Position numbers and translations under genes: made by a program. DNA of 64,000 nt, taken from positions 1-64,000 of the forward strand of contig CACZBM010000002.1 of NCBI GenBank assembly GCA_902779445.1, given 5' to 3'. The notes beneath the pieces are model-generated. The model was not told where the DNA came from, did no database searches, and saw only the letters and a list, made by a program, of their open reading frames with translations. Positions within the stretch are counted from its first letter, which is position 1. The number at the start of each line of letters is the position of its first letter. Below are positions 1-64,000 of the stretch, one piece after another. Origin of the DNA: an uncultured Lachnospiraceae bacterium. GTDB lineage: Bacteria; Bacillota; Clostridia; Lachnospirales; Lachnospiraceae.

Positions 1-277
1 GCGTGACCGATGCCAGATGCGCATAGCGCATCTTAACGGCATTCAAAACATGCCACCGGCATGTTTTGCACTGGCACGCAGCACCGCTCAGAATGACATT
101 AATTATCAACATTATCTATTATACTTTGAAAGTACATAAAGCCTGTAACCGTTCCGCGAGGGTTTTGCGAAGCAAAATCCCGAGTTGTGCAGCGGTTTTG
201 CGCTCGGCGAAGCCGAATTGCAATCGCAAAACCGCCACTAAACGCCACTTTAACTTATGGTGGTATCATGGAATATG
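1..277. repeat. Gene-free edge with nested hairpins
   Basis: No convincing gene lies here. Positions 1-80 fold into a compact multi-hairpin: outer arms GCGTG/CACGC, inner AGATGCGC/GCGCATCT and CAAAACATGCC/GGCATGTTTTG. Positions 158-237 hold two more hairpins, GGGTTTTGC/GCAAAATCCC and GCGGTTTTGCG/CGCAAAACCGC, the second with a CGGCGAAGCCG hairpin inside. They lie just downstream of the minus-strand operon ending at 278 and may act as mRNA 3' structures or be repeat elements. No T-run typical of an intrinsic terminator is seen. Confidence 0.6.
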
Positions 278-1159
278 TTATGGGCGTTTAGTAAGATATT
301 CCATCATATCGTCAAAGATACGGACCGCGGTATTGTAGCCATGCTGGTAAAAGCTGTCCAGGCGGTCCAGATTGTTTTCAATACGTCCCACCGGCTTTTC
401 AGTGGGCCTGATAACGAAAACCCGGCCCTCTCTTTCGAGGCGCTCTAAAATATCAAGCTGCCTGTTATAGACTTTTGGCCGTTTTAAGCATGTGCGTACA
501 AGGGTGGGCTCATTCTTATATACCTGACGCAATATTTCATTGCTCTTTGATTTTAGTTTCTTTCTGTAGCCCATTTCCCGGGTTAAGATGACCACATGCT
601 TTTTATAGCCCTGCATTATGCTTCTGCCGTAGGGAATGGAATCTGAAAGACCGCCGTCCATATATCTCCGGCCGTCCAGATGTACAATAGGTGCAAGAAG
701 AGGCAGGGTTGATGAGGCTCTGCATATATTCAAGATACGGTCATTATCTTTGTTTTCCGTTAAATAGACGCTTTTCCCCGTATCTATGTCGGTAGCCACC
801 ATTTCGCATATTATGCCGGATGACTTGAAAGTTTCAAAATCAAAAGGAAAATATTTATAGGGAAATTCGTAAAAAGGCTTATCCATATCGTAGAAGTAGC
901 CTAATTTTATGAGATTTCCAAAGGAAATGCTCTTTAATGACTTGTCTCTTAATATAAAGGTATCTCTGGACCGTCCTATCTGCTTTGAACAGTAGTCGAG
1001 AGCATTGCATGCTCCGGCAGACACCCCGACCACATAAGGGAAATAAACATTTTTTTCCATAAAGTAGTCAAGTATGCCGGCAGTGAAAACGCCTCTGGAA
1101 CCGCCACCTTCAAGAATAAGGGCAGTATCAGAGGGAAGTGTTGCTATTGTATTATTCAT
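278..1159 (-). CDS. Patatin-like phospholipase/acyl hydrolase
   Basis: A 293-residue cytoplasmic serine hydrolase of the patatin family, expected to cleave acyl chains from lipids with a Ser-Asp dyad. Visible motifs are the glycine-rich oxyanion loop GGGSRG near residue 18, the nucleophile elbow GVSAG with Ser47, and the DGG motif carrying the catalytic Asp near residue 168. No signal peptide or membrane segment is seen. Length fits the bacterial patatin/YjjU-like group. The ATG overlaps the end of the sigma-like gene upstream by 8 bp and has a GAAGGA ribosome binding site, so it is the last gene of a five-gene operon. The substrate cannot be read from sequence. Confidence 0.92.
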   Translation of the reverse strand: MNNTIATLPSDTALILEGGGSRGVFTAGILDYFMEKNVYFPYVVGVSAGACNALDYCSKQIGRSRDTFILRDKSLKSISFGNLIKLGYFYDMDKPFYEFPYKYFPFDFETFKSSGIICEMVATDIDTGKSVYLTENKDNDRILNICRASSTLPLLAPIVHLDGRRYMDGGLSDSIPYGRSIMQGYKKHVVILTREMGYRKKLKSKSNEILRQVYKNEPTLVRTCLKRPKVYNRQLDILERLEREGRVFVIRPTEKPVGRIENNLDRLDSFYQHGYNTAVRIFDDMMEYLTKRP

Positions 1160-1898
1160 ATTTTATTCCTTCTATTGCGTTACCGGTAAATTTAAGCGCA
1201 TCCTCTATCTCGGAAACGCTGAATTCGCTGTTTTCAGCAAGTTCCTCTATAGTCAGATCGCGTTTCAGGTCATTTGAGAGTTCGGAAGCTATTTCGTTTA
1301 TCTTATTAATGTTTTCAAGGATCCTGTCTATCTCATTTTTAAGATCCTGGTCATTTCTGATGGCAGCGTCCATGGAGTCCATTATGGTCTTTCCGATAAG
1401 GCCTTCAGCCTCTTCCACGCTTTCAACGGTTCCAAGGAGGTCTATTGCCATGATGAGACCTATATTTCCTTCTCCGATAAGATCTTCAAGTCTCATGCCA
1501 TGATACACATAGAGCTTCGCGATATCTACAACATCAGAAAGATGTATGTTGATAAGCTTCTGCTTGGCTTCAGCATCATCATCCTCCATTACGGCTCTGT
1601 AGATCTCAGATATTTCTTTATCCGGGTATTTAGGAAGGCTCTTGATCTCCTCCAGGTAGAACTCAAGATAATTTCCGTCTTCATCAGAAAGGGGCAGATC
1701 ATCATCTTCTGCGCCCTCCCATTCTTCAAAACTAATATGCAGTTCTTTTAGGTAATCCCGTGTAAGCCTGTCCTGTTCTTCCGTGAGATTTAAGGGCTCA
1801 AAGAGCCTCCTATATTCCTCCTCGGATAGATGGTTCTTACCTTCATGGGCAAGTCTTACTGCCCGGTCTAAAGTGTTTTTATACTCTTTCTGGTCCAT
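1152..1898 (-). CDS. Degenerate sigma-70-like protein lacking region 4
   Basis: A 248-residue protein. Residues 80-112 resemble sigma region 1.2 (FYLEEIKSLPKYPDKE). Residues 112-155 resemble regions 2.1-2.2, including DLIGEGNIGLIMAID, the helix that binds the core RNA polymerase clamp. The aromatic-rich 2.3/2.4 segment that melts and reads the -10 element is replaced by an acidic stretch (residues 155-180). Residues 213-243 resemble region 3 (DLTIEELAENSEFSVSEIEDAL). No region 4 follows. From the family one would predict RNA polymerase binding without normal promoter reading, so it may be a modulator or decoy; this is inference. It starts at an ATG with a GGAG site and sits between a GGDEF gene and the patatin gene in one operon. 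Confidence 0.72.
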   Translation of the reverse strand: MDQKEYKNTLDRAVRLAHEGKNHLSEEEYRRLFEPLNLTEEQDRLTRDYLKELHISFEEWEGAEDDDLPLSDEDGNYLEFYLEEIKSLPKYPDKEISEIYRAVMEDDDAEAKQKLINIHLSDVVDIAKLYVYHGMRLEDLIGEGNIGLIMAIDLLGTVESVEEAEGLIGKTIMDSMDAAIRNDQDLKNEIDRILENINKINEIASELSNDLKRDLTIEELAENSEFSVSEIEDALKFTGNAIEGIKYE

Positions 1899-1908
1899 AT
1901 TAACTCCG

Positions 1909-2385
1909 TTAAAGCTTTACGTCGTTTCCTCCCATCTCCTTTACCAGATAGCACTTCTGTACTGCCCTGTAATAGTTGGTCTTAAATGTATCCTCGTGTC
2001 TTATCTTTACAAGACCCACTGAAACGGTGACCGGAGTTTCAGCCTTTACTCTTTCCGTAAACTGTTGAAGGAGCTTTAAGCTGTCTTCCGGAGTGCTGCG
2101 TAGTATTATAACAAATTCATCTCCACCCCATCGGAGTATCTCTCCTTCTTTCCCGAGGAGTTCCTCATAAATATCTATGATATCGAGGATCGCTTTATCT
2201 CCGTCGATCATTTCATTGGCGGCTTTGAAGTGATCAATATCAAATACCCCCATGATCTTCATGTCCTTATTTCTAACAGGACCCAGTTCACCATAGGTCT
2301 GATGGAAATAATCCCGGTTTTTTAATCCTGTGAGCCTGTCTTTTAATGACTTTTCAGGCGGGGTTTTCTTACGAAATATACTCAT
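1909..2385 (-). CDS. Small stand-alone GGDEF-domain protein
   Basis: 158 residues, almost entirely one GGDEF domain, the diguanylate cyclase fold that makes cyclic di-GMP from two GTP. The signature RWGGDEFVI is intact, as is the metal-binding FDIDHFK loop upstream and the NRDYF segment at the start of the fold. The RxxD inhibitory site five residues before GGDEF is absent, so product feedback is not expected. There is no sensor or membrane part, and the domain is slightly short at the C-terminus. Its ATG lies inside the end of the upstream Cache-GGDEF gene (17-bp overlap) with an AGGAG site, suggesting translational coupling. It might work with that partner or only bind nucleotide. Confidence 0.88.
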   Translation of the reverse strand: MSIFRKKTPPEKSLKDRLTGLKNRDYFHQTYGELGPVRNKDMKIMGVFDIDHFKAANEMIDGDKAILDIIDIYEELLGKEGEILRWGGDEFVIILRSTPEDSLKLLQQFTERVKAETPVTVSVGLVKIRHEDTFKTNYYRAVQKCYLVKEMGGNDVKL

Positions 2386-4276
2386 CTCCTATACTCCTGT
2401 CATCATTCATATAATAGGTGGCATGATTTCCTTTTATCCGCTTACTCTCATAGGTGCATTTATCAGCCATTTTATAGAGCTCTTCAAAAGTAAAGTTGTC
2501 GTTTGGAGTATAGAAAGCAATACCAACGCTGACTGAGATCTTATGACCTTTAAGCTCCGGAATACTGATCCTGTCAATCTGCTTTAAGAACCGGTTTACG
2601 ATTATCTCTCCGCCTTCTTTATTCAAGACAAGCGGTGCATAGGCTGCGAATTCATCACCGCCGAGACGCATGATAATATCATTATTTCTGAAGGTGCGCT
2701 TCATGCAGTCTGCAATGGCGATAAGTACCTTATCTCCGATATCATGGCCGTAATTATCATTTATGGATTTGAATTTATCCACATCAAGGACTATGAACAT
2801 ACCACCGTCACCGGTAAGAAGCTGCTGCTTAACCTTATTTTCTCCGCTTCCGCGGTTATTGATGTCGGTCATCCTGTCGGTTTCAGAGATATAGAGAAGT
2901 CTATCACGGCTCCTCTTTTCCTTATCTATAACCTCCACCATGAAGAGTACACTCTTTAAGTTTCCGTCAGGATCTCTGTCTGCTGTAATAAATCTCGCAC
3001 GGTTCCATACCTTTTCGATATTCAGGAATTCAAGGGTAACCGTATTATTATTCTTCAGTCTTCTGTCCAGTGTATCAAGATTTGTGAAGTCCAGAAATTC
3101 CTGTCTGGTTCTTTCGTCTGCCCTCAGATTGGCGATATTCTTAAACATCTTTCTGGCTTCTGTCCTGTTATCGCTCACTAGATTAGAAATCTTTTCCGAG
3201 AAACAGTTGATCTCTTCGAAAGTATCATCTTTTATATTGATGTTGTACATACACACGTAGATCGCGGAAATTGAATTTAGCTCGATAACATAGTTCTCTG
3301 CTTCCATCCTTCTTTTAGAGATCATGATCAAAAGGAAAAAGATGATAAGAGTTCCGATAAGACCTATCATCAGGCTGTCTCTTGAAGCAGTAAACAGGGC
3401 CGAGAGAGTCTTACCCTCATCGGTTACGGATACAACATACCATCCGCCTCCCATGTCATGGGTATAAACAAGCTCGTTATAGCCATTATTCTTAACCGAA
3501 AATTCTTTTTTACCCTCTATCAGGAAATTATAGGCAATGGATCTCTGGGGTTCTTCGTTACTGTGGAGATAATTCTTGCCTGTTTCAGTAAAAACAGTAT
3601 GTGTTATGACTTCGCCTTCGTCATTTAATATAAATACATTACCTGAACCACTTTCATTTACAAGAGATTCTGTAATGCTCTGCAGGCCGTCCATCTTAAC
3701 GTCTATAGCCATAACGCTCTGTCCGTCTGATAAAAGCTTTGCTATGGTCATAGTCCGTTCTCCCGACATTTTATCTGTATAGGGAGTTACATATACCATT
3801 TTCCCGCCTCCTGCGAGGCCTGTTAAGTACCAGGGTCTTGCGGTCGGGACATAATCTTCGGTTGGTATCCAGCCTATACCGGACATATATTCACCGTGAA
3901 TAAAACCATAAACTCCTTCGGTATCCATTTCCTGGGTGGTCTTTATAAACTGGGTCTCACGGACAAAATAATCAAGGATCTGCTCATTGGAAGCGTTTGA
4001 ACGGAAAAGATCCTCTACGTTATAGGAAGCATGTTCCATTATCTTGCAAGCGGGCTGAAGGTAATCATCAAGTTCCGATGAATACTGTAAAAGAGTTGCC
4101 TCTGTCTGATATTCGATATTCTTTGAAGTGATGGAATAATTATATCTGAAATTAAGGAAAATGATACAGATATAAACCAAAGGCAACAGGAAAAAGAGGA
4201 GCAAATAGGACTTGCTCATTCTGCTGAAGAACTCTTTTGCACTTATCCTCGTCTTTATCTTTTTCCGATTATCCAC
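2369..4276 (-). CDS. Membrane diguanylate cyclase, Cache-PAS-like-GGDEF
   Basis: 635 residues. An N-terminal membrane helix (about residues 20-42) is followed by an extracellular Cache-type ligand domain (about 45-290, with RPWYLTG and the FILNDEGEVITHT strand), a second helix (about 300-320), a PAS-like region and a GGDEF domain. The GGDEF motif near residue 540 is intact and preceded by an RNND inhibitory site, so an active, feedback-controlled cyclase making cyclic di-GMP in response to an outside ligand is predicted. The start is a GTG with a GAGG site six bases upstream. It is the second gene of the operon, 36 bp after the rhomboid-like gene. Confidence 0.92.
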   Translation of the reverse strand: MDNRKKIKTRISAKEFFSRMSKSYLLLFFLLPLVYICIIFLNFRYNYSITSKNIEYQTEATLLQYSSELDDYLQPACKIMEHASYNVEDLFRSNASNEQILDYFVRETQFIKTTQEMDTEGVYGFIHGEYMSGIGWIPTEDYVPTARPWYLTGLAGGGKMVYVTPYTDKMSGERTMTIAKLLSDGQSVMAIDVKMDGLQSITESLVNESGSGNVFILNDEGEVITHTVFTETGKNYLHSNEEPQRSIAYNFLIEGKKEFSVKNNGYNELVYTHDMGGGWYVVSVTDEGKTLSALFTASRDSLMIGLIGTLIIFFLLIMISKRRMEAENYVIELNSISAIYVCMYNINIKDDTFEEINCFSEKISNLVSDNRTEARKMFKNIANLRADERTRQEFLDFTNLDTLDRRLKNNNTVTLEFLNIEKVWNRARFITADRDPDGNLKSVLFMVEVIDKEKRSRDRLLYISETDRMTDINNRGSGENKVKQQLLTGDGGMFIVLDVDKFKSINDNYGHDIGDKVLIAIADCMKRTFRNNDIIMRLGGDEFAAYAPLVLNKEGGEIIVNRFLKQIDRISIPELKGHKISVSVGIAFYTPNDNFTFEELYKMADKCTYESKRIKGNHATYYMNDDRSIGDEYIS

Positions 4277-4312
4277 TAAAAACCTCAGCGATCCTTTACG
4301 TGTCCGTCAGGA

Positions 4313-5188
4313 TCATATATGGCTGTGATTATTTATGTGTTCGCTGCAATATTCGTAATTTCCGTTGCATTTTGAACAGAATCTGAATTCCAGTTCCGGA
4401 TTTGTAAGCTCTGTCCTTCCGCAAACAGCGCATTTATGCTTTGCTATGGCATTCTTCCCGCCCTGTACGGTATGGAATCTGCTCCGCATATCGTTATTAA
4501 CAGCCTTCTTATAAGCGGCTCTCCTGTGCATCTCGTGCGGAGAGAATCTCCGGAGATTTCTGGTACTTAAGAAGAATACAAGGAAATTAAGGAGTGAAAC
4601 AAGAATAACTCCTTTTCCGTACCAGGGGCTCTGCAGAAACTGCCAGAGTATCAGTACTCCGTCCAGGATAGCGAGATACTTTATCTTTAAGGGTATAAAG
4701 AAATACAGAAGTATCTGCATATCCGGGTAACTTGCTGCAAATGCGAAAAAGAGGGACATGTTAACGAAGTATGTGGATACCCAGGTACTGAGCGAGTAGC
4801 CAAAGGTATCAACGGGATAGCCGAACATCCTTATTCCGATAAAATATATGATAACGGATCCTATAAAGGTAAAGATGTATCCCATGAAGATATATACGTT
4901 ATATCTGAAATCCCCCCATGTTACTTCCAGAGAACGCCCTATCTGGAAATAGAAAAATATCATAATGATTGTAAATATATTAAATGATGATGGAGGCATT
5001 AAGATCCAGGTAAACACTCTCCATATCTGGCCCCTCATTATGAGGTACGGGTCCAGGCCTATAAGGGGTATAAGCCCCATAAAGCTCATCAGATATCCTA
5101 TGATATATGTAAAGATCACAAAAACCGTAAGGTTTGGTACAGCGTACTTTCCAAATTTCTTTTCCAGATTATAAAGCCAGTTATTCAA
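4313..5188 (-). CDS. Rhomboid-like membrane protein with C-terminal zinc ribbon
   Basis: 291 residues from a TTG start. This start is chosen because AGAAGGA lies 7 bp upstream and because the longer reading frame to 5269 would run through the promoter at 5241-5269. Five or six membrane helices carry a rhomboid/derlin-like arrangement (GQIWRVFTWILMP, then a QIGRSLEVTWG helix end). The catalytic GxSG serine motif is not present; the corresponding helix reads GYSLSTWVS. It is therefore probably a non-proteolytic rhomboid relative. The C-terminal cytosolic tail has a CxxC-x14-CxxC zinc ribbon (CAVCGRTE and FCSKCNG) plus a further Cys and His cluster. First gene of the five-gene operon. Confidence 0.82.
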   Translation of the reverse strand: MNNWLYNLEKKFGKYAVPNLTVFVIFTYIIGYLMSFMGLIPLIGLDPYLIMRGQIWRVFTWILMPPSSFNIFTIIMIFFYFQIGRSLEVTWGDFRYNVYIFMGYIFTFIGSVIIYFIGIRMFGYPVDTFGYSLSTWVSTYFVNMSLFFAFAASYPDMQILLYFFIPLKIKYLAILDGVLILWQFLQSPWYGKGVILVSLLNFLVFFLSTRNLRRFSPHEMHRRAAYKKAVNNDMRSRFHTVQGGKNAIAKHKCAVCGRTELTNPELEFRFCSKCNGNYEYCSEHINNHSHI

Positions 5189-5240
5189 TTTAAGATCCTT
5201 CTTTATATTTTTTCTCGAATACGTATGTTTCCTCAAGGAT

Positions 5241-5269
5241 ATTATACTCTGAAATGCTGTTAAAATCAA
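5241..5269 (-). promoter_or_regulatory. SigmaA-type promoter of the rhomboid-GGDEF-patatin operon
   Basis: On the minus strand TTGATT (5269-5264), a 17-bp spacer and TATAAT (5246-5241). Predicted transcription start is near 5234, giving about 46 nt of leader before the TTG start at 5188. Confidence 0.8.
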
Positions 5270-5306
5270 ATTATACGAGTGATTTGAGGTATATTGTGAT
5301 AAGGTA

Positions 5307-5505
5307 TTGCAGGTATTTACGACCTTCAGTCAGAATGCGCGTGGACGATTACGCTCACTGCCTTTGTTTTTCGCCGAAACATCCGGACAGTGCTACCGCG
5401 ATAATAAAGCATTATCGCTTCGCACTGCCGGTTTCGGCTTCAAACTGCAGTCGTTCGCTACTAATCATCCGCGCACATTCTGTCTGAAGGTCTTATGTAC
5501 TGCAA
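5307..5505. repeat. Intergenic palindromic repeat, family A copy 1
   Basis: Long imperfect palindrome. Outer arms are TTGCAG/CTGCAA, then GACCTTCAGTCAGAATGCGC and its near complement ending CTGAAGGTC at 5493. The core contains GATTACGCTCACTGCCTTTG, a CGGACAGTGCTACCGCGA/CGCTTCGCACTGCCGG hairpin and CTGCAGTCGTTCGCTA. The same core recurs at 5643-5890, 24861-25035 (inverted) and 29308-29478. It has no believable reading frame. Confidence 0.88.
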
Positions 5506-5642
5506 AACCTACGGATAAATAAGCGCTTCAATATCCCATGTAAAGCTAGACGCAGATATAATTTCAGGAGTAATCAGCCATATAGAGCCTGTATCCAACT
5601 TTTCTGCACAGTGAAGATATATTTCGATATGTACCGCCTGCC

Positions 5643-5890
5643 AATAAATGAACATCGACAAGGATGTGCGGGTAAGATTAATAGCGAACGACTGCAATTT
5701 TGCGCTGAAACTGGCGGTGCGAAGCGAAAACGCTTTTTTTGAGGTAAAACGTCCAGTGGACGTTTTACGACCCCGTTTACGAGCGCTATGTGCGAGTGGG
5801 GGCCGCTGGTAGCACCGTCCATATGTTTCAGGGCAAAATAAAGGCAGTGAGCGTAATCTGACCGCACGTACTTGTCGATGTTCATTTATT
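5643..5890. repeat. Family A palindromic repeat, copy 2, with different 20-bp arms
   Basis: The core is the inverted form of copy 1 (ATAGCGAACGACTGCA, CTGGCGGTGCGAAG, GGTAGCACCGTCCA, GTGAGCGTAATCT) with an extra stem CGTCCAGTGGACG near 5750. The outer arms AATAAATGAACATCGACAAG and CTTGTCGATGTTCATTTATT are exact reverse complements over 20 bp but unlike the arms of the other copies. The gene-free stretch 5270-5976 holds this copy, copy 1 and two promoters. Confidence 0.88.
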
Positions 5891-5914
5891 TGGGGAAGCC
5901 ATATTACATCCCGA

Positions 5915-5943
5915 TTGATTTATTTCGAGATAAATCGTATACT
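5915..5943 (+). promoter_or_regulatory. SigmaA-type promoter of the activase gene
   Basis: TTGATT (5915-5920), 17-bp spacer, TATACT (5938-5943). It starts 24 bp beyond the family A repeat. Predicted start near 5950 gives a leader of about 27 nt before the ATG at 5977. Confidence 0.75.
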
Positions 5944-5976
5944 ACATGCTGGTTAAGAAGGTATAATAGAGAAGAA

Positions 5977-8900
5977 ATGAGTAAGAATAAAAACAGAAAT
6001 AAAATAAAGACAAATACAAATACTGTAAATAAGTCGGAATATTCGCTGGGAATAGATATAGGATCAACCACCGTTAAGGCTGCGATCCTGGATAAAGACA
6101 ATAAAATGATCTATTCCGACTACAGACGTCATTTCGCAGATATCAGGGATACTCTAAAAGGGCTTCTAGAAGATGCTTTTAAGGAGACCGGTGATATCTT
6201 TGTGTGTCCTGTGATCACAGGTTCCGGAGGACTCGGACTCGCAAACGTACTTCAAGTCCCTTTTACCCAGGAAGTTGTGGCGGTAGCTACTGCCCTGAAA
6301 GATCATGAGCCCAAAACCGATGTGGCCGTTGAACTTGGCGGTGAAGATGCGAAGATAATCTATTTTGAAGACGGCAATGTGGAAGAAAGGATGAACGGTG
6401 CCTGTGCCGGAGGAACCGGTGCTTTTATCGACCAGATGGCTGCTCTCCTTCAAACTGATGCAGAGGGCTTAAATGAGCTTGCCAAGGATTACGAATCCCT
6501 TTACACCATTGCTGCAAGATGCGGTGTATTCGCAAAAACCGATATCCAGCCCCTTATAAATGACGGAGCGAGGAAAGAAGATCTGGCAGCCTCCATCCTT
6601 CAGGCTGTTGTGAATCAGACTATTTCGGGACTGGCCTGCGGAAAACCCATAAGAGGCCATGTGGCATTTCTGGGTGGTCCTCTCCACTTCCTTACCGAAC
6701 TAAAAAAAGCATTTATCAGAACACTTAAGCTTGATGATGAACATACCATAGATCCTGATAACAGCCACTTATTCGCTGCTATTGGTTCTGCCCTTAATCA
6801 TGAGGACCAGTCTCTCCTCTTAAGCGAGCTTATAGATAAGCTTAAGGGTAAGATAAAGATTGAGATAGAGGTTCCCAGAATGGATCCTCTCTTCAATGAT
6901 GAAAACGAGTATCAGGAATTTGAAAAACGCCACAGTAAGGCTAAGGTAAGTAAGAAAGACCTGTCATCTTACAGAGGAAACGCATTCCTCGGTATAGACG
7001 CCGGAAGTACAACCACAAAGACCGCACTTATAAGTGAGGACGGCCAGCTTCTCTATTCGTTCTATTCAAATAACAATGCGTCCCCCTTAAAGACTGCGAT
7101 ACGCTCCATTAAGGAGATCTACGACCTTAAGCCAAAGGATGTACGGATAGTAGGTGCCTGCTCCACAGGATATGGCGAAGCACTTATGCAGGCTGCATTT
7201 AAGCTTGATCATGGCGAAGTGGAGACAGTTTCCCATTATTACGCTGCCAGCTTCTTTGATCCCGAGGTTGACTGTATCCTGGATATCGGCGGTCAGGATA
7301 TGAAATGTATAAAGATAAAGGATCATTCCGTTGATTCTGTGCTCTTAAATGAGGCCTGCTCTTCAGGATGCGGATCCTTTATAGAGAATTTTGCCAATTC
7401 GCTGCAGTATGACGTTGAAGACTTCGCAAAGGAAGCGATCTATGCAAAGCACCCTATAGATCTGGGTACCAGATGTACCGTATTTATGAATTCCAGAGTT
7501 AAGCAGGCGCAGAAGGAAGGAGCTCCTGTATCTGATATTTCTGCAGGACTTGCCTATTCTGTCATCAAAAACGCTCTGTTTAAGGTTATCAAGGTTTCAG
7601 ATGCTTCAGAACTCGGGCACCGTATAGTCGTACAGGGCGGAACCTTCTATAACAATGCGGTTCTTCGGGCGTTTGAAAAGATCGCTGACTGTGAAGCCAT
7701 AAGACCTGATATCGCAGGCATCATGGGAGCTTTCGGAGCTGCCCTTATTGCAAAAGAACGGTATGTGAAGGGTACTGAGTCCACAATGCTCTCTATCGAA
7801 GAGATAAAGAATCTGGAATTCTCCACGTCCATGTCCAAGTGCCAGGGCTGCAATAACCACTGCAGACTTACGGTAAATCATTTTACCGGAGGCAGGACCT
7901 TTATCACCGGTAACCGTTGTGAAAAAGGTATCGGAAAGGCTAAGGCACATAAGGACGTGCCAAACCTTTTTGAATATAAGAATAAGCGTATGTTTGATTA
8001 CGAACCTCTCAGCGCTGATGAAGCGGAAAGAGGTGTTATAGGTGTGCCCAGAGTCCTCAATATGTATGAGAACTATCCTTTCTGGTTCACCTTCCTGACG
8101 GAATTAAAGTTCAGGGTTATACTGTCTCCTCCATCCAGCCATTCCATATATTCTCTTGGAATAGAATCTATTCCTTCGGAGTCCGAGTGCTACCCTGCCA
8201 AGCTGGCTCACGGACATATAACATGGCTTATCAGGAATAATATAAAGAGGATCTTCTATCCTTCTCTTTTCTATGAAAGAGAGGAATTCCCCGATGCCGG
8301 TAACCACTATAACTGTCCTATTGTGACAAGTTATCCCGAGAATATAAAGAATAATGTGGAAGAGATAAGTAACGGATATATTGATTTTATTAATCCATTT
8401 ATATCCTTTACTTCTCCTGATAATATTTATCCCCGTCTTATCGAGGCATTTCCCGAGGTTGACCCGGGTGAGATAGTTCCTGCGGTCTATAAGGCCTGGA
8501 AAGAACAGGAAACCGCGAGACGTGACGTGCAGCGTTACGGAGAAGAAACATTGAGATACATGGAAGAACACAATATGAGAGGTATTGTCCTTGCAGGACG
8601 CCCTTATCACGTGGATCCCGAGATAAATCACGGTATTCCGGAACTTATTACCCAGTATAATGTGGCGGTTCTCACAGAAGATTCTGTTTCACACCTTGGA
8701 AAGATAGACAGAGAGCTCAGGGTAATGGATCAGTGGATGTATCACTCCAGGCTCTATGCCGCAGCAGAACTCTGTAAGCAGAGGGAGGATCTGGACCTTA
8801 TCCAGTTAAATTCCTTTGGATGCGGTCTTGATGCTGTTACTACCGATCAGGTGGCTGAGATACTTAACGGATCCGGAAAGATATATACATGTCTGAAGAT

Positions 8901-10320
8901 TGATGAAGTAAATAATCTCGGTGCCGCAAAAATACGCATACGTTCTCTCCTCGCAGCTCTTAAGGTTAAGGAAATGAAGGGCGAAAAACGTATAATTAAG
9001 TCTTCTGCCTTTAACCGTGTGGTATTTACCGAGGAAATGCGTAAGGATAATTACACGATCCTCTGCCCACAGATGTCTCCTGTTCATTTTGACATCATTG
9101 AAGCTGCATTTAAGAGTGAAGGATACAACCTTGAAGTCATGGATAATGACGGCAGGGAAGCTGTGGATACCGGTCTTAAATATGTTAATAATGATGCCTG
9201 CTATCCTTCTCTCATGGTAGTCGGGCAGATAATGCATGCCCTTAACAGCGGTAAATATGATCTGAATAAAACTGCTGTCATAATGTCCCAGACCGGCGGC
9301 GGATGCCGTGCCACAAATTATATCGGGTTCATAAGAAGAGCTCTTGAAAAAGCCGGAATGAGCCAGATCCCTGTAATTTCCCTTAATCTTTCAGGGCTTG
9401 AAGGAAATCCCGGGTTTAAGATCACTTATGACCTTGCTTTGAGAGGATTATATGGCCTTGTATTCGGAGACATTTTCCTTCGCTGTGTTCTCCGCATGCG
9501 ACCCTATGAAGAGAAAAAAGGATCTGTTAACGAAGTACATGAAAAATGGCTTAAAAAATGCAGGGATTTTGTTTCAGCAAAGAAGCCTTCCTTCTTGAAG
9601 TTCAGAAGCATGTGTAAAAAGATGATAGCCGAATTTGACGCAATTCCCATAAAGGAAGATCTGGTGAAGCCCCGTGTCGGCGTGGTTGGCGAAATACTTG
9701 TAAAATTTATGCCTGCCGCAAATAACCATCTTGCCGAGCTTCTGGAAAAAGAAGGTGCTGAACCTGTCGTACCTGATCTTATAGACTTCTTACTCTATTG
9801 CTTTTATAATCAGATATATAAAGCTGAAAAACTCGGAACATCGAAGAAAACTGCCTTTAACTCCAGAATGGGTATAAATGCCATTGAGTTTATAAGGGGA
9901 GCTGCGGTTTCGGCATTTAAGAAGTCAAAACACTTCAGTCCTCCGAACCGGATTGATAAGACAGCTGAAAACGCTTCAAGTATCGTATCCATCGGAAACC
10001 AGACCGGAGAAGGATGGTTCCTTACAGGTGAAATGCTTGAGCTAATCCACGACGGAGTAAATAATATCGTTTGTACACAACCCTTCGGTTGTCTTCCGAA
10101 CCACGTGGTGGGAAAGGGAGTAATAAAGGCTATACGCCGTTCATACCCTCTTTCAAATATAGTAGCGATAGATTACGATCCGGGAGCCAGCGAGGTAAAC
10201 CAGCTTAACAGGATAAAGCTCATGCTATCAACAGCTAAGAGTAATCTTAAAATGAAGACTGATAATACCATACCCGAGCCCGATCCGGAATCGGATGAGT
10301 TTATTGATGATTATGCGTGA
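5977..10320 (+). CDS. Giant acyl-CoA dehydratase activase-like protein (two ASKHA domains + DUF2229)
   Basis: 1447 residues from the ATG at 5977. A longer frame from 5872 is rejected because it would begin in the repeat and cross the promoter. Two ASKHA ATPase domains of the BcrA/BadF/HgdC type are visible: GIDIGSTTVKAAIL with GACAGGTGAF (residues 20-300), and GIDAGSTTTKTALI with ACSSGCGSF (about 340-600). Then comes a cysteine cluster CQGCNNHC with a later NRC, likely binding an Fe-S cluster, and a DUF2229/2-hydroxyacyl-CoA dehydratase-like C-terminal half. Small members of the family use ATP to push an electron into 2-hydroxyacyl-CoA dehydratases. The large fused form is common in anaerobes but its target is unknown. 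No dehydratase genes adjoin. Confidence 0.9.
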   Translation: MSKNKNRNKIKTNTNTVNKSEYSLGIDIGSTTVKAAILDKDNKMIYSDYRRHFADIRDTLKGLLEDAFKETGDIFVCPVITGSGGLGLANVLQVPFTQEVVAVATALKDHEPKTDVAVELGGEDAKIIYFEDGNVEERMNGACAGGTGAFIDQMAALLQTDAEGLNELAKDYESLYTIAARCGVFAKTDIQPLINDGARKEDLAASILQAVVNQTISGLACGKPIRGHVAFLGGPLHFLTELKKAFIRTLKLDDEHTIDPDNSHLFAAIGSALNHEDQSLLLSELIDKLKGKIKIEIEVPRMDPLFNDENEYQEFEKRHSKAKVSKKDLSSYRGNAFLGIDAGSTTTKTALISEDGQLLYSFYSNNNASPLKTAIRSIKEIYDLKPKDVRIVGACSTGYGEALMQAAFKLDHGEVETVSHYYAASFFDPEVDCILDIGGQDMKCIKIKDHSVDSVLLNEACSSGCGSFIENFANSLQYDVEDFAKEAIYAKHPIDLGTRCTVFMNSRVKQAQKEGAPVSDISAGLAYSVIKNALFKVIKVSDASELGHRIVVQGGTFYNNAVLRAFEKIADCEAIRPDIAGIMGAFGAALIAKERYVKGTESTMLSIEEIKNLEFSTSMSKCQGCNNHCRLTVNHFTGGRTFITGNRCEKGIGKAKAHKDVPNLFEYKNKRMFDYEPLSADEAERGVIGVPRVLNMYENYPFWFTFLTELKFRVILSPPSSHSIYSLGIESIPSESECYPAKLAHGHITWLIRNNIKRIFYPSLFYEREEFPDAGNHYNCPIVTSYPENIKNNVEEISNGYIDFINPFISFTSPDNIYPRLIEAFPEVDPGEIVPAVYKAWKEQETARRDVQRYGEETLRYMEEHNMRGIVLAGRPYHVDPEINHGIPELITQYNVAVLTEDSVSHLGKIDRELRVMDQWMYHSRLYAAAELCKQREDLDLIQLNSFGCGLDAVTTDQVAEILNGSGKIYTCLKIDEVNNLGAAKIRIRSLLAALKVKEMKGEKRIIKSSAFNRVVFTEEMRKDNYTILCPQMSPVHFDIIEAAFKSEGYNLEVMDNDGREAVDTGLKYVNNDACYPSLMVVGQIMHALNSGKYDLNKTAVIMSQTGGGCRATNYIGFIRRALEKAGMSQIPVISLNLSGLEGNPGFKITYDLALRGLYGLVFGDIFLRCVLRMRPYEEKKGSVNEVHEKWLKKCRDFVSAKKPSFLKFRSMCKKMIAEFDAIPIKEDLVKPRVGVVGEILVKFMPAANNHLAELLEKEGAEPVVPDLIDFLLYCFYNQIYKAEKLGTSKKTAFNSRMGINAIEFIRGAAVSAFKKSKHFSPPNRIDKTAENASSIVSIGNQTGEGWFLTGEMLELIHDGVNNIVCTQPFGCLPNHVVGKGVIKAIRRSYPLSNIVAIDYDPGASEVNQLNRIKLMLSTAKSNLKMKTDNTIPEPDPESDEFIDDYA

Positions 10321-10359
10321 AATAATGCCTTCTTCCTATAGCAGACGGATGAGTGAAAA

Positions 10360-10872
10360 ATGGGACTTAGATACAAAAAACAGATAACCATATTTCCGGG
10401 TGTGAAACTGAATATCAGTAAGAGCGGACTTTCCCTCTCTGTCGGGAAAAAGGGCGCTCATGTTACAGCAGGTACAAGTGGCAGAAAATCCGTATCTGTC
10501 GGTCTTCCGGGAACCGGACTCTCCTACACCAAGTCAATAGGTAAAGGGTCAAAAAGGAAGTCCTTAGGAATCGTATTTACCGCAGTTGTGATCACAGGAG
10601 CCGTTATTGCAGCCATATTCGCTTATAAGGATAAAGCCGCAGATCTATTAAAGTCATTTGCCAGCAATAAGACCGCAACAGAGACCACTGTAGACTCTGC
10701 CGGCAATACTGAAACAGCTGCAACCAGCACCTATGTTATAAATACATCCACCAAGAAGATCCACCTCGAAAGCTGCAGATACGCTAAGGGAGATAATGTA
10801 AAGACTGTCAGCAAAAGTAAGCAAGAGCTTATTGATCAGGGTTACACACCCTGTAGAACATGTAATCCATAG
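10360..10872 (+). CDS. DUF4236 membrane protein with C-terminal Cys/His motif
   Basis: 170 residues. The N-terminal 60 residues are a DUF4236 domain (GLRYKKQITIFPGVKLNISK, SVGLPGTGLSYT), followed by a basic KGSKRKS linker, one membrane helix (about 70-88), a Thr/Ser-rich spacer, and a C-terminal module (YVINTSTKKIHLESC to GYTPCRTCNP). That module resembles the small Cys-rich domain found at the ends of some secreted nucleases and surface proteins, with three cysteines and one histidine that could bind a metal. Function unknown. It lies 39 bp after the activase gene and could be co-transcribed. Confidence 0.85.
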   Translation: MGLRYKKQITIFPGVKLNISKSGLSLSVGKKGAHVTAGTSGRKSVSVGLPGTGLSYTKSIGKGSKRKSLGIVFTAVVITGAVIAAIFAYKDKAADLLKSFASNKTATETTVDSAGNTETAATSTYVINTSTKKIHLESCRYAKGDNVKTVSKSKQELIDQGYTPCRTCNP

Positions 10873-10902
10873 ATCATTTATGAAACGAAAGGAAGGTATT
10901 AT

Positions 10903-11196
10903 ATGGCAGGAAACAGAGAAGAAACTATAAAAGATCTATTTAAGTCCGTGACTGGTCAGGAGTATGTTCACGGAGTTGCGATCGGAGAAGGAAATTACGA
11001 CCACAAAACAGGAATCTTACGCGCTGCTGACGGAACCGAGTACAAGAATGACGATATCGAAGCTGCCGCAAAGTACTTTGAGGAAAGATGCAAGACCCTT
11101 CATAAGGATCCCTCCAGAAAGAAAGAGAGTGAGTTCTGCGCCATTGCCTATGAGGCTATAAAGATCATGAAAGGCAGATTTGGAAGTAATTTCTGA
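10903..11196 (+). CDS. Small hypothetical protein
   Basis: 97 residues, soluble, with no membrane segment. The start has an AAGGAAGG ribosome binding site and lies 30 bp after the DUF4236 gene, so it is probably in the same transcript. The middle reads like a short beta-hairpin (YDHKTGILRAADGTEYKNDD) followed by a helix with two cysteines (ERCKTLHKDPSRKKESEFCAIAYEAIKIM). I do not recognise a family. Codon use and the strong ribosome binding site support it as a real gene. An RNA structure with a T-run follows at 11221-11296. Confidence 0.72.
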   Translation: MAGNREETIKDLFKSVTGQEYVHGVAIGEGNYDHKTGILRAADGTEYKNDDIEAAAKYFEERCKTLHKDPSRKKESEFCAIAYEAIKIMKGRFGSNF

Positions 11197-11220
11197 GTTT
11201 TGTTTATCAGATAATTTTAC

Positions 11221-11296
11221 CCTCCCTACACCTCATCCGGCTCCTTCGGAGCCACCTTCCCCTCAAGGGGAAGGCGAGATAGTAGGGAGGATTTTT
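11221..11296 (+). terminator. Terminator-like hairpin with a repeat module in its loop
   Basis: Perfect arms CCTCCCTAC (11221-11229) and GTAGGGAGG (11282-11290) are followed by ATTTTTATT. The loop contains a family H repeat (11231-11275: CCTCATC, then GGCTCC-TTCG-GGAGCC and CCTTCCCC-TCAA-GGGGAAGG hairpins). It is placed to end the activase/DUF4236/small-protein transcript. Confidence 0.65.
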
Positions 11297-11308
11297 ATTC
11301 CCATTATA

Positions 11309-11356
11309 GGCTTCCCCCTATGGGGGAAGCTGTCACCGTAAGGTGACTGATGAGGG
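11309..11356 (-). repeat. Family H two-hairpin repeat
   Basis: Hairpins GCTTCCCCC-TAT-GGGGGAAGC and GTCACC-GTAA-GGTGAC followed by TGATGAGGG. Inverted relative to the copies at 11231-11275 and 58691-58741. Stem bases differ between copies in a paired fashion (CCCCC/GGGGG here, CTCCC/GGGAG at 58691), so folding is conserved rather than sequence. Confidence 0.8.
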
Positions 11357-11366
11357 CTTTGTATAT

Positions 11367-11554
11367 AGTGGGTACTGCTCTCAGTGGGTACTGCTCTCAG
11401 CGGTTCGGCGCTAGCCGACTCGAAAATACCTGCACAAGGCACGCTATTTCACTACGCCTCGCTTCCGCTTGGCTAGTGAAATATGTGTCGTCGGGCGCCT
11501 ATCGCAGAGGCAGTACCAACACTGAGCAAAGAACGCTCAGTGGGTACTGCTCTC
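11367..11554. repeat. Composite repeat with three 16-bp copies
   Basis: AGTGGGTACTGCTCTC occurs at 11367-11382, 11383-11398 and 11539-11554; the last copy reaches the chemoreceptor stop codon. Between them lie ATTTCACTA/TAGTGAAAT arms and an inverted partner (GAGGCAGTACCAACACTGAG), so the whole folds back on itself. No coding potential is seen. This and the preceding repeats fill the gene-free stretch 11197-11552. Confidence 0.7.
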
Positions 11555-13280
11555 ATTTAAAGAACGCTACTGCGTCTGAAAGCTTCTTGGCAAGTCCGTC
11601 AAGCTGATCCGCAGATCCTGCAAGGACATTAACTGTGGCGTTAAGTTCCTGCATAGAAGCAGAGGTCTCTTCTGTTGAAGCTGCATTCTCTTCGGAAATA
11701 GCTGAAAGAGAATCCATAACATCCACAACCACATCCTTTGCGGACATACATGTCCCTGCATCACTGGAAATAGATCCCACACCGGTAACCGTAGTCTCGA
11801 TATTGGCTATAAGTCCATGGATACTGTCAACCGTAGCCTGAAGAACTTCCTGCTGCTCAAGAGCAACCTTCTTAACCTGCTCTGCTTTAAGAGTAGCCTG
11901 TTCAGACTGCTGTAAGAGACTTGTCATTTCTTTACGGATCTCATCAGCCGTTGTATTGGAATCTGTAGCAAGATTTCCTATCTCTGTGGCAACAACCGCA
12001 AATCCCCTTCCTGCCTCACCGGCTCTGGCAGCCTCGATACTTGCATTAAGCGCAAGGAGGTTAGTCTGGGATGCGATGTTGGTGATCATATCTACCTTCT
12101 CATTAACTGTATTAACTGCGCTGCTGGTTGCGCTGATGGCAGCTGTGATCTCTTCTACGTTCTTATTCATCTCTTCAGAACTCTTCATAAGTTTATCAAG
12201 TTCGGAAGCGGAATCCTGGCTGCTCTCATTCATCTCATTAGCAGTATCTGCCAGCATATTGGAGTTCTGGGTAACTCCGGAAACAGCTTCATCGATATTT
12301 CCAACACTCTGGGAAGCATGCTGGATATTGTCAGCCTGCTCTGTAGCACCCTTGGCGATATCCTGAATTGCATTTGAAACATCATCAGCAGTCTGGGATA
12401 TCTGACCTGCGGTCTCTGCAAGCTCACTTGAAGAACTTCCAAGGGCAACGGTTGTATCACGGATATCACTTATAATGTCATTTAATTTATCAATAACACT
12501 GTTGGTATTTTTGATCATGCCGCCAATCTCGTCGCTATAATCAAGATAGCGGTCGATCTTCACAAATTCACCGTCAGCAAGATGTGAAAGTGAGTTGCTG
12601 ATCGCATTCGTACTTCCGAGAATATATCTCAAAACAAATATAGTTAATAATGCGATGAGAACAATAACGATAATAAGGAGCACCATGAGAATGATAACCC
12701 TGTTCCTTATCTCAGCCTGCATCTTTTTATTGAGATAATTTCCGTAATCTTCTGCAATATCCTGGAAATCTCCGATGATCTCCCTGGCTTCCAGGAATAC
12801 TGCATACTGGGAATCATAATCTCCGCTTCCGGTATGGGGATCATATACAGCTGCCCATGAATCCACATTGGCTTTTGCCTGTTTAAGCTGATCTGCTAAG
12901 GAATCGGTCTGCCCCTCCATGCGGAAGGTGTTATAAAGATATGGATCCTTTGAAGCAGTTGCCTCAATAGAAGTAAGTCCGTCATATACCTGTTGTTTAT
13001 TCCCGTCATAATCATCAAGAGCCTCAGTGACACCGGCCTCATCTCCTTTAGCCTCGAGTATATGCGCTCTGTCACTTCCGAGCTGTGCCTGATAGAAATC
13101 ACGGTCACAGGCAAGCACATCATCGATTATGCCTGCGAGCTCTTCGTAGAAGGCATGTCTGGATTCATTCAGAACAGACAGCTGACTCACACCTGAATAA
13201 ATGCCTAAAATAACGGCAAAAACAGCAAGAGGTAAAGTCATAAGCAGCATTTTGAATAGTATGCTCGTTCTCTTTAACAT
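11553..13280 (-). CDS. Methyl-accepting chemotaxis protein
   Basis: 575 residues. One membrane helix (about 10-30), a helical extracellular sensor of about 160 residues (four-helix-bundle type by appearance), a second helix (about 193-216), a HAMP linker and a long cytoplasmic coiled coil. The hairpin tip reads [27 protein letters not shown] near residues 400-425 and is the CheA/CheW contact site. The ligand is unknown. No CheB/CheR-binding pentapeptide ends the protein (VAFFK). It is transcribed alone: a terminator separates it from the gene upstream and repeats follow it. A GGGAG site precedes the ATG. Confidence 0.95.
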
Positions 13281-13363
13281 AGCGAACTCCCTTCTTCTTC
13301 AAAAGAAGATATATATGCTTCTGCAAGTAAAATAAAATATCTGCAATTATAGCACTATTTAAC

Positions 13364-13400
13364 AAAAAAATACATATTTTTGACTAAAATATGTATTTTT
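13364..13400 (-). terminator. AT-rich intrinsic terminator after the secreted-protein gene
   Basis: On the minus strand AAATACATATTTT, a short AGTC-type loop and AAATATGTATTT run into a T7 tract. It lies 18 bp past the stop of the secreted-protein gene. Confidence 0.7.
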
Positions 13401-13418
13401 ATACAAATTTTAGAATTT

Positions 13419-15221
13419 TCAGTCCACACTGTATAAGAAGCCTTTATCGGTATCGTAATATATTCCATAGCGTAACATCTTACTGTCAATCGGTGACTGC
13501 CTGAATGCCCATTTGAAGCCAAGCTGTGACAGATCGCTTTCGTAATCTTTATTAAAATCATCGCTCAATGTATAGGAATAGTTCTGTATTGCGTCTGTAC
13601 CATGATTTTTACCAATCATTTTATGATCCATGGGTTTGTAAGCGTAGTTCCCGTTTTCCGTAAATTCCAGCACCTTCACAGGACAGCCGGCAATGCGGCC
13701 ATCTACAAGGTTGTAATCTTTTCCGGGTTTTAGGGTCGCAAGCTCTTTATAAGTATCATCCTTCAGATACTCCCCGACTAATCCTACCGCTTCTATAGTA
13801 GCTTTGCTCTCCTTCTCACGGAAGTTGCTTATCTTGAACTTCCTCGAGCCGAAAAATGCCTTATCGCAATCAATACCATTTTTTTCATATGCCTCATCTG
13901 AAAGCTTCTTCTCAGCAATATCCTTTTCAATATTTCCGAACGAAAGAGTATAAGTCTTCACACCGGTATTTGGATCCTCTGTAAAAGACACATTATCATA
14001 GAAGTAACGGAGATAATCAATACCAAAACTTCTGACTTCAACACAACACTGCTGTACCCCGAAGAAGAAGGTCTGGGCCTTGTCCTTAAGGAGCTTATCC
14101 ACATTTTTTTTATAGGTCTTTGCCTCAGCTCCCTTTAACTTCACGCTCATAGTGAATGAAGGCATCGTATTGCCAAGGGCGGCATACTCATTAACATAGA
14201 TATCATTAGCAAAGACTGCACCTTTATTTCCATATGCTTCCATCCTTGTTTTTGCAACATATTTACCAGTATTATCCTGAATAGCAACTACCCCTTTATT
14301 TTCAACAACGGAATAATCCAGGGCCACAGAAGCGGCTTTTAATGCTTTCTTATCAATCCTTACATTTTTTACAGCCACGCCGGGCACTTCAGTCACAACG
14401 CCGTTGGAATAAGTCACTATCGAGGCCTTGACATCCAGGATTTCCTTTTTGCTCCTGGTAAACTTATATTTTCCACTCTTATTATATTCAATCTTACGCC
14501 CATCCCATTCTGTAACAGGGATAGTCGGCATGTCCTGCTCCTGTATGCCATGATCCACTTTGGAATTCTCAAGACCGTCATAGCCTGCCACATGCAATAG
14601 TTTTGGTTCATCCTCCTTAAAACCATATCCCACGAATAGATAGCTTTTACCGTTTTCGATAGGTATCACTCTGTATGAATTGAACGTTTGACCATCCCTG
14701 TATCCCATAGGATGATCATTTGCAGGTGTTGGAAATGCCTTATTTTCACTTACAACATAAGGAGCGGAAAAGTTCAGATAAGTGTCTGTATTGTTTGTCC
14801 CATTTAATACTATATTGATCAGTGCCTGTGCATAGAAATTGTTCCACGAAACCGGATCCGTAGTATTGGTTATGGTTGCTATATTGGGTTCTTTTGACTT
14901 CTTATCAGTTTTGTCAGTTACATAGGTAACGGTGGTAAGGGGTATTCTAATGCTATCATCGTTATTATCAACTCGGTAATAGATTCCATCATGTACTTCA
15001 ATATGACTGTTCTCCGGAGTCAGTGTATTGACTGTGCTGTCCATAGTCACCGCATCACCGGATGACTCTTCTGGAGCAGCTTCTTCTATCTCCGCCGTTT
15101 CCACTTGATTCTCTGTCGGAACCTCTCCAGCAAACACGAATGTATTCGTTGTAAATACAATCGATGCCGCAAGAGCAAGAGTAATAAATTTACTGATCCT
15201 TAACCTCAATCTTAATTTCAT
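13419..15221 (-). CDS. Large secreted protein of unknown function
   Basis: 600 residues. A basic N-terminus and a hydrophobic stretch ending VFAG (residues 1-32) form a signal peptide, followed by an acidic Thr/Glu-rich linker (to about residue 62). The rest looks beta-rich and extracellular, with Asn/Thr/Tyr/Gly-rich segments and a lysine-rich repeat-like middle (VKNVRIDKKALKAASVALDY). No LPXTG anchor, SLH repeat or enzyme motif is seen, and two adjacent cysteines occur in QQCCVEV. I do not recognise a family. It starts 16 bp after the TetR-like gene with an AAGGAGA site, so the two are probably co-transcribed. A surface or released protein is likely. Confidence 0.85.
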   Translation of the reverse strand: MKLRLRLRISKFITLALAASIVFTTNTFVFAGEVPTENQVETAEIEEAAPEESSGDAVTMDSTVNTLTPENSHIEVHDGIYYRVDNNDDSIRIPLTTVTYVTDKTDKKSKEPNIATITNTTDPVSWNNFYAQALINIVLNGTNNTDTYLNFSAPYVVSENKAFPTPANDHPMGYRDGQTFNSYRVIPIENGKSYLFVGYGFKEDEPKLLHVAGYDGLENSKVDHGIQEQDMPTIPVTEWDGRKIEYNKSGKYKFTRSKKEILDVKASIVTYSNGVVTEVPGVAVKNVRIDKKALKAASVALDYSVVENKGVVAIQDNTGKYVAKTRMEAYGNKGAVFANDIYVNEYAALGNTMPSFTMSVKLKGAEAKTYKKNVDKLLKDKAQTFFFGVQQCCVEVRSFGIDYLRYFYDNVSFTEDPNTGVKTYTLSFGNIEKDIAEKKLSDEAYEKNGIDCDKAFFGSRKFKISNFREKESKATIEAVGLVGEYLKDDTYKELATLKPGKDYNLVDGRIAGCPVKVLEFTENGNYAYKPMDHKMIGKNHGTDAIQNYSYTLSDDFNKDYESDLSQLGFKWAFRQSPIDSKMLRYGIYYDTDKGFLYSVD

Positions 15222-15237
15222 CTTCTTTTCTCCTTAT

Positions 15238-15600
15238 TTAAAATATTTTTTCAGCCTTAAACAGCATAAATACATTATTTGTAGTAATATCAGCAACTGT
15301 ATTCCTTGTTACTGCTGAAAGCATCAGGTGAATAGTGGTACTGAAAACCTCCTCTTCCGGTATATCAGTCCGTATAGTATGATCTTTCACGGCTTTCAGG
15401 TAAATATTGTGGAACTGTTTACGGATACCCCGGATCATTTCCTGATAAGGCTTCAAGCTGTCCTTATCAACCTTCTCTGACTGGATATAGACATTAAAAA
15501 ACTGATTAAACCGCAGTAATTTCCGGTGGTTACGGTAAAGCTCCAGGAATGAATTCAGATAAAATTCAAAAACAGAATAAGCAGTCATTCTTTCTTGCAT
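15238..15600 (-). CDS. TetR-type ligand-binding domain without the DNA-binding domain
   Basis: 120 residues that resemble the C-terminal ligand/dimer helices of TetR regulators (YRNHRKLLRFNQFFNVYI, RKQFHNIYLKAVKDHTIRTDIPEEEVFSTTIHLMLSAVTRN). The roughly 50-residue N-terminal helix-turn-helix that defines the family is missing, and no frame upstream supplies it before the phosphatase gene. It is either a decayed regulator or a free sensor/dimer domain. The first ATG sits right after AAGGG; a second ATG four codons in has better spacing. It lies 45 bp downstream of the phosphatase gene and 16 bp before the secreted-protein gene. Confidence 0.6.
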   Translation of the reverse strand: MQERMTAYSVFEFYLNSFLELYRNHRKLLRFNQFFNVYIQSEKVDKDSLKPYQEMIRGIRKQFHNIYLKAVKDHTIRTDIPEEEVFSTTIHLMLSAVTRNTVADITTNNVFMLFKAEKIF

Positions 15601-15645
15601 CCCTTAAGGGTAAACAAACAGATGAGGTGCCTTTGATCAGAGTTT

Positions 15646-17304
15646 TTATTCTTTGAGATGATTTAATTTGAATGCCAGCATGGTAAGATCGTCAAACTGG
15701 GGAGCTTCTCCCACAAAGTTATCAACATCTTCTTTAACATTTTTAAGAAGAATATCCAGGCTGGCATCAGTATTTTTATTGAGAACGTTTAGCATCCTCT
15801 CCTCGCCGTAAAGCACATTCTCAGCATTCGTAGCTTCCGGAAGTCCGTCTGTAAATACAAATACGGTATCTCCCTCATGAAGTTCAAATTCATGCTCTTT
15901 GAAAGGGATGCCTTCTATAGTGGCAACTGCAGGGGAATGCTTGTATTTGATCGACTGGAACTCTTCTCCCTTTCTCATAAGAGTGGGATGCTCGTGACCT
16001 GCATTGGATGAAATACCCTTTCCGGTAGTGAGATCAACTATAGCAAGCCACACTGTTACAAAGAGTTCTGCTTCGTTGCCTTCAAGAAGCTGGTCATTAA
16101 CGTAACTTAAGATCTCTCCGGGATTTCCGCCCATAAGAGCGCGGTTCTTTATAAGGGTCTTTGCAATCACCATGAAGAGAGCCGCAGGAACTCCCTTACC
16201 GGAAACGTCTGCCATTACCATTGCAAAACGGTTTTCATCTACAAAGAAGAAGTCGTAGAAATCACCACCCACTTCCTTTGCGGGAGTCATGGTTGCATAA
16301 ATATCAAATTCATTCCTGTCAGGGTAAGGCGGGAATATACGCGGCAGCATATCCGCCTGGATCTGCGTAGCCACATTGAGCTCGGCTCCGATCCTCTCCT
16401 TCTCTGCAGTCACATGCACCAGATTCTCCATGTATTCAATGAGATTTTCCTGCATGAACTTGGTTGCAAGATACAGCTCTTCTATCTCATCGCCTGTATG
16501 GATGTCGAGGGAAGTGATGTTCTCTTTCTTATAGCCTTCCTCGCTGTGTGCAAAGAGCTGGGCATCTTTTGTGAGGTCTTCAACAGGACGGGTTACTCTC
16601 CTTTTAATGATGCAGGAAACGATATAGCCTATAATGAGAGCTGCAATTACAGCTATCAGAAATACTATAACAGTGAATTTCAATATGCCGTTCACTATAT
16701 CTGTAACATTAATATCGACAAAAACAACGGCAGGACTATTGCCAGCAGAATCTATAAGGGGCTCTCCGGCGGAAGAAAGCCATCCGAACTCAGAAAAAGA
16801 TGTAGTGGGGGCAAGACGCATATTGCCTGTAAGTGCGGTAAATTTGCCTTCCAGCAGATCAGCGTTACCAAGACAGAAAAAAGAATCCTCAGCATCAAAG
16901 AAATAAACAGCTTTTCCGTCTACGATATTCTGAATATACAGATATTCGATCCCCATGTCATCACAGACAACATCCAGGAAATCATCTATTTCTATATATC
17001 CTTCATATAGCCCCTTTTCTTTTAGCCACTCTTCTATTGGAGAACTGTCAGACTGAGCATCAGCTTCTTCCCTGACCTTGACAAAGTCCGGATCCTCAAG
17101 TGCTTCAGAAAGCTTTGCCACATAGTCAGAATCTATGGAATGGGTAACAGTTTCGGCAATATCCAGTGATTTTGCATTATAGAAAGAAAAATACTCTCTG
17201 CTGTTAATAATAGAACTTCCGACCAGAAGGAAGAGGCTGACAAGAGTAATGGCACCGGCGATTATTTTAAGTATACTGATATGAAGGCTTTTTTTCTTAT
17301 TCAT
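15646..17304 (-). CDS. Membrane HAMP-SpoIIE (PP2C) serine phosphatase
   Basis: 552 residues. An N-terminal helix (about 10-30), a single Cache-like outside domain (about 35-205), a second helix (about 208-232), HAMP, a coiled linker with the typical AELNVATQIQADMLPRIFPP, and a SpoIIE-type PP2C domain. The metal-binding aspartates are present in GGDFYDFF, MADVSGKGVPAALFM and FDDLTMLAF. Such RsbU-like enzymes dephosphorylate anti-anti-sigma (STAS) proteins, but no STAS or anti-sigma gene is in the window. It is the last gene of the apparent operon with the MFS fusion, starting 18 bp after it. Confidence 0.93.
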   Translation of the reverse strand: MNKKKSLHISILKIIAGAITLVSLFLLVGSSIINSREYFSFYNAKSLDIAETVTHSIDSDYVAKLSEALEDPDFVKVREEADAQSDSSPIEEWLKEKGLYEGYIEIDDFLDVVCDDMGIEYLYIQNIVDGKAVYFFDAEDSFFCLGNADLLEGKFTALTGNMRLAPTTSFSEFGWLSSAGEPLIDSAGNSPAVVFVDINVTDIVNGILKFTVIVFLIAVIAALIIGYIVSCIIKRRVTRPVEDLTKDAQLFAHSEEGYKKENITSLDIHTGDEIEELYLATKFMQENLIEYMENLVHVTAEKERIGAELNVATQIQADMLPRIFPPYPDRNEFDIYATMTPAKEVGGDFYDFFFVDENRFAMVMADVSGKGVPAALFMVIAKTLIKNRALMGGNPGEILSYVNDQLLEGNEAELFVTVWLAIVDLTTGKGISSNAGHEHPTLMRKGEEFQSIKYKHSPAVATIEGIPFKEHEFELHEGDTVFVFTDGLPEATNAENVLYGEERMLNVLNKNTDASLDILLKNVKEDVDNFVGEAPQFDDLTMLAFKLNHLKE

Positions 17305-17322
17305 ATTACAATATGTCCTTTT

Positions 17323-20250
17323 TTATTCTGTTTTATTCTCAACGGTTTCTTTTCTGCCAAATACAAACGATCCTATGAGGAAAACCAATGCAAGCGCAGC
17401 AATGATATAAATGACGGTCATAAGTCCTTCTTTTAATCCAACGACAAAAGCTATACTGAATATAAAGGAGCTTACGGACTCTGAAGCGTTCTCCAGGAGA
17501 CTGTAAATACCGAGAGCTCTGTCAAAACCGAATTTTTCAACGATCTTAAGATCGGTAAAGTATGCGGGCAGCATGATGGAAAAGCTTTCTGCAAGTCCGA
17601 GTATAAATACCGATGTGAGCAGAGCCGGAATATTCTGAAAAACAGCTACGAGCAAAAATCCGCCGGCATAAATCAGGGCTGACAGGAATAGACCAACATT
17701 CTTGATCTTATGGTTAGACATAAAGGCTGAAACAGGCGTTCCGGTTATCAGTATAACGAGTCCGTTCAAAATAAACGCATAACTTATATAGGTCTCCGAT
17801 AATCCCCATTCTGCACCCAGGATCGGGAAGAGGTAATTTACAAAGTATCCGCAGACAAGAAGAGGGATCATAATAAATGCAAAAAATGTCAATACAGAAG
17901 GATTGAGAAGGAATTTAAAGAGATTACCCTTTTCTCCTTCGGACTCTTCTGTTGATCCTTCTTCGGGCAGTTCATGATTAAGATACTTTATGCATACAAA
18001 GTACAGAGTAATACTGAGTACGGCAGTTACGGCAAAGAGAGCCCAGTAAGGCATCCACTGTATCATAAAACCGCCAAACACGGCAGCACAGTTTATACTG
18101 CTCAGAGCTGAAACACTGTAGTAAGCGTAACCTCTGTCCTTTTCTTCGTCGGGAAGCATGGCGATCAGGACATTTACAAGAATAAGAAGAGTTGCTTTTC
18201 CGGCACCGACAAGTATTCCGCTTAAGGAAAGAACTATGATATTCGGCACGACCCTCATGGCAAGGCCTGCCGTAAATAAGATACAGCTGTATATAACGGT
18301 TTTACGCGCACCTAATTTATCTATAACCGGGCCTCCGAGCATTGAGAATACAGCCCCCGAGATTATCTCTATTGAAATAGGGAGCGCAGCCATCATAACC
18401 GGTGATACTCCGGGAATAGCAAGTTCTTCTGCAAGCTTTACGGCATATATAGGCAGTATCGCACAAGTAAGGCTGGCAAAAAAGAATATAACGAAAACAA
18501 CAAATCTGAAGATCTCGACAGGTATCTTTTTCTTTTCCGGAGGATCATCATCAAATTCATATGACCTGTGTCCCCTAATAAAGTAGAGGAATTCGATCAT
18601 AAACATAAATGATACGACCATAATAGCCAGAATGTTTATCGACAGTGAAAGAAGGATATTATTATTCCTCTCATTAACGCTGTGCAGATCGGTACCAATC
18701 TCTATCATGCCCTGGATATCACCATTCTCATCTATAAGAGGAGCATTAACGTACACAAAGCTTCCGGCGCTGGAACTTTCAGATGTTGTAAGAGTTTCTC
18801 CGCCTTCCATTACGGCCTGGTAATCGCTATCCTCATATTCCCAGTCGTAAGGATAAACTACGCAGATATCCTCCATTGTGTATGTAAGGGTAACGGTACC
18901 GTCAATAACCTTATAAAGCACACAGTACAGATCTTTGGAATCATCAGACTCCATGAAGAACACATCATGGACAGCCTTTCGGACCGCCTTATAATCTTCA
19001 TTCATGAAGTCAGAGGGCTTATTTAACCTCAGAAAAGAATCCATGGGAATGGAATTATTTATTACATTGGCTGCCAGCATCTCACGTGAATATATCTCTT
19101 CTGTTACCTGTGTATTAAGTTCGGGGAAAAGAGTCCCGATAAACAAAAGCGAAAGAATAAGAACCATTGAAGCAATGGCGAGAGCTGCCTTAGTAAATCC
19201 GGAGGATTTCAGTAATATATATCTGATAAGTAAAACTATAATAACTGCTGCAAAAAGGATAGAATACAGAATAGCTACAAAAACAACTGTACACTTAAAA
19301 AGTGCATTCTTGGCAAATCCTGCTTCGGACATCATTTCATAATTTCTGTCAGGACCCCAGAAAGTAACCGCAAGACTTGATACACTTACAAGAGAATTTG
19401 CGGCAGACAGATTGGTATCTATAGACCTTTCAGACTTTTCTCCTCCGACATCAAACCTGTCTACAGCAAAGGATGTAGTATCTATAGCTAAAATATCTCT
19501 TTTACCGATATCATTGCAGTAGAGAATTCCATCATTGAAACTGATATACTGTGGTACGCTTTCAGGGTCACTATCACTGTTATAGAGCAGAATGTCATCT
19601 GCACCCTCTGCAAATTTCATGATCTTACCACTGTAGGTGGAATAATAAAGATCATTATTTTTGCTATCATATGCAGCGGAAAGAACAAGTTCCTCTGCAT
19701 GAGTAATGGGAAAGACGAGACGTTCATAGCTCTCAGTATTGTAAACAGCAATACTGCCTGAATTTTTCACTGCATAAAATATACCATTATCCTGTGGGAA
19801 CAAACCAATAACGGCTCGTCTCACTGTTCCCTCAGGCGCATCAATCGTTTTTATTATTTCAGATTGATGATCTTTTTCACTAATACGTAGGATCGTTTCG
19901 CTATCAATACGTACGCCGGATTCTATTTGCACATCATGAACATATATATTACCGGAATTATCAGCTACTGCTTCTGCAGGACTTACAAAATCCCCTGCGA
20001 AGCAGGTAAATCTGTCAGTCACGTTTCCGGAGGGGTCAAGCTTTATAAGCGATGTTCCGGAATCTCCGATAACATAGGTATTTCCTAAAGAATCTCTTGA
20101 AGCATACGTGGTGTCTTCAAGTGAAAAGACTGAACAAGGGTTTTTATCTATCCAGTTTCTCAAAATAAACATGGCTGCCAGTGCGGCAAATAAAAGTATA
20201 ACGGCAGCCGGTATAAGGATTATTTTTTTTGAAAATCGTTTTTTATTCAT
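17323..20250 (-). CDS. Fusion of beta-propeller, Cache-like sensor and MFS transporter
   Basis: 975 residues. An N-terminal helix (about 9-31), an outside region of NHL/propeller-like repeats (about 40-310; GNTYVIGDSG, GNIYVHD, NDLYYSTYSGKIMKF), two membrane helices (about 320-375), a Cache-like sensor (about 380-530, ending SFVYVNAPLIDENGDIQGMIEIG), a helix, then a twelve-helix MFS carrier (about 580-960) with the loop motif DKLGARKTVIY. The layout suggests a sensor that may report through the carrier body, or a carrier gated by outside signals. The start overlaps the DUF2156 stop by 4 bp (ATGA). The substrate is unknown. Confidence 0.85.
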   Translation of the reverse strand: MNKKRFSKKIILIPAAVILLFAALAAMFILRNWIDKNPCSVFSLEDTTYASRDSLGNTYVIGDSGTSLIKLDPSGNVTDRFTCFAGDFVSPAEAVADNSGNIYVHDVQIESGVRIDSETILRISEKDHQSEIIKTIDAPEGTVRRAVIGLFPQDNGIFYAVKNSGSIAVYNTESYERLVFPITHAEELVLSAAYDSKNNDLYYSTYSGKIMKFAEGADDILLYNSDSDPESVPQYISFNDGILYCNDIGKRDILAIDTTSFAVDRFDVGGEKSERSIDTNLSAANSLVSVSSLAVTFWGPDRNYEMMSEAGFAKNALFKCTVVFVAILYSILFAAVIIVLLIRYILLKSSGFTKAALAIASMVLILSLLFIGTLFPELNTQVTEEIYSREMLAANVINNSIPMDSFLRLNKPSDFMNEDYKAVRKAVHDVFFMESDDSKDLYCVLYKVIDGTVTLTYTMEDICVVYPYDWEYEDSDYQAVMEGGETLTTSESSSAGSFVYVNAPLIDENGDIQGMIEIGTDLHSVNERNNNILLSLSINILAIMVVSFMFMIEFLYFIRGHRSYEFDDDPPEKKKIPVEIFRFVVFVIFFFASLTCAILPIYAVKLAEELAIPGVSPVMMAALPISIEIISGAVFSMLGGPVIDKLGARKTVIYSCILFTAGLAMRVVPNIIVLSLSGILVGAGKATLLILVNVLIAMLPDEEKDRGYAYYSVSALSSINCAAVFGGFMIQWMPYWALFAVTAVLSITLYFVCIKYLNHELPEEGSTEESEGEKGNLFKFLLNPSVLTFFAFIMIPLLVCGYFVNYLFPILGAEWGLSETYISYAFILNGLVILITGTPVSAFMSNHKIKNVGLFLSALIYAGGFLLVAVFQNIPALLTSVFILGLAESFSIMLPAYFTDLKIVEKFGFDRALGIYSLLENASESVSSFIFSIAFVVGLKEGLMTVIYIIAALALVFLIGSFVFGRKETVENKTE

Positions 20251-21200
20251 ATTTCAGTAAGTGTATAGGAGTCACCGAGCGAAAAAGACGGTGCCATGTG
20301 GGATTTATAGTATCTTAAGTTTTCGTTTCCGAGGTCTTCCGTATAATTTATAACCTTTGCGTCACCCATGAATCTTTCGAAGCTTTCTCTCAACAGGTAT
20401 TCATTGATCCCTTTATATTTGTTTATGGCATTTTTATATTGATAGACCCCGAAATTATTGCGACAGCTGACTATACAGAAACCTGCGGTCTCTCCGTTTA
20501 CCCTGACAATAATGCCTTTAACCCTTAAAATATCAAAGTAATTAACAATATCCACTATCACCTTTTTTAAGCAACCGAAAGCACAGGTGTCACAACCAAC
20601 ATTTTCACACCAGTGGTCATCCATGAACCTGTCTATCTCATCCCTATGCTCCGGGGTGATCTCGAATACTTCAAAAGGAAACTTCCTTTTGAAATATCTG
20701 TACCGGTATCGGTCATCCTGAGTATCCATTCCTGCCAGGAATTCTTCGTGAGTAAAGAGGTACTCCATATGATCACGGGGATTTTCTTTTTGGAACTCTA
20801 TTCCGGCTGAGTCATAAAAAGGAAGCATCCAGTCGGTGATATACGTGAAAGTGAGTTTTCTTTTCAGAACGTCGAAGTCTTTTTTCAAAAGTAAAATCAG
20901 ATCATGTATCTTTTCCTTTGTGTGATGTCCGAGGAACGGACCGGCAGCCAGAAGGTCATCCATCTTAAGATAAGCGATAACAATTATAAATTCGCCCTCC
21001 TCTTTCATATAGATAACTTCAGAGTCCATCCAGCCTATGAAATTCGGAAAGCAGCTACTGGAAGTCCAAGTCCCGTTCATCCGGTCATAATACGGATCGA
21101 AAAGGCTCTGATCCTCCGGCACTACCTGTCTGTAACCCAGATTTTTAAGTCCTTCGGACATTTCTCCGGGCATGTCGTAATACTTTTTTTGATCCCTCAT
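20247..21200 (-). CDS. DUF2156 acyltransferase-like protein
   Basis: 317 residues, soluble. It resembles DUF2156 proteins, which share a double GNAT fold with the C-terminal domain of MprF, the lysyl-phosphatidylglycerol synthase. Visible features are [10 protein letters not shown] early on, [10 protein letters not shown] in the middle, and [15 protein letters not shown] followed by [14 protein letters not shown] late, which match the acyltransferase core. A CxxCxxGC cluster (residues about 205-215, [12 protein letters not shown]) is a local feature that might bind metal. It starts 12 bp after the chemoreceptor stop and overlaps the MFS fusion by 4 bp, so it is in that operon. Acceptor and donor are unknown. 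Confidence 0.85.
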
Positions 21201-21212
21201 AATTAAAATTGT

Positions 21213-22904
21213 TTACCTGAAATATGCAACAGTCTCGTCAAGATCTGCTGCTGAATCCTGTGTTGCTTCACTGTTGGAAGCAATGTCTCTGATAGCATTG
21301 GCAATATCCGAGATAGATTCGCTGACTTCCGCATTGGAAGCTGCGTTTTCTTCTGATATCGCACCGAGGTCGCTTATGGATGCAGTGATAGAATCCTTGG
21401 CAATATCCAGATCCTCGGCTTTGGAAGAGATATCGTTGATCTCTGTAAAGGCTTCCTCGATCTTTTCATTGAGAACCTGGAAGCGCTCCTGGGTCTCTTC
21501 GATGTATTTCTGCTCTTCATCTATGATCTTTGCCACATCTTCTGAAAGTGAAACGCTCTTTGCGGATTTATCAACTATCTCGGAAACGATGTTCTTGATA
21601 TCTTCCGTGGATTTATTAGTCTGCTCCGCAAGGGAACCAATCTCTCCCGCAACAACCGCGAATCCTCTTCCGGCTTCACCTGCTCTTGCAGCCTCAATAG
21701 AAGCATTGAGAGCTAAGAGGTTTGTCTGGCTCGCAATGGAGCTTATCATGTCAACTGCTTCCTTGATACGGTCAACCGCCGTATTTGTCTCGGATATCTG
21801 GGTAGAGATATCATTAACGGCCTGTACGCTTTCTTTAGAGGAAGCTGAAACCTTATTGATGTAATCCGTAGCATCATTATTGGCATCCCTTATACCGGTG
21901 GAAATAGTCACAAGGGATTCCGCACCATGTGTTATGTTTTCAATGGAATCGCCCATCTGAACGATCTGCTCGTTGACATTCTGAACATTTTCGGCCATCG
22001 TGGTGGCGCCGTTTGAAAGACCCTCCATAGCCTGTGCGATCTGCTCGGCCCCTTCTCTGCTGTTGCCGGCGAGACGTGAAACATGCTCGGCTCCGGAGCT
22101 TAAGGATCCGCTGATATTCTTTGTCTTACCTATAATCTCATTCAAGTTCTCCTGCAGCTTGTCACAGGAAGAAATGATCTCGTTAAATTCAGCGATCATG
22201 GTGTGTTCATTAAATGAAACATTAAGATCACCGTCAGCCATAGTATGAAGATTACTGCTGGTATGTATAAGGGCTTTAGATATTCCTGCTCCTGAAAACA
22301 GAACCAATACCACCACAACAACCAGCAGGATCACAGATATGAAGATAACAAGCGATATCATGGGCATAAGGGCTTTTGTATAATACTTATATGGTTTTCC
22401 GGCAAAGGACATGCCCCAGAAATTACCGTTTGCATCGTACATGGGCTCATAACATACAAAATAGAGGGTGCCGCCGATATTTACCTTCTCAGCAGTTACT
22501 TCATTTCCGGCCTTAACCTTTTCGTATATGGCAGGATCAGCCTGGCTGCCTTCGTTATAGGAGCCGTCTGCCTTCTTTAAGGATGTGATAAGTCTTGTGT
22601 CCCCTTCAAAAAGGGTCATGTCTATTTCAAGATTTTTAAGGGATTCGATGTAAACATGATCCGCATACTCGTCATAATTGACACTGCCGTTATTGACAAC
22701 GTCATAGACAAAGTATTCATTTACCTGATGGGAAGCTACCCGGAGCTGTTCCCAGATAGAATCTTTTAGCTCTCCGCTGATCATAAAGGCTGAAGCTACA
22801 GTAACTACTACGATCGCGATAAATGCAGGTCCAAGCGCCGCAAGCATGTAGAAAAGGCTGAACTTCATCCCGTCTCTTTTTCGGATACCCTTTGCTTTTG
22901 CCAT
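21213..22904 (-). CDS. Methyl-accepting chemotaxis protein with Cache sensor
   Basis: 563 residues. Helix at about 17-40, a single Cache-type ligand domain (about 45-185: [47 protein letters not shown]), helix at about 188-210, HAMP, and a signalling coiled coil with the tip [21 protein letters not shown]. It heads an apparent four-gene operon with DUF2156, the MFS fusion and the SpoIIE phosphatase, which is an unusual place for a chemoreceptor. A strong promoter lies upstream and GGAGGAG precedes the ATG. Confidence 0.95.
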
Positions 22905-22981
22905 GATACTCTCCTCCTTATGGTTGATGTTTAGAAGCCCCTCTGCATTCCAAACGGCTCAAAACGCTTTAAATATTTATG

Positions 22982-23010
22982 ATTATACCTTTTTCGCCCT
23001 GCAAAATCAA
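22982..23010 (-). promoter_or_regulatory. SigmaA-type promoter of the chemoreceptor operon
   Basis: Minus strand TTGATT (23010-23005), 17-bp spacer, TATAAT (22987-22982). This is a housekeeping promoter, not a SigD flagellar type. The leader is about 70 nt. Confidence 0.8.
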
Positions 23011-23134
23011 TTATAACAATGTTTTTACCCGTATCTCACAATATTACCCTTTTGTATATATACGAGCTTTGCTATACTTTAGGCAAATTAGGCGTAAAGC
23101 CTGTAAATAACTGTATTTGAAACGGAGGAATCAT

Positions 23135-24556
23135 ATGTTAGTTGAAACAAAGGCAAAAGTCGGTGTTTTTTCGATCGCTCTGGGCGCTTATCTTCCCCAG
23201 TTCCCGGAACTCGTACCTGAATTCGAGGGTCAGTTTGAGGCATTCAAAAAGACTCTTCCCGATACCATCGAGATAATCGACGGCGGAATGGTTACCACTA
23301 AGGAACAGGCTCAGGCAGCAGGCGATAAATTCAGGGCCGCGGATGTGGATCTCGTGTTCTTACAGCTCTTAACCTATGCTACCAGTTACAATATGCTTCC
23401 TGCAGTTAAAGATCTGGATGTTCCTGTTGTTCTCGTTAACGTTCAGAAGAATAAGAAGCCCGATTATGACAATACCGATATTCCCACATGGCTCGGAAAG
23501 CTCTATGCCTGCGGTGCAGTTGGTGAAATGGTCGCAGACCTTGAAAGATACGGAAAGCGCCATGCAGTTATAACAGGCGTTGTTGAAGGCGGCGATGAAA
23601 GAGTTTCTACCGAGATCGAGGACTGGTGCCGTGCCGCTCAGGTTCGCCGCAGATTCCGTAATACAAATATCGCACAGATCGGACGCCCCTACCCCGGCAT
23701 GATGGATCTCTATATCGACGAATCCAATCTCTACAGGCGTCTCGGCCTCTACACAAAGCAGTTTGACTGGGAAAAAATGTGGGCTATTGCTGACGCGATC
23801 GATGATGAAGATAAGATCCGCGCTAAAGCTCAGGATATCCTTGATACTTTCGATATTGAAGGCGGCGGTACCGTTGAAAAGGTATGGGATATGGCTAAGT
23901 ACGTAGTTGCTTTTGAGCAGTGGGTAAAGGATGAAGAACTCGGGCTCATTGCTTCACACTATGACGGATATTCCCAGGGTAAGGCTGGTGTCCTTGATTC
24001 CATGCTGATCCCCGCATTCTCAATGCTCATTAAGCAGGGAACTGCCTGCGCTGTAGAGGGTGACATGAAGGTTGCCATGGCTATGAGTATCTTAAAGACA
24101 ATTTCCGGTACAGGCCAGCTCTCAGAGATGTACTCTATCGACTTTGATGATGATATCTGCATAATCGGACACAGCGGATCCGGTGATTATGATATTTCCA
24201 AGGCTAAAAAGCCTACCATGAAGATAGTTCCCGTATTCCACGGAAAGACAGGCGGCGGATACCTGACACAGTTCTATCCTCCTACAGGCGATATTACCTA
24301 TCTTGCCATCACACAGGACGGTGACGGACACTTTAAGTTTATAGCTGCTGAGGGTGTAAATGAGGAAGGACCTATCTTCACATTCGGAGATACTAATATG
24401 AGAACACGGTTCTCCATTGATGCCCGTGAGTTTGTGAACCGTTGGAGTGAGGCAGGTCCCACACACCACATGGCTGCAGCAATCGGACACCACATCCACA
24501 CTATCGAGAAGGTCGCAAAGATCATGAACGTGCCGCTTGATATTGTTTGTCAGTGA
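23135..24556 (+). CDS. L-arabinose isomerase-like sugar isomerase
   Basis: 473 residues from the ATG at 23135, which has GGAGG 7 bp upstream; a TTG frame start 18 bp earlier overlaps that site and is rejected. The fold matches the L-arabinose/L-fucose isomerase superfamily. The segment GTACAVEGDMKVAMAMSILK aligns with the GEGDWK region of AraA that holds a catalytic Glu; LSEMYSIDF, GHSGSG and THHMAAAIGHHIH match the other metal-binding positions. It is a divergent branch, so the substrate may be another aldose. No ara operon genes or regulator adjoin. Codon use looks like a highly expressed gene. Confidence 0.88.
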   Translation: MLVETKAKVGVFSIALGAYLPQFPELVPEFEGQFEAFKKTLPDTIEIIDGGMVTTKEQAQAAGDKFRAADVDLVFLQLLTYATSYNMLPAVKDLDVPVVLVNVQKNKKPDYDNTDIPTWLGKLYACGAVGEMVADLERYGKRHAVITGVVEGGDERVSTEIEDWCRAAQVRRRFRNTNIAQIGRPYPGMMDLYIDESNLYRRLGLYTKQFDWEKMWAIADAIDDEDKIRAKAQDILDTFDIEGGGTVEKVWDMAKYVVAFEQWVKDEELGLIASHYDGYSQGKAGVLDSMLIPAFSMLIKQGTACAVEGDMKVAMAMSILKTISGTGQLSEMYSIDFDDDICIIGHSGSGDYDISKAKKPTMKIVPVFHGKTGGGYLTQFYPPTGDITYLAITQDGDGHFKFIAAEGVNEEGPIFTFGDTNMRTRFSIDAREFVNRWSEAGPTHHMAAAIGHHIHTIEKVAKIMNVPLDIVCQ

Positions 24557-24605
24557 GATTATTGATTTTATATCGAATTAATTAATACTGTAGTGTTTCA
24601 TTTTT

Positions 24606-24746
24606 GAGTTGTGCGCCGCACCCCGTCCATTGAGGGACGTTCTCACTCTGAGAAAAAACGTAGCGGTTCTAAGGCTGCAAAAAAACGCAGCCAAAGAACC
24701 GACGTTTTTTACAGCCCTCAATCGGACAGGTTGCTCCGCACAACTC
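24606..24746. repeat. Long nested palindrome (family B)
   Basis: Arms GAGTTGTGCG and CGCACAACTC enclose nested pairs: CCGTCCATTGAGGG with CCCTCAATCGGACAGG, AAAAAACGT with ACGTTTTTT, CGGTTCT with AGAACCG, and GGCTGC with GCAGCC. In RNA the entire 141 nt would fold as one long stem. It follows the isomerase gene by 49 bp. Confidence 0.82.
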
Positions 24747-24860
24747 TTCTAAGTTTAAATTCTTTTTTTGAATCATCTCACTTACAAACAATAATTGAAT
24801 AAGGGTGAGAGAAAAAAGAATAGTTTAGGGCATATTTCTACTATGTCTTCTTGCAGCAAA

Positions 24861-25035
24861 CAGATCTTCAGTCAGAATGTGCAAGTAAGATTGATAGCGA
24901 ACGACTGTAGTTTGAAGCCGAAACTGGCGGTGCGAAGATCAAATGCATTTTTTGATCGGTAGCACCGTCCATTTGTTTCGGCTGAAAACAAAGGTAGTGA
25001 GCGTAATCTAACTGCACATTCTGTCTGAAGATCTG
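24861..25035. repeat. Family A palindromic repeat, copy 3 (inverted)
   Basis: Arms CAGATCTTCAGTCAGAATG and CATTCTGTCTGAAGATCTG. The core is the reverse orientation of copy 1: ATAGCGAACGACTG, CTGGCGGTGCGAAG, GGTAGCACCGTCCA, GTGAGCGTAATCT. The gene-free stretch 24557-25363 holds the family B palindrome, this copy, a half copy and the leader of the ECF gene. Confidence 0.88.
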
Positions 25036-25050
25036 TGCTTTATAGAAATT

Positions 25051-25112
25051 GTTCAGTAGCATCGTCCGAATATTTCAATACGAAACAAAGGCAGCGAACG
25101 TAATCTGTAACA
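25051..25112. repeat. Half copy of family A repeat
   Basis: GTAGCATCGTCCGAA and CGAAACAAAGGCAGCGAACGTAATCTG match the right half of copy 3 (GTAGCACCGTCCATTTG, ACAAAGGTAGTGAGCGTAATCT). No left arm is present. Confidence 0.65.
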
Positions 25113-25172
25113 TACCTTTCGCCGGAGTTCTTTAGTACAAAAAATCTTAAATTTTGTGAAAGAATTAACACA

Positions 25173-25350
25173 GACTTGACAATATGTGATATATTGTATC
25201 AGTCACAGGGCGAACGCCCATGTATTGTATCCCGATATTGTATGGATGAGCCCGGAGATCTTATTATGGCCAGCGGCACTGCATCGAACTCGAGCAGGAG
25301 CCTTAAAGCCCGGATCTGAACGGCAGTATCTGACAAAGGGAATAATAACA
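25173..25350 (+). promoter_or_regulatory. Structured leader before the ECF S-component
   Basis: TTGACA near 25174 with a weak -10 (TATCAG after 15 bp) could start a leader of about 160 nt. It contains a GGGC-GAAC-GCCC hairpin, a CTGC/GCAG stem around TCGA-AC-TCGA, and AGATC/GATCT arms enclosing the middle. It does not match the THF, preQ1-II, TPP, FMN or cobalamin consensus as I know them. It could be an unassigned riboswitch or a processed leader. Confidence 0.45.
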
Positions 25351-25363
25351 GGAGGAATTTAAT

Positions 25364-25978
25364 ATGAGTAATTCTAATTCACACTTCAAGGTAGTGAAAC
25401 TTGCTACCATGGCGCTTCTTACAGCGGCAATCTTTGTTCTTCAGTTTGTTACAGTACCCTTAGGAGCAATTACAGTATCATTAAGTATGGTTCCTGTAGC
25501 TGTTGCGGCAGTTACCATGGGGCCGGTTTACGGTCTTATCGCGGGAGCGATATGGGGACTCGCCAGCATCATAAAGGCTCTTATGGGAAGCAGCGGCCTT
25601 ACTTCCACCCTCTTCACCATAAGCCCGGTACTTACCGTGGTACTCTGCTTCGTTCCCAGAATGCTGGATGGATTTCTTCTTGGATTCATCTATAAGGGCT
25701 TGAGAAGATTCTCAAATGTGCTTGTATCCGGATGTGTAACAGGATTTTTCTCTGCACTGTTAAATACGATATTCTTTATGTCCACAATTGTATTACTCTT
25801 TGGAAACACAGAATACGTACAGACAATGATGGGCGGCAAAAATGTCATCATCTTTATCTGCTCCATCATCGCAGGAAATGCAATATTTGAAATGCTTGTA
25901 GCAAGCGTAGTGACCGGTCCGATAGTTCATGCCGTTACTTCAGCAAAACTCGTTCCGGCTACACATCCTGCCACTTGA
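25364..25978 (+). CDS. ECF transporter S-component, vitamin type
   Basis: 204 residues with about six membrane helices and the S-component layout: N-terminal helix with small residues (LATMALLTAAIF) for docking to EcfT, then the GPVYGLIAGAIWGLASI helix and the VPRMLDGFLLGFIY helix. S-components bind one vitamin or cofactor and share a common EcfA/EcfT module, which is not in this window, as is usual for group II members. The pattern is closest to pantothenate/folate-like S-components, but the substrate cannot be assigned. AGGAGG precedes the ATG. Its 3' end overlaps the convergent EAL gene by 20 bp. Confidence 0.85.
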   Translation: MSNSNSHFKVVKLATMALLTAAIFVLQFVTVPLGAITVSLSMVPVAVAAVTMGPVYGLIAGAIWGLASIIKALMGSSGLTSTLFTISPVLTVVLCFVPRMLDGFLLGFIYKGLRRFSNVLVSGCVTGFFSALLNTIFFMSTIVLLFGNTEYVQTMMGGKNVIIFICSIIAGNAIFEMLVASVVTGPIVHAVTSAKLVPATHPAT

Positions 25979-27812
25979 TATCGAACACCTTACTGAATCT
26001 CTTGATGGGAACAGGTCTGGAGAAATAGAAGCCCTGGAGATAATTACATCCCAGCTCCACCATCTCCTTGCCCATGGCTCTGGACTCAATGCCTTCGGCA
26101 ACAACGTCCATACCTGAGCGCCTGATATCATCAATGAGATGCGGCAGAATACTGTTATTGGGGTTCTCGTGATATTGCCATACAAGCTCCCGGTCTATCT
26201 TGACCGCAGTGAAGGGGTAATTGCTAAGACGCATTACATTTGAGAATCCCACACCAAAATCATCGAGTTCAAAACAGAAGCCATGCCCTGATAGTTTGAG
26301 CATTTTATCACGAAGCTCATCCTCATCTACCATGGCTTCTTCTGTTATCTCAAGCTTAAGCTTATTTCCGGATACACCGTATTCCTCTGCAATCTTTATA
26401 AGCTCGGAAATAGGTTCATCTGCTACACACTGGATAGGTGAGAGATTGATATTAACCCACTGCAGTCTGTCATCTTTATTCTGTTGTATGAAGCTGCAGG
26501 TTTTCCTGAAGACAGCCTCTCCGATCTTTATAATGTAGCCGTTTTTCTCAGCTATAGGAATGAAATCATAGGGCTGGATCATACCAAGATCAGGATCATC
26601 GATACGTGCAAGAGCTTCAGCACCGGTGATACGCTTCTCTTCCACAGAATAGATAGGCTGCAGATAAACCTGTATACTATCGTTTTTAATAGCGTTATTA
26701 AGAGACTTCTGTACCTTAAGATTGTGGTTGATCTCCATAATGTGATCATGATCAACTACGATCTTTCTCTTGCCTACATCCCTGTCAAACCTGGAGAAAA
26801 CGTCACTTGTAACTTCAATAAGCTGCTGCCCGTTTTCCAGACTCAGATCCTGCGGAAATTCAATGGTACCAATAGATACCATGTGGTTTTTTATTTCTTT
26901 GATCTCAAAAGGCTTTGAATCAGCCACTATGAACCTTCCGTTACGAAGGTAGAATAAGATCTGAGTGGGATATGCTTTTTTAAGGGCATTACGGATATTC
27001 TTAAGCTCAATATCCATCTGGGGCCCGCCAAACATCCTTCTCAATTCATCATAGTTAACTATCCCGTATCCGAAAAGGAACAGCTTACTATCATTTAGAT
27101 GCTCGATAGCATACTGATGAAAAGCCTTATTATTGAATAACCCGACTCTCAGGTCTTCATACAGATGTACATCCTGGAACGAAAGAAAGATAATGATTAT
27201 TGCTCCGTTACAGAAAGTATTTAATACAAGAAGACTCGGGAAATGAAATCTTAATATAGTACCTATAAATATAATGGTGATCATCATACTTCCGGCAATG
27301 ATCTCACGTCTGGAGAAATATTTCCTGAATAAAAACATCAGAATATACATCTCGATAATATAAACGAACATGACGAAATAGATCAGATTATAGTATGACC
27401 CACTATGATAACCCGTGTTATCTACATAAAATATCCATCTGGTAAAAAAGCTGGACAGGAATATTCCCTGAAAGATAATGAAGAATACATGATTAAAAAG
27501 ACTGAGCAAACGTATGCGGTCATTACTATCAGGAACAGAAATAATGTATTTTGCGAAAAAGTATATCCTTGAGATGAAGCTGACAAAATACAGCATATTA
27601 ATGATATAAACATAAGCTATGGAATACAGCTGATAGTTATTGCACAGGATACATGCCCAGATATCTGTAAAAATGGTCAAACCCTGGAAAAACAGGAGCA
27701 GAATGAAATTCCTGTTACGCTTAACAGGAAGAATGGGATTAAAGAAAAAGTAAATAGTAAATATTACATAGATAAAAGCAGTAGGTAGGGAGAAATTATA
27801 GTTATATAACAT
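25959..27812 (-). CDS. Membrane GGDEF(degenerate)-EAL phosphodiesterase
   Basis: 617 residues. About six to seven N-terminal helices (residues 1-205) form a membrane sensor of unknown type. A GGDEF-like domain (about 210-365) has lost the GGDEF motif. The EAL domain (about 370-610) keeps EALARI, NINLS, EITEEA, DDFGVGFSN, VKID, AEGIE and LQGFYFSRP, so it should be an active enzyme cutting cyclic di-GMP to pGpG. It is transcribed alone. Its stop lies 20 bp inside the convergent ECF gene. It should counteract the cyclases at 1.9-4.3 kb. Confidence 0.93.
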   Translation of the reverse strand: MLYNYNFSLPTAFIYVIFTIYFFFNPILPVKRNRNFILLLFFQGLTIFTDIWACILCNNYQLYSIAYVYIINMLYFVSFISRIYFFAKYIISVPDSNDRIRLLSLFNHVFFIIFQGIFLSSFFTRWIFYVDNTGYHSGSYYNLIYFVMFVYIIEMYILMFLFRKYFSRREIIAGSMMITIIFIGTILRFHFPSLLVLNTFCNGAIIIIFLSFQDVHLYEDLRVGLFNNKAFHQYAIEHLNDSKLFLFGYGIVNYDELRRMFGGPQMDIELKNIRNALKKAYPTQILFYLRNGRFIVADSKPFEIKEIKNHMVSIGTIEFPQDLSLENGQQLIEVTSDVFSRFDRDVGKRKIVVDHDHIMEINHNLKVQKSLNNAIKNDSIQVYLQPIYSVEEKRITGAEALARIDDPDLGMIQPYDFIPIAEKNGYIIKIGEAVFRKTCSFIQQNKDDRLQWVNINLSPIQCVADEPISELIKIAEEYGVSGNKLKLEITEEAMVDEDELRDKMLKLSGHGFCFELDDFGVGFSNVMRLSNYPFTAVKIDRELVWQYHENPNNSILPHLIDDIRRSGMDVVAEGIESRAMGKEMVELGCNYLQGFYFSRPVPIKRFSKVFDIKWQDV

Positions 27813-27862
27813 AATCTGGCCGCCTTTTCCACTGAAAAGAATTACTTATACTATAGCATCAT

Positions 27863-28381
27863 TCATTGCTTTATGAAACCCTGAGATATCAATATATTTT
27901 TAATATCTGTTACGATCTCGCTCACGTTCCATCCCTTTTCATGGATCTTACAGTGGGCATATTTTTCATATAAAGGAGTCCTTTCCTCATAAAGATCCTT
28001 AAGGGTCTGTCCATCGCGCAGTACCACTCCTCTGTCCTTAAGATCCGAAAGTCTGCTCTCCAGTTCGGAAAGACTGCATTCCAGATAAACGATTATATCG
28101 TTCTTTCTGTAATTCTCCATGGCTTCATGACCGTAGCAGGCACTTCCGCCTGTAGCTATAACAGTATTCTCGGCATTTATACTCTTATTGATCCGGTTTT
28201 CAATATCAATGAAACCATCAATACCCTCTGTTTCAATAATATCTTTTAAGAGTCTTCCCTCTTCTTTCTGGATCACAAGATCCGCATCAATAAAGTCCAT
28301 TTTCAGGACTTTAGCAAGAATGATTCCCGCGGTACTTTTTCCGGACGCGGGCATTCCGATAAGAATTATATTTTTATTCAT
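27863..28381 (-). CDS. aroK: Shikimate kinase
   Basis: 172 residues from the ATG at 28381. A longer frame to 28513 would run into the histidinol phosphatase gene and lacks a start signal, while AGGA lies 8 bp before this ATG. It is a P-loop kinase of the shikimate pathway: ATP + shikimate gives shikimate 3-phosphate. Visible are GMPASGKST (Walker A), the DADLVI motif with the shikimate/Mg-binding Asp, a GGSACYG loop where most members have GGG, and RTPLYEKYA with the conserved Arg. Next to a histidinol phosphatase gene with a 13-bp gap, suggesting an amino-acid biosynthesis pair. Confidence is high on family, slightly lower on substrate. Confidence 0.88.
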   Translation of the reverse strand: MNKNIILIGMPASGKSTAGIILAKVLKMDFIDADLVIQKEEGRLLKDIIETEGIDGFIDIENRINKSINAENTVIATGGSACYGHEAMENYRKNDIIVYLECSLSELESRLSDLKDRGVVLRDGQTLKDLYEERTPLYEKYAHCKIHEKGWNVSEIVTDIKNILISQGFIKQ

Positions 28382-28394
28382 TGCGTTTTCCTTT

Positions 28395-29222
28395 TCATAG
28401 CTCGTGAAGAGCCAGTTCTTTCCATTCAACGCCGGAATTTCCGTTAGAAATAAGTATTCCGGTATATTTGAAACCACAGGCAATGGCATTTTCCACAGCT
28501 TTTTCGAATCCACCCGTTATTTTACCGGTTTCGTGAGCGTCGCTGTTTATTATTATACGTCCTCCGAATTCGAACAATGCTTTTAACAGCCTTTTATTAG
28601 GATACAGGTCTTTCTTTCTGCTACGGTTATAGGCTCCGCAGTTTATTTCAAAAGGAATATCTTTTTTGACCAGAAATTCCATGGTTTCAAAGGCGCTGTT
28701 TATATATGCAGGATTTGATTCATCAAGAAAATGCATGGAATCATTGAATCTTGTAATAAGATCAAAATGTCCGATAAAATCAGGGTTGATTTTATCAACT
28801 ATCTCTGCTTCTGTCCTGTAATACTCCTTAGCAAGCCTAAGATAATCTCCTCCAAAATATTCATTACATCCGTTATCTAATTTTTCTTCAGTATCATCTA
28901 CCGGTATCACATTTCCTTTGTAATATATGCTATGTGTTGATCCTATCACATATTCCAGTTCCTTTTCTATCTCAGGGTTGGGATACAGGCAGTCGATCTC
29001 CCCGCCAAGGAGAATGTCAATTCTGTCTTTATATTTTTCTTTTATCCTCTTAATCTCTTTAAGATATTCTTCTGTTTCCATATGGACACCGTTTTCCGGG
29101 TCAAAGTGTCCGGAAAATCCCATATGTTTTAATCCTAAATCTATAGCAGCTTCAGCCATCTCTTCCGGTGTATTCTTCCCGTCACAGAGAGATGTATGCA
29201 TATGATAATCAGCTTTTAACAT
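28395..29222 (-). CDS. hisK: Histidinol-phosphatase, PHP family
   Basis: 275 residues, full length for the HisK/HisJ type. PHP metal-site motifs are all present: DYHMHTSLCDG, FSGHFD, LGGEID, GSTHSIY, GHFDLITRF, NCGAYNRS and NSDAHE. The enzyme removes phosphate from L-histidinol phosphate, the penultimate step in histidine synthesis. It starts with GAGGAG 8 bp before the ATG and a TATAAT-like -10 about 25 bp further upstream. Other PHP phosphatases look similar, so the substrate is inferred from overall pattern. No other his genes are in the window. Confidence 0.85.
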   Translation of the reverse strand: MLKADYHMHTSLCDGKNTPEEMAEAAIDLGLKHMGFSGHFDPENGVHMETEEYLKEIKRIKEKYKDRIDILLGGEIDCLYPNPEIEKELEYVIGSTHSIYYKGNVIPVDDTEEKLDNGCNEYFGGDYLRLAKEYYRTEAEIVDKINPDFIGHFDLITRFNDSMHFLDESNPAYINSAFETMEFLVKKDIPFEINCGAYNRSRKKDLYPNKRLLKALFEFGGRIIINSDAHETGKITGGFEKAVENAIACGFKYTGILISNGNSGVEWKELALHEL

Positions 29223-29307
29223 AATAATGCTCCTCGATTTTTTTATATATTATTATACAATATTTTGGGAGTATTGTCTTAGTGAAAAGTGAATATACGT
29301 AAAGTAT

Positions 29308-29478
29308 GATCTTCAGCCAGTATGTGCAGTAAGATTACGCTCACTGCCTTTGTTTTACGCTGAAACATCTGGACGGTGCTACCGCGAAAAAAAGGCGTTT
29401 TCGCTTCGCACCGCCAGTTTCAGCGTAAATCTGCAGTCGTTCGCTATCAATCTTCACTGCACATTCTGTCTGAAGATC
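29308..29478. repeat. Family A palindromic repeat, copy 4
   Basis: Same orientation as copy 1. Arms GATCTTCAG and CTGAAGATC; core GATTACGCTCACTGCCTTTG, GGACGGTGCTACCGCGA, TTCGCTTCGCACCGCC, CTGCAGTCGTTCGCTA. The gene-free stretch 29223-29938 holds this copy, the palindrome at 29520-29742 and the candidate small RNA. Confidence 0.88.
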
Positions 29479-29519
29479 ATTCTCTAAGTTTCAAATAACT
29501 CCAAATATATGTGTGGAAT

Positions 29520-29742
29520 TGAAAATCTGGCACATACAGGATTTTCTGACGCAGCACGAAACGAATCTTCTTGGTGAGCATGATTCACCAGCGCAAAACC
29601 CGCATGGATGCGGGTTTTAGCCGAAATTGAACACGGACGTGAATAGAGGCGGGCGCGTCATTCTGTGTCAACCCTTCAATGCGAACCTTAGAAGAATTCG
29701 TTGAGTTGCGAGCACGAAAAGACTGTATGTGCCAGATTTTCA
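29520..29742. repeat. Long palindromic element with 20-bp perfect arms (family C)
   Basis: TGAAAATCTGGCACATACAG at 29520-29539 and its exact complement at 29723-29742. The 183-bp interior contains an AAAACCCGCAT-GG-ATGCGGGTTTT hairpin and shorter pairs (TTGGTGA/TCACCA). Its core differs from family A. Confidence 0.82.
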
Positions 29743-29779
29743 TTTTATAAAAAATATAATTAGATATATTAAATTAATG

Positions 29780-29808
29780 TTGACACTATCTAATTATTGT
29801 GATATAAA
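29780..29808 (+). promoter_or_regulatory. Near-consensus promoter of a candidate small RNA
   Basis: TTGACA (29780-29785), exactly 17 bp, TATAAA (29803-29808). Predicted start near 29815. Confidence 0.78.
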
Positions 29809-29814
29809 ATAATC

Positions 29815-29893
29815 AGTTAGTTAAATCTAACTTCTGTGATTCTCCTACCATACTTTTGTGCCTGCAGCCTTACCAACTGCAGGCACTTTTATA
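29815..29893 (+). ncRNA. Candidate small RNA of about 79 nt, or terminated leader
   Basis: Begins at the predicted start with an AGTTAG-TTAAAT-CTAACT hairpin (29815-29832). It ends in a textbook intrinsic terminator: GTGCCTGCAG (29858-29867), loop CCTTACCAA, CTGCAGGCAC (29877-29886), then TTTTATATT. No start codon with a ribosome binding site lies between. It could be an independent small RNA or an attenuated leader of the polymerase gene starting at 29939. Confidence 0.6.
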
Positions 29894-29895
29894 TT

Positions 29896-29909
29896 CGAAC
29901 TTCTGTTCT
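29896..29909 (+). promoter_or_regulatory. LexA-type SOS box before the Y-family polymerase
   Basis: CGAACTTCTGTTCT contains the Gram-positive LexA half-sites GAAC-N4-GTTC. It overlaps the expected -35 region of a weak -10 (TATCAT, 29927-29932) just before the start codon at 29939. Confidence 0.65.
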
Positions 29910-29938
29910 TTTTCGAATGTATATGCTATCATATCTTT

Positions 29939-31492
29939 ATGAGAAATCCATCGGAAAATAAAACCTATATCGCCATAGATCTTAAATCATTCTACGCCTC
30001 TGTGGAAAGCAGTGAAATGAATGAAGATCCGTTAGATGTGTGTCTCACTGTGGCAGACAGGAGCCGGACAGAAAAGACGATCTGTCTGGCGGTATCTCCT
30101 GCCCTGAAATCTTTCGGAATTCCCGGTCGCCCCAGACTCTTTGAAGTTGAATCAAAAGTTAAACAGGTTAATAAAGAAAGGCTGAAAAAAGCTCCGGGAG
30201 GAAAATTCACCGGGAGCTCTACCAGTTTAAAAGAATTGAATGAGCATCCTGAATACTCACTTGATTACATAACAGCTGTTCCAAGAATGTCCCTTTATAT
30301 GGATTACAGTTCCAGAATATACGGTATATATTTAAAATACATAGCACCTGAAGATATTCACGTTTATTCCGTAGATGAGGTATTTATAGATGCAACGGAA
30401 TACTTAAGGATCTACGAAAAGGACCCCCACTCTCTTGCCATGCTCCTTATTAAAGACGTATTAAAAACTACAGGTATCACGGCCACAGCCGGTATCGGCA
30501 CAAATCTTTATCTATGTAAGATCGCTATGGATATAGTCGCAAAGCACATGGCTCCGGATAAGGACGGGGTAAGGATCGCAGAGCTTGATGAAATGAGTTA
30601 CCGTGAGAAACTCTGGGCTCATACTCCCATTACCGATTTCTGGAGAGTTGGCAGAGGTATCGCAACAAGACTTGAGAAAAACGGGATCTATACTATGGGT
30701 GATATAGCACGCTGTTCTATAGGTGACGAAAAAAGTTTCTATAACGAAGAATTACTCTACAGTCTTTTCGGTATAAATGCAGAGCTTCTGATCGATCATG
30801 CTTGGGGTTATGAAAGCTGTGAAATAAAGGATATAAAGGCTTATAAACCGGAAAGCTCCAGTATGAGCGAAGGGCAGGTCCTTCATGAGCCTTATACTTT
30901 TGAAAAAGCGAGGATAATTGTAAAAGAAATGACTGATTCCCTTTGCTATGCTCTTGTAGATAAGGGTCTTGTGGCTGACCAGATCGTACTGACAGTTGGT
31001 TATGATAAAGAGAGCCTTGAAGACCCTGTTATCAGCAGTAAGTATTCAGGTCCTGTTGAATACGATCATTATGGAAGACTGATACCTAAGTCTGCCCACG
31101 GTACCATTAATTTAAGTGAATTTACATCTTCCACCAGGGAATTTATGGAAAAGTGTGTGGAATTATTTGACAGTATAGTAAATCCCTGTCTTTTAGTTAG
31201 AAGGATGTACGTTGTTGCAAATCATGTGATCTACGAAAAGGATTACCTTCAGAAGAAAGAAACGGAAAGAAAAGAAACCTATGTACAGATGGATCTTTTC
31301 ACTGATTATGAAGCAATAGAGAAAGAGAAAAAAGACAAGGAAATAAAGAAACAAAAAGAAAAGGATCTTCAGGAAGCTGTCCTTTCATTAAAAAAGAAAT
31401 ACGGCAAAAATGCGGTATTAAAGGGTATCAATCTAATGGAAGGGGCCACGATGATGGACAGGAATAATCAGGTCGGAGGCCATAAGGCATGA
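29939..31492 (+). CDS. Y-family DNA polymerase (DinB/UmuC type)
   Basis: 517 residues from the ATG at 29939. The upstream GTG frame start at 29858 lies in the terminator stem and is rejected. A translesion polymerase: the palm motifs IAIDLKSFYASVES and YSVDEVFIDATEY carry the catalytic acidic residues, TAGIGTNLYLCKIAMDIVAKH follows, then a helix-hairpin-helix (GRGIATRLEKNGIYTMGD), the little finger and a lysine-rich tail. Length and style match the UmuC/YqjW-like group of Firmicutes. The start codon has no clear ribosome binding site and lies about where transcription should begin, so a leaderless mRNA is possible. It overlaps the next gene by 4 bp. Confidence 0.93.
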   Translation: MRNPSENKTYIAIDLKSFYASVESSEMNEDPLDVCLTVADRSRTEKTICLAVSPALKSFGIPGRPRLFEVESKVKQVNKERLKKAPGGKFTGSSTSLKELNEHPEYSLDYITAVPRMSLYMDYSSRIYGIYLKYIAPEDIHVYSVDEVFIDATEYLRIYEKDPHSLAMLLIKDVLKTTGITATAGIGTNLYLCKIAMDIVAKHMAPDKDGVRIAELDEMSYREKLWAHTPITDFWRVGRGIATRLEKNGIYTMGDIARCSIGDEKSFYNEELLYSLFGINAELLIDHAWGYESCEIKDIKAYKPESSSMSEGQVLHEPYTFEKARIIVKEMTDSLCYALVDKGLVADQIVLTVGYDKESLEDPVISSKYSGPVEYDHYGRLIPKSAHGTINLSEFTSSTREFMEKCVELFDSIVNPCLLVRRMYVVANHVIYEKDYLQKKETERKETYVQMDLFTDYEAIEKEKKDKEIKKQKEKDLQEAVLSLKKKYGKNAVLKGINLMEGATMMDRNNQVGGHKA

Positions 31493-31674
31493 AAAAAAGA
31501 AATATTGAAGATTACAGGGATATTATTGATCTTCCCCGTCCTGTATCAAAAAAACATCCTAAGATGTCGGACCTTAACCGTGCGGCTCAATTTGCTCCAT
31601 TTGCAGCACTGACCGGTTATGGAGATAAAATAGAGGAAACTGAGAAGGATACGGAGGAGGGACGGAGCAGGTAA
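31489..31674 (+). CDS. YolD-like protein, short
   Basis: 61 residues starting in an ATGA overlap with the polymerase stop. It carries the typical YolD-family opening (DYRDIIDLPRPVSKKHPKMS, then AAQFAPFAALTGYGDKIEET). YolD-like proteins are regularly encoded beside UmuC-type polymerases and are presumed partners in DNA damage tolerance. Family members usually run another 20-50 residues; this one stops soon after the conserved block (EEGRSR), just before a long hairpin, so the C-terminus may have been lost when the palindrome arrived. Confidence 0.8.
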   Translation: MKKRNIEDYRDIIDLPRPVSKKHPKMSDLNRAAQFAPFAALTGYGDKIEETEKDTEEGRSR

Positions 31675-31682
31675 ACAGATGA

Positions 31683-31743
31683 TGTAATCCTAAGCGTTAG
31701 CGAAGAATCTCAAAGAGATCCTTCGCTAACGCTTAGGATTACA
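31683..31743. repeat. Near-perfect 29-bp-arm hairpin
   Basis: TGTAATCCTAAGCGTTAGCG and following bases to 31711, a 3-nt AAA loop, and the complementary arm 31715-31743 with a single mismatch (a G-U pair in one strand's RNA). It lies between convergent genes and could end transcription from both sides, although no T-run follows. The inner GAATCTC/GAGATCCTTCG motif recurs at 51046-51186. Confidence 0.85.
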
Positions 31744-31748
31744 TAGGT

Positions 31749-32345
31749 CTAGTTCAATTCATCCAGCGTCTTCCCGTAGGCCGGAAGGAATTCTTCTACA
31801 AAATCCCTGACTTCCGGGCATTCCTGAGACAGCTCGTCGATCTTCTTCCTGGTGGAACTTTCAGCAGTTCTAAACTCCGAGTTGCCGGACTGCCTTTCTT
31901 CCATGCATTTTATAAGAGCTGAAAGCTTATCGGCAGCTTTAACAAGCTTTCTCATATAGATTTCTTCAGGATCGTCTTCATTCTTCTTAAAGATCCCGGT
32001 GAATTCCGTTTTGAGGTCATCCGGAAGCTTATTTAAAAGCCTGTCGGAAGCAATGTGTTCCACAGACTTATAAGCTTCTCTGATATCGCTGTTATAGTAT
32101 TTAACAGGGGTAGGCATGTCACCTGTGATGATCTCAGAAGCGTCGTGATAAATGCCAATTAGCGCAGCCTTTTCAGCATCCATCTTATGTCCGTAGCGGA
32201 CATTCCCGATCACTGAAAGAGCATGCGCTACCATGGCTACTTCCAGAGAGTGCTCTGATAAGGTTTCCGCTCTGGAATTCCTCATCAGAGCCCATCTCTC
32301 AATATATTTCATTCTTGAAATGGCTGCAAAGAAATTATAGACCAT
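31749..32345 (-). CDS. yfbR: HD-domain 5'-deoxynucleotidase, YfbR type
   Basis: 198 residues from the ATG at 32345; an upstream TTG at 32357 overlaps the chemoreceptor stop and AAGGA, and is less likely. It is an HD phosphohydrolase: the metal ligands appear in SEHSLEVAMVAH (His), GIYHDASEIITGD (His-Asp) and KAADKLSALIKC (Asp). YfbR-type enzymes release phosphate from deoxynucleoside 5'-monophosphates. The N-terminal NFFAAISRMKYIERWALMRN matches the family closely. It lies 8 bp after the chemoreceptor stop, so probably co-transcribed, and ends at a hairpin. Confidence 0.9.
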   Translation of the reverse strand: MVYNFFAAISRMKYIERWALMRNSRAETLSEHSLEVAMVAHALSVIGNVRYGHKMDAEKAALIGIYHDASEIITGDMPTPVKYYNSDIREAYKSVEHIASDRLLNKLPDDLKTEFTGIFKKNEDDPEEIYMRKLVKAADKLSALIKCMEERQSGNSEFRTAESSTRKKIDELSQECPEVRDFVEEFLPAYGKTLDELN

Positions 32346-32353
32346 TAAACCAG

Positions 32354-34015
32354 TCAATCCTTAAAGAAGCTTACATTATCATTGAGCTTGTCAGCAATGC
32401 TCTTCAGATTCTCTGCAGATTCGGCAAGAGTCTGAACGGTTGCATTAAGCTCTTCGACAGAAGCGGAAGTCTCCTGAGAGCTTGCAGCATTCTCCTCTGA
32501 TACTGCGGAAAGTCCGCTCATGGCATCGATGACACCGGCCTTGGAGCTGTCGCAGGCAGCCGCATAGGATGTAATGCCTTCAACTTCGCTTACTGTTGTA
32601 TTGATGCCGCTTAAGAGGTCATCAATAGCAGCAGTTGTGCTTTCCATGATCTCTTTCTGGTTCTTAACAGATTCCTGAACCTTTGCAGCTTCTTCAACTG
32701 CAGCGCCGGAGTCTGTGATAAGTCTTTCCATTGTTTCTCTGATCTCTTTTGCAGAGTTTGCGGAGTCATCTGCAAGCTGTCTGATCTCGTCAGCAACAAC
32801 CGCAAATCCGCGTCCGGCTTCTCCTGCTCTTGCAGCCTCGATGGAAGCGTTGAGTGAAAGGAGGTTCGTCTGCGCTGCGATATTATTGATCGCATCAACC
32901 TTGCCGTTGATCTCGTCAACGGCTTTCCTGGTAGCTTCGATCTTCTCGGAAATGGAAGTAACGGATTCCGCCATCTCATCGGAGGCAGCAACCAGGGTCT
33001 CAAGTGACTCAGCGGATTTCTTGGATGTCTCGTTCATGGATTCAACAGTACTGCTGAGAGTGTTCGCACTGGATGAAACGGAAGCAATGGACTCGCCCAT
33101 GTTTCCGACATTCTCTGTAGCGGACTGGATATCCTGAGCCTGCTGTGTAGCACCGTTCGCCATTTCACCGACTGCAGTTGATACACCTTCTGTAGTGGTA
33201 GATATCTGTAAAGCTGCATCGGAAAGGCTGGAGCTGTCTTCTCCGACAGCCTTTGCCTCTCTCTTGATATCGGAAACTATTTTATGAAGCGTATCGATAA
33301 GGCTGTTGGTATCCCTTATCATATCGCCAAGCTCATCGTTTCTGTCCTGATATTTATCTATCCTTACAAATTCTCCGTTTGAAAGATGTTCTACGGAATT
33401 CAGGGTTACACTTACCACATCCGCGAGCTTATTTGCAATGAAGTAAACAATAACCATAGCAATAACGGTGAGAACCAATGCTATCACAACAACCATTATG
33501 ATCGCGGAATTTATCTCGCCTTCAACCTTGGATTTGGGTTCTCCGCAGAAAGCCATGTCCACGGAGCCGTCTTCATTAATGATCGGGACATATGCCACAT
33601 AATACTTCTCTCCTGCCACATCCGTGTTTCTGGAAGTAAATATCTGCTTTTTATTCATAACGGCTTCGATAACTTCGTCGGCTGCGGGAGTTCCAAGTGG
33701 TCTGGTGCCGTCCTTCTTTATAACTGATGTAGCATATCTCTTGCCGTCTGAGAACCAGGTATAATCATAACCCGTCTCCTGCTTCATACGGTCCTCGATA
33801 GTGCAGTCACCTTCGGGGGCATCCTGCAGAACTCCGTAATCTCCGTAAAGGGTTGCTGCGGCCAAAAGACCTTCTTCCACCTTCTTCTCAAGGGCATTCT
33901 TCATGTTAACGCACATGATTATAAGAATTGAGAGTCCGACTATCAGAAGAGGCAGAATTGCCTGCATCAATAGCTGAAACTTAATACCCAACCTTGCTTT
34001 ACTGTTCTTTTTCAT
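32354..34015 (-). CDS. Methyl-accepting chemotaxis protein with single Cache domain
   Basis: 553 residues from the ATG at 34015 (frame extends to 34189, but GAGGTAAGG lies just before this ATG and a basic stretch plus membrane helix follow it, as expected). Helix at about 14-36, a single Cache-like sensor (about 40-165: [43 protein letters not shown]), helix at about 170-195, HAMP and the signalling tip [21 protein letters not shown]. The sensor is shorter than in the receptor at 21213. It has a 218-bp leader region with paired segments and is followed by yfbR. Confidence 0.94.
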
Positions 34016-34233
34016 TTTCCTTACCTCACTTTTCTTAAAAAATCGGGTTCCGTCCCTGTTTTCTGATTTAAGAAAACAATCTCCCGTTGAACTGACGTTG
34101 TTTAACGCCGTGAACAACCTATTAGAATTGTACCACAGTTTATGTAAATTGGAAGTATAAATCTGTATACAATCCATAAAAATCGACAAAAATATAAAAA
34201 ATAATTGAATATTTTAAATAAGACAACATATAT
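34016..34233 (-). promoter_or_regulatory. Structured leader of the chemoreceptor gene
   Basis: On the minus strand: a GTTGTT/AACAAC pair (34118-34097), then CGGG (34086-34083) pairing with CCCG (34047-34044) around a GTTTTCT-TAAATC-AGAAAAC hairpin and GGGACGG. No clear -35 was found; TACAAT near 34130 could be a -10. It may be only a folded 5' region. Confidence 0.35.
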
Positions 34234-35037
34234 TTATTTTTTTACATAATAATGTCTGGCTAACCACTGTGAAAGACCATCCAGACCGGGATATATCACT
34301 CTCTCGCTTATATTTAATTTATCGAGGAGGTCACGAACCTGCCAGCGTATCTCTTTCTTTATGATGAACCGTGTGGTTTTTTCGGTATGTTTTTCGAGAA
34401 ATTCCTCAACATCAGGAAAATCACTGGGGATTATGGAGAAGAAGGAATACTGGTTTATGATCCTCTGCTCTATTGAAGGAGGTTCCACAATGAGCATAGA
34501 CCTGTCACCCATATCGGCATCATATTCCAGAGGACCTGAACAGGCTTCCATCAGCATTTTAAGAGAGAAAACCGTGGTCTTCTCTTTTTTCATTATGGCC
34601 TGGTATTTTTCCGGCAGCATGGCGTGGAGCTCATCCACATCTATCCTCCATACGACACTGTCATGGGCATTCATGTTTTCCAGATTATTTTCGGTTACGG
34701 CAAAATGAAGACTGATAAGAGGAGAAAATGACCAGTCAAGGAGTCTTGTGGGAAGTCCGTGATGCTGTCCCATTATCATCTGTCTCCATACGCTCTCTTC
34801 TATTGAAGGATCTTCAAGAGCTGCATATTTTGTAAAAGTTGACAGGATAACGGGCTCCAGGAATTTTTTCTTATCCTTGCATATACGGTTTAAGGATGTG
34901 ATTATCTTAAAATCCGCATTTGGCATGCCGCGGTATATATTTAAGGACCTGTATCTGTCCAGATCCTCTCTGTAGCGCTGTTCAGTCAGGAAATGGGAGA
35001 TCCCGAAAACATCATCGATAACCACAGTTTTTATCAT
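34234..35037 (-). CDS. FRG-domain protein
   Basis: 267 residues, soluble. It has the FRG domain signatures: an early YRGMPNADFKIITSLNR (residues 35-51) and QHHGLPTRLLDWSFSPLISLHFA (about 90-112). FRG proteins occur alone or with defence and toxin-like domains; their reaction is unknown. Here the domain spans most of the protein, with a C-terminal segment of about 100 residues (IEQRIINQYSFFSIIP) typical of the family. It has its own promoter 60-90 bp upstream and is divergent from the eutS-like genes. No partner immunity gene is seen. Confidence 0.88.
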   Translation of the reverse strand: MIKTVVIDDVFGISHFLTEQRYREDLDRYRSLNIYRGMPNADFKIITSLNRICKDKKKFLEPVILSTFTKYAALEDPSIEESVWRQMIMGQHHGLPTRLLDWSFSPLISLHFAVTENNLENMNAHDSVVWRIDVDELHAMLPEKYQAIMKKEKTTVFSLKMLMEACSGPLEYDADMGDRSMLIVEPPSIEQRIINQYSFFSIIPSDFPDVEEFLEKHTEKTTRFIIKKEIRWQVRDLLDKLNISERVIYPGLDGLSQWLARHYYVKK

Positions 35038-35095
35038 AGCAGGCTCCTTTTTTACACATTCCGTAGGATTTTACCCTTTAATATTATTTAATTGT

Positions 35096-35124
35096 ATTAT
35101 ATACTTTCAATGTTATTTATCCAA
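35096..35124 (-). promoter_or_regulatory. SigmaA-type promoter of the FRG gene
   Basis: Minus strand TTGGAT (35124-35119), 17-bp spacer, TATAAT (35101-35096). It lies in the 108-bp divergent region shared with the eutS-like operon. Confidence 0.7.
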
Positions 35125-35145
35125 TGAATTTATAGGAGCAGGATA

Positions 35146-35511
35146 ATGTCAGAGAGAGATAATGAACAGATAAGAATAGTACAGGAAACTGTTGCAGGAA
35201 AAGAGATCACATTTGCACATATTATGGGCGGTCCGGCACCTGTCATATACCAGAAGCTTGGCCTTAATCCCCAGGTGGATTACAGCTCTTCCGCTATCGG
35301 TATAATGAACATGACACCTCCGGAATCTGCCGTCATCGCTTCGGATATAGCAGTTAAAAGCGGAAATATCTATCTCGGGTTCGCAGACAGATTTACCGGA
35401 ACTCTCATAATCACAGGAGAACTGTCCGATGTGAATTCCGCTATGACTGAGATAGTTAATTATTTCAGAGATGAGCTGAATTACGTTGTCTGCAGGATCA
35501 CAAAGAGATAA
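35146..35511 (+). CDS. eutS: EutS-like bacterial microcompartment shell protein 1
   Basis: 121 residues, a circularly permuted BMC-domain shell protein. It matches EutS along its length: VAGKEITFAHIMGGP, YQKLGL, AIGIMNMTPPESAVIASDIAVKSG, LGFADRFTGTLIITGEL and a LNYVVCRITKR end. EutS-type proteins form bent hexamers in ethanolamine and related microcompartments. An AGGAG site precedes the ATG. It is followed after 2 bp by a second EutS-like gene. No enzymes of ethanolamine, propanediol or choline use are in the window. Confidence 0.9.
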   Translation: MSERDNEQIRIVQETVAGKEITFAHIMGGPAPVIYQKLGLNPQVDYSSSAIGIMNMTPPESAVIASDIAVKSGNIYLGFADRFTGTLIITGELSDVNSAMTEIVNYFRDELNYVVCRITKR

Positions 35512-35513
35512 TC

Positions 35514-35942
35514 ATGACTAATCTTTCCCAAAAAGAACTACTGGAAAAAATATTTAATGAGCCCTATGAGGATCTTATCGGAAGGACGCTTCGTGTAACC
35601 AGGGTCAGGATACCCGGCAGGGAAGTGTCTTTTGCCCATGTGATAACACCTGACAGCGATGTGGTATATAAAAATCTCGGCTTAAACATCGGTGTGCATG
35701 AGGGTGAGGATCATACTGGAGAGTCGATTGGGCTTATCCGTTTTACCCCCTGGGAAGCTGTGGTGGTAGCTGCGGATACTGCAATGAAGGCTGCAGATGT
35801 GCAGATCGGTTTTATGGATAGGTTCTGCGGTTCGCTTATAATAACGGGTGGTCTCTCACAGGTTGAAACCGCCGTCCGCGAAACTGTCCGTTTCTTTCAC
35901 GACGAACTGGGATTCCCGGTACCGGAAGTACATGTATCATGA
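35514..35942 (+). CDS. EutS-like bacterial microcompartment shell protein 2
   Basis: 142 residues, a paralogue of the preceding gene with an N-terminal extension of about 22 residues (SQKELLEKIFNEPYEDLIG) that could be an encapsulation- or partner-type helix. The core repeats the same pattern: EVSFAHVITPDSDVVYKNLGL, SIGLIRFTPWEAVVVAADTAMKAADVQIGFMDRFCGSLIITGGL. In the first protein the permuted loop is shorter. Two different EutS proteins side by side could form a mixed hexamer; this is inference. It overlaps the EutP-like gene by 4 bp. Confidence 0.88.
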   Translation: MTNLSQKELLEKIFNEPYEDLIGRTLRVTRVRIPGREVSFAHVITPDSDVVYKNLGLNIGVHEGEDHTGESIGLIRFTPWEAVVVAADTAMKAADVQIGFMDRFCGSLIITGGLSQVETAVRETVRFFHDELGFPVPEVHVS

Positions 35943-36442
35943 AAAAATTATTCTTAATGGGCCGAAGCGAGGCCGGAAAGACCTCTCTTATACAGGCTCT
36001 GAAAGGTGAAGATCTTCACTATATAAAGACCCAGTATACCAATACATCAGATGATGCTATTGATACACCGGGAGAATATGCTGAATCAAAATATTTCAGC
36101 CTTGGTCTTGCCTGCTTTTCTTTTGAATCTGATGTGGTAGGCATAGTACAGGCGGCTGATGAACCTTTTAATCTCTTTGGGGCCAGCATCCATACCTTTA
36201 TCCAGAGACCCCTTATAGGTATAATCACAAAGACCGACTCTTCTGCTGCCAATATTCCTATGATCCGTCAGTGGATGGAAAATACCGGATGCGAACGTAT
36301 CTTTGAAGTAAATAATGTGACAAGAGAAGGAATAGACGAGCTTCTCGAATACTTAAAAGAGGATCTCCCAAGACTATCATTAAAGGAAGCCATGAAAAAA
36401 CAGGCGCTGGGCTTAAGAGAGTGGGATCCGTATCCCCTTTGA
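35939..36442 (+). CDS. eutP: EutP/PduV-family GTPase-like protein
   Basis: 167 residues, a small Ras-like P-loop protein of the EutP/PduV group. GRSEAGKTSL is the Walker A loop, the first switch is short (KTQYTNTSDDAIDTPGEY, with DTPG as the G3-like motif) and TKTD stands for NKxD. EutP/PduV proteins accompany microcompartment operons; EutP is reported to have acetate kinase activity and PduV to link compartments to filaments. It ends a three-gene cluster with both EutS proteins and overlaps the convergent EAL gene by 30 bp at its 3' end. Confidence 0.9.
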   Translation: MKKLFLMGRSEAGKTSLIQALKGEDLHYIKTQYTNTSDDAIDTPGEYAESKYFSLGLACFSFESDVVGIVQAADEPFNLFGASIHTFIQRPLIGIITKTDSSAANIPMIRQWMENTGCERIFEVNNVTREGIDELLEYLKEDLPRLSLKEAMKKQALGLREWDPYPL

Positions 36443-39400
36443 TCTCTGTCTCGCAAGCTCTGTCACTTCCTGAACGCTTTTTCTCTCAGACCCGAGTGCG
36501 ATACCGTAGATCACACGGAGACTGCATTGTCTGTTATCTATGTCTTTAACCTCTCTTAATGCATCAGAAAGCTTTTCCGCATTTATCTCAGCTTCTTCAA
36601 GCGTCATCTTCCGCGCTGTTATGCCGAAATTAGCCCCGTAGATCCTGGCGATCGTGACCTTCGGTCCGAATACATCAAGTATCTTTGATGATATTAGACG
36701 GATAAGATCCTCTGCGACTTCGGATCCATAATCCTTTACTATGTCATCGTATGATGTGACTTCAAAACAGATATAGGCAAAATCCTCTTTATTCTGCAGA
36801 TAATTATCGAAAAGCTCGATCAAAATACCCATCTGGCCGTACATATTCATCATTCCGGTCTTGGGATCCATAAGACCGCCTTTTGACAGGTTATCATCGG
36901 AATTTATATCTTCGTCAATATCAAAGAAATAGCCCATAAGTCCCACGATCTTTCCGTTTTCATAGATGGGGAACTTTGTGGCAGCAATATTATGGATCAC
37001 CCCGTTAATGATATTTTTGCCAATGGCATTCCTGATAATCTTACCTTTTTTAAGAACGTTTTTCTCAACGCAGTGGAAGTGACTGTCATCAATATGCCAT
37101 CCCACCTCTTCATCGGTTTTTCCGAGGATCTCGGTAACAGATGAAAATCCGTAATAGTTAATAAATGCATCACTTGCACCAAGGAATCTTCTTTCACTGT
37201 CCTTCCAGAAGAGTTTCAGATTTGATTCCCTGACAATGGCACGGATAAGATCTTTATCGTAATTATTCTGGTCAAGAGTATAACGGATAGGCATAGCAGC
37301 ATTCGCAAGATCCGGCTGGAACTCGAGAACAGAAGGTCTTACACACACAAGAAATCGTTTTCCATCAGATTCCGGGATATGTATGATAGTGAAGTCGATC
37401 CATCTGTAATTTCCATCCGTATCCTTCATCCTGACTGCGTCAGCGAACATACCATGGCTGTTTGCATTAAATATTCCCTCAACACTCTCCTTCTTAAAGA
37501 ATTCTTCCCAGCGGCGATAATCCTCAGAATAAATATCCCTTGCGTTGTATTTTGAGTAGAAGGAATTTAATCCTTTTATCTTATCTCCTACGTTTTCATC
37601 CGGAAGACTTGTGGAAATGACTGTTCTCGTATCCTCGTCAAGATCGATAAGATAAATACTGTCATATGCTGTACCAATATTCCTGAATACCCTGTCAAGT
37701 TCGTCAGAAGCTTCCTTATCCTCATAAGATGTCCTGTCTATGGAGGCTAAAAGCATGCTTCCGTATCTGGAATCTGCAACATCCTTAAAAGTAAAGCTGA
37801 AATATACATCTCTGACCACAAATGTCATAAACTCAGTCTTTTTACTCTTTATAGTTTTTTCCGCAAGATCCCTGAACTTTTTACTTACAAGCGAAGATGG
37901 AGAGTTCATGTTCTTTTCAATGATCTCTTCACTGGTCATTCCTGTCCTGCTAATGGTATTGATATAAGGTTCGTTCAGGAAAACAGGCTTGAAAACACCC
38001 TTGGTGTAGAAGAAAAGAGCCCTGCTGTTGAAAGTAGCAAGATTAACAAGACCGGTCTTTTCATATATCGAAGCCATCTCCATATTCTCGAAGGTAAGAC
38101 CTGTCTTTTTAACATGTGCCATCTGGTCTTCATAGCTCATGGGCTTTGCATAATAGTATCCCTGGATCTTTTCACATCCGATACTCTTCAAAAATTCCAC
38201 ATGTTCTATGGTCTCCACGCCTTCGGCAAGAGTATGTACACCCAGTTCTTTTGCCATCTGAACGGCTTTTGTCACAATGATCTTGGACTTCTCGTCGAAA
38301 TTGCGAAGGAAAACCATGTCGATCTTTATCTCATCAAAATTAAAGTCCTTAAGGACGTTAAGGGATGAATAACCGCTTCCGAAATCATCCATCCAGACAT
38401 CTATGCCTTCATAATGGAAACGGTCAATTGCTTCCTTAATGATTTCAGGCTGGTCTGTGAAAGCACTTTCAGTGATCTCAACACAGATAAGGGAACGCCT
38501 TAAATTGTATCTGTCCAGCGCTTCAGTAACGATCTGAACCGGATCACAATATACAAAGTCACTTCTTGAAATATTGACAGAAACCGGAACAGGCTCTCTT
38601 CCGTTCTTTATCTCATTTGCAAGGATCTCAGCGACCTGATTTACCATATAGGTATCAAGCTTGAATGAAAGACCCATTCTCTCTAAGAGAGGTATGAAGT
38701 CACCGGGAGATATGAATCCGAGCTCCGGATCTATCCAGCGGGTCAGTGCTTCCGCACTGCAGATCCTTCCGGTCAGAGATCGTACCACAGGCTGCAGGAA
38801 GACCTTTATCCATCCGTTCTCGATAGCAGAATCCAGATGGCTTAATAGATACTCATTACGCGAAAAATCCCTGGCCATGGTATCGTCATAATAACCTATA
38901 CTGGAGCCATAAAAAGCTTTCTGGGTCTGGCACGCAAGTCTTGCTCTCTCATAAAGGTCATAGAGAGAAATATCTTTCTCATAGTGGCAGATACCGATCT
39001 TGACGGGAAGATTCTTTCCATCATTGCCGTTCATAAAGAGGTCAACAACTTCGCTTAAGATATCTTCTATTCCGTATTCATCTGTGTAGGCACAGAAATG
39101 ATCTTCTCCGAATCTGCTGCAGTATTCGTTACCGAATATCTCTCTTAAGATCTCTCCGAAAAATCTTAAGAGCTTATCTCCTTCCAGGAATCCGTACTTT
39201 GCATTAAAACCTCTCATCCCGTTTAAGTCAAAAGCGATGATAGCGGGATGAGCGTTTTCGTCTATAGTATGAAGTCTTAAATCTACATTCTGGAATAAGA
39301 TCTTTTTATTACAAAGACCGGTTACGGGATCGATATTACCCTGGGGATCTGAGATAAATACATAGAAAAGAGGCCCTTCCTTTTCGTCAATTATGTAGCT

Positions 39401-39742
39401 TCCAAAGTCTTCCACATACTTGACCTGTCCGGTCCGGGTCTTTATACGATAGCTTACCCTGTCAAACTTATAGGCTTTTGTTTCTATCTGGGATTTGATG
39501 CTCTTTTGAACACTTTCATAGTCGTCGGGGAATACAACCCCTCTAAAGGTTCCACCGGTGAGTTCTATAAACTCTTCAGAAGTATCGCATTCAAACATCA
39601 AAAGAAGAGCCCTGTTGGCATAGATTATCTCTTCATTTTCATAATCCGCACGATAAATAAAGAAGCCACCGGGCATAGCTGCTACGCCGTTGATGATAAA
39701 GTCCTTATTAAAATCAGAATTTCTGAATTCGTCTATAGGCAT
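36413..39742 (-). CDS. PAS-GGDEF*-EAL-PAS-PAS-GGDEF* signalling protein
   Basis: 1109 residues, with no membrane segment. PAS (about 10-130), a GGDEF-like domain whose motif is changed to FGEDHF (about 140-300), an EAL domain (about 305-555), two further PAS-type domains (about 570-950) and a second GGDEF-like domain with the motif lost (YGANFG, about 960-1105). EAL residues are kept: EALTRW, VNISRSD, EITESAF, DDFGSGYSSL, IKID, AEGVET, IQGYYYAKP. It is thus probably a soluble cyclic di-GMP phosphodiesterase with two inactive cyclase domains as regulators. GGAG lies before the ATG. It starts 20 bp after the VanW gene. Confidence 0.92.
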   Translation of the reverse strand: MPIDEFRNSDFNKDFIINGVAAMPGGFFIYRADYENEEIIYANRALLLMFECDTSEEFIELTGGTFRGVVFPDDYESVQKSIKSQIETKAYKFDRVSYRIKTRTGQVKYVEDFGSYIIDEKEGPLFYVFISDPQGNIDPVTGLCNKKILFQNVDLRLHTIDENAHPAIIAFDLNGMRGFNAKYGFLEGDKLLRFFGEILREIFGNEYCSRFGEDHFCAYTDEYGIEDILSEVVDLFMNGNDGKNLPVKIGICHYEKDISLYDLYERARLACQTQKAFYGSSIGYYDDTMARDFSRNEYLLSHLDSAIENGWIKVFLQPVVRSLTGRICSAEALTRWIDPELGFISPGDFIPLLERMGLSFKLDTYMVNQVAEILANEIKNGREPVPVSVNISRSDFVYCDPVQIVTEALDRYNLRRSLICVEITESAFTDQPEIIKEAIDRFHYEGIDVWMDDFGSGYSSLNVLKDFNFDEIKIDMVFLRNFDEKSKIIVTKAVQMAKELGVHTLAEGVETIEHVEFLKSIGCEKIQGYYYAKPMSYEDQMAHVKKTGLTFENMEMASIYEKTGLVNLATFNSRALFFYTKGVFKPVFLNEPYINTISRTGMTSEEIIEKNMNSPSSLVSKKFRDLAEKTIKSKKTEFMTFVVRDVYFSFTFKDVADSRYGSMLLASIDRTSYEDKEASDELDRVFRNIGTAYDSIYLIDLDEDTRTVISTSLPDENVGDKIKGLNSFYSKYNARDIYSEDYRRWEEFFKKESVEGIFNANSHGMFADAVRMKDTDGNYRWIDFTIIHIPESDGKRFLVCVRPSVLEFQPDLANAAMPIRYTLDQNNYDKDLIRAIVRESNLKLFWKDSERRFLGASDAFINYYGFSSVTEILGKTDEEVGWHIDDSHFHCVEKNVLKKGKIIRNAIGKNIINGVIHNIAATKFPIYENGKIVGLMGYFFDIDEDINSDDNLSKGGLMDPKTGMMNMYGQMGILIELFDNYLQNKEDFAYICFEVTSYDDIVKDYGSEVAEDLIRLISSKILDVFGPKVTIARIYGANFGITARKMTLEEAEINAEKLSDALREVKDIDNRQCSLRVIYGIALGSERKSVQEVTELARQRSKGIRIPLS

Positions 39743-39762
39743 ATGGACTCCAAAACTGAAAT

Positions 39763-41268
39763 TTACTGTGCCTGTAGCATCTGCTGCTGTTGAAGCATTA
39801 AGATTGCGGCATTATATTCTTCCGGTGTCATTCCCGGTGGAATAAGAGGATTTGTAAGTATCCTAGGTGTATGACCGACATACTTGGATTTATGATCAAA
39901 TACCCGGTCCACTTCCTCTCCGTCTTTATAAGTAACCTTATATGCTTCCCAAATACTTCCTTCCGTACCTTTTTCTTCGGCTCCTGCACTGATATAAACC
40001 GGAGCGGGCATGGGAAGGGAAGCAGTCTTATGGGATTCAAGATCCAGTGTGATCCCGTCTTCTAAAAGCGGTACACCAAATAAGGATACATAAACCTTTC
40101 TGTTTTCATAATGTGCCTTTATCCCGATGGGATAATCGGAATTATTTACGAATTTATAATCGGGACCACCCCAGGATACGGTAGCATCGCAGCCCGGAGT
40201 AACATAGCTCGGTGAAAAGGTGTGGCTCGTACGCTCCGTGCTTTCAAGGCCGGCCCTGAATACTGCGTTATAGAGGGTTGTGGAAACCTGACAGACTCCT
40301 CCGCCTATTTCCTGGACCACTTCACCGTTAAAATAAGCTCCGGCTTCTCCGTAACCCTTTTCCTTTGTCCTCTGTCCTACCGTTCCGTTATAGGAGAATT
40401 CTTCACCCGGATTTAATATAAATCCGTTAATAGCATCTGCAGCCAGGGATACATTCTTATTCCTGACCGCAATATTGGTGGTATGGGTCATGAATGAGCC
40501 GATCTCTTTATAATTATTCTTTATGGAATCCGGGGATACAGAAGAAACTTCACCCTCTGCAACTATGACCCCGTCATATTTTTTATCTTTAAGCGAGGTA
40601 AGGATATCGTTTTTCAGCTTTTCCCGGTCGATATCATATCCGTTATGTGCCCCGTTGAATACGAACTCATCATTTTCCTTGTCATAGGAGCTTAAAACAT
40701 TGGCTTTACCTTCAACAGACCAGGCATCATGAATAAGCGAGCTCAACGCATCCGCATACTCATCAAAGGGAATCTCAAGCTTATAATCCTTTTCAACGTT
40801 CTCATCATGAAGATGCTCACTGTATATCTCGTTTAATAAGATATCAGCGGACTCTCCTATGATATCCGGAAGATCATAATCCTTATAATCTATCTCTTTA
40901 ACAGCCTCATCGTTATCAGCAGCCTGATTCTCAGATAATGATGATTCCTTTAATTCTGCAATAGCTGGATTTGAATTAACTACCCTTAATCCGAATTCAT
41001 AAAGAGAAGCAATCTTTTTTCTGGCTTCTTCCTCAGTAAGTCCATGAAGATTCAGTTTTTCCGTCGAGGAGTTGATCTCCGACAGATCAATAAATATATT
41101 CCCGGGAAGTGCACCCTCCGGCAGGATCTCCTTTATTTCAATACTCTCTTCGCGGTCGGCAGGAAGATCATCTTCCCCGACAAAAAAGCTTTTGTCACAG
41201 CCGGTAAGCAAAATAACTGTCAGGAAGAAAGACAGAATAAGCTTGATTCGTAATTCAGTCAGACGCAT
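39763..41268 (-). CDS. VanW-family lipoprotein
   Basis: 501 residues. The N-terminus has a basic stretch, a hydrophobic core and a lipobox LLTGC, so a membrane-anchored lipoprotein is expected. The middle resembles the PG_binding_4 region that precedes VanW and L,D-transpeptidase domains; the VanW domain (about 255-400) is clear, with NPGEEFSYNGTVGQRT, GGGVCQVSTTLYNAVFRAGLE and SWGGPDYKFVNNSDYPI. A Gln/Met-rich tail ends the protein. VanW proteins are presumed to act at the cell wall, but no activity is established. It is transcribed ahead of the PAS-EAL gene. Confidence 0.9.
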   Translation of the reverse strand: MRLTELRIKLILSFFLTVILLTGCDKSFFVGEDDLPADREESIEIKEILPEGALPGNIFIDLSEINSSTEKLNLHGLTEEEARKKIASLYEFGLRVVNSNPAIAELKESSLSENQAADNDEAVKEIDYKDYDLPDIIGESADILLNEIYSEHLHDENVEKDYKLEIPFDEYADALSSLIHDAWSVEGKANVLSSYDKENDEFVFNGAHNGYDIDREKLKNDILTSLKDKKYDGVIVAEGEVSSVSPDSIKNNYKEIGSFMTHTTNIAVRNKNVSLAADAINGFILNPGEEFSYNGTVGQRTKEKGYGEAGAYFNGEVVQEIGGGVCQVSTTLYNAVFRAGLESTERTSHTFSPSYVTPGCDATVSWGGPDYKFVNNSDYPIGIKAHYENRKVYVSLFGVPLLEDGITLDLESHKTASLPMPAPVYISAGAEEKGTEGSIWEAYKVTYKDGEEVDRVFDHKSKYVGHTPRILTNPLIPPGMTPEEYNAAILMLQQQQMLQAQ

Positions 41269-41349
41269 TTTTTCATAAACTCCACTGATACAGGTATCAT
41301 TGTATCATAAATAGAACAATATTCCTACAATAAATAAAACAGCATAAAT

Positions 41350-41388
41350 AAAAACCGGAATAAGGATACACCCCCTATCCCGGTTTTA
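41350..41388 (-). terminator. Intrinsic terminator after the GGGtGRT gene
   Basis: Minus strand AAAACCGG and CCGGTTTT arms with an inner ATA/TAT pair, followed by TATTTATG. It lies 27 bp beyond the stop codon. Confidence 0.7.
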
Positions 41389-41414
41389 CAACCTGTATTA
41401 TGTATTTTACAGGT

Positions 41415-42434
41415 TCAGAATTTACCTGCCTTTGCTGCCTCTTCGATAGAAACGGCTACAGAAACAGTCATACCAACCATGGGGTTGTTTCCTGCTCCGA
41501 TAAGACCCATCATCTCAACGTGTGCGGGAACTGAAGAAGATCCTGCGAACTGTGCATCGGAATGCATACGTCCCATAGTATCTGTCATTCCGTATGAAGC
41601 AGGTCCTGCTGCCATATTATCGGGATGAAGTGTACGTCCTGTACCACCGCCGGATGCTACTGAGAAGTACTTCTTTCCTGCATCTACTCTTTCCTTCTTA
41701 TATGTTCCTGCAACAGGATGCTGGAATCTGGTGGGGTTGGTGGAGTTACCTGTGATGGATACGTCCACGTTCTCATGCCACATGATAGCCACACCTTCCT
41801 GGACATCATTAGCGCCGTAGCAGTTTACGAGAGCTCTGGGATTCTTGGGATCCTTTGAATAGCACTTGCGTGATACTTCCTTAAGTTCACCTGTGAAATA
41901 GTCATACTCTGTCTCAACATGTGTAAATCCGTTGATCCTGGAGATGATCTGTGCAGCATCCTTTCCGAGACCGTTAAGGATAACACGGAGAGGCTTTTTA
42001 CGAACCTTGTTAGCCTTTTCTGCGATTCCGATAGCACCTTCAGCGGCTGCAAATGACTCGTGTCCTGCAAGGAATGCGAAACACTCTGTATCCTCTTCAA
42101 GGAGCATCTTTCCTAAGTTTCCGTGACCAAGACCAACCTTACGGCGGTCAGCAACTGATCCGGGGATACAGAAAGACTGAAGTCCTTCACCTATAGCAGC
42201 AGCTGCTTCTGAAGCCTTGCGGCAGTTCTTCTTGATAGCGATAGCTGCACCAACTGTGTATGCCCATTTAGCGTTTTCAAAGCAGATAGGCTGTATGTTC
42301 TCGATCATGTGATAAACATCTAGGCCAGCGTCCTTTGTGATCTTCTCTGCTTCATCTATAGATCCGATGCCGTACTCTTTGAGTTTTGCAAGGATCTGTT
42401 TTTCTCTTCTTTCATAAGATTCAAATTTTGCCAT
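41415..42434 (-). CDS. GGGtGRT protein
   Basis: 339 residues, matching the family named after its motif: FSVASGGGTGRTLHPDNMAAGP near residue 265. Other features are CRKASEAAAAIGEGLQSFCIPG and GHESFAAAEGAIGIAEKANKVRKKPLRVILNGLGKDAAQIISRI, the latter Rossmann-like. The function is unknown; the family is widespread in anaerobic Firmicutes and regularly sits beside a NifU/IscU-like protein, as here (20-bp gap). The two probably work together, possibly in Fe-S or sulfur chemistry. It is translated from an ATG after a GGAGG-type site. Confidence 0.92.
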   Translation of the reverse strand: MAKFESYERREKQILAKLKEYGIGSIDEAEKITKDAGLDVYHMIENIQPICFENAKWAYTVGAAIAIKKNCRKASEAAAAIGEGLQSFCIPGSVADRRKVGLGHGNLGKMLLEEDTECFAFLAGHESFAAAEGAIGIAEKANKVRKKPLRVILNGLGKDAAQIISRINGFTHVETEYDYFTGELKEVSRKCYSKDPKNPRALVNCYGANDVQEGVAIMWHENVDVSITGNSTNPTRFQHPVAGTYKKERVDAGKKYFSVASGGGTGRTLHPDNMAAGPASYGMTDTMGRMHSDAQFAGSSSVPAHVEMMGLIGAGNNPMVGMTVSVAVSIEEAAKAGKF

Positions 42435-42454
42435 TTTTATATTCCTCCCTTACA

Positions 42455-43147
42455 TCACTCTTTACGAGGGTCAATAAGCTTAACTGCATCATCTACGCGT
42501 CCGTACTGTCCGGAAGCTTTTTCTACAGCCTTTGCAGCATCATCACCGGCCTTGATGAAGTCCATCATCTTACCGAAATTAATATACTTATATCCGATGA
42601 TCTCATCATTCTCATCAAGGGCAAGATGGGTGATATATCCATCTGTAAGCTCTAAATATCTGGGACCCTTTTCAAGAGTACCGTAAGTGGTACCAACCAT
42701 TGTTCTGGTTCCTTTGCCAAGATCTTCAAGTCCTGCACCGATCTGGAGACCATCCTCAGAGAAAGCGGACTGTGTACGTCCGTATACGATCTGAAGGAAG
42801 AGCTCTCTCATAGCTGTATTTATGGCATCACATACAAGGTCGGTATTTAATGCCTCGAGAATTGTAAGACCTGGAAGGATCTCAGATGCCATAGCAGCTG
42901 AATGTGTCATTCCTGAGCATCCAAGTGTCTCAACAAGAGCTTCCTGGATGATCCCGTCCTTTACATTTAATGAAAGCTTGCAGCATCCCTGCTGGGGAGC
43001 ACACCATCCGATACCATGTGTATAACCGGATATGTCTTTAATCTCTTTAGCCTTTACCCATTTTGCTTCTTCGGGAATAGGGGCTGCGCCATGACGAGCG
43101 CCTTGATGTACAGAGCACATTGCCTTAACTTCTGTTGAATAGATCAT
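42455..43147 (-). CDS. NifU/IscU-like Fe-S scaffold-related protein, partner of GGGtGRT
   Basis: 230 residues. The N-terminal part has cysteines in AMCSVHQG, GWCAPQQGCCKLSL and ETLGCSGMTHSAAMASEIL; the last resembles the IscU/NifU scaffold core where a Cys sits before a Ser/Thr-rich helix. The C-terminal half (IIGYKYINFGKMMDFIKAGDD) is family-specific. Start chosen with AAAGGAG 6 bp upstream. It is always or almost always paired with GGGtGRT proteins in related genomes to my knowledge. Role in cluster assembly is inferred from the fold only. Confidence 0.85.
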   Translation of the reverse strand: MIYSTEVKAMCSVHQGARHGAAPIPEEAKWVKAKEIKDISGYTHGIGWCAPQQGCCKLSLNVKDGIIQEALVETLGCSGMTHSAAMASEILPGLTILEALNTDLVCDAINTAMRELFLQIVYGRTQSAFSEDGLQIGAGLEDLGKGTRTMVGTTYGTLEKGPRYLELTDGYITHLALDENDEIIGYKYINFGKMMDFIKAGDDAAKAVEKASGQYGRVDDAVKLIDPRKE

Positions 43148-43198
43148 GTAGTTCTCCTTTCATTTGAAAATGACAGTTTTTCTGTCACAGACCGTAAT

Positions 43199-43227
43199 AT
43201 TATCGCATATATCGTGAGAATATACAA
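43199..43227 (-). promoter_or_regulatory. Promoter of the NifU-like/GGGtGRT pair
   Basis: Minus strand TTGTAT (43227-43222), 17-bp spacer, GATAAT (43204-43199). It gives a leader of about 45 nt. Confidence 0.65.
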
Positions 43228-43231
43228 TAGG

Positions 43232-43259
43232 GAGTCATTGAGACGGTTCTCATTGACTC
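43232..43259 (-). terminator. Perfect 12-bp hairpin at the end of hydG
   Basis: Arms GAGTCATTGAGA and TCTCATTGACTC with a 4-nt loop. The hairpin covers part of the hydG stop codon. No good T-run follows on the minus strand, so termination may be partial. Confidence 0.55.
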
Positions 43260-44706
43260 AAAATCTAAAATCCCTTCTATTAGAATTTCTGATATCTCTT
43301 ATATGCTCTTCTGCGATACCCCTGGTCTTCTCATTGGGTATTTTTTTGAGTTCCCTGTCTATCATCCCGTATCCAAATTTCTTCGTTTTTTCCGAAGCAT
43401 AGTCTTCCAGATACTCTGACAGGGTCATAAGTGCATTGGGGTGACAGCAGTTAAGTATCTGTCCGTTCTTACAGAGACTCATGAACCGGTCTCCGGTTCT
43501 GCCTTCCCTGTAGCAGGCTGTGCAGAATGAAGGTATATGGTTATTTTCCATGAGCCAGCACACCACTTCATCCAGAGATCTCTGATCTGACACATCGAAC
43601 TGTTCGGTATCGTGGGGCCGTTCTTCTTCCGTATAACCGCCGACACTGGTCCTTGAGCCTCCGCTTATCTGGGAGATACCGAGACGGAGAACTCTTTCTC
43701 TGACAGACTGGCTCTCTCTGGTCGAAATGATCATACCCGTATATGGAACTGCGAGTCTGATGCAGGCAGTTATATGAGCGAATGTATCATCGCTGATCCC
43801 GTTATCAAATACATCAGGATCAATGTCATCTGCCTTCCTTACCCTGGGAACACTGATCGTATGGGGTCCCACACCATGGACGGCCTCCAGATGCTCGGCA
43901 TGCATCAGTAATCCTACAAATTCATACCTGTACAGTTCAAGACCGAATAATACTCCAAGTCCAACATCATCTATTCCGCCCTCCATAGCCCGGTCCATGG
44001 CCTCAGTATGATAATCATAATCGTGCTTCGGTCCTGTGGGATGGAGTTTTAAATAACTCTCTTTATGATATGTTTCCTGGAAAAGAATATAGGTTCCTAT
44101 TCCCGCATCTTTTAATTTACGATAGTTTTCCACGGTAGTAGCGGCGATATTTACATTGACCCTGCGGATATCACCGTTTTTATGGTGGACATCATAAATT
44201 GTTTTAATGGAATCAAGGATATACTCTATAGGATTATTGACAGGATCCTCTCCGGCTTCAATTGCCAGCCTTTTATGTCCCATATCCTGAAGTGCTATTA
44301 CTTCCTGCCGGATTTCTTCCTGGGTGAGTTTTTTCCTTGCGATATGACCGTTCTTCATGTGGTAAGGACAGTAAAGACAGCCGTTCACACAGTAATTGGA
44401 AAGGTAAAGAGGCGCAAATAATACGATTCGGTTCCCGTAAAATGCCTGTTTTATCTCTTCTGCGATCTTATATATCTTTTTCCTGATCTCCGGGTCTTCG
44501 CAAGCAAGAAGGACAGATGCTTCCCTGTGGCTGAGTCCGGCACAGGTGCATCCCCTGTCTTTTTTTACGGGCCTTGCTTTTTCAAGAATCTCATTTATAA
44601 GAGGGATATTATCCTTATTCTTATCAGCATATTCTAAAGTCGCAAGTATCTCTTCATGATTTATAAATTCATCCGCTTTAAGGGAACCGGGATCATATAC
44701 AGCCAT
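43258..44706 (-). CDS. hydG: [FeFe]-hydrogenase maturation radical SAM enzyme HydG
   Basis: 482 residues. HydG splits L-tyrosine to p-cresol and supplies CO and cyanide ligands for the hydrogenase H-cluster. The radical SAM motif CVNGCLYC (CX3CX2C) is at about residue 105, the substrate-region sequence GLSHREASVLLACEDPE precedes it, and the C-terminal auxiliary cluster motif CTACYREGRTGDRFM is present with NCCHPNALMTLSEYLEDYA. That C-terminal domain separates HydG from ThiH. AAGGAGAG precedes the ATG. HydE, HydF and the hydrogenase itself are not in the window. It follows the HAD gene by 10 bp. Confidence 0.94.
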   Translation of the reverse strand: MAVYDPGSLKADEFINHEEILATLEYADKNKDNIPLINEILEKARPVKKDRGCTCAGLSHREASVLLACEDPEIRKKIYKIAEEIKQAFYGNRIVLFAPLYLSNYCVNGCLYCPYHMKNGHIARKKLTQEEIRQEVIALQDMGHKRLAIEAGEDPVNNPIEYILDSIKTIYDVHHKNGDIRRVNVNIAATTVENYRKLKDAGIGTYILFQETYHKESYLKLHPTGPKHDYDYHTEAMDRAMEGGIDDVGLGVLFGLELYRYEFVGLLMHAEHLEAVHGVGPHTISVPRVRKADDIDPDVFDNGISDDTFAHITACIRLAVPYTGMIISTRESQSVRERVLRLGISQISGGSRTSVGGYTEEERPHDTEQFDVSDQRSLDEVVCWLMENNHIPSFCTACYREGRTGDRFMSLCKNGQILNCCHPNALMTLSEYLEDYASEKTKKFGYGMIDRELKKIPNEKTRGIAEEHIRDIRNSNRRDFRF

Positions 44707-44716
44707 ATAACTCTCC

Positions 44717-45379
44717 TTAATCTATGGATAAAAGCTCATGATAATCAGAAATAAAGCCGTCTGTCAGCTTTCTTTTCTCATCTTCGATGTCTTTTGAATA
44801 ATCGTCTTTTACAGCGTAAACACGCATTCCTGCAGCTTTACCTGCCTGTATACCGGGAATTATATCTTCAAAGACCACACACTTTTCCGGTGGTACATTA
44901 AGATCCCGGGCTGCCAATAGATAGCAATCCGGTTCAGGCTTATTCTTTCCCACTTCATCGGCTGTTTTAATTACGGAAATATATTCACTGAATTTTAGAT
45001 TTCTGTCACAGGCTTCGATCAGATCCCTGTTATTACTGGTGGCTATACCACAGGGGATACCGGCTTTTTTACATTCCTTTAGAAAATCCAGGGCTCCGGG
45101 CTTATAGGTCACTTCAAATTCATACTTATCCCTGGCCATGTCATTTATGATATCAGCCATTTCTTCAATGGATTCCTCTACGGGATACATATTTTTCATG
45201 TATCTTAGAGTTTCCATATACGAAAGACCTTCGATCTCTGCCTGAAAGATATCGTCGTATTCTATGCCCCTTTTTTCCAGGAATTCCCGGTCTATCTCAC
45301 CCCACATCCACATGGAGTCCACAAGAGTTCCGTCCATATCAAAGAGTACGGCGCCGAGATTTTCTATATTTATAGACAA
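44717..45379 (-). CDS. HAD-family phosphatase/phosphomutase-like protein
   Basis: 220 residues, HAD subfamily IA with a helical cap. Motif I is FDMDGTLVDS (nucleophile Asp and acid/base Asp), motif II SNN in GIATSNNRD, the motif III Lys lies in VGKNKPEPD, and motif IV is FEDIIPGIQAGKAAGM. It could be a phosphoglycolate-, beta-phosphoglucomutase- or 5'-nucleotidase-type enzyme; the cap does not let me choose. It starts with TTG, six bases after GAGG, 8 bp downstream of pepD. Grouping with pepD and hydG may be only transcriptional. Confidence 0.88.
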   Translation of the reverse strand: MSINIENLGAVLFDMDGTLVDSMWMWGEIDREFLEKRGIEYDDIFQAEIEGLSYMETLRYMKNMYPVEESIEEMADIINDMARDKYEFEVTYKPGALDFLKECKKAGIPCGIATSNNRDLIEACDRNLKFSEYISVIKTADEVGKNKPEPDCYLLAARDLNVPPEKCVVFEDIIPGIQAGKAAGMRVYAVKDDYSKDIEDEKRKLTDGFISDYHELLSID

Positions 45380-45387
45380 GACTCACC

Positions 45388-46842
45388 TCAAATCGCTGAA
45401 AGAATTCCTTTTATATATTCCCAGGTGCGTTTTACTGAACCGATATACAGTTTCTCCAGTGGTGTATGAACACCCTTCATGTCAGGACCTATGGAGATAA
45501 TATCGAGTCCCGGTATCTTCTCATAGAAAATACCGCATTCCACACCTGCATGAATACCTATAACTTCAGGATCACGGCCGTACTGTTCTTTAAAAACATC
45601 TGTCGCCACATTTAAAAGATATGATTCATCATTATATTCCCAGGCAGGATATTCTCCGGAAGTAGTGTAAGTGCCGCCGATAGTTTCAGTTAAGTATCTG
45701 AGCTTATCGGAAAGAGCAGCTTTTGCAGAGGAAATGGAACTCCTGAGTGAAGCGTGGAGATAAAAATCCTTTTCTGTGAGTCTCATTATCCCGTTATTTA
45801 AGGAGGTCTCTACGAGTCCTTTTGTAGCCGGCTCCTGGCTCACTTTCTGAACGCCGTCTGGAACAGTATTTAAGAGGAATATTACCCTCTCCTCGTGCTT
45901 TTTCCTCAGAACTTCTTTTTCGGAAGTACCTATATGATCGCAGTAGATCATTATATTATGCTCGTTTGCGCGGTATTCATTTTTAACGGTATTTTCAAAT
46001 TCGCTTATAAGACCCTCAAAAGAATCCACAGAGTCTTCGCTGATAATAACATCGCAGTCGGCGTCCCGCGGAATGGCATTATCCATAAGACCACCGTCTA
46101 ATCCGCAGATATGAAAATCAACATTATTTGCCTTAAGGAAGTGTAAAAGCCGTCCCATCAGGATGATGGCATTGGCGTTATACTTGTCTATCTCTATCCC
46201 GGAATGTCCACCGGAAAGACCGCTTATTATGATCTTATATTCCTCTCCGGACATCTTTCTGTATTTTACGGGAACGGACATGGTGGCTTTTAATCCGCCG
46301 GCAGAGCTGGTTACGATTATGCCTTCATCCTCTGAATCCAGATTCAGCATATACCCTGCTTTAAGATCCGATGTATCAAGACCTATGGCACCATCCATAC
46401 CCACTTCTTCATCAATAGTAAAAATGATCTCAAGAGCAGGATGCGGAAAGCTCTTATCTACCGAAGCAGCCATACCGTATGCAAGAGCTATGCCGTCATC
46501 ACCTCCGAGGGTGGTACCACGTGCAAAGATCTCATCATCCATAACCGCAATATCAAGCGGATCTTTCAGGAAATCATGTTTGGAATCCGTAGTTTTCTCA
46601 CATACCATATCCATATGTCCCTGAAGGATAACGCTTTTTTTGTCTTCATACCCGGCTGTAGCAGGTACAAAGATGATCACATTTCCGAGTTCATCCTGAC
46701 GGTATTTTAATTCATTCTTTTTTGCAAAGTCAGCAAGAAAATCGGAGACCGCCTTTGTATTATGCGATCCCCTGGGTATCTTACTTATTTCTTCAAAATA
46801 GTTAAAAACGATCTGTGGTTCCAGACCTGATAAAACTCCCAT
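45388..46842 (-). CDS. pepD: Aminoacyl-histidine dipeptidase (M20 family)
   Basis: 484 residues, full length for PepD. It is a cytosolic zinc peptidase that cleaves Xaa-His and other dipeptides. Zinc and catalytic positions appear in LQGHMDMVCEK, GGDDGIALAYGMA, FTIDEEVGMDGAIGLD, MLNLDSEDEG and, at the end, GIHAGVECGIF and GPDMKGVHTPLE. The lid domain with SGLSGGHSGIEIDKYNANAIILMGRLL lies between. It is preceded by AAGGGGG at longer than usual spacing. Located between the coiled-coil gene and the HAD gene on the same strand. Confidence 0.94.
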   Translation of the reverse strand: MGVLSGLEPQIVFNYFEEISKIPRGSHNTKAVSDFLADFAKKNELKYRQDELGNVIIFVPATAGYEDKKSVILQGHMDMVCEKTTDSKHDFLKDPLDIAVMDDEIFARGTTLGGDDGIALAYGMAASVDKSFPHPALEIIFTIDEEVGMDGAIGLDTSDLKAGYMLNLDSEDEGIIVTSSAGGLKATMSVPVKYRKMSGEEYKIIISGLSGGHSGIEIDKYNANAIILMGRLLHFLKANNVDFHICGLDGGLMDNAIPRDADCDVIISEDSVDSFEGLISEFENTVKNEYRANEHNIMIYCDHIGTSEKEVLRKKHEERVIFLLNTVPDGVQKVSQEPATKGLVETSLNNGIMRLTEKDFYLHASLRSSISSAKAALSDKLRYLTETIGGTYTTSGEYPAWEYNDESYLLNVATDVFKEQYGRDPEVIGIHAGVECGIFYEKIPGLDIISIGPDMKGVHTPLEKLYIGSVKRTWEYIKGILSAI

Positions 46843-46880
46843 TACGGTTTTATCCCCCTTTTGATTTTATACTACAGATC

Positions 46881-47729
46881 CTACTGCTTTTTAGCTACTC
46901 CGCCTCGGATTACGCCGCCCATTGCCCTGGGTGCCGGAGCATCTCCGGGATCTGCCTTTTCGGCGGGAGCAGCAGCGGGTGTGGCTGCCGGTGCGGGTAC
47001 CGGAGCCTGTGTCTGCGTAGGAGCCTGAGGTGCAGCCGGTGCACTCTGAGGAGCGGCTGCTGCGCTCTGAACCTGCGGTTCCTGAGTATTAACAGGCATT
47101 TCCTGACCTTCCGGAGCAGGATTATTTGCTTCCATCATCATCCTCTCAGCCTCAGCCCTGTCAGCTATGGCAAGATCCCTGTCGATCTCTTCCTCAGGCC
47201 TCAGCTCAGCTCTGTTGGCATTTACAACATTTAATATCTGTGAAAGAGAATTGATGAGGTTATTATTGTTGTTCTGGGTCTCCTGAATAGCGGCAGCCAG
47301 GATATCCTGAATATTTGCAAGTGAATCATCCGTGTACTGCATTGCGGAGATCTGGATATTCTGAGCCTGCTCAGTTGCAGAGTTTATCATATCCTGAGCC
47401 TGGTATTTAGCCTGGTTCACGATCTCTCCTGCCTGTGCATATGCCTGCTGCATGATCTCATGTTCGCTAACCATCTGGTCAGAGAAATTCTGGGCTTCCT
47501 TAAGAAGTGCATCAGCCTTATTGTGGGCATCTTCCATAATGGCCTCTTTATTGCTGATGATCTTCTGACAACGCATTATCTCGTCGGGAGTATGGGTCTT
47601 TAATTCATGGAGGAGTTCATCTATCTCTTCCTTGTCGACGAGGATCTTTGTGCTGGAAAAGGTTGCATATTTACAGCCGTCGATCAATTCCTCGATTTCT
47701 TCAATAATCTGTTCTATCTTACTTACCAT
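46881..47729 (-). CDS. Coiled-coil protein with Ala/Pro-rich tail
   Basis: 282 residues. The N-terminal 190 residues are a long alpha-helical coiled coil ([22 protein letters not shown], then [17 protein letters not shown] and [30 protein letters not shown]), similar in feel to ATP synthase b-subunit or DivIVA-like stalks. Residues 200-265 are a Pro/Ala/Gln/Thr linker, ending in a basic glycine-rich tail ([13 protein letters not shown]). No membrane segment. It is found next to coaD and rsmD in related clostridia to my knowledge; the function is unknown, possibly cell-pole or division linked. It overlaps coaD by 11 bp. Confidence 0.85.
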
Positions 47730-48213
47730 TTCTATTTACTCCCAATTTTGAATATACTTTTTCTGCTATATCAGGTGTAACAAATTCATGAATGTCTCCG
47801 CCGTATGATGCAACCTCTCTTACGATAGATGAGGAAAGATATGCGTATTCAAGGCTCGTTGTGAGGAACACGGTATCAAGAGTCGGAAGGATCTTCCTGT
47901 TTGTCTGGGCCATCTGAAGCTCATATTCAAAGTCAGTAATAGCCCGGAGCCCCCTGATGATCACATCTGTGCCGCTTCGCTGCGCATAGTCGGCAGTGAG
48001 TCCGGAAAAAGAATCAATTTTCACATTAGAGAGGTCTTTACAGACCTCGCGTAACATCTTAACACGTTCATCAACGGAAAACAACGGAGTTTTTTCGGAA
48101 TTATTGAGCACGCTGACTGTCAGGGAATCGAACATTTTAGCGGCTCTGTGGATAATGTCCACGTGCCCCAGTGTCACAGGATCGAAGGACCCGGGGTAAA
48201 TAGCTTTACTCAT
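47719..48213 (-). CDS. coaD: Pantetheine-phosphate adenylyltransferase
   Basis: 164 residues, normal length. It transfers AMP from ATP to 4'-phosphopantetheine, giving dephospho-CoA in CoA synthesis. Signatures: [14 protein letters not shown] (nucleotidyltransferase HxGH-type site), [22 protein letters not shown] and the phosphate-binding SSSIVREVA. It overlaps rsmD by 4 bp and the coiled-coil gene by 11 bp, a tight operon typical of Firmicutes. Confidence 0.97.
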
Positions 48214-48770
48214 TTATTTTTCCTCTTTAAGAATAAATGTCTGTTATGTTTATAAATCTTGTCCTTTATAATATCATATCCGAACTCTTCCGTATATGAA
48301 ATATCCGTCTTGATGGAAGCCTCAATGATGATAAGGGTGTCCTCATCAACCAGAGATGAGTTTCTAAGGTAGTTTAGAACGTTCTTCTCAAAATCCTTTT
48401 CATAAGGAGGATCCATATGGATCATGTCAAAGGGCTTACCTCTTTTTTCAAGCTGCGAAAGTGCAACGAGATAATCACCGGAAATAACTTTTGCATTATC
48501 TTTAAGCTTCGTAAACTCCAGATTCTCGTTGATTATCTTAACCGCTTTTTTATTGTTTTCTACAAATACCGCTTCCAGAGCGCCTCTGGAAAGTGCTTCT
48601 ATACCAATTGCACCGCTTCCTGAAAAGAGGTCCAGAAAAGAGCATCCCGGTATATCCATCTGGATCACATTAAAAAGGGTCTCCTTTATGATGTCCTGGG
48701 TGGGTCTCGTCTCCAGTCCCTCAAGGGTCTTTAATCTTAATCTTCTGGCACTTCCTGCGATCACTCTCAT
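48210..48770 (-). CDS. rsmD: 16S rRNA (guanine-966-N2)-methyltransferase RsmD
   Basis: 186 residues. It methylates G966 of 16S rRNA with S-adenosylmethionine. The family signature is complete: [49 protein letters not shown] (cofactor site) and the catalytic MDPPY. It overlaps parC and coaD by 4 bp each. The parC-rsmD-coaD order supports a long housekeeping transcript. Confidence 0.97.
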
Positions 48771-51019
48771 ACCCTGATCTTTGTACCCTTTCCGTCTCTG
48801 TGAGTATTCTTAACGTAAGTTAAAGGTATTTCCTTACCCATATACTCGATCGTCCGTTCATCCGCAAAGTTCATAAGATATGCTTCTTCCAGCCTGTCTC
48901 CGTCTGAAAGCTTCATGGTACGGACACCTACAGCTCCCTTTTTCTTCTCCGGAATCTCTTCCAGTGCAAACCTTAAGAAGAATCCCTTTCCTGTCTGTAA
49001 GAGGATCTGCCTTGTTTCATAGGAAAGAGGTGTTATCAGCATCACTTCATCTCCGTCCTGCAGGCCTGTGGCAGAAACACTTCTCTTTGAAACATCAAAT
49101 TCAGCTCCGTCCACAACCTTTCCGAAAGCTCCTCTCGATAGGAACAGAAGCTTTGATCTGACGATATTTTCAAGGCTGTCGATGAAGACAAAATTCTCTT
49201 TTGAACTGTCAAAATTACTGATATTATCTATGGGTTTTCCTTTATCCCTGAATTTACCGAAGGGAACATCCAGAACTTTTACGGCATGAACCATACCGGA
49301 AGCCGTAAATATCATGATCTTTCCTGTATTTTTAACCGGGATACAGTATCTGTTCTCAGCCCTTGCCGCTTCTTCATTTCTTTCAAAAGTGGATGTATCA
49401 ACAGTGTGGGCATATCCGAATCTGTCGAGAAGGAAGTAAACATCCATCTCTTCAATGGGTTTTTCGGTAAATACGGCAGCACCGGCATTTATGATCTCAG
49501 TCTTTCTCCCGGTACCGTATTCTTTCTTGAATTTATCCAGATCTCTTATGATAGCTTTACTCATGGAATCGGAAGAACTTAAAAGATCCTCATATTCTGC
49601 TATCCTTTTTAATGTTTCGTCGTGCTCTTTTATAAGAGCTTCGATCTCAAGTCCTATGAGCCTGTGAAGACGCATATCGAGGATCGCATCGGCCTGTTTT
49701 TCGGTAAAAGCGAAGTTCTGTGCCAAAAGCTCATCTTCGGGACGGCGGAACCTGATCTTTGATGTATCACCGGTTATAAGACAGTTTTTCGCATCTGCTC
49801 TGGATTTTGAACCCCTTAAGGCAGCGATTATGATATCGATCACATCGACAGCTTTAATAAGGCCTTCCTCTATCTCCCGCCTCTCCTGGTCTTTATTTAA
49901 GAGGGCTGAATACTTTCTGGTGTTTACTTCATAGAGGAATCCCACGTGGTTCGCGAGGATCTGCCTGAGTCCCATGGTCTCGGGTCTGCCGTTACTGACA
50001 GCCAGCATATTTACACTGAAAGTATCTTCCAGCCTTGTCTTCTGGAACAGAAGATTCATTATATTTTCGGGATCAGCGCCCTTCTTTAATTCTATAACTA
50101 TCCTCATTCCATCCTTATCGGACTGGTTTGAGATATCCGCTATATCAGCAGTCTTCTTAGTCTCAACGAGATTAGCCACATCGGACATGAACTTTCCGAT
50201 GCCTGCTCCTATCATGGTATAGGGGATCTCGGTAACTACAAGGTTCTGCTTTCCGCCCTTTGCGTCTTCGATATTTACCTTTCCACGAAGCCTTATCCTT
50301 CCTTCCCCTGTTTCATATATACTTAGAAGGTCATCCTTATTAACTATGGTGCCGCCGGTAGGGAAATCAGGACCCTGGACAATGGTCAGCAGTTCTTCCG
50401 TAGAAATATCACGGTTTTTGAGGTAGGCTTTTTCGGCTTCGATAACTTCACTTAAATTATGCGGAGGTGTTGACGTAGCCATTCCTACAGCTATTCCCTC
50501 GGATCCGTTTATAAGGAAATTGGGAATACGTACCGGGAGAACCTCCGGTTCTCTCTCGGTTTCATCAAAGTTGGGAATAAAATCAACGGTATCTTTATCA
50601 AGGTCAGCCAAAAAAGCTTCTTCAGTGATCTTTGAGAGTCTGGCTTCTGTATACCTCATGGCAGCAGCTCCGTCACCCTCAATGGATCCGAAATTACCGT
50701 GTCCGTCAACGAGTACTGCACCTTTCTTAAATCCCTGGGCCATTACCACAAGGGAATCATAGATGGAGCTGTCACCGTGGGGATGGTATTTACCCATGGT
50801 ATCTCCGACTATACGGGCGCATTTCCTATATGGTCTGTCATGCCTTATACCAAGCTCACTCATATCATATAGAGTACGCCTTTGTACGGGCTTTAAGCCG
50901 TCTCTTACGTCCGGAAGGGCTCTCGCCACGATAACGGACATAGCGTAGTCTATGTAATTCTTCTGCATTATTTCGGAGTATTCCGTACTGATTATCTGGT
51001 CTTTTATCTTCTGAGCCAT
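48767..51019 (-). CDS. parC: DNA topoisomerase IV subunit A
   Basis: 750 residues, the breakage-reunion subunit of a type II topoisomerase. The quinolone region reads YHPHGDSSIYDSL (both serines present, as in sensitive strains), and the active-site tyrosine is in AAMRYTEARL. The C-terminal domain has DNA-wrapping blades but no clear GyrA box (QRRGGKG), which, with the ParE-like partner next door, supports topoisomerase IV rather than gyrase. It decatenates daughter chromosomes. It overlaps rsmD by 4 bp. A 169-bp spacer with tandem repeats separates it from parE. Confidence 0.9.
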   Translation of the reverse strand: MAQKIKDQIISTEYSEIMQKNYIDYAMSVIVARALPDVRDGLKPVQRRTLYDMSELGIRHDRPYRKCARIVGDTMGKYHPHGDSSIYDSLVVMAQGFKKGAVLVDGHGNFGSIEGDGAAAMRYTEARLSKITEEAFLADLDKDTVDFIPNFDETEREPEVLPVRIPNFLINGSEGIAVGMATSTPPHNLSEVIEAEKAYLKNRDISTEELLTIVQGPDFPTGGTIVNKDDLLSIYETGEGRIRLRGKVNIEDAKGGKQNLVVTEIPYTMIGAGIGKFMSDVANLVETKKTADIADISNQSDKDGMRIVIELKKGADPENIMNLLFQKTRLEDTFSVNMLAVSNGRPETMGLRQILANHVGFLYEVNTRKYSALLNKDQERREIEEGLIKAVDVIDIIIAALRGSKSRADAKNCLITGDTSKIRFRRPEDELLAQNFAFTEKQADAILDMRLHRLIGLEIEALIKEHDETLKRIAEYEDLLSSSDSMSKAIIRDLDKFKKEYGTGRKTEIINAGAAVFTEKPIEEMDVYFLLDRFGYAHTVDTSTFERNEEAARAENRYCIPVKNTGKIMIFTASGMVHAVKVLDVPFGKFRDKGKPIDNISNFDSSKENFVFIDSLENIVRSKLLFLSRGAFGKVVDGAEFDVSKRSVSATGLQDGDEVMLITPLSYETRQILLQTGKGFFLRFALEEIPEKKKGAVGVRTMKLSDGDRLEEAYLMNFADERTIEYMGKEIPLTYVKNTHRDGKGTKIRV

Positions 51020-51045
51020 ATTTTATTCCTTGATTTTTATATTCA

Positions 51046-51186
51046 AGAGATCCTTCGGGCTAAAGCCCTCAGGATGACATTGTACGTTGCCCTCAGGATG
51101 ACATTATACGTTGCCCTCAGGATGACATTGTACATTGCCCTCATGATGACATTGTCAGTTGTCATTCTGAGCGAAGCGAAGAATCT
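51046..51186. repeat. Four 24-bp tandem repeats inside a palindromic element between parE and parC
   Basis: GCCCTCAGGATGACATTGTACGTT is repeated four times at 51065-51160 with one to four changes per copy. The array is flanked by AGATCCTTCGG and CGAAGCGAAGAATCT arms (the left joins CAGGATGAC, the right GTCATTCTGAG), the same arm motif as at 31683-31743. It lies within the parE-parC operon. Confidence 0.85.
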
Positions 51187-51188
51187 AT

Positions 51189-53111
51189 TTACACATCCAG
51201 CTCTGCATCCCTTGCATGAGCGTATATAAATTCCTTGCGGGGAGGTACATCATTTCCCATTAAAAGCTCTGTAACAGATGAAGCCATCCTGGCATCATCA
51301 ATATTTACCTGACGCATAAGCCTTCGCGCCGGATCCAGCGTAGTTTCCCATAGCTGTTCAGCATCCATCTCGCCGAGTCCCTTATATCTCTGCAGAGTGA
51401 AATTACCTTTATGGGTCTTACGGTATTCAGCAAGAGCCCTGTCGTCATATAGATACTCTTCTTTTCCCTTCTGGGGCTGTGCCTTATAAAGAGGAGGCAT
51501 AGCGATATATACATGTCCCTGATAGATAAGTTCGGGCATAAAGCGGTAGAACAACGTAAGGAGCAGGGTCGCTATATGTGCACCGTCCACGTCCGCATCC
51601 GCCATGATTATTATCTTATCGTATCTTAGCTTTGTAATATCAAAGTCCTGACCGTAACCTTCCGAAAATCCGCATCCGAAAGCATTTATCATGGTCTTGA
51701 TCTCTGCGTTTGCAAGGATCTTATCTATGGAAGCCTTTTCTACATTGAGGATCTTTCCCCTGATCGGCAGGATAGCCTGATACATTCTGTCACGGGCAGT
51801 TTTAGCGGATCCTCCTGCGGAATCACCCTCTACTATGAATATCTCACACTTACTTGCGTCCTTTGATACACAGTTAGCGAGTTTTCCGTTTGAATCAAAG
51901 GAATATTTCTGCTTTGTAAGGAGGTTTGTCTTTGCCTTTTCCTCAGTTTTCCTGATCTTTGCAGCTTTTTCCGCACATTCGAGGATCGACTTCAGGATGT
52001 CTAAGTTTCTGTCAAAATAAAGCTGTATCTCGTCTCCGGTAACCTTTCCCACAGCTCTCGCTGCATCCTGGTTATCGAGCTTCGTCTTTGTCTGTCCCTC
52101 AAATCTGGGATCCGGGTGCTTGATACTTATAACCCCGGTCATACCGTTTCTGATATCGGCACCGTTAAAATTCTGGTCTTTTTCTTTTAAAACTCCGATC
52201 TGACGGGCATAGCTGTTCATGACCGTAGTAAAAGTAGACTTAAACCCGGTCAGATGTGATCCTCCCTCGGAATTAAAGATATTATTACAGAATCCCAGGA
52301 CTTCCTCATGAAATTCATTGATATACTGGAATGCGCACTCCACCTGCACATTTTCCGATTCGCCGCTGAAATAAATTACGGGAGTAAGCGCTTCCCTGGA
52401 GGCATTCATATCCCTGACAAATCCCTTGATGCCGTCAGGCTCATTAAATATAACGTTTTCTCCGGGTCCCTCGCGGTCATCCCTGAATATAATGGTAAGA
52501 AGCGGGTTTAGATATGCAGTCTCATGAAGCCTGCTCTTTAGATCCTCAGACTTAAACCTGACTGTATCAAATATCTCGTTATCCGGCTTAAATGATATTT
52601 TTGTGCCGGTCTTTCTGGTGGTACCGATGGTTGGAAGCAGGCCTTTTACAAGGTCTACAGTTGGCTTTCCTCTTTCATACCTGTCATGGCTTATGAGACC
52701 GTCTCTTGAAATGGTGATATCAAGCCACTCTGAAAGGGCATTTACTACAGAAGAGCCTACTCCGTGAAGACCTCCGCTGGTCTTATAAACTGTATCATCG
52801 AACTTTCCGCCGGCATGAAGGGTAGTTAATACTACACGTTCCGCAGATATGCCTTTTTCATGCATTCCCACGGGTATACCTCTTCCGTTATCTTCAATTG
52901 TGGCGCTTCCGTCAGGATTCAGAGTTACCCTGATCTCACTGCAGTGGCCTGCCAGATGCTCATCCACAGAATTATCTACTATTTCATATATTAAATGATT
53001 CAGACCTCTTGAGCCGGTACTTCCTATATACATTCCCGGTCTCATTCTCACGGGTTCAAGACCTTCTAAGACCTGTATCGAACCCTCGTCATAATTATCG
53101 ATCTCCGCCAT
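51189..53111 (-). CDS. parE: DNA topoisomerase IV subunit B
   Basis: 640 residues from the ATG at 53111, which has AGGAGAGG directly upstream; a TTG six codons earlier overlaps that site. The ATPase subunit of topoisomerase IV: GHKL motifs YEIVDNSVDEHLAG, IEDNGRGIPVG and GGLHGVGSSVVNAL; the Toprim motifs EGDSAGGSAKTARDR and MADADVDGAHI; and the C-terminal GLGEMDAEQLWETTLDP. It has the short form without the proteobacterial GyrB insert. Followed by parC. A SigmaA promoter lies just upstream. Confidence 0.93.
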   Translation of the reverse strand: MAEIDNYDEGSIQVLEGLEPVRMRPGMYIGSTGSRGLNHLIYEIVDNSVDEHLAGHCSEIRVTLNPDGSATIEDNGRGIPVGMHEKGISAERVVLTTLHAGGKFDDTVYKTSGGLHGVGSSVVNALSEWLDITISRDGLISHDRYERGKPTVDLVKGLLPTIGTTRKTGTKISFKPDNEIFDTVRFKSEDLKSRLHETAYLNPLLTIIFRDDREGPGENVIFNEPDGIKGFVRDMNASREALTPVIYFSGESENVQVECAFQYINEFHEEVLGFCNNIFNSEGGSHLTGFKSTFTTVMNSYARQIGVLKEKDQNFNGADIRNGMTGVISIKHPDPRFEGQTKTKLDNQDAARAVGKVTGDEIQLYFDRNLDILKSILECAEKAAKIRKTEEKAKTNLLTKQKYSFDSNGKLANCVSKDASKCEIFIVEGDSAGGSAKTARDRMYQAILPIRGKILNVEKASIDKILANAEIKTMINAFGCGFSEGYGQDFDITKLRYDKIIIMADADVDGAHIATLLLTLFYRFMPELIYQGHVYIAMPPLYKAQPQKGKEEYLYDDRALAEYRKTHKGNFTLQRYKGLGEMDAEQLWETTLDPARRLMRQVNIDDARMASSVTELLMGNDVPPRKEFIYAHARDAELDV

Positions 53112-53154
53112 TTCCTCTCCTGACAACAATACTAAGATTATTCAAACATTGGCG

Positions 53155-53183
53155 ATTTTATCACATTTTTCAACTCAGCACAA
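53155..53183 (-). promoter_or_regulatory. Promoter of parE
   Basis: Minus strand TTGTGC (53183-53178), 17-bp spacer, TAAAAT (53160-53155). About 40 nt of leader. Confidence 0.6.
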
Positions 53184-53363
53184 GATATATTCGAATGTAT
53201 GTTCTGTATTGTAAAAAACAATCCAACGCTGGCAGTAACACACGCGCGTTTCTGCCAGCTTTCAATAATATCTCATCTTTCATATGTTCATAGGAATCCT
53301 ATATTATTTGCATCATACGCTGTGGATACGTTATGATTATTTCCATAAACGTGAGTCGTGGAT

Positions 53364-53482
53364 GCTGACTAATCTATTTCGGGCTGTGAGAAAACGCCGG
53401 CACTTATGCCCTGTATTTTAGGGCATTAGTACCGCTGCGTTTTCGGCCCAGAGCAAGAGCGTCCCGAAATAGATTGGTCAGC
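53364..53482. repeat. Palindromic element with 20-bp arms (family D)
   Basis: GCTGACTAATCTATTTCGGG and CCCGAAATAGATTGGTCAGC, one mismatch. Outer GTCGT/ACGAC at 53355-53359 and 53487-53491. Inside lies a TGCCCT-gtatttt-AGGGCA hairpin and GAAAACGCC/GCGTTTTC pairs. Not coding. Confidence 0.82.
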
Positions 53483-53550
53483 AGGAACGACGTCATTTTA
53501 TTTGAAATGCATCAGTCAGCGAACACAACGGGTTTTATATTAAGAACACT

Positions 53551-54801
53551 ATGAAGATCGTATTATTCAAAAATACTATAGAAAGCCAGGAGTTCTTTTC
53601 GTTTGAGCTAGCTAAATGCTTTAAGGCTATGGGGCATGAGATATTTATCTATGACTGTGCCGATCCCATTACAAGCAAGAAGATCCTTGATAAATTCGTA
53701 GAGATCGGGAATACAGTTTTCCTGTCCTTTAATTTTAACGGAATGATAAATGATCCCCTGCTCTGCGAGAAAAACGGGAAGGACCCCGTATATCTTAAGA
53801 AAACCGGCATTCCAATTATAAATATAGTGGTTGATCATCCATATTATTACCACAGGGAATTTGTGAATATCCCCGAAAAATATATCCAGATCTCAATAGA
53901 CGAAAACCACAGGGATTATATGCGGCGTTTTTTCCCGGAGATCAATGCAGAGAACATAGTTTATCTCGGAGGAACACAGCTGATCCCTTATGTATCCGGC
54001 ACGTTTGAACCGGGATCAGAAAAAGTGACTGCCGGAAAAAACGACCTTATTCCTTTCTTTGATAGAAAGAATGATATCATCTTCTGCGGCAACTATATGA
54101 AGCCGGAATACTTTGAAAAATATCTTAAGGGCTGTGATAAGACCGTCATTGATTTTTATCACGGGATCCTTGCGGCGCTTAAGAAAGAGCCTCACCGCAC
54201 TCTTGAAGATGTTGCAATAGAAAGGATCGTGGGAGAATTCGGAGATGACGCCAATGATGCATATCTAAGAGACTGTCTGGAAAACATGATATTCCTTGAT
54301 CTTCAGATACGGCATTTCTTCAGGGGTATGGCTGTTTCGGCAATCGCTGATGCCGGTTATAAGATAACAGTTTATGGAGCCGGATATGATGAGCTTCCAT
54401 GCAGCCATCCTGAAAATATCATAAATATGGGAAATGTTGATTCAGTTACCTGCCTGAAGGCAATTGCCAATGCAAGAGTATCCCTTAACATCATGCCATG
54501 GTTTAAGAAAGGCGGTCATGACAGAGTTTATAATACATGCTTAAACGGGGCATTGTGTCTGTCTGACACTTCCGAAGCACTTTTGCGTCAGTTTACCGAT
54601 GGAAAAGATATTGTATTCTATGGCCTTGAAAACTTAAGAGATTTTAAGGACGGGATTGCAGGAAAATATGCATATCTGTTTGATAATATAAATGAAATGA
54701 AGGATATTGCTGAAGCAGGGTATGAAAATGCCCTTAAAAACCACACCTGGTCTTCAAGGGCTGTTGAACTTGAATGCATAATGAAAAAGGCCTTAGTATA
54801 G
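53551..54801 (+). CDS. CgeB-like glycosyltransferase
   Basis: 416 residues, soluble. It has the DUF3880/CgeB type of layout: an N-terminal Rossmann half (VLFKNTIESQEFFSFELAKCFKAMGHEIFIYD, then PIINIVVDHPYYYH) and a C-terminal GT-B half with YGAGYDELPCSHPENIINMGNVDSVTCLKAIANARVSLNIMPWFKKGGHDRVYNTCLNGALCLSDT, the last part being the nucleotide-sugar contact of family members. Proteins of this type glycosylate spore coat, flagellin or surface molecules. A flagellin link would fit this motile organism but is not shown. The gene stands alone, with weak ribosome binding, and overlaps the convergent PH-like gene by 9 bp. Confidence 0.8.
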   Translation: MKIVLFKNTIESQEFFSFELAKCFKAMGHEIFIYDCADPITSKKILDKFVEIGNTVFLSFNFNGMINDPLLCEKNGKDPVYLKKTGIPIINIVVDHPYYYHREFVNIPEKYIQISIDENHRDYMRRFFPEINAENIVYLGGTQLIPYVSGTFEPGSEKVTAGKNDLIPFFDRKNDIIFCGNYMKPEYFEKYLKGCDKTVIDFYHGILAALKKEPHRTLEDVAIERIVGEFGDDANDAYLRDCLENMIFLDLQIRHFFRGMAVSAIADAGYKITVYGAGYDELPCSHPENIINMGNVDSVTCLKAIANARVSLNIMPWFKKGGHDRVYNTCLNGALCLSDTSEALLRQFTDGKDIVFYGLENLRDFKDGIAGKYAYLFDNINEMKDIAEAGYENALKNHTWSSRAVELECIMKKALV

Positions 54802-55197
54802 GTTTTCCATCATTTTATTTATCATCACTTCAAAGTTGTTGGCCTGAGGCATCTTCCCAACCTTATAATTCTTTGAACCATGTACGGTAACTTTATTATT
54901 TTTCCCCACTTCTATTGATCTAACCTCTGCAAGGGGTATCTGATACTTGATCTCATTACCGTGTTTAACGACGATATAATGCTTAGTGACAACCACACTG
55001 GTAACACAAAGCTGGGCTTTGAGCCATATAAATACGGTCAAAAAGAACCATACAAGTCCAAAACCCACCTGAGCCAAAAATACTCCTGCCGCCCTGCAAG
55101 TAAAAAACATGATAGCCATGAAACACTCAGCAACTATCATGTTTATTATTGGCATGTCATCTACAACAAAATTGCCTTTTACCTTAACTGTAGGCAT
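54793..55197 (-). CDS. Two-helix membrane protein with PH-like domain
   Basis: 134 residues. Two membrane helices (about residues 18-37 and 42-62) are followed by a short beta-rich cytosolic part (VVVTKHYIVVKHGNEIKYQIPLAEVRSIEVGKNNKVTVHGS), which has the look of the bacterial PH/YdbS-like (DUF304) fold. The role is unknown. It lies 14 bp downstream of the 77-residue FliM-motif gene and shares its promoter. AAGGGA precedes the ATG. Confidence 0.72.
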   Translation of the reverse strand: MPTVKVKGNFVVDDMPIINMIVAECFMAIMFFTCRAAGVFLAQVGFGLVWFFLTVFIWLKAQLCVTSVVVTKHYIVVKHGNEIKYQIPLAEVRSIEVGKNNKVTVHGSKNYKVGKMPQANNFEVMINKMMENLY

Positions 55198-55211
55198 AAC
55201 GAACGATCCCT

Positions 55212-55445
55212 TTAATTTGCCATTGAGGCAATAAGCGCATCTATTTCAGCCTGGCTAAGGACACGGCCATCATCTCCGCCTCCGCCAGCAGGTGCCGCAG
55301 CAGCAGGCGCAGGTTCGGACGCAGCAGCAGGCGTAGGATCAGGTGTCGGGATTACCGGCGAATGAGCCTGTGCCTGTGATGAGTTACCCATTATACTGGC
55401 AAATAAAGCCTGTTGTTCGGGACTGAGTCCGCTTAAATTATCCAT
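55212..55445 (-). CDS. Short Ala/Pro-rich protein ending in a FliM/FliY-type CheY-binding motif
   Basis: 77 residues. The N-terminus forms a short helix (LSGLSPEQQALFASIMGN). The middle is a disordered Pro/Ala/Gly linker (residues 25-60). The C-terminus reads RVLSQAEIDALIASM, close to the LSQxEIDALL motif that opens FliM and FliY of the flagellar switch and binds phosphorylated CheY. Here the motif is at the end of a small protein with no switch domain. A role as CheY-P sink or competitor is a plausible inference in a genome with many chemoreceptors. AAAGGA precedes the ATG and a strong promoter lies upstream. Confidence 0.72.
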   Translation of the reverse strand: MDNLSGLSPEQQALFASIMGNSSQAQAHSPVIPTPDPTPAAASEPAPAAAAPAGGGGDDGRVLSQAEIDALIASMAN

Positions 55446-55488
55446 ATAACTCTATCCTTTGATCGAAAATTAGTCAGAATTACAGTAA

Positions 55489-55517
55489 ATGATAATATTT
55501 TCTGTACAATTTGTCAA
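55489..55517 (-). promoter_or_regulatory. Strong SigmaA promoter of the FliM-motif gene
   Basis: Minus strand TTGACA (55517-55512), 17-bp spacer, TATCAT (55494-55489). The -35 is consensus. It should drive the FliM-motif gene and the PH-like gene. Confidence 0.8.
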
Positions 55518-55568
55518 ATAACAGCCGATAGCAGTCAAACACAGGCATCCGCTTTCCTGCAGAATCTT

Positions 55569-55994
55569 TTACAGATTTTCAGGCCCGAAAGAATAAGGAA
55601 GTAATTCTGAAAGAGTAACCGTCTTGACTTCTCCCTTATCATTGGCTGTAATTATAATAAAGGAATCCGGATCACAGTATTCCACCATAACCTGCCTGCA
55701 AACTCCGCAGGGGAAACAGAAGTCGCCTATCTCCCTATCCGGTCCTCCTACAATGGCAATAGCCTTGAATTTCGTCTTTCCTTCCGACACTGCTTTAAAG
55801 AATGCGGTTCTTTCAGCACAGATATTGGGAGAAAGCGCAGCGTTCTGGATATTACATCCTGTGTAGATCTCATCATCTGCTGTTAACAGTGCAGCTCCTA
55901 CTGCAAATTCCACATAGGGAATATATGAGTATTTCTGCATTTCATGAGCAGTGGCTATTAATTTAGCAGTCATTTCACTGCTTATTTCAATCAT
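55569..55994 (-). CDS. cdd: Cytidine deaminase
   Basis: 141 residues, tetrameric small form. It turns cytidine and deoxycytidine into uridine forms in pyrimidine salvage. The zinc site is complete: CAERTAFF (Cys and the proton-shuttle Glu) and PCGVCRQ (two Cys), with the substrate region FAVGAALLTADDEIYTGCNIQNAA. It overlaps the small membrane-protein gene upstream by 8 bp, so it is translationally coupled to it. Confidence 0.96.
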   Translation of the reverse strand: MIEISSEMTAKLIATAHEMQKYSYIPYVEFAVGAALLTADDEIYTGCNIQNAALSPNICAERTAFFKAVSEGKTKFKAIAIVGGPDREIGDFCFPCGVCRQVMVEYCDPDSFIIITANDKGEVKTVTLSELLPYSFGPENL

Positions 55995-56172
55995 CGTCTT
56001 TCTTCCTCTTTTTCTCTTTTCTTAAAAAATTTTCAGTATTTATACTAAATATAATATCTTTTTCAACATAATTATCGGCAGAGCTTGCATTGCTCACAGG
56101 TTTCATGCTTTTATAGCAGAGCCAGGCCACAAGAACCGTAACTACAATGGCACAGATTAAAACCATAAACAT
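55987..56172 (-). CDS. Small single-helix membrane protein
   Basis: 61 residues. A hydrophobic N-terminal helix (MFMVLICAIVVTVLVAWLCYK) is followed by a polar segment and a strongly basic tail (FLRKEKKRKKDDD). A GAGGTGATT ribosome binding site lies before the ATG, 18 bp after the zinc-ribbon gene. No family is recognised. The tight spacing on both sides supports a real gene. Confidence 0.62.
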   Translation of the reverse strand: MFMVLICAIVVTVLVAWLCYKSMKPVSNASSADNYVEKDIIFSINTENFLRKEKKRKKDDD

Positions 56173-56190
56173 CTATAATCACCTCGTTTT

Positions 56191-57243
56191 CTATGATACG
56201 CTCCAGATCATGGAGAAAATAATAAAGCTTGCTATAAAGGTTGCAACTGAGATCAGCGTCAGCTTTAATTTACTTACAGGCAGATCTCCTATAAACTTAC
56301 CGGTCTGACCATTCATGGCAAAGGTCCACTTCTTTCCGTTCCAGTTTGTGGTGAGCAGCCATACGGGAAGCAGGGCATATTTTGTATCATTGAAATTTAC
56401 ATCTATTTTTTCATGCTTCGTACTAAATCCGCTATGTTTTATGGTGTTATGGAGCTTTTTTTTCACGGATTCCTTCACTCTGCTTCCGGCCCTGTCCAGT
56501 TCGTCCTCCAGCTTTACATCGAATTTTTCCGCCATAAATCCGGGAAGATAGGCAGTTGTGAATTTTTCAAGTTTATCGAATTTATAAGGCTCTATGGAAT
56601 CCATAAGGTCATCCGCCATTCTTACTGACGCATCAGTGGGCACATTGGTGAAACCTATCCGGCCTTTTCTGTCCACCTTATAGTATTCCGTTATTTCATA
56701 ATTACCTTCATCATGCTTGTCATAGGCTTCATATTCACCTTCGGCATCGGCTGTTCCGTTAAACAGCCAGAATGGTACATATACACCCTGTATCTCTTCT
56801 ACCTGATTTGAAGCAATAAAGTCCTTTGGCAGAAGGAACTTGCCGCTATAATATCCTTTATACTTTTCAATCGCCTGTTTTTTAGTAAATGCGAAGGGCA
56901 CTACATAGTCCGGTCTTAATGCACCGCTGAACTGTACGGGTGCCACGGTCTGGTTTCCGCAGTAAGGACACCTCATAACAGCAGTATTTGCGTCGGTAAT
57001 AAGCTCGGCACCGCAGGATGAACAGTTATAGCCTCTCATTGAGCTCTCTTCCTCTTCACCCCATCCCTTACTTTCGTCTTTTTCACCGATCTTCTGTTCC
57101 TTTTCAGCGAAGAACTTTTCCACTTCTTCCCTTGTAAACAGGGAATCACAGTATTCGCACTGGAGCTTCCCTTTAGTGGGATTGAATACCATGGAACCGC
57201 CGCATTCCGGGCAGCTAAACGACATCAATGAATGATCCGCCAT
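56191..57243 (-). CDS. Two-zinc-ribbon membrane-linked protein
   Basis: 350 residues. Two zinc ribbons are present: CPECGGSMVF with CEYCDSL (residues 10-40), and CSSCGAELI with CPYCGNQT (about 74-98). A body of about 200 residues (RPDYVVPFAFTKKQAIEKYKGYY, GVYVPFWLFNGTADAEGEYEAYD) follows and one membrane helix ends the protein (about 325-345). Similar proteins are annotated as TFIIB-type zinc ribbon or replication-restart-like without evidence; the function is unknown. GGAGG lies 13 bases before the ATG. It heads a three-gene operon with the small membrane protein and cdd. Confidence 0.85.
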   Translation of the reverse strand: MADHSLMSFSCPECGGSMVFNPTKGKLQCEYCDSLFTREEVEKFFAEKEQKIGEKDESKGWGEEEESSMRGYNCSSCGAELITDANTAVMRCPYCGNQTVAPVQFSGALRPDYVVPFAFTKKQAIEKYKGYYSGKFLLPKDFIASNQVEEIQGVYVPFWLFNGTADAEGEYEAYDKHDEGNYEITEYYKVDRKGRIGFTNVPTDASVRMADDLMDSIEPYKFDKLEKFTTAYLPGFMAEKFDVKLEDELDRAGSRVKESVKKKLHNTIKHSGFSTKHEKIDVNFNDTKYALLPVWLLTTNWNGKKWTFAMNGQTGKFIGDLPVSKLKLTLISVATFIASFIIFSMIWSVS

Positions 57244-57319
57244 TTTAAAATCGTTTCCTCCTTATAATTAGTTTATTTTTTTTATCCCGGGATTAGTCCA
57301 TGGGATATAAAGAATCATA

Positions 57320-57348
57320 TTGACTTAAAAAAGTATTTGGTTTATCCT
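57320..57348 (+). promoter_or_regulatory. Promoter of tRNA-Gly
   Basis: TTGACT (57320-57325), 17-bp spacer, TATCCT (57343-57348). Predicted start near 57355, leaving a 5' leader of about seven bases. Confidence 0.72.
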
Positions 57349-57361
57349 TTACTAGAATTAA

Positions 57362-57432
57362 GCAGCGTTAGTACATCGGTAGTATATCAGCTTCCCAAGC
57401 TGAGGAGGCGGGTCCGACTCCCGTACGCTGCT
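57362..57432 (+). tRNA. tRNA-Gly (anticodon CCC)
   Basis: 71 nt cloverleaf. Acceptor GCAGCGT pairs with ACGCTGC, the anticodon stem TCAGC/GCTGA holds loop TTCCCAA (anticodon CCC, 57394-57396), and the T-arm is GCGGGTCCGACTCCCGT. Reads GGG glycine codons. CCA is not encoded (discriminator T). Confidence 0.93.
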
Positions 57433-57492
57433 TTTATAATGCTCAGAAATTGCGGGAGTTGCGAAGCAACGGAGCAATTTCTGTATTATAAA
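57433..57492. terminator. Bidirectional palindromic terminator after tRNA-Gly
   Basis: TTTTATAAT and AGAAATTGC pair with GCAATTTCT and ATTATAAAA around a TTGC-GAA-GCAA centre. It sits between the tRNA and the convergent flavodiiron gene and could serve both. Confidence 0.65.
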
Positions 57493-57501
57493 AACATTGT
57501 T

Positions 57502-58656
57502 TTATTTCAGCAGTGCATCTGCCATATCTTCTACCGCCTTGCGGCTGTCGTTATTCAGAGCAGACTTTATCGTAACTACGGGCTCTACGAAGGTGATCTC
57601 TTTACTCTTTTCAAACATTCCTTTAATGACCTTTGCGGCCATGGGAGCCCAGGTGCCGTTCTCTATGATACCGATCTTCCTCTTCTGGTAATTCCTTTCT
57701 AAAAGCGCATCAATGAACGTCCTCATGAAGGGGAATACATCTCCGTTATATGTAGGTGTAGCGAGAACGATCCTGTCATATCTGAAAGCATCCTCTACAG
57801 CTTCCGCCATATCATCCCTTGCAAGATCTGTTACCACAACTTTGGGAGCACCTTTTTTATTAAGCAGTTCTTCCAGGAGAAGGGCTGCTTCCTTTGTATT
57901 TCCGTATACTGAATTATAGGCAATGAGTATTCCCTCATTTTCAGGTGTATAACTTGACCATTTATTATAAAGATCCAGGTAATATCCGAGATTATCTGTG
58001 AGTATGGGTCCGTGAAGAGGACAGATGATCTCAATATCAAGTCCTGATGCAGCTTTAAGAAGATTCTGCGCCTGAACACCGTATTTACCGACTATTCCAA
58101 AGTAATAACGTCTTGCTTCACAGGCCCAGTCTTCATCAACATCTAGAGCTCCGAATTTACCGAAGGCATCGGCAGAGAAAAGAACCTTTTCGGGAGTCAT
58201 ATAGGAAACCATGACTTCCGGCCAGTGAACCATGGGTGCGAACACAAAGGTAAGTGTACTTTTTCCTGTTTCCAGAGTATCCCCGTTCTTTACTACAAGC
58301 TTTTTCATATCGGAAGGAAGTGCGAAAAACTGCCCCATCATATTAAAAGTCTGGGCATTTCCCACAACCGTGGTATCCGGATATTTATCCAGAAAATTCT
58401 TGATATTGGCGGAATGATCAGGTTCCATATGGGATACCACGAGATAATCCGGTTTCTTTCCCTCAAGAACACCTTCGATATTTTTCAGCCATTCATCTTT
58501 GAAATTGATGTCAACAGTGTCCATTACCACTGTATTCTCATCCAGAATGACATAAGAATTGTAGGCCATTCCGTTTGGAACGTCGTACTGTCCTTCGAAA
58601 AGGTCAACCTCGTGATCATTCACTCCTACATACTTTACTGTGTCTGTGATCTTCAT
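57502..58656 (-). CDS. Flavodiiron protein (A-type flavoprotein)
   Basis: 384 residues. The N-terminal metallo-beta-lactamase-like domain keeps the diiron ligands (SHMEPDHSANI with His, Glu, Asp, His; VHWPE; SADAFG; PLHGP). The C-terminal flavodoxin domain has the FMN loop YNSVYGNTKEAA and ATPTYNGDVFPFM. It lacks a rubredoxin tail. In anaerobes these enzymes reduce oxygen to water or nitric oxide to N2O and act in oxidative protection. Transcribed alone, convergent to tRNA-Gly. GAAAGGAC precedes the ATG. Confidence 0.95.
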   Translation of the reverse strand: MKITDTVKYVGVNDHEVDLFEGQYDVPNGMAYNSYVILDENTVVMDTVDINFKDEWLKNIEGVLEGKKPDYLVVSHMEPDHSANIKNFLDKYPDTTVVGNAQTFNMMGQFFALPSDMKKLVVKNGDTLETGKSTLTFVFAPMVHWPEVMVSYMTPEKVLFSADAFGKFGALDVDEDWACEARRYYFGIVGKYGVQAQNLLKAASGLDIEIICPLHGPILTDNLGYYLDLYNKWSSYTPENEGILIAYNSVYGNTKEAALLLEELLNKKGAPKVVVTDLARDDMAEAVEDAFRYDRIVLATPTYNGDVFPFMRTFIDALLERNYQKRKIGIIENGTWAPMAAKVIKGMFEKSKEITFVEPVVTIKSALNNDSRKAVEDMADALLK

Positions 58657-58690
58657 GAAAATAACCGTCCTTTCGTATTGACTTTATACA

Positions 58691-58741
58691 CCCTCATCAG
58701 TCAGCACTTCGTGCTGCCAGCTTCTCCCATAGGGAGAAGCC
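58691..58741 (+). repeat. Family H two-hairpin repeat
   Basis: CCCTCATCAGT, then CAGCAC-TTC-GTGCTG and GCTTCTCCC-ATA-GGGAGAAGC. Related to 11231-11275 and 11309-11356 with paired substitutions in the stems. Confidence 0.8.
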
Positions 58742-58800
58742 GTTTAAATCTCTTGATTTTTGAAATACTCTATAGTAAACTAAGAAAGCTGTTTAACAGT

Positions 58801-58873
<73 letters not shown>

Positions 58874-58892
58874 TGCTATGAAACCTTGCTAT

Positions 58893-58993
58893 GCCATCTT
58901 AGCGAGGTTCTTTCGAGCTTAGATGGCTTGTACAACGGAGTTCTTAGTGAAGCGAGATCATCCTGATCGAAGCTGAACTTAGAACTCCGTTGT
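58893..58993. terminator. Two hairpins after tRNA-Thr, family E palindrome
   Basis: GCCATCT/AGATGGC (58893-58927), then ACAACGGAGTTCTTAG and CTTAGAACTCCGTTGT (58932-58993, one mismatch) with an inner GATC-ATCCT-GATC. It is followed by TTTCCTATTTTATCC on the plus strand. It lies between the convergent tRNA and hybrid kinase gene. Confidence 0.6.
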
Positions 58994-59006
58994 TTCCTAT
59001 TTTATC

Positions 59007-61778
59007 CTATTCCAGCTCACCCACCAACTCCTCAATCTTCTCCTCATCCATCATATCCGCTGCATCATAGATCTTACTTAATATCTTGCTCTTTTCTTCG
59101 CTCTGCCTGTATTCCTTCATAAGTGTGATGGTATCCTTGACAGAGTCAAAGTCAAAGTTCTCAACAGCAGTTTTTATGTCTGAAATGTAGTTATCAAACA
59201 TTTCCTTACTCATCCGTTCCTTAATATCGTTCGGAATATCAGAATTCTCCATTTCAGTTAAGTTTTTACCGAAATTCTTGAAAATATCAGCCATTGACTC
59301 CTTAAGTTCTCTGTAATCCTTTAATAATTCAGGCGTCTTTGCCCTGATCTCATCAATATTCCGTTCATTACCGCATCTTTCAAGATATTCTGCTTTTTGT
59401 GAAAGCCATACTGCACCCACAAGTCTCGCGGAGCTCTTCAGGGCATGAACCTTAACAGTATAGTTCTCCATATCTTCCTGAATAAAATACTTCTCTATCT
59501 CAGCTGACCTTTCGTCTATGGTCTTATAGAACAGAGTTGCGGTTTCTCTGAGAAGCTCCTTACTGCCGCATCCTGCGATCGCCACATTGTAAATGAGGTT
59601 TTCCGCATCCTGGTAAGCCTTCTCAAAAGCATCATCGTCGGCTACACCCTCTTCAACATCATTCTCTTCCTCTCCCTCAGCAAGAATAGATATCTTCTCT
59701 GCCGGGAGATACTTGAGGATCATCTCTTCAAGCTCCGTAGGTGATACAGGCTTTGACAGATAATCATTAAATCCGTATGAGCGGTACAGTTCTCTGGAAC
59801 CTGCTCCGGCATTAGCTGTAAATGCAATACATGGAACGCCCAGGCTCAGGTTCTCTTCCATTTCGTTAAGGATCTCCAAGGTCTCTACACCGTCCATCTT
59901 GGGCATACGGTGATCAATGAAGAGGATATCATATTCCCTCTTCTTAACCATTTCAATTGCTTCAAATCCACTCAGGCATGTGTCGATCTTGATCTTAGTC
60001 TTCTTAAGAAGTCCCTTAAATACCGTAAGGTTCATCTCTGTGTCATCTACTACAAGTAAACGGGCGTTAGGAGCTCTGAAGAGCTCTTTATACTTACTCT
60101 GTGAAGAAATGGCTTTCTTATACTCTTCAGCAAAGTCTCCCATGGGACTCCAGTCAGACACACCCTGTTTTATGTCAAAGAAGAACCTGGAACCTTTTCC
60201 GTAGGTACTTTCAACCTGAAGCTTAGTATCCATGAGATATAACAGATTCTTAACGATACTTAACCCAAGTCCGGTACCTTCAATACTCTTATTTCTCTCT
60301 TCATCCACTCTCTCAAAGGGTGAAAACAGCCTTTCTATATCTTCTTCTTTGATACCTATACCCGTATCGGAAACGCTTACCTTAAGCATTATCTCCTGCT
60401 GGGAGATCTTTTCACCGGAAAGATTAAAGGTTACTGTACCTCTTTCCGTATATTTAACTGCATTCGTAAGGATATTTAAGATACACTGCATTACCCTCTC
60501 TTCGTCTCCGTTAAGTACGGAAGGAAGTGAAGGATCTGCCTTGACTTCAAACTTTAGACCCTTATTATGCGCACGGACAGCGATCATACTCACAAGATCA
60601 GAGATCATAAAGCTGGTCTTATAGTCCTTAGGGATGATCTCCATCTTTCCGGCTTCAATCTTTGAAAAATCAAGGATGTCATTAATAAGGTTAAGAAGAG
60701 TCTTTCCGGCATTATTGATATTGCTGGCATATTCCAGGATATGCTCATTATCTGTTTCGCGGATGATCATCTCATCCATTCCGAGAACCGCATTTATGGG
60801 AGTTCTTATCTCGTGGGACATGCTTGCAAGGAATGAGCTCTTAGCCTTATTCGCTTCTTCCGCGATCTTCTTTGCTTTTCTTAACTCTTCGCTCTCATTT
60901 GCTTTTTCGGCAGTGATTATGAGATACAGTGTACCAATGGCAAAGAGTACAAGCATGAATCCATATACGAAAATAATGAGATAACTAACCTTTGATAATC
61001 CACCGGTAACATTTTCTGCAGGCATATAGCCTTCGATACGGAAGCCGGTATTGGGGATCTCGGCCATGAAGAAAGCATATTCTTCATCATCGATAGTACC
61101 TAATCCTGCTGCTGAGGATGAAAGATCCATCCTGCCGCTGAGATCCCGATATACAGCCTTAAATTCTTCGCTATTGAAATTATTAGCTTCAGATCTGGTA
61201 ACATCGCTGAAGGACATGATAACATTGCCGTCTCTCGTGGTAATAACGACTTTTCTGTTATCTGAAGAATTGATATTGATGTTCCTGCTCATGGCAACAT
61301 CATCATACAGTTTATAGATTACATATTTTACGTTTTTTCCGTCATACACGGGACAGGTGAAAATCATTCCCTTTCCTTCGGAATAACTGATATTCCTGTT
61401 TCCCCTAAATGCATCCTGAATACCGGGATAATCTGCGGCACTTAAAGATTCTCCGCTAACCGCCTTACCGTTTAACGCAAGGATACCCATGGATTCATGT
61501 TCATCAACCATAGCAACAGCATCAAGAGAGTGCTTTCCGGCGATTCCCTGTTTCTCAATAAATCTGGAGATATAGCTTAAATTATCGATCTCCTTAAAAA
61601 ACTCATCAGAAGCAACTTCTGCAGTAAGATCGGCCTGTACAGAAACCTGGTCCATAATATATGAATTGGTCAGGTCTTTAAGCCGTGACTGCAAAAGTAT
61701 CCCGGAGCTTAAAAGAACCACTATGAATAAAAGCCACACTATGATGACTCTTATTAATTCATCCTTCCTTCTGTGCAT
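59007..61778 (-). CDS. Hybrid sensor histidine kinase with receiver and HPt domains
   Basis: 923 residues. Membrane helix (about 10-30), a Cache-like outside domain (about 35-255), helix (264-289), HisKA with SHEIRTP (His322), an HATPase_c domain (NAVKYTERG, SDTGIGIKEED, EGTGLGLSIVKNL), a receiver domain (LLVVDDTEMN, phosphoacceptor Asp622 in FIDHRMPKMDG) and a C-terminal HPt domain (HALKSSARLVGA, His778). A complete phosphorelay up to a separate response regulator, which is not in the window. The gene overlaps the BMP-type gene upstream by 20 bp, so the binding proteins and the kinase are one operon. Confidence 0.95.
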   Translation of the reverse strand: MHRRKDELIRVIIVWLLFIVVLLSSGILLQSRLKDLTNSYIMDQVSVQADLTAEVASDEFFKEIDNLSYISRFIEKQGIAGKHSLDAVAMVDEHESMGILALNGKAVSGESLSAADYPGIQDAFRGNRNISYSEGKGMIFTCPVYDGKNVKYVIYKLYDDVAMSRNININSSDNRKVVITTRDGNVIMSFSDVTRSEANNFNSEEFKAVYRDLSGRMDLSSSAAGLGTIDDEEYAFFMAEIPNTGFRIEGYMPAENVTGGLSKVSYLIIFVYGFMLVLFAIGTLYLIITAEKANESEELRKAKKIAEEANKAKSSFLASMSHEIRTPINAVLGMDEMIIRETDNEHILEYASNINNAGKTLLNLINDILDFSKIEAGKMEIIPKDYKTSFMISDLVSMIAVRAHNKGLKFEVKADPSLPSVLNGDEERVMQCILNILTNAVKYTERGTVTFNLSGEKISQQEIMLKVSVSDTGIGIKEEDIERLFSPFERVDEERNKSIEGTGLGLSIVKNLLYLMDTKLQVESTYGKGSRFFFDIKQGVSDWSPMGDFAEEYKKAISSQSKYKELFRAPNARLLVVDDTEMNLTVFKGLLKKTKIKIDTCLSGFEAIEMVKKREYDILFIDHRMPKMDGVETLEILNEMEENLSLGVPCIAFTANAGAGSRELYRSYGFNDYLSKPVSPTELEEMILKYLPAEKISILAEGEEENDVEEGVADDDAFEKAYQDAENLIYNVAIAGCGSKELLRETATLFYKTIDERSAEIEKYFIQEDMENYTVKVHALKSSARLVGAVWLSQKAEYLERCGNERNIDEIRAKTPELLKDYRELKESMADIFKNFGKNLTEMENSDIPNDIKERMSKEMFDNYISDIKTAVENFDFDSVKDTITLMKEYRQSEEKSKILSKIYDAADMMDEEKIEELVGELE

Positions 61779-62874
61779 CCCTTATGAATACTCCCTGAAT
61801 ATACCAGTCCATATGCTTTGCGAGTTCATTATCCGGTATTATCTCTCCGGATCTGCATCTCATGATCCCTTCGGTATCTTTGATATTATTTGAAAATACG
61901 TCAACACCTTTTATTATTTCATTTCTTTCGATCTCGACATTTTTTAATACATAATCCGGAACATCTTCAGAAATCTCAGAAATTCCGACATAATCATCCT
62001 CAAGCCCAAGCCAGTATCCCCGGCTTCTCTCAATGGTACCTCTCATAAAATCCCGTATTACCGCTGTATATACCTTTCCCCAGTCGGTATAGACACAGGC
62101 AAGCTCATTATCTTCACCGGTTGGTGCGTGACAGCTTATATATCTTATACCGTTGTCTCTTGCAACGGTTCCTGCATAATTACTGTTTTCATGTACCGTA
62201 AGAACATCCACGTCATAGTCGGAAATAAGTTTTTTGGCGCCTTCAGTCTCTTTATCTTTATCAGACCAGCTTCCGGTATAGTAAACATCCACGACCGCAT
62301 GCTGGTTTGACCTTCTGCATCCAAGAGTAAAAGCGTTTATTCCCTGTATGACTTCATTATTAGGGAAAGATGCCACATATCCGATGTGGTTTGTCTCAGA
62401 GGACTTTCCTGCCACCAGTCCTGCAAGATATCTTGCCTGATAGATACGCCCCGAATACTTTACAAAGTTCTTGTAGTCACCGGTGGGTGCATTGAAGTAG
62501 AATATCGTATCGGCATATTCACTGCCGTATTTTTCCATTATCGGTTCATAGCCGTAACTTGAAAAGATAATAGCTTTACATCCGCTTGAAATAAGCTTAT
62601 TTACAGCATTTATAAGTGGTTCATCATTTTCTTCCACATTATCCATTATGATAAGCTTAAACCCCAGATTTTCTTCTGCCTCTTTAGCTCCGGTGGCATT
62701 TGCTTCATCCCAGCCGGCATCATAACGGCCTCCCTTTAATATAAGACCTATCTTTACGGTATCATCCCTGACTCCGCTCGCGAAAAAAGAAATGGTCAAA
62801 TAGAGTAAAATACTGATAAGGATGAACACCGATATGAAAAAGAGATTCATTACAAGCTTGCTTCCCTTATTCAT
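61759..62874 (-). CDS. Membrane-anchored BMP-family binding protein 1 (next to the kinase)
   Basis: 371 residues. An N-terminal helix without a lipobox cysteine or clear cleavage site (about 9-34) anchors an outside BMP/periplasmic-binding fold: VKIGLILKGGRYDAGWDEANATGAKEAEE, GCKAIIFSSYGYEPIM, GRIYQARYLAGLVAG, GINAFTLGCRRSN, VYYTGSWSDKDKETEGAKKLI. BMP proteins usually deliver nucleosides to ABC transporters. No transporter genes are here; the gene is sandwiched between a second BMP-like gene (8-bp overlap) and a hybrid kinase, so it is likely a ligand-sensing partner of the kinase. Confidence 0.88.
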   Translation of the reverse strand: MNKGSKLVMNLFFISVFILISILLYLTISFFASGVRDDTVKIGLILKGGRYDAGWDEANATGAKEAEENLGFKLIIMDNVEENDEPLINAVNKLISSGCKAIIFSSYGYEPIMEKYGSEYADTIFYFNAPTGDYKNFVKYSGRIYQARYLAGLVAGKSSETNHIGYVASFPNNEVIQGINAFTLGCRRSNQHAVVDVYYTGSWSDKDKETEGAKKLISDYDVDVLTVHENSNYAGTVARDNGIRYISCHAPTGEDNELACVYTDWGKVYTAVIRDFMRGTIERSRGYWLGLEDDYVGISEISEDVPDYVLKNVEIERNEIIKGVDVFSNNIKDTEGIMRCRSGEIIPDNELAKHMDWYIQGVFIRDAQKEG

Positions 62875-63973
62875 CTATAACCACCCCCGGAACATACCAG
62901 TCAATGGTTTTCTGCAGTATATTATCTGTAGCAGATTCTGATGCAGGAATAACGAGATTTCCGTCCCTGTCATATACAGGCCCGTAAAACACATCATATT
63001 CACGGTTTATGAGCTTTTCTCTTTCAGCCAGGACGATGTCTTTTATCTCAGGCTTCACATGGTGTGTAAGAGGCGAAATATCCACCGCTCCCTGATCGAT
63101 CCCGGTGAAGTGATATTCACCTGTAAAACGGTTATACTTACTGTCCTCAATATGTTCTTTGTAAAAGTTGTCCCAGTCCCATACTGCCGCAGAAAGATAA
63201 GTATCCCGGTAAAGATATTCATTATTCATGTGATAACCGATAGTCCAGATCCCTCTCCAATTGGCGATCTCCAGCGGCTTCTTCGAGTTAAGGTGACAGA
63301 CCAGAACATCTGCATTGTGATCATCGATCAGCTTTTTAGTGGCTTCTGATGCCTTGTTATCATCATCCCAGGATCCGGTATATCTTACATAGACAGTTGC
63401 ATCCGGATTTACTTTTCTTACTCCGATCGTGAATGCATCAATACCCCGTATCACTCTGTTGCTGGCAAATGGCGCTGTATATATGATCTCATTGGTCTCA
63501 GTCTGCAATCCGGCCAAAATACCCAGAAGATATCTTGCCTGATACATTCTGCCCATAAAACTGCAATAATTTAATCTGTATCCGGTGCCGTTTGCATTTA
63601 AGAATTCCACCTCGGGATGATCAATTGCAAGATCTCTTGCATACTGTTCATAACCATCATAGTCCAGAATAATGAGATCACATCCATCATTTATGAGCGA
63701 GAGCATCTTATCTTTGCAATACCTGTTAACCGGTACATTTTCATATAACTCAAGGAGAAAATCTTCTTCGGCAGAAACTTTGATAATGGAGTCATAGTGG
63801 GATTCTGACCATCCTCTGTCATCATGGGCTCCGTGCAATATCAAACCGACCCTGAACCTCTTATTCCCCTCATCATCAGCTACAGGTTTTAGTTCAACGC
63901 CCGAAAAGTAAAACATACCTATGATCAGTATAAAAAATAATAGAAAAACTATTATTGTAGTGTTTCGCTTCAT
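62867..63973 (-). CDS. Membrane-anchored BMP-family binding protein 2
   Basis: 368 residues, a distant paralogue of the next gene. Again an uncleaved-looking N-terminal helix (about 6-25, with no lipobox cysteine) and an outside BMP fold: RFRVGLILHGAHDDRGWSESHYDSI, GCDLIILDYDGYEQYA, GRMYQARYLLGILAG, IRGIDAFTIGVRKVNPDATVYVRYTGSWDDDNKASEATKKLI. The C-terminal parts of both proteins end in similar DWYVPGVVI/DWYIQGVFI segments. It is the first gene visible of the operon; only 27 bp of upstream sequence remain in the window, so its promoter is not seen. Confidence 0.87.
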   Translation of the reverse strand: MKRNTTIIVFLLFFILIIGMFYFSGVELKPVADDEGNKRFRVGLILHGAHDDRGWSESHYDSIIKVSAEEDFLLELYENVPVNRYCKDKMLSLINDGCDLIILDYDGYEQYARDLAIDHPEVEFLNANGTGYRLNYCSFMGRMYQARYLLGILAGLQTETNEIIYTAPFASNRVIRGIDAFTIGVRKVNPDATVYVRYTGSWDDDNKASEATKKLIDDHNADVLVCHLNSKKPLEIANWRGIWTIGYHMNNEYLYRDTYLSAAVWDWDNFYKEHIEDSKYNRFTGEYHFTGIDQGAVDISPLTHHVKPEIKDIVLAEREKLINREYDVFYGPVYDRDGNLVIPASESATDNILQKTIDWYVPGVVIDE

Positions 63974-64000
63974 CTCCGGCTACCGAATATATTGCCAATT

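Follow-up and report, generated by a model that had tools for sequence, protein, structure and literature searches.

Sigma-like proteins that do not read promoters are of a kind already known from PhyR, an ECF-like protein in which a receiver domain accompanies a sigma-like domain with degenerate core-binding regions (PMC8103513), and for the PhyR/NepR pair sigma mimicry is established (PMC8103513, PMC5898713). The SigO-RsoA system of Bacillus subtilis shows that sigma2 and sigma4 can be split between two proteins; RsoA is a stand-alone sigma2-containing protein that has no region 4 and participates with SigO in active transcription (PMC8103513). Other proteins act on the surfaces that sigma factors use: the anti-sigma protein CsfB binds sigma2, its site lying within regions 2.1-2.3 of SigE (PMC10141391), while the acidic Ocr protein of phage T7, a DNA mimic, blocks RNA polymerase (RNAP), whose cleft it contests with sigma (PMC7064336). 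Discussion of the idea that a broken-off copy of a cell's own sigma factor may serve as a sigma regulator has so far centred on ECF-type proteins that mimic the targets of anti-sigma factors, as PhyR does. The family described below points the opposite way, since its members appear to have kept the polymerase grip while promoter reading was removed, and they resemble the primary sigma factor rather than an ECF factor.

The gene in question lies in a window of 64,000 nucleotides, the whole stretch of DNA that was analysed, from an uncultured Lachnospiraceae bacterium (Table 1). Its reading frame opens with an ATG, and a GGAG-type ribosome site is located just 5′ to it. Sequence comparison identified the product as a relative of the primary sigma factor: the NCBIfam models RpoS (2e-17) and RpoD (1.4e-16) matched it with scores far under their equivalog cut-offs, the top PDB sequence match was the SigA of C. 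difficile (8e-15), and the Pfam model Sigma70_r3 passed its cut-off. Sigma70_r2 failed its cut-off (0.0036) and aligned residues 115-153 with positions 1-39 of the 71 in the profile, that is, with the 2.1-2.2 part only. Homology to sigma regions 1.1, 1.2, 2 and 3 is present, and the protein stops ahead of the sigma finger (3.2) and region 4. These matches, together with the SigA alignments, bore out the preliminary description, made from the letters alone, in which regions 1.2, 2.1-2.2 and 3 had been recognised but region 1.1 overlooked; the missing region 4 that it reported was also absent from all confirmed homologues checked, none of which carries an intact copy. No unrelated helical family gave a better match in the Pfam scan, where DUF1664 reached E 1.2 at most. 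A normal SigA of 372 aa is encoded separately in the same genome, therefore the sigma-like gene is an extra copy. A weak NCBIfam match was also found to MzaA (E 1.4e-13, 50.6 bits), a sigma-70-family protein of the MZA anti-phage system, but this score is much below the curated cut-off of 800 bits, the ordinary sigma models score ahead of it, and no MZA-like neighbours were seen at the loci examined.

Table 1. Features of the sigma-like gene, its predicted protein regions and the adjacent genes in the window
Feature	Position	Strand	Basis or remark
Patatin-like phospholipase with DUF6363, downstream gene	278..1159	(-)	First bases shared with the stop end of the sigma-like gene
Sigma-like CDS, 248 aa, subfamily A; putative promoter-blind sigma-A paralogue	1152..1898	(-)	Pfam/NCBIfam/PDB matches, homologues, dN/dS
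Regions 3.0-3.1, residues 185-239	1182..1346	(-)	Pfam Sigma70_r3, 1.1e-6; in the model, helix 2.4 continues into 3.0
Degenerate 2.3-2.4 helix, residues 155-184, acidic, KxIMDAMExxI-type motif	1347..1436	(-)	Alignment, charge
Regions 2.1-2.2, residues 108-154	1437..1577	(-)	Partial Pfam Sigma70_r2; most conserved stretch in the family
Putative beta' clamp-helix contact patch, residues 139-148, DLIGEGNIGL (SigA: DLIQEGNLGL)	1455..1484	(-)	Residue conservation, 44 members
Region 1.2, residues 74-106	1581..1679	(-)	R99 lost; Y101 kept in 41/44
Acidic linker, residues 58-73	1680..1727	(-)	Sequence; pLDDT about 59, lowest in the protein
Region 1.1-like domain, residues 1-57	1728..1898	(-)	Aligned with SigA region 1.1 by profile comparison over 57 columns, E 2.4e-18
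GGDEF-only protein, 158 aa, directly upstream	1909..2385	(-)	Local insertion; not shared across the family
635-aa protein with C-terminal GGDEF domain, upstream	2369..4276	(-)	Local insertion
Rhomboid/Derlin-like membrane protein (presumed), C-terminal Cys/His motif, usual upstream neighbour	4313..5269	(-)	No Pfam match

The ten relatives found in public genomes are 57-63% identical to the window protein and all belong to Lachnospiraceae. A match at E<=1e-20 was obtained in 76 of a sample of 397 Lachnospiraceae genomes, a count that includes at least one ordinary sigma factor (L144, G350); when eight long open frames were read, this one proved to be the genuine sigma factor and the other seven were members that lack region 4, two of them with unusual acidic or Cys/His-rich tails. 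The subfamily-B homologue L140:979-2052 (-) ends in a Cys/His-rich tail that is metal-binding in appearance, a similar and shorter tail is present in L082, and the subfamily-B-like homologue L139:908-1984 (-) is extended at its C-terminus by a long acidic stretch and lacks region 4. The order-wide search gave only full-length sigma frames outside Lachnospiraceae among the matches listed, and every member that came up in searches of the class and the phylum at E<=1e-50 belonged to Lachnospiraceae. In the tree, 49 members formed one clade (SH-aLRT 94 / bootstrap 97) adjoining but separate from the primary-sigma clade; the 40 sequences of subfamily A (99.7/99) branched from among those of subfamily B. 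The family is well conserved and under strong purifying selection, dN/dS being 0.006-0.03 between close homologue pairs; on these values and the open frames, a pseudogene or a decaying sigma gene was rejected. A mobile-element origin was also rejected, as phage and plasmid records held no close match and their hits were mostly ordinary sigma factors of <60% identity. An unannotated faecal contig, MT837372.1, matched over 98% at 27.5%. No described family fits these proteins in the openly licensed papers or model libraries searched, and the family thus appears to be undescribed.

The order of the regions, from 1.1 through the acidic linker, 1.2 and 2.1-2.2 to 3.0-3.1, is that of the group 1 factors SigA/RpoD. 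At E<=0.1, Pfam detected Sigma70_r3 in all 44 aligned members, Sigma70_r2 in 41 and Sigma70_r1_1 in 26 (best 8e-8), and no region-4 model was among the 25 Pfam families listed for these 44 proteins. The AlphaFold2 model of the window protein (pLDDT 91.3) likewise predicts a sigma2 fold, as its residues 72-184 were superimposed by VIA-align on E. coli sigma70 (7xya, 7n4e) with 2.5-2.7 A over 107-109 residues. Over the whole 72-239 part the similarity to sigma70 was still evident (Z 14-15), yet the rmsd rose to about 10 A, therefore the sigma3 part is placed differently in the model. Helices 2.4 and 3.0, unlike in SigA, are predicted to be fused into a single helix (residues 161-211), and the SigA junction sequence TIRIPVH is lost in the family (P453 0/44, H455 1/44).

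Sigma70 touches the beta' coiled coil through four positions, 403, 406, 407 and 409 (E. coli numbering, used throughout) (PMC8321222); F427, Y430, W433 and W434 form the pocket for -11A, Q437 and T440 read -12, and H455 and E458 contact the extended -10 element (PMC10911233). The two sets of residues had opposite fates in the 44 members, with 133 of 176 core-contact cells retained versus 19 of 396 DNA-contact cells, bearing in mind that these and the following counts come from related sequences and not from independent events. The patch was conserved almost without exception (D403 44/44, L404 44/44, E407 42/44, G408 43/44, N409 43/44, L412 41/44), and three of the four beta'-contact positions, D403, E407 and N409, were near-invariant across 49 homologues and are all present in the window protein. 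The fourth, 406, separated the subfamilies: it was Gly in 40 and Gln in 4 of the 44 members, and in the enlarged set all 40 proteins of subfamily A, the window protein among them, had Gly there and all 9 of subfamily B had Gln. All four contacts are intact in eight of the nine subfamily-B proteins, N409 being replaced by Ser in the ninth. The DNA-contact residues were nearly all gone (F427 0/44, Y430 2/44, W433 1/44, W434 0/44, Q437 0/44, T440 0/44, H455 1/44); E458 is the sole extended -10, -11A or -12 position retained to any extent (14/44), and R99, R441 and R451 are likewise almost never retained in the family alignment. The 2.3-2.4 segment, noted earlier as acidic, indeed carries a net charge of -5 in the window protein and -5.7 on average in the family, compared with +2.8 in SigA. 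In subfamily A the replacements were largely uniform (K426 to E/D in 39/40, Q437 to D/E in 32/40, T440 to E/D in 39/40, R436 to M in 39/40), so that the old -10 face is mostly acidic and bears a new conserved motif, KxIMDAMExxI. The earlier statement that the promoter-reading parts are lost therefore holds for the DNA-contact residues but not for the segment itself, which is still there as a confidently predicted helix with its own conserved motif.

Because the beta'-contact residues are kept while the DNA-contact residues are lost, the sigma2 fold is predicted to persist and purifying selection is strong, we infer a core-binding-competent, promoter-blind sigma relative. In the reading we prefer, at a probability of about 0.5, the protein, a paralogue of sigma A blind to promoters, would bind the clamp helices of beta' and counteract sigma A; core binding through the 2.2 patch is deduced from the residue pattern, and sigma antagonism is one step further removed. 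The conserved sigma2.2 patch would dock the protein on the clamp helices of RNAP, and region 1.1 and the acidic linker would sit near the main cleft. The -10 element would be neither recognised nor melted, the 2.3-2.4 residues being lost and made acidic, no sigma finger would be placed without 3.2, and no -35 element would be read without region 4. On core that is free or has just been released, the protein would fill the sigma2 site and so lower housekeeping initiation or shift the sigma balance. The possible effect is the only likeness to T7 Ocr, which is unrelated to the sigma-like protein. The exchange of Q406 for Gly throughout subfamily A could weaken or change the putative core binding, and without 3.2 and region 4 such binding is expected to be weaker than that of sigma A, hence competition would need high abundance or a special target state.

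A similar residue pattern would be expected if the protein acted at the same site during elongation or titrated an anti-sigma factor that binds sigma2. The beta' clamp-helix site is common to sigma2 and NusG/RfaH, and a factor sitting on the clamp helices of elongating RNAP could alter pausing, termination or coupling without touching DNA, which would account for the retention of the clamp-helix patch alone after the DNA contacts had gone. Among the close structural matches is the sigma70 of a paused elongation complex (7n4e; Z 13.9, 109 residues at 2.7 A), a match that reflects sigma2 in general. As the cleft holds DNA during elongation, it is not evident where region 1.1 would fit on such a complex, and we regard this role as unlikely. 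In the titration scheme, with its PhyR-like logic, the protein would mimic sigma A toward a sigma-A-directed anti-sigma factor and thereby free sigma A. An anti-sigma protein gripping the same 2.1-2.2 surface, as the CsfB precedent illustrates, could also maintain selection on the patch residues, and a protein partner is suggested by the new KxIMDAMExxI face. However, the core-RNAP interaction regions are degenerate in PhyR, the opposite of the pattern in the sigma-like family; Pfam scans detected no receiver domain in the window protein or its homologues, no sensor domain is attached to it, and at the loci examined in either subfamily none of the regular neighbours is an anti-sigma gene, although one may lie elsewhere in the genome. 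Titration thus seems rather improbable to us. In a third scheme the protein would be one half of a two-subunit sigma factor of the SigO-RsoA type, with a partner that supplies region 4 and perhaps -10 reading. RsoA shows that such a division can work, and it shares with the window protein a stand-alone sigma2 part, but the window protein has lost the residues for -10 reading and its own genome yielded no SigO-like partner: once ORFs that also encode region 2 are set aside, the clear region-4 matches there come down to a single 128-aa protein, which we take to be YlxM-like and not SigO-like. For these reasons this scheme is very hard to sustain.

The surroundings of the gene were compared among the loci of its relatives. 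The preliminary description had placed it in a cyclic di-GMP operon, and two GGDEF genes do lie directly upstream, the nearer of which encodes a very small protein with an intact GGDEF motif. They are, however, an insertion particular to the window and missing from the loci of its relatives, including several of the closest, thus a functional link to cyclic di-GMP is not supported and this setting was discarded. Assignment of the upstream membrane protein as rhomboid/Derlin-like is our own reading of its sequence, which has the Cys/His motif HKCAxCGRTE...FRFCSKC...; its gene occurs in 379 of 397 Lachnospiraceae genomes, mostly ones without the sigma-like gene, therefore it is not specific to the latter, and its candidacy as a dedicated partner is weakened. 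The usual order in subfamily A is the rhomboid-like gene, the sigma-like gene, c5 (about 140 aa), an M16-type peptidase gene, era and recO, where some names are presumptive and come from our reading of the sequences. The patatin gene is confined to the close clade of the window (8 of the loci examined), where it replaces c5.

The c5 gene, unlike the rhomboid-like one, is specific to the sigma-like gene: it was found in 36 of 290 genomes, 34 of which also carry the sigma-like gene (Fisher p 3e-26, with kinship ignored). This association is what could be expected if the sigma fold had been recruited to a task that has nothing to do with RNAP, such as scaffolding c5. Yet the clade of the window, which has no c5, still keeps the sigma-like protein with its 2.2 patch, and c5 is not consistent in subfamily B; we consider this explanation improbable. 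The c5 product, encoded outside the window (L055:5586-5999 (-) and 28 other loci), belongs to an unnamed family of ~140 aa; its AlphaFold2 model has a pLDDT of 96, and in the PDB it most resembles the FAD subunits of CO dehydrogenase/xanthine dehydrogenase-type enzymes (E 3.5e-4, TM about 0.6 of query).

Neighbours vary in subfamily B, where a PucR-like regulator and an S41 peptidase are upstream in 9 of 25 loci and rho is one to three genes downstream in five. The proximity of rho would suit the elongation role discussed above, but the linkage is not general and is missing from subfamily A. That the protein persists while its neighbours change between the subfamilies would be expected if its partner were encoded elsewhere in the genome, RNAP being such a candidate. 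On a wider scale, we tentatively suggest, at somewhat less than even odds, that these proteins are Lachnospiraceae-wide regulators derived from the primary sigma factor that work at the beta' clamp helices without reading DNA, either as sigma decoys or as elongation or hibernation factors, with region 1.1 and the acidic former -10 face possibly active in the cleft. The family may serve as a transcriptional decoy or brake, and should binding to RNAP be confirmed, bacteria abundant in gut and rumen would possess a sigma antagonist of their own or an RNAP factor that derives from sigma. It would also offer a natural separation-of-function variant for the role of sigma2 on RNAP without DNA contacts. 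Elsewhere in the window, at 29547-29713 (+), a TwoAYGGAY RNA (Rfam RF01731, 66 bits) was detected upstream of an ORF at 29858.
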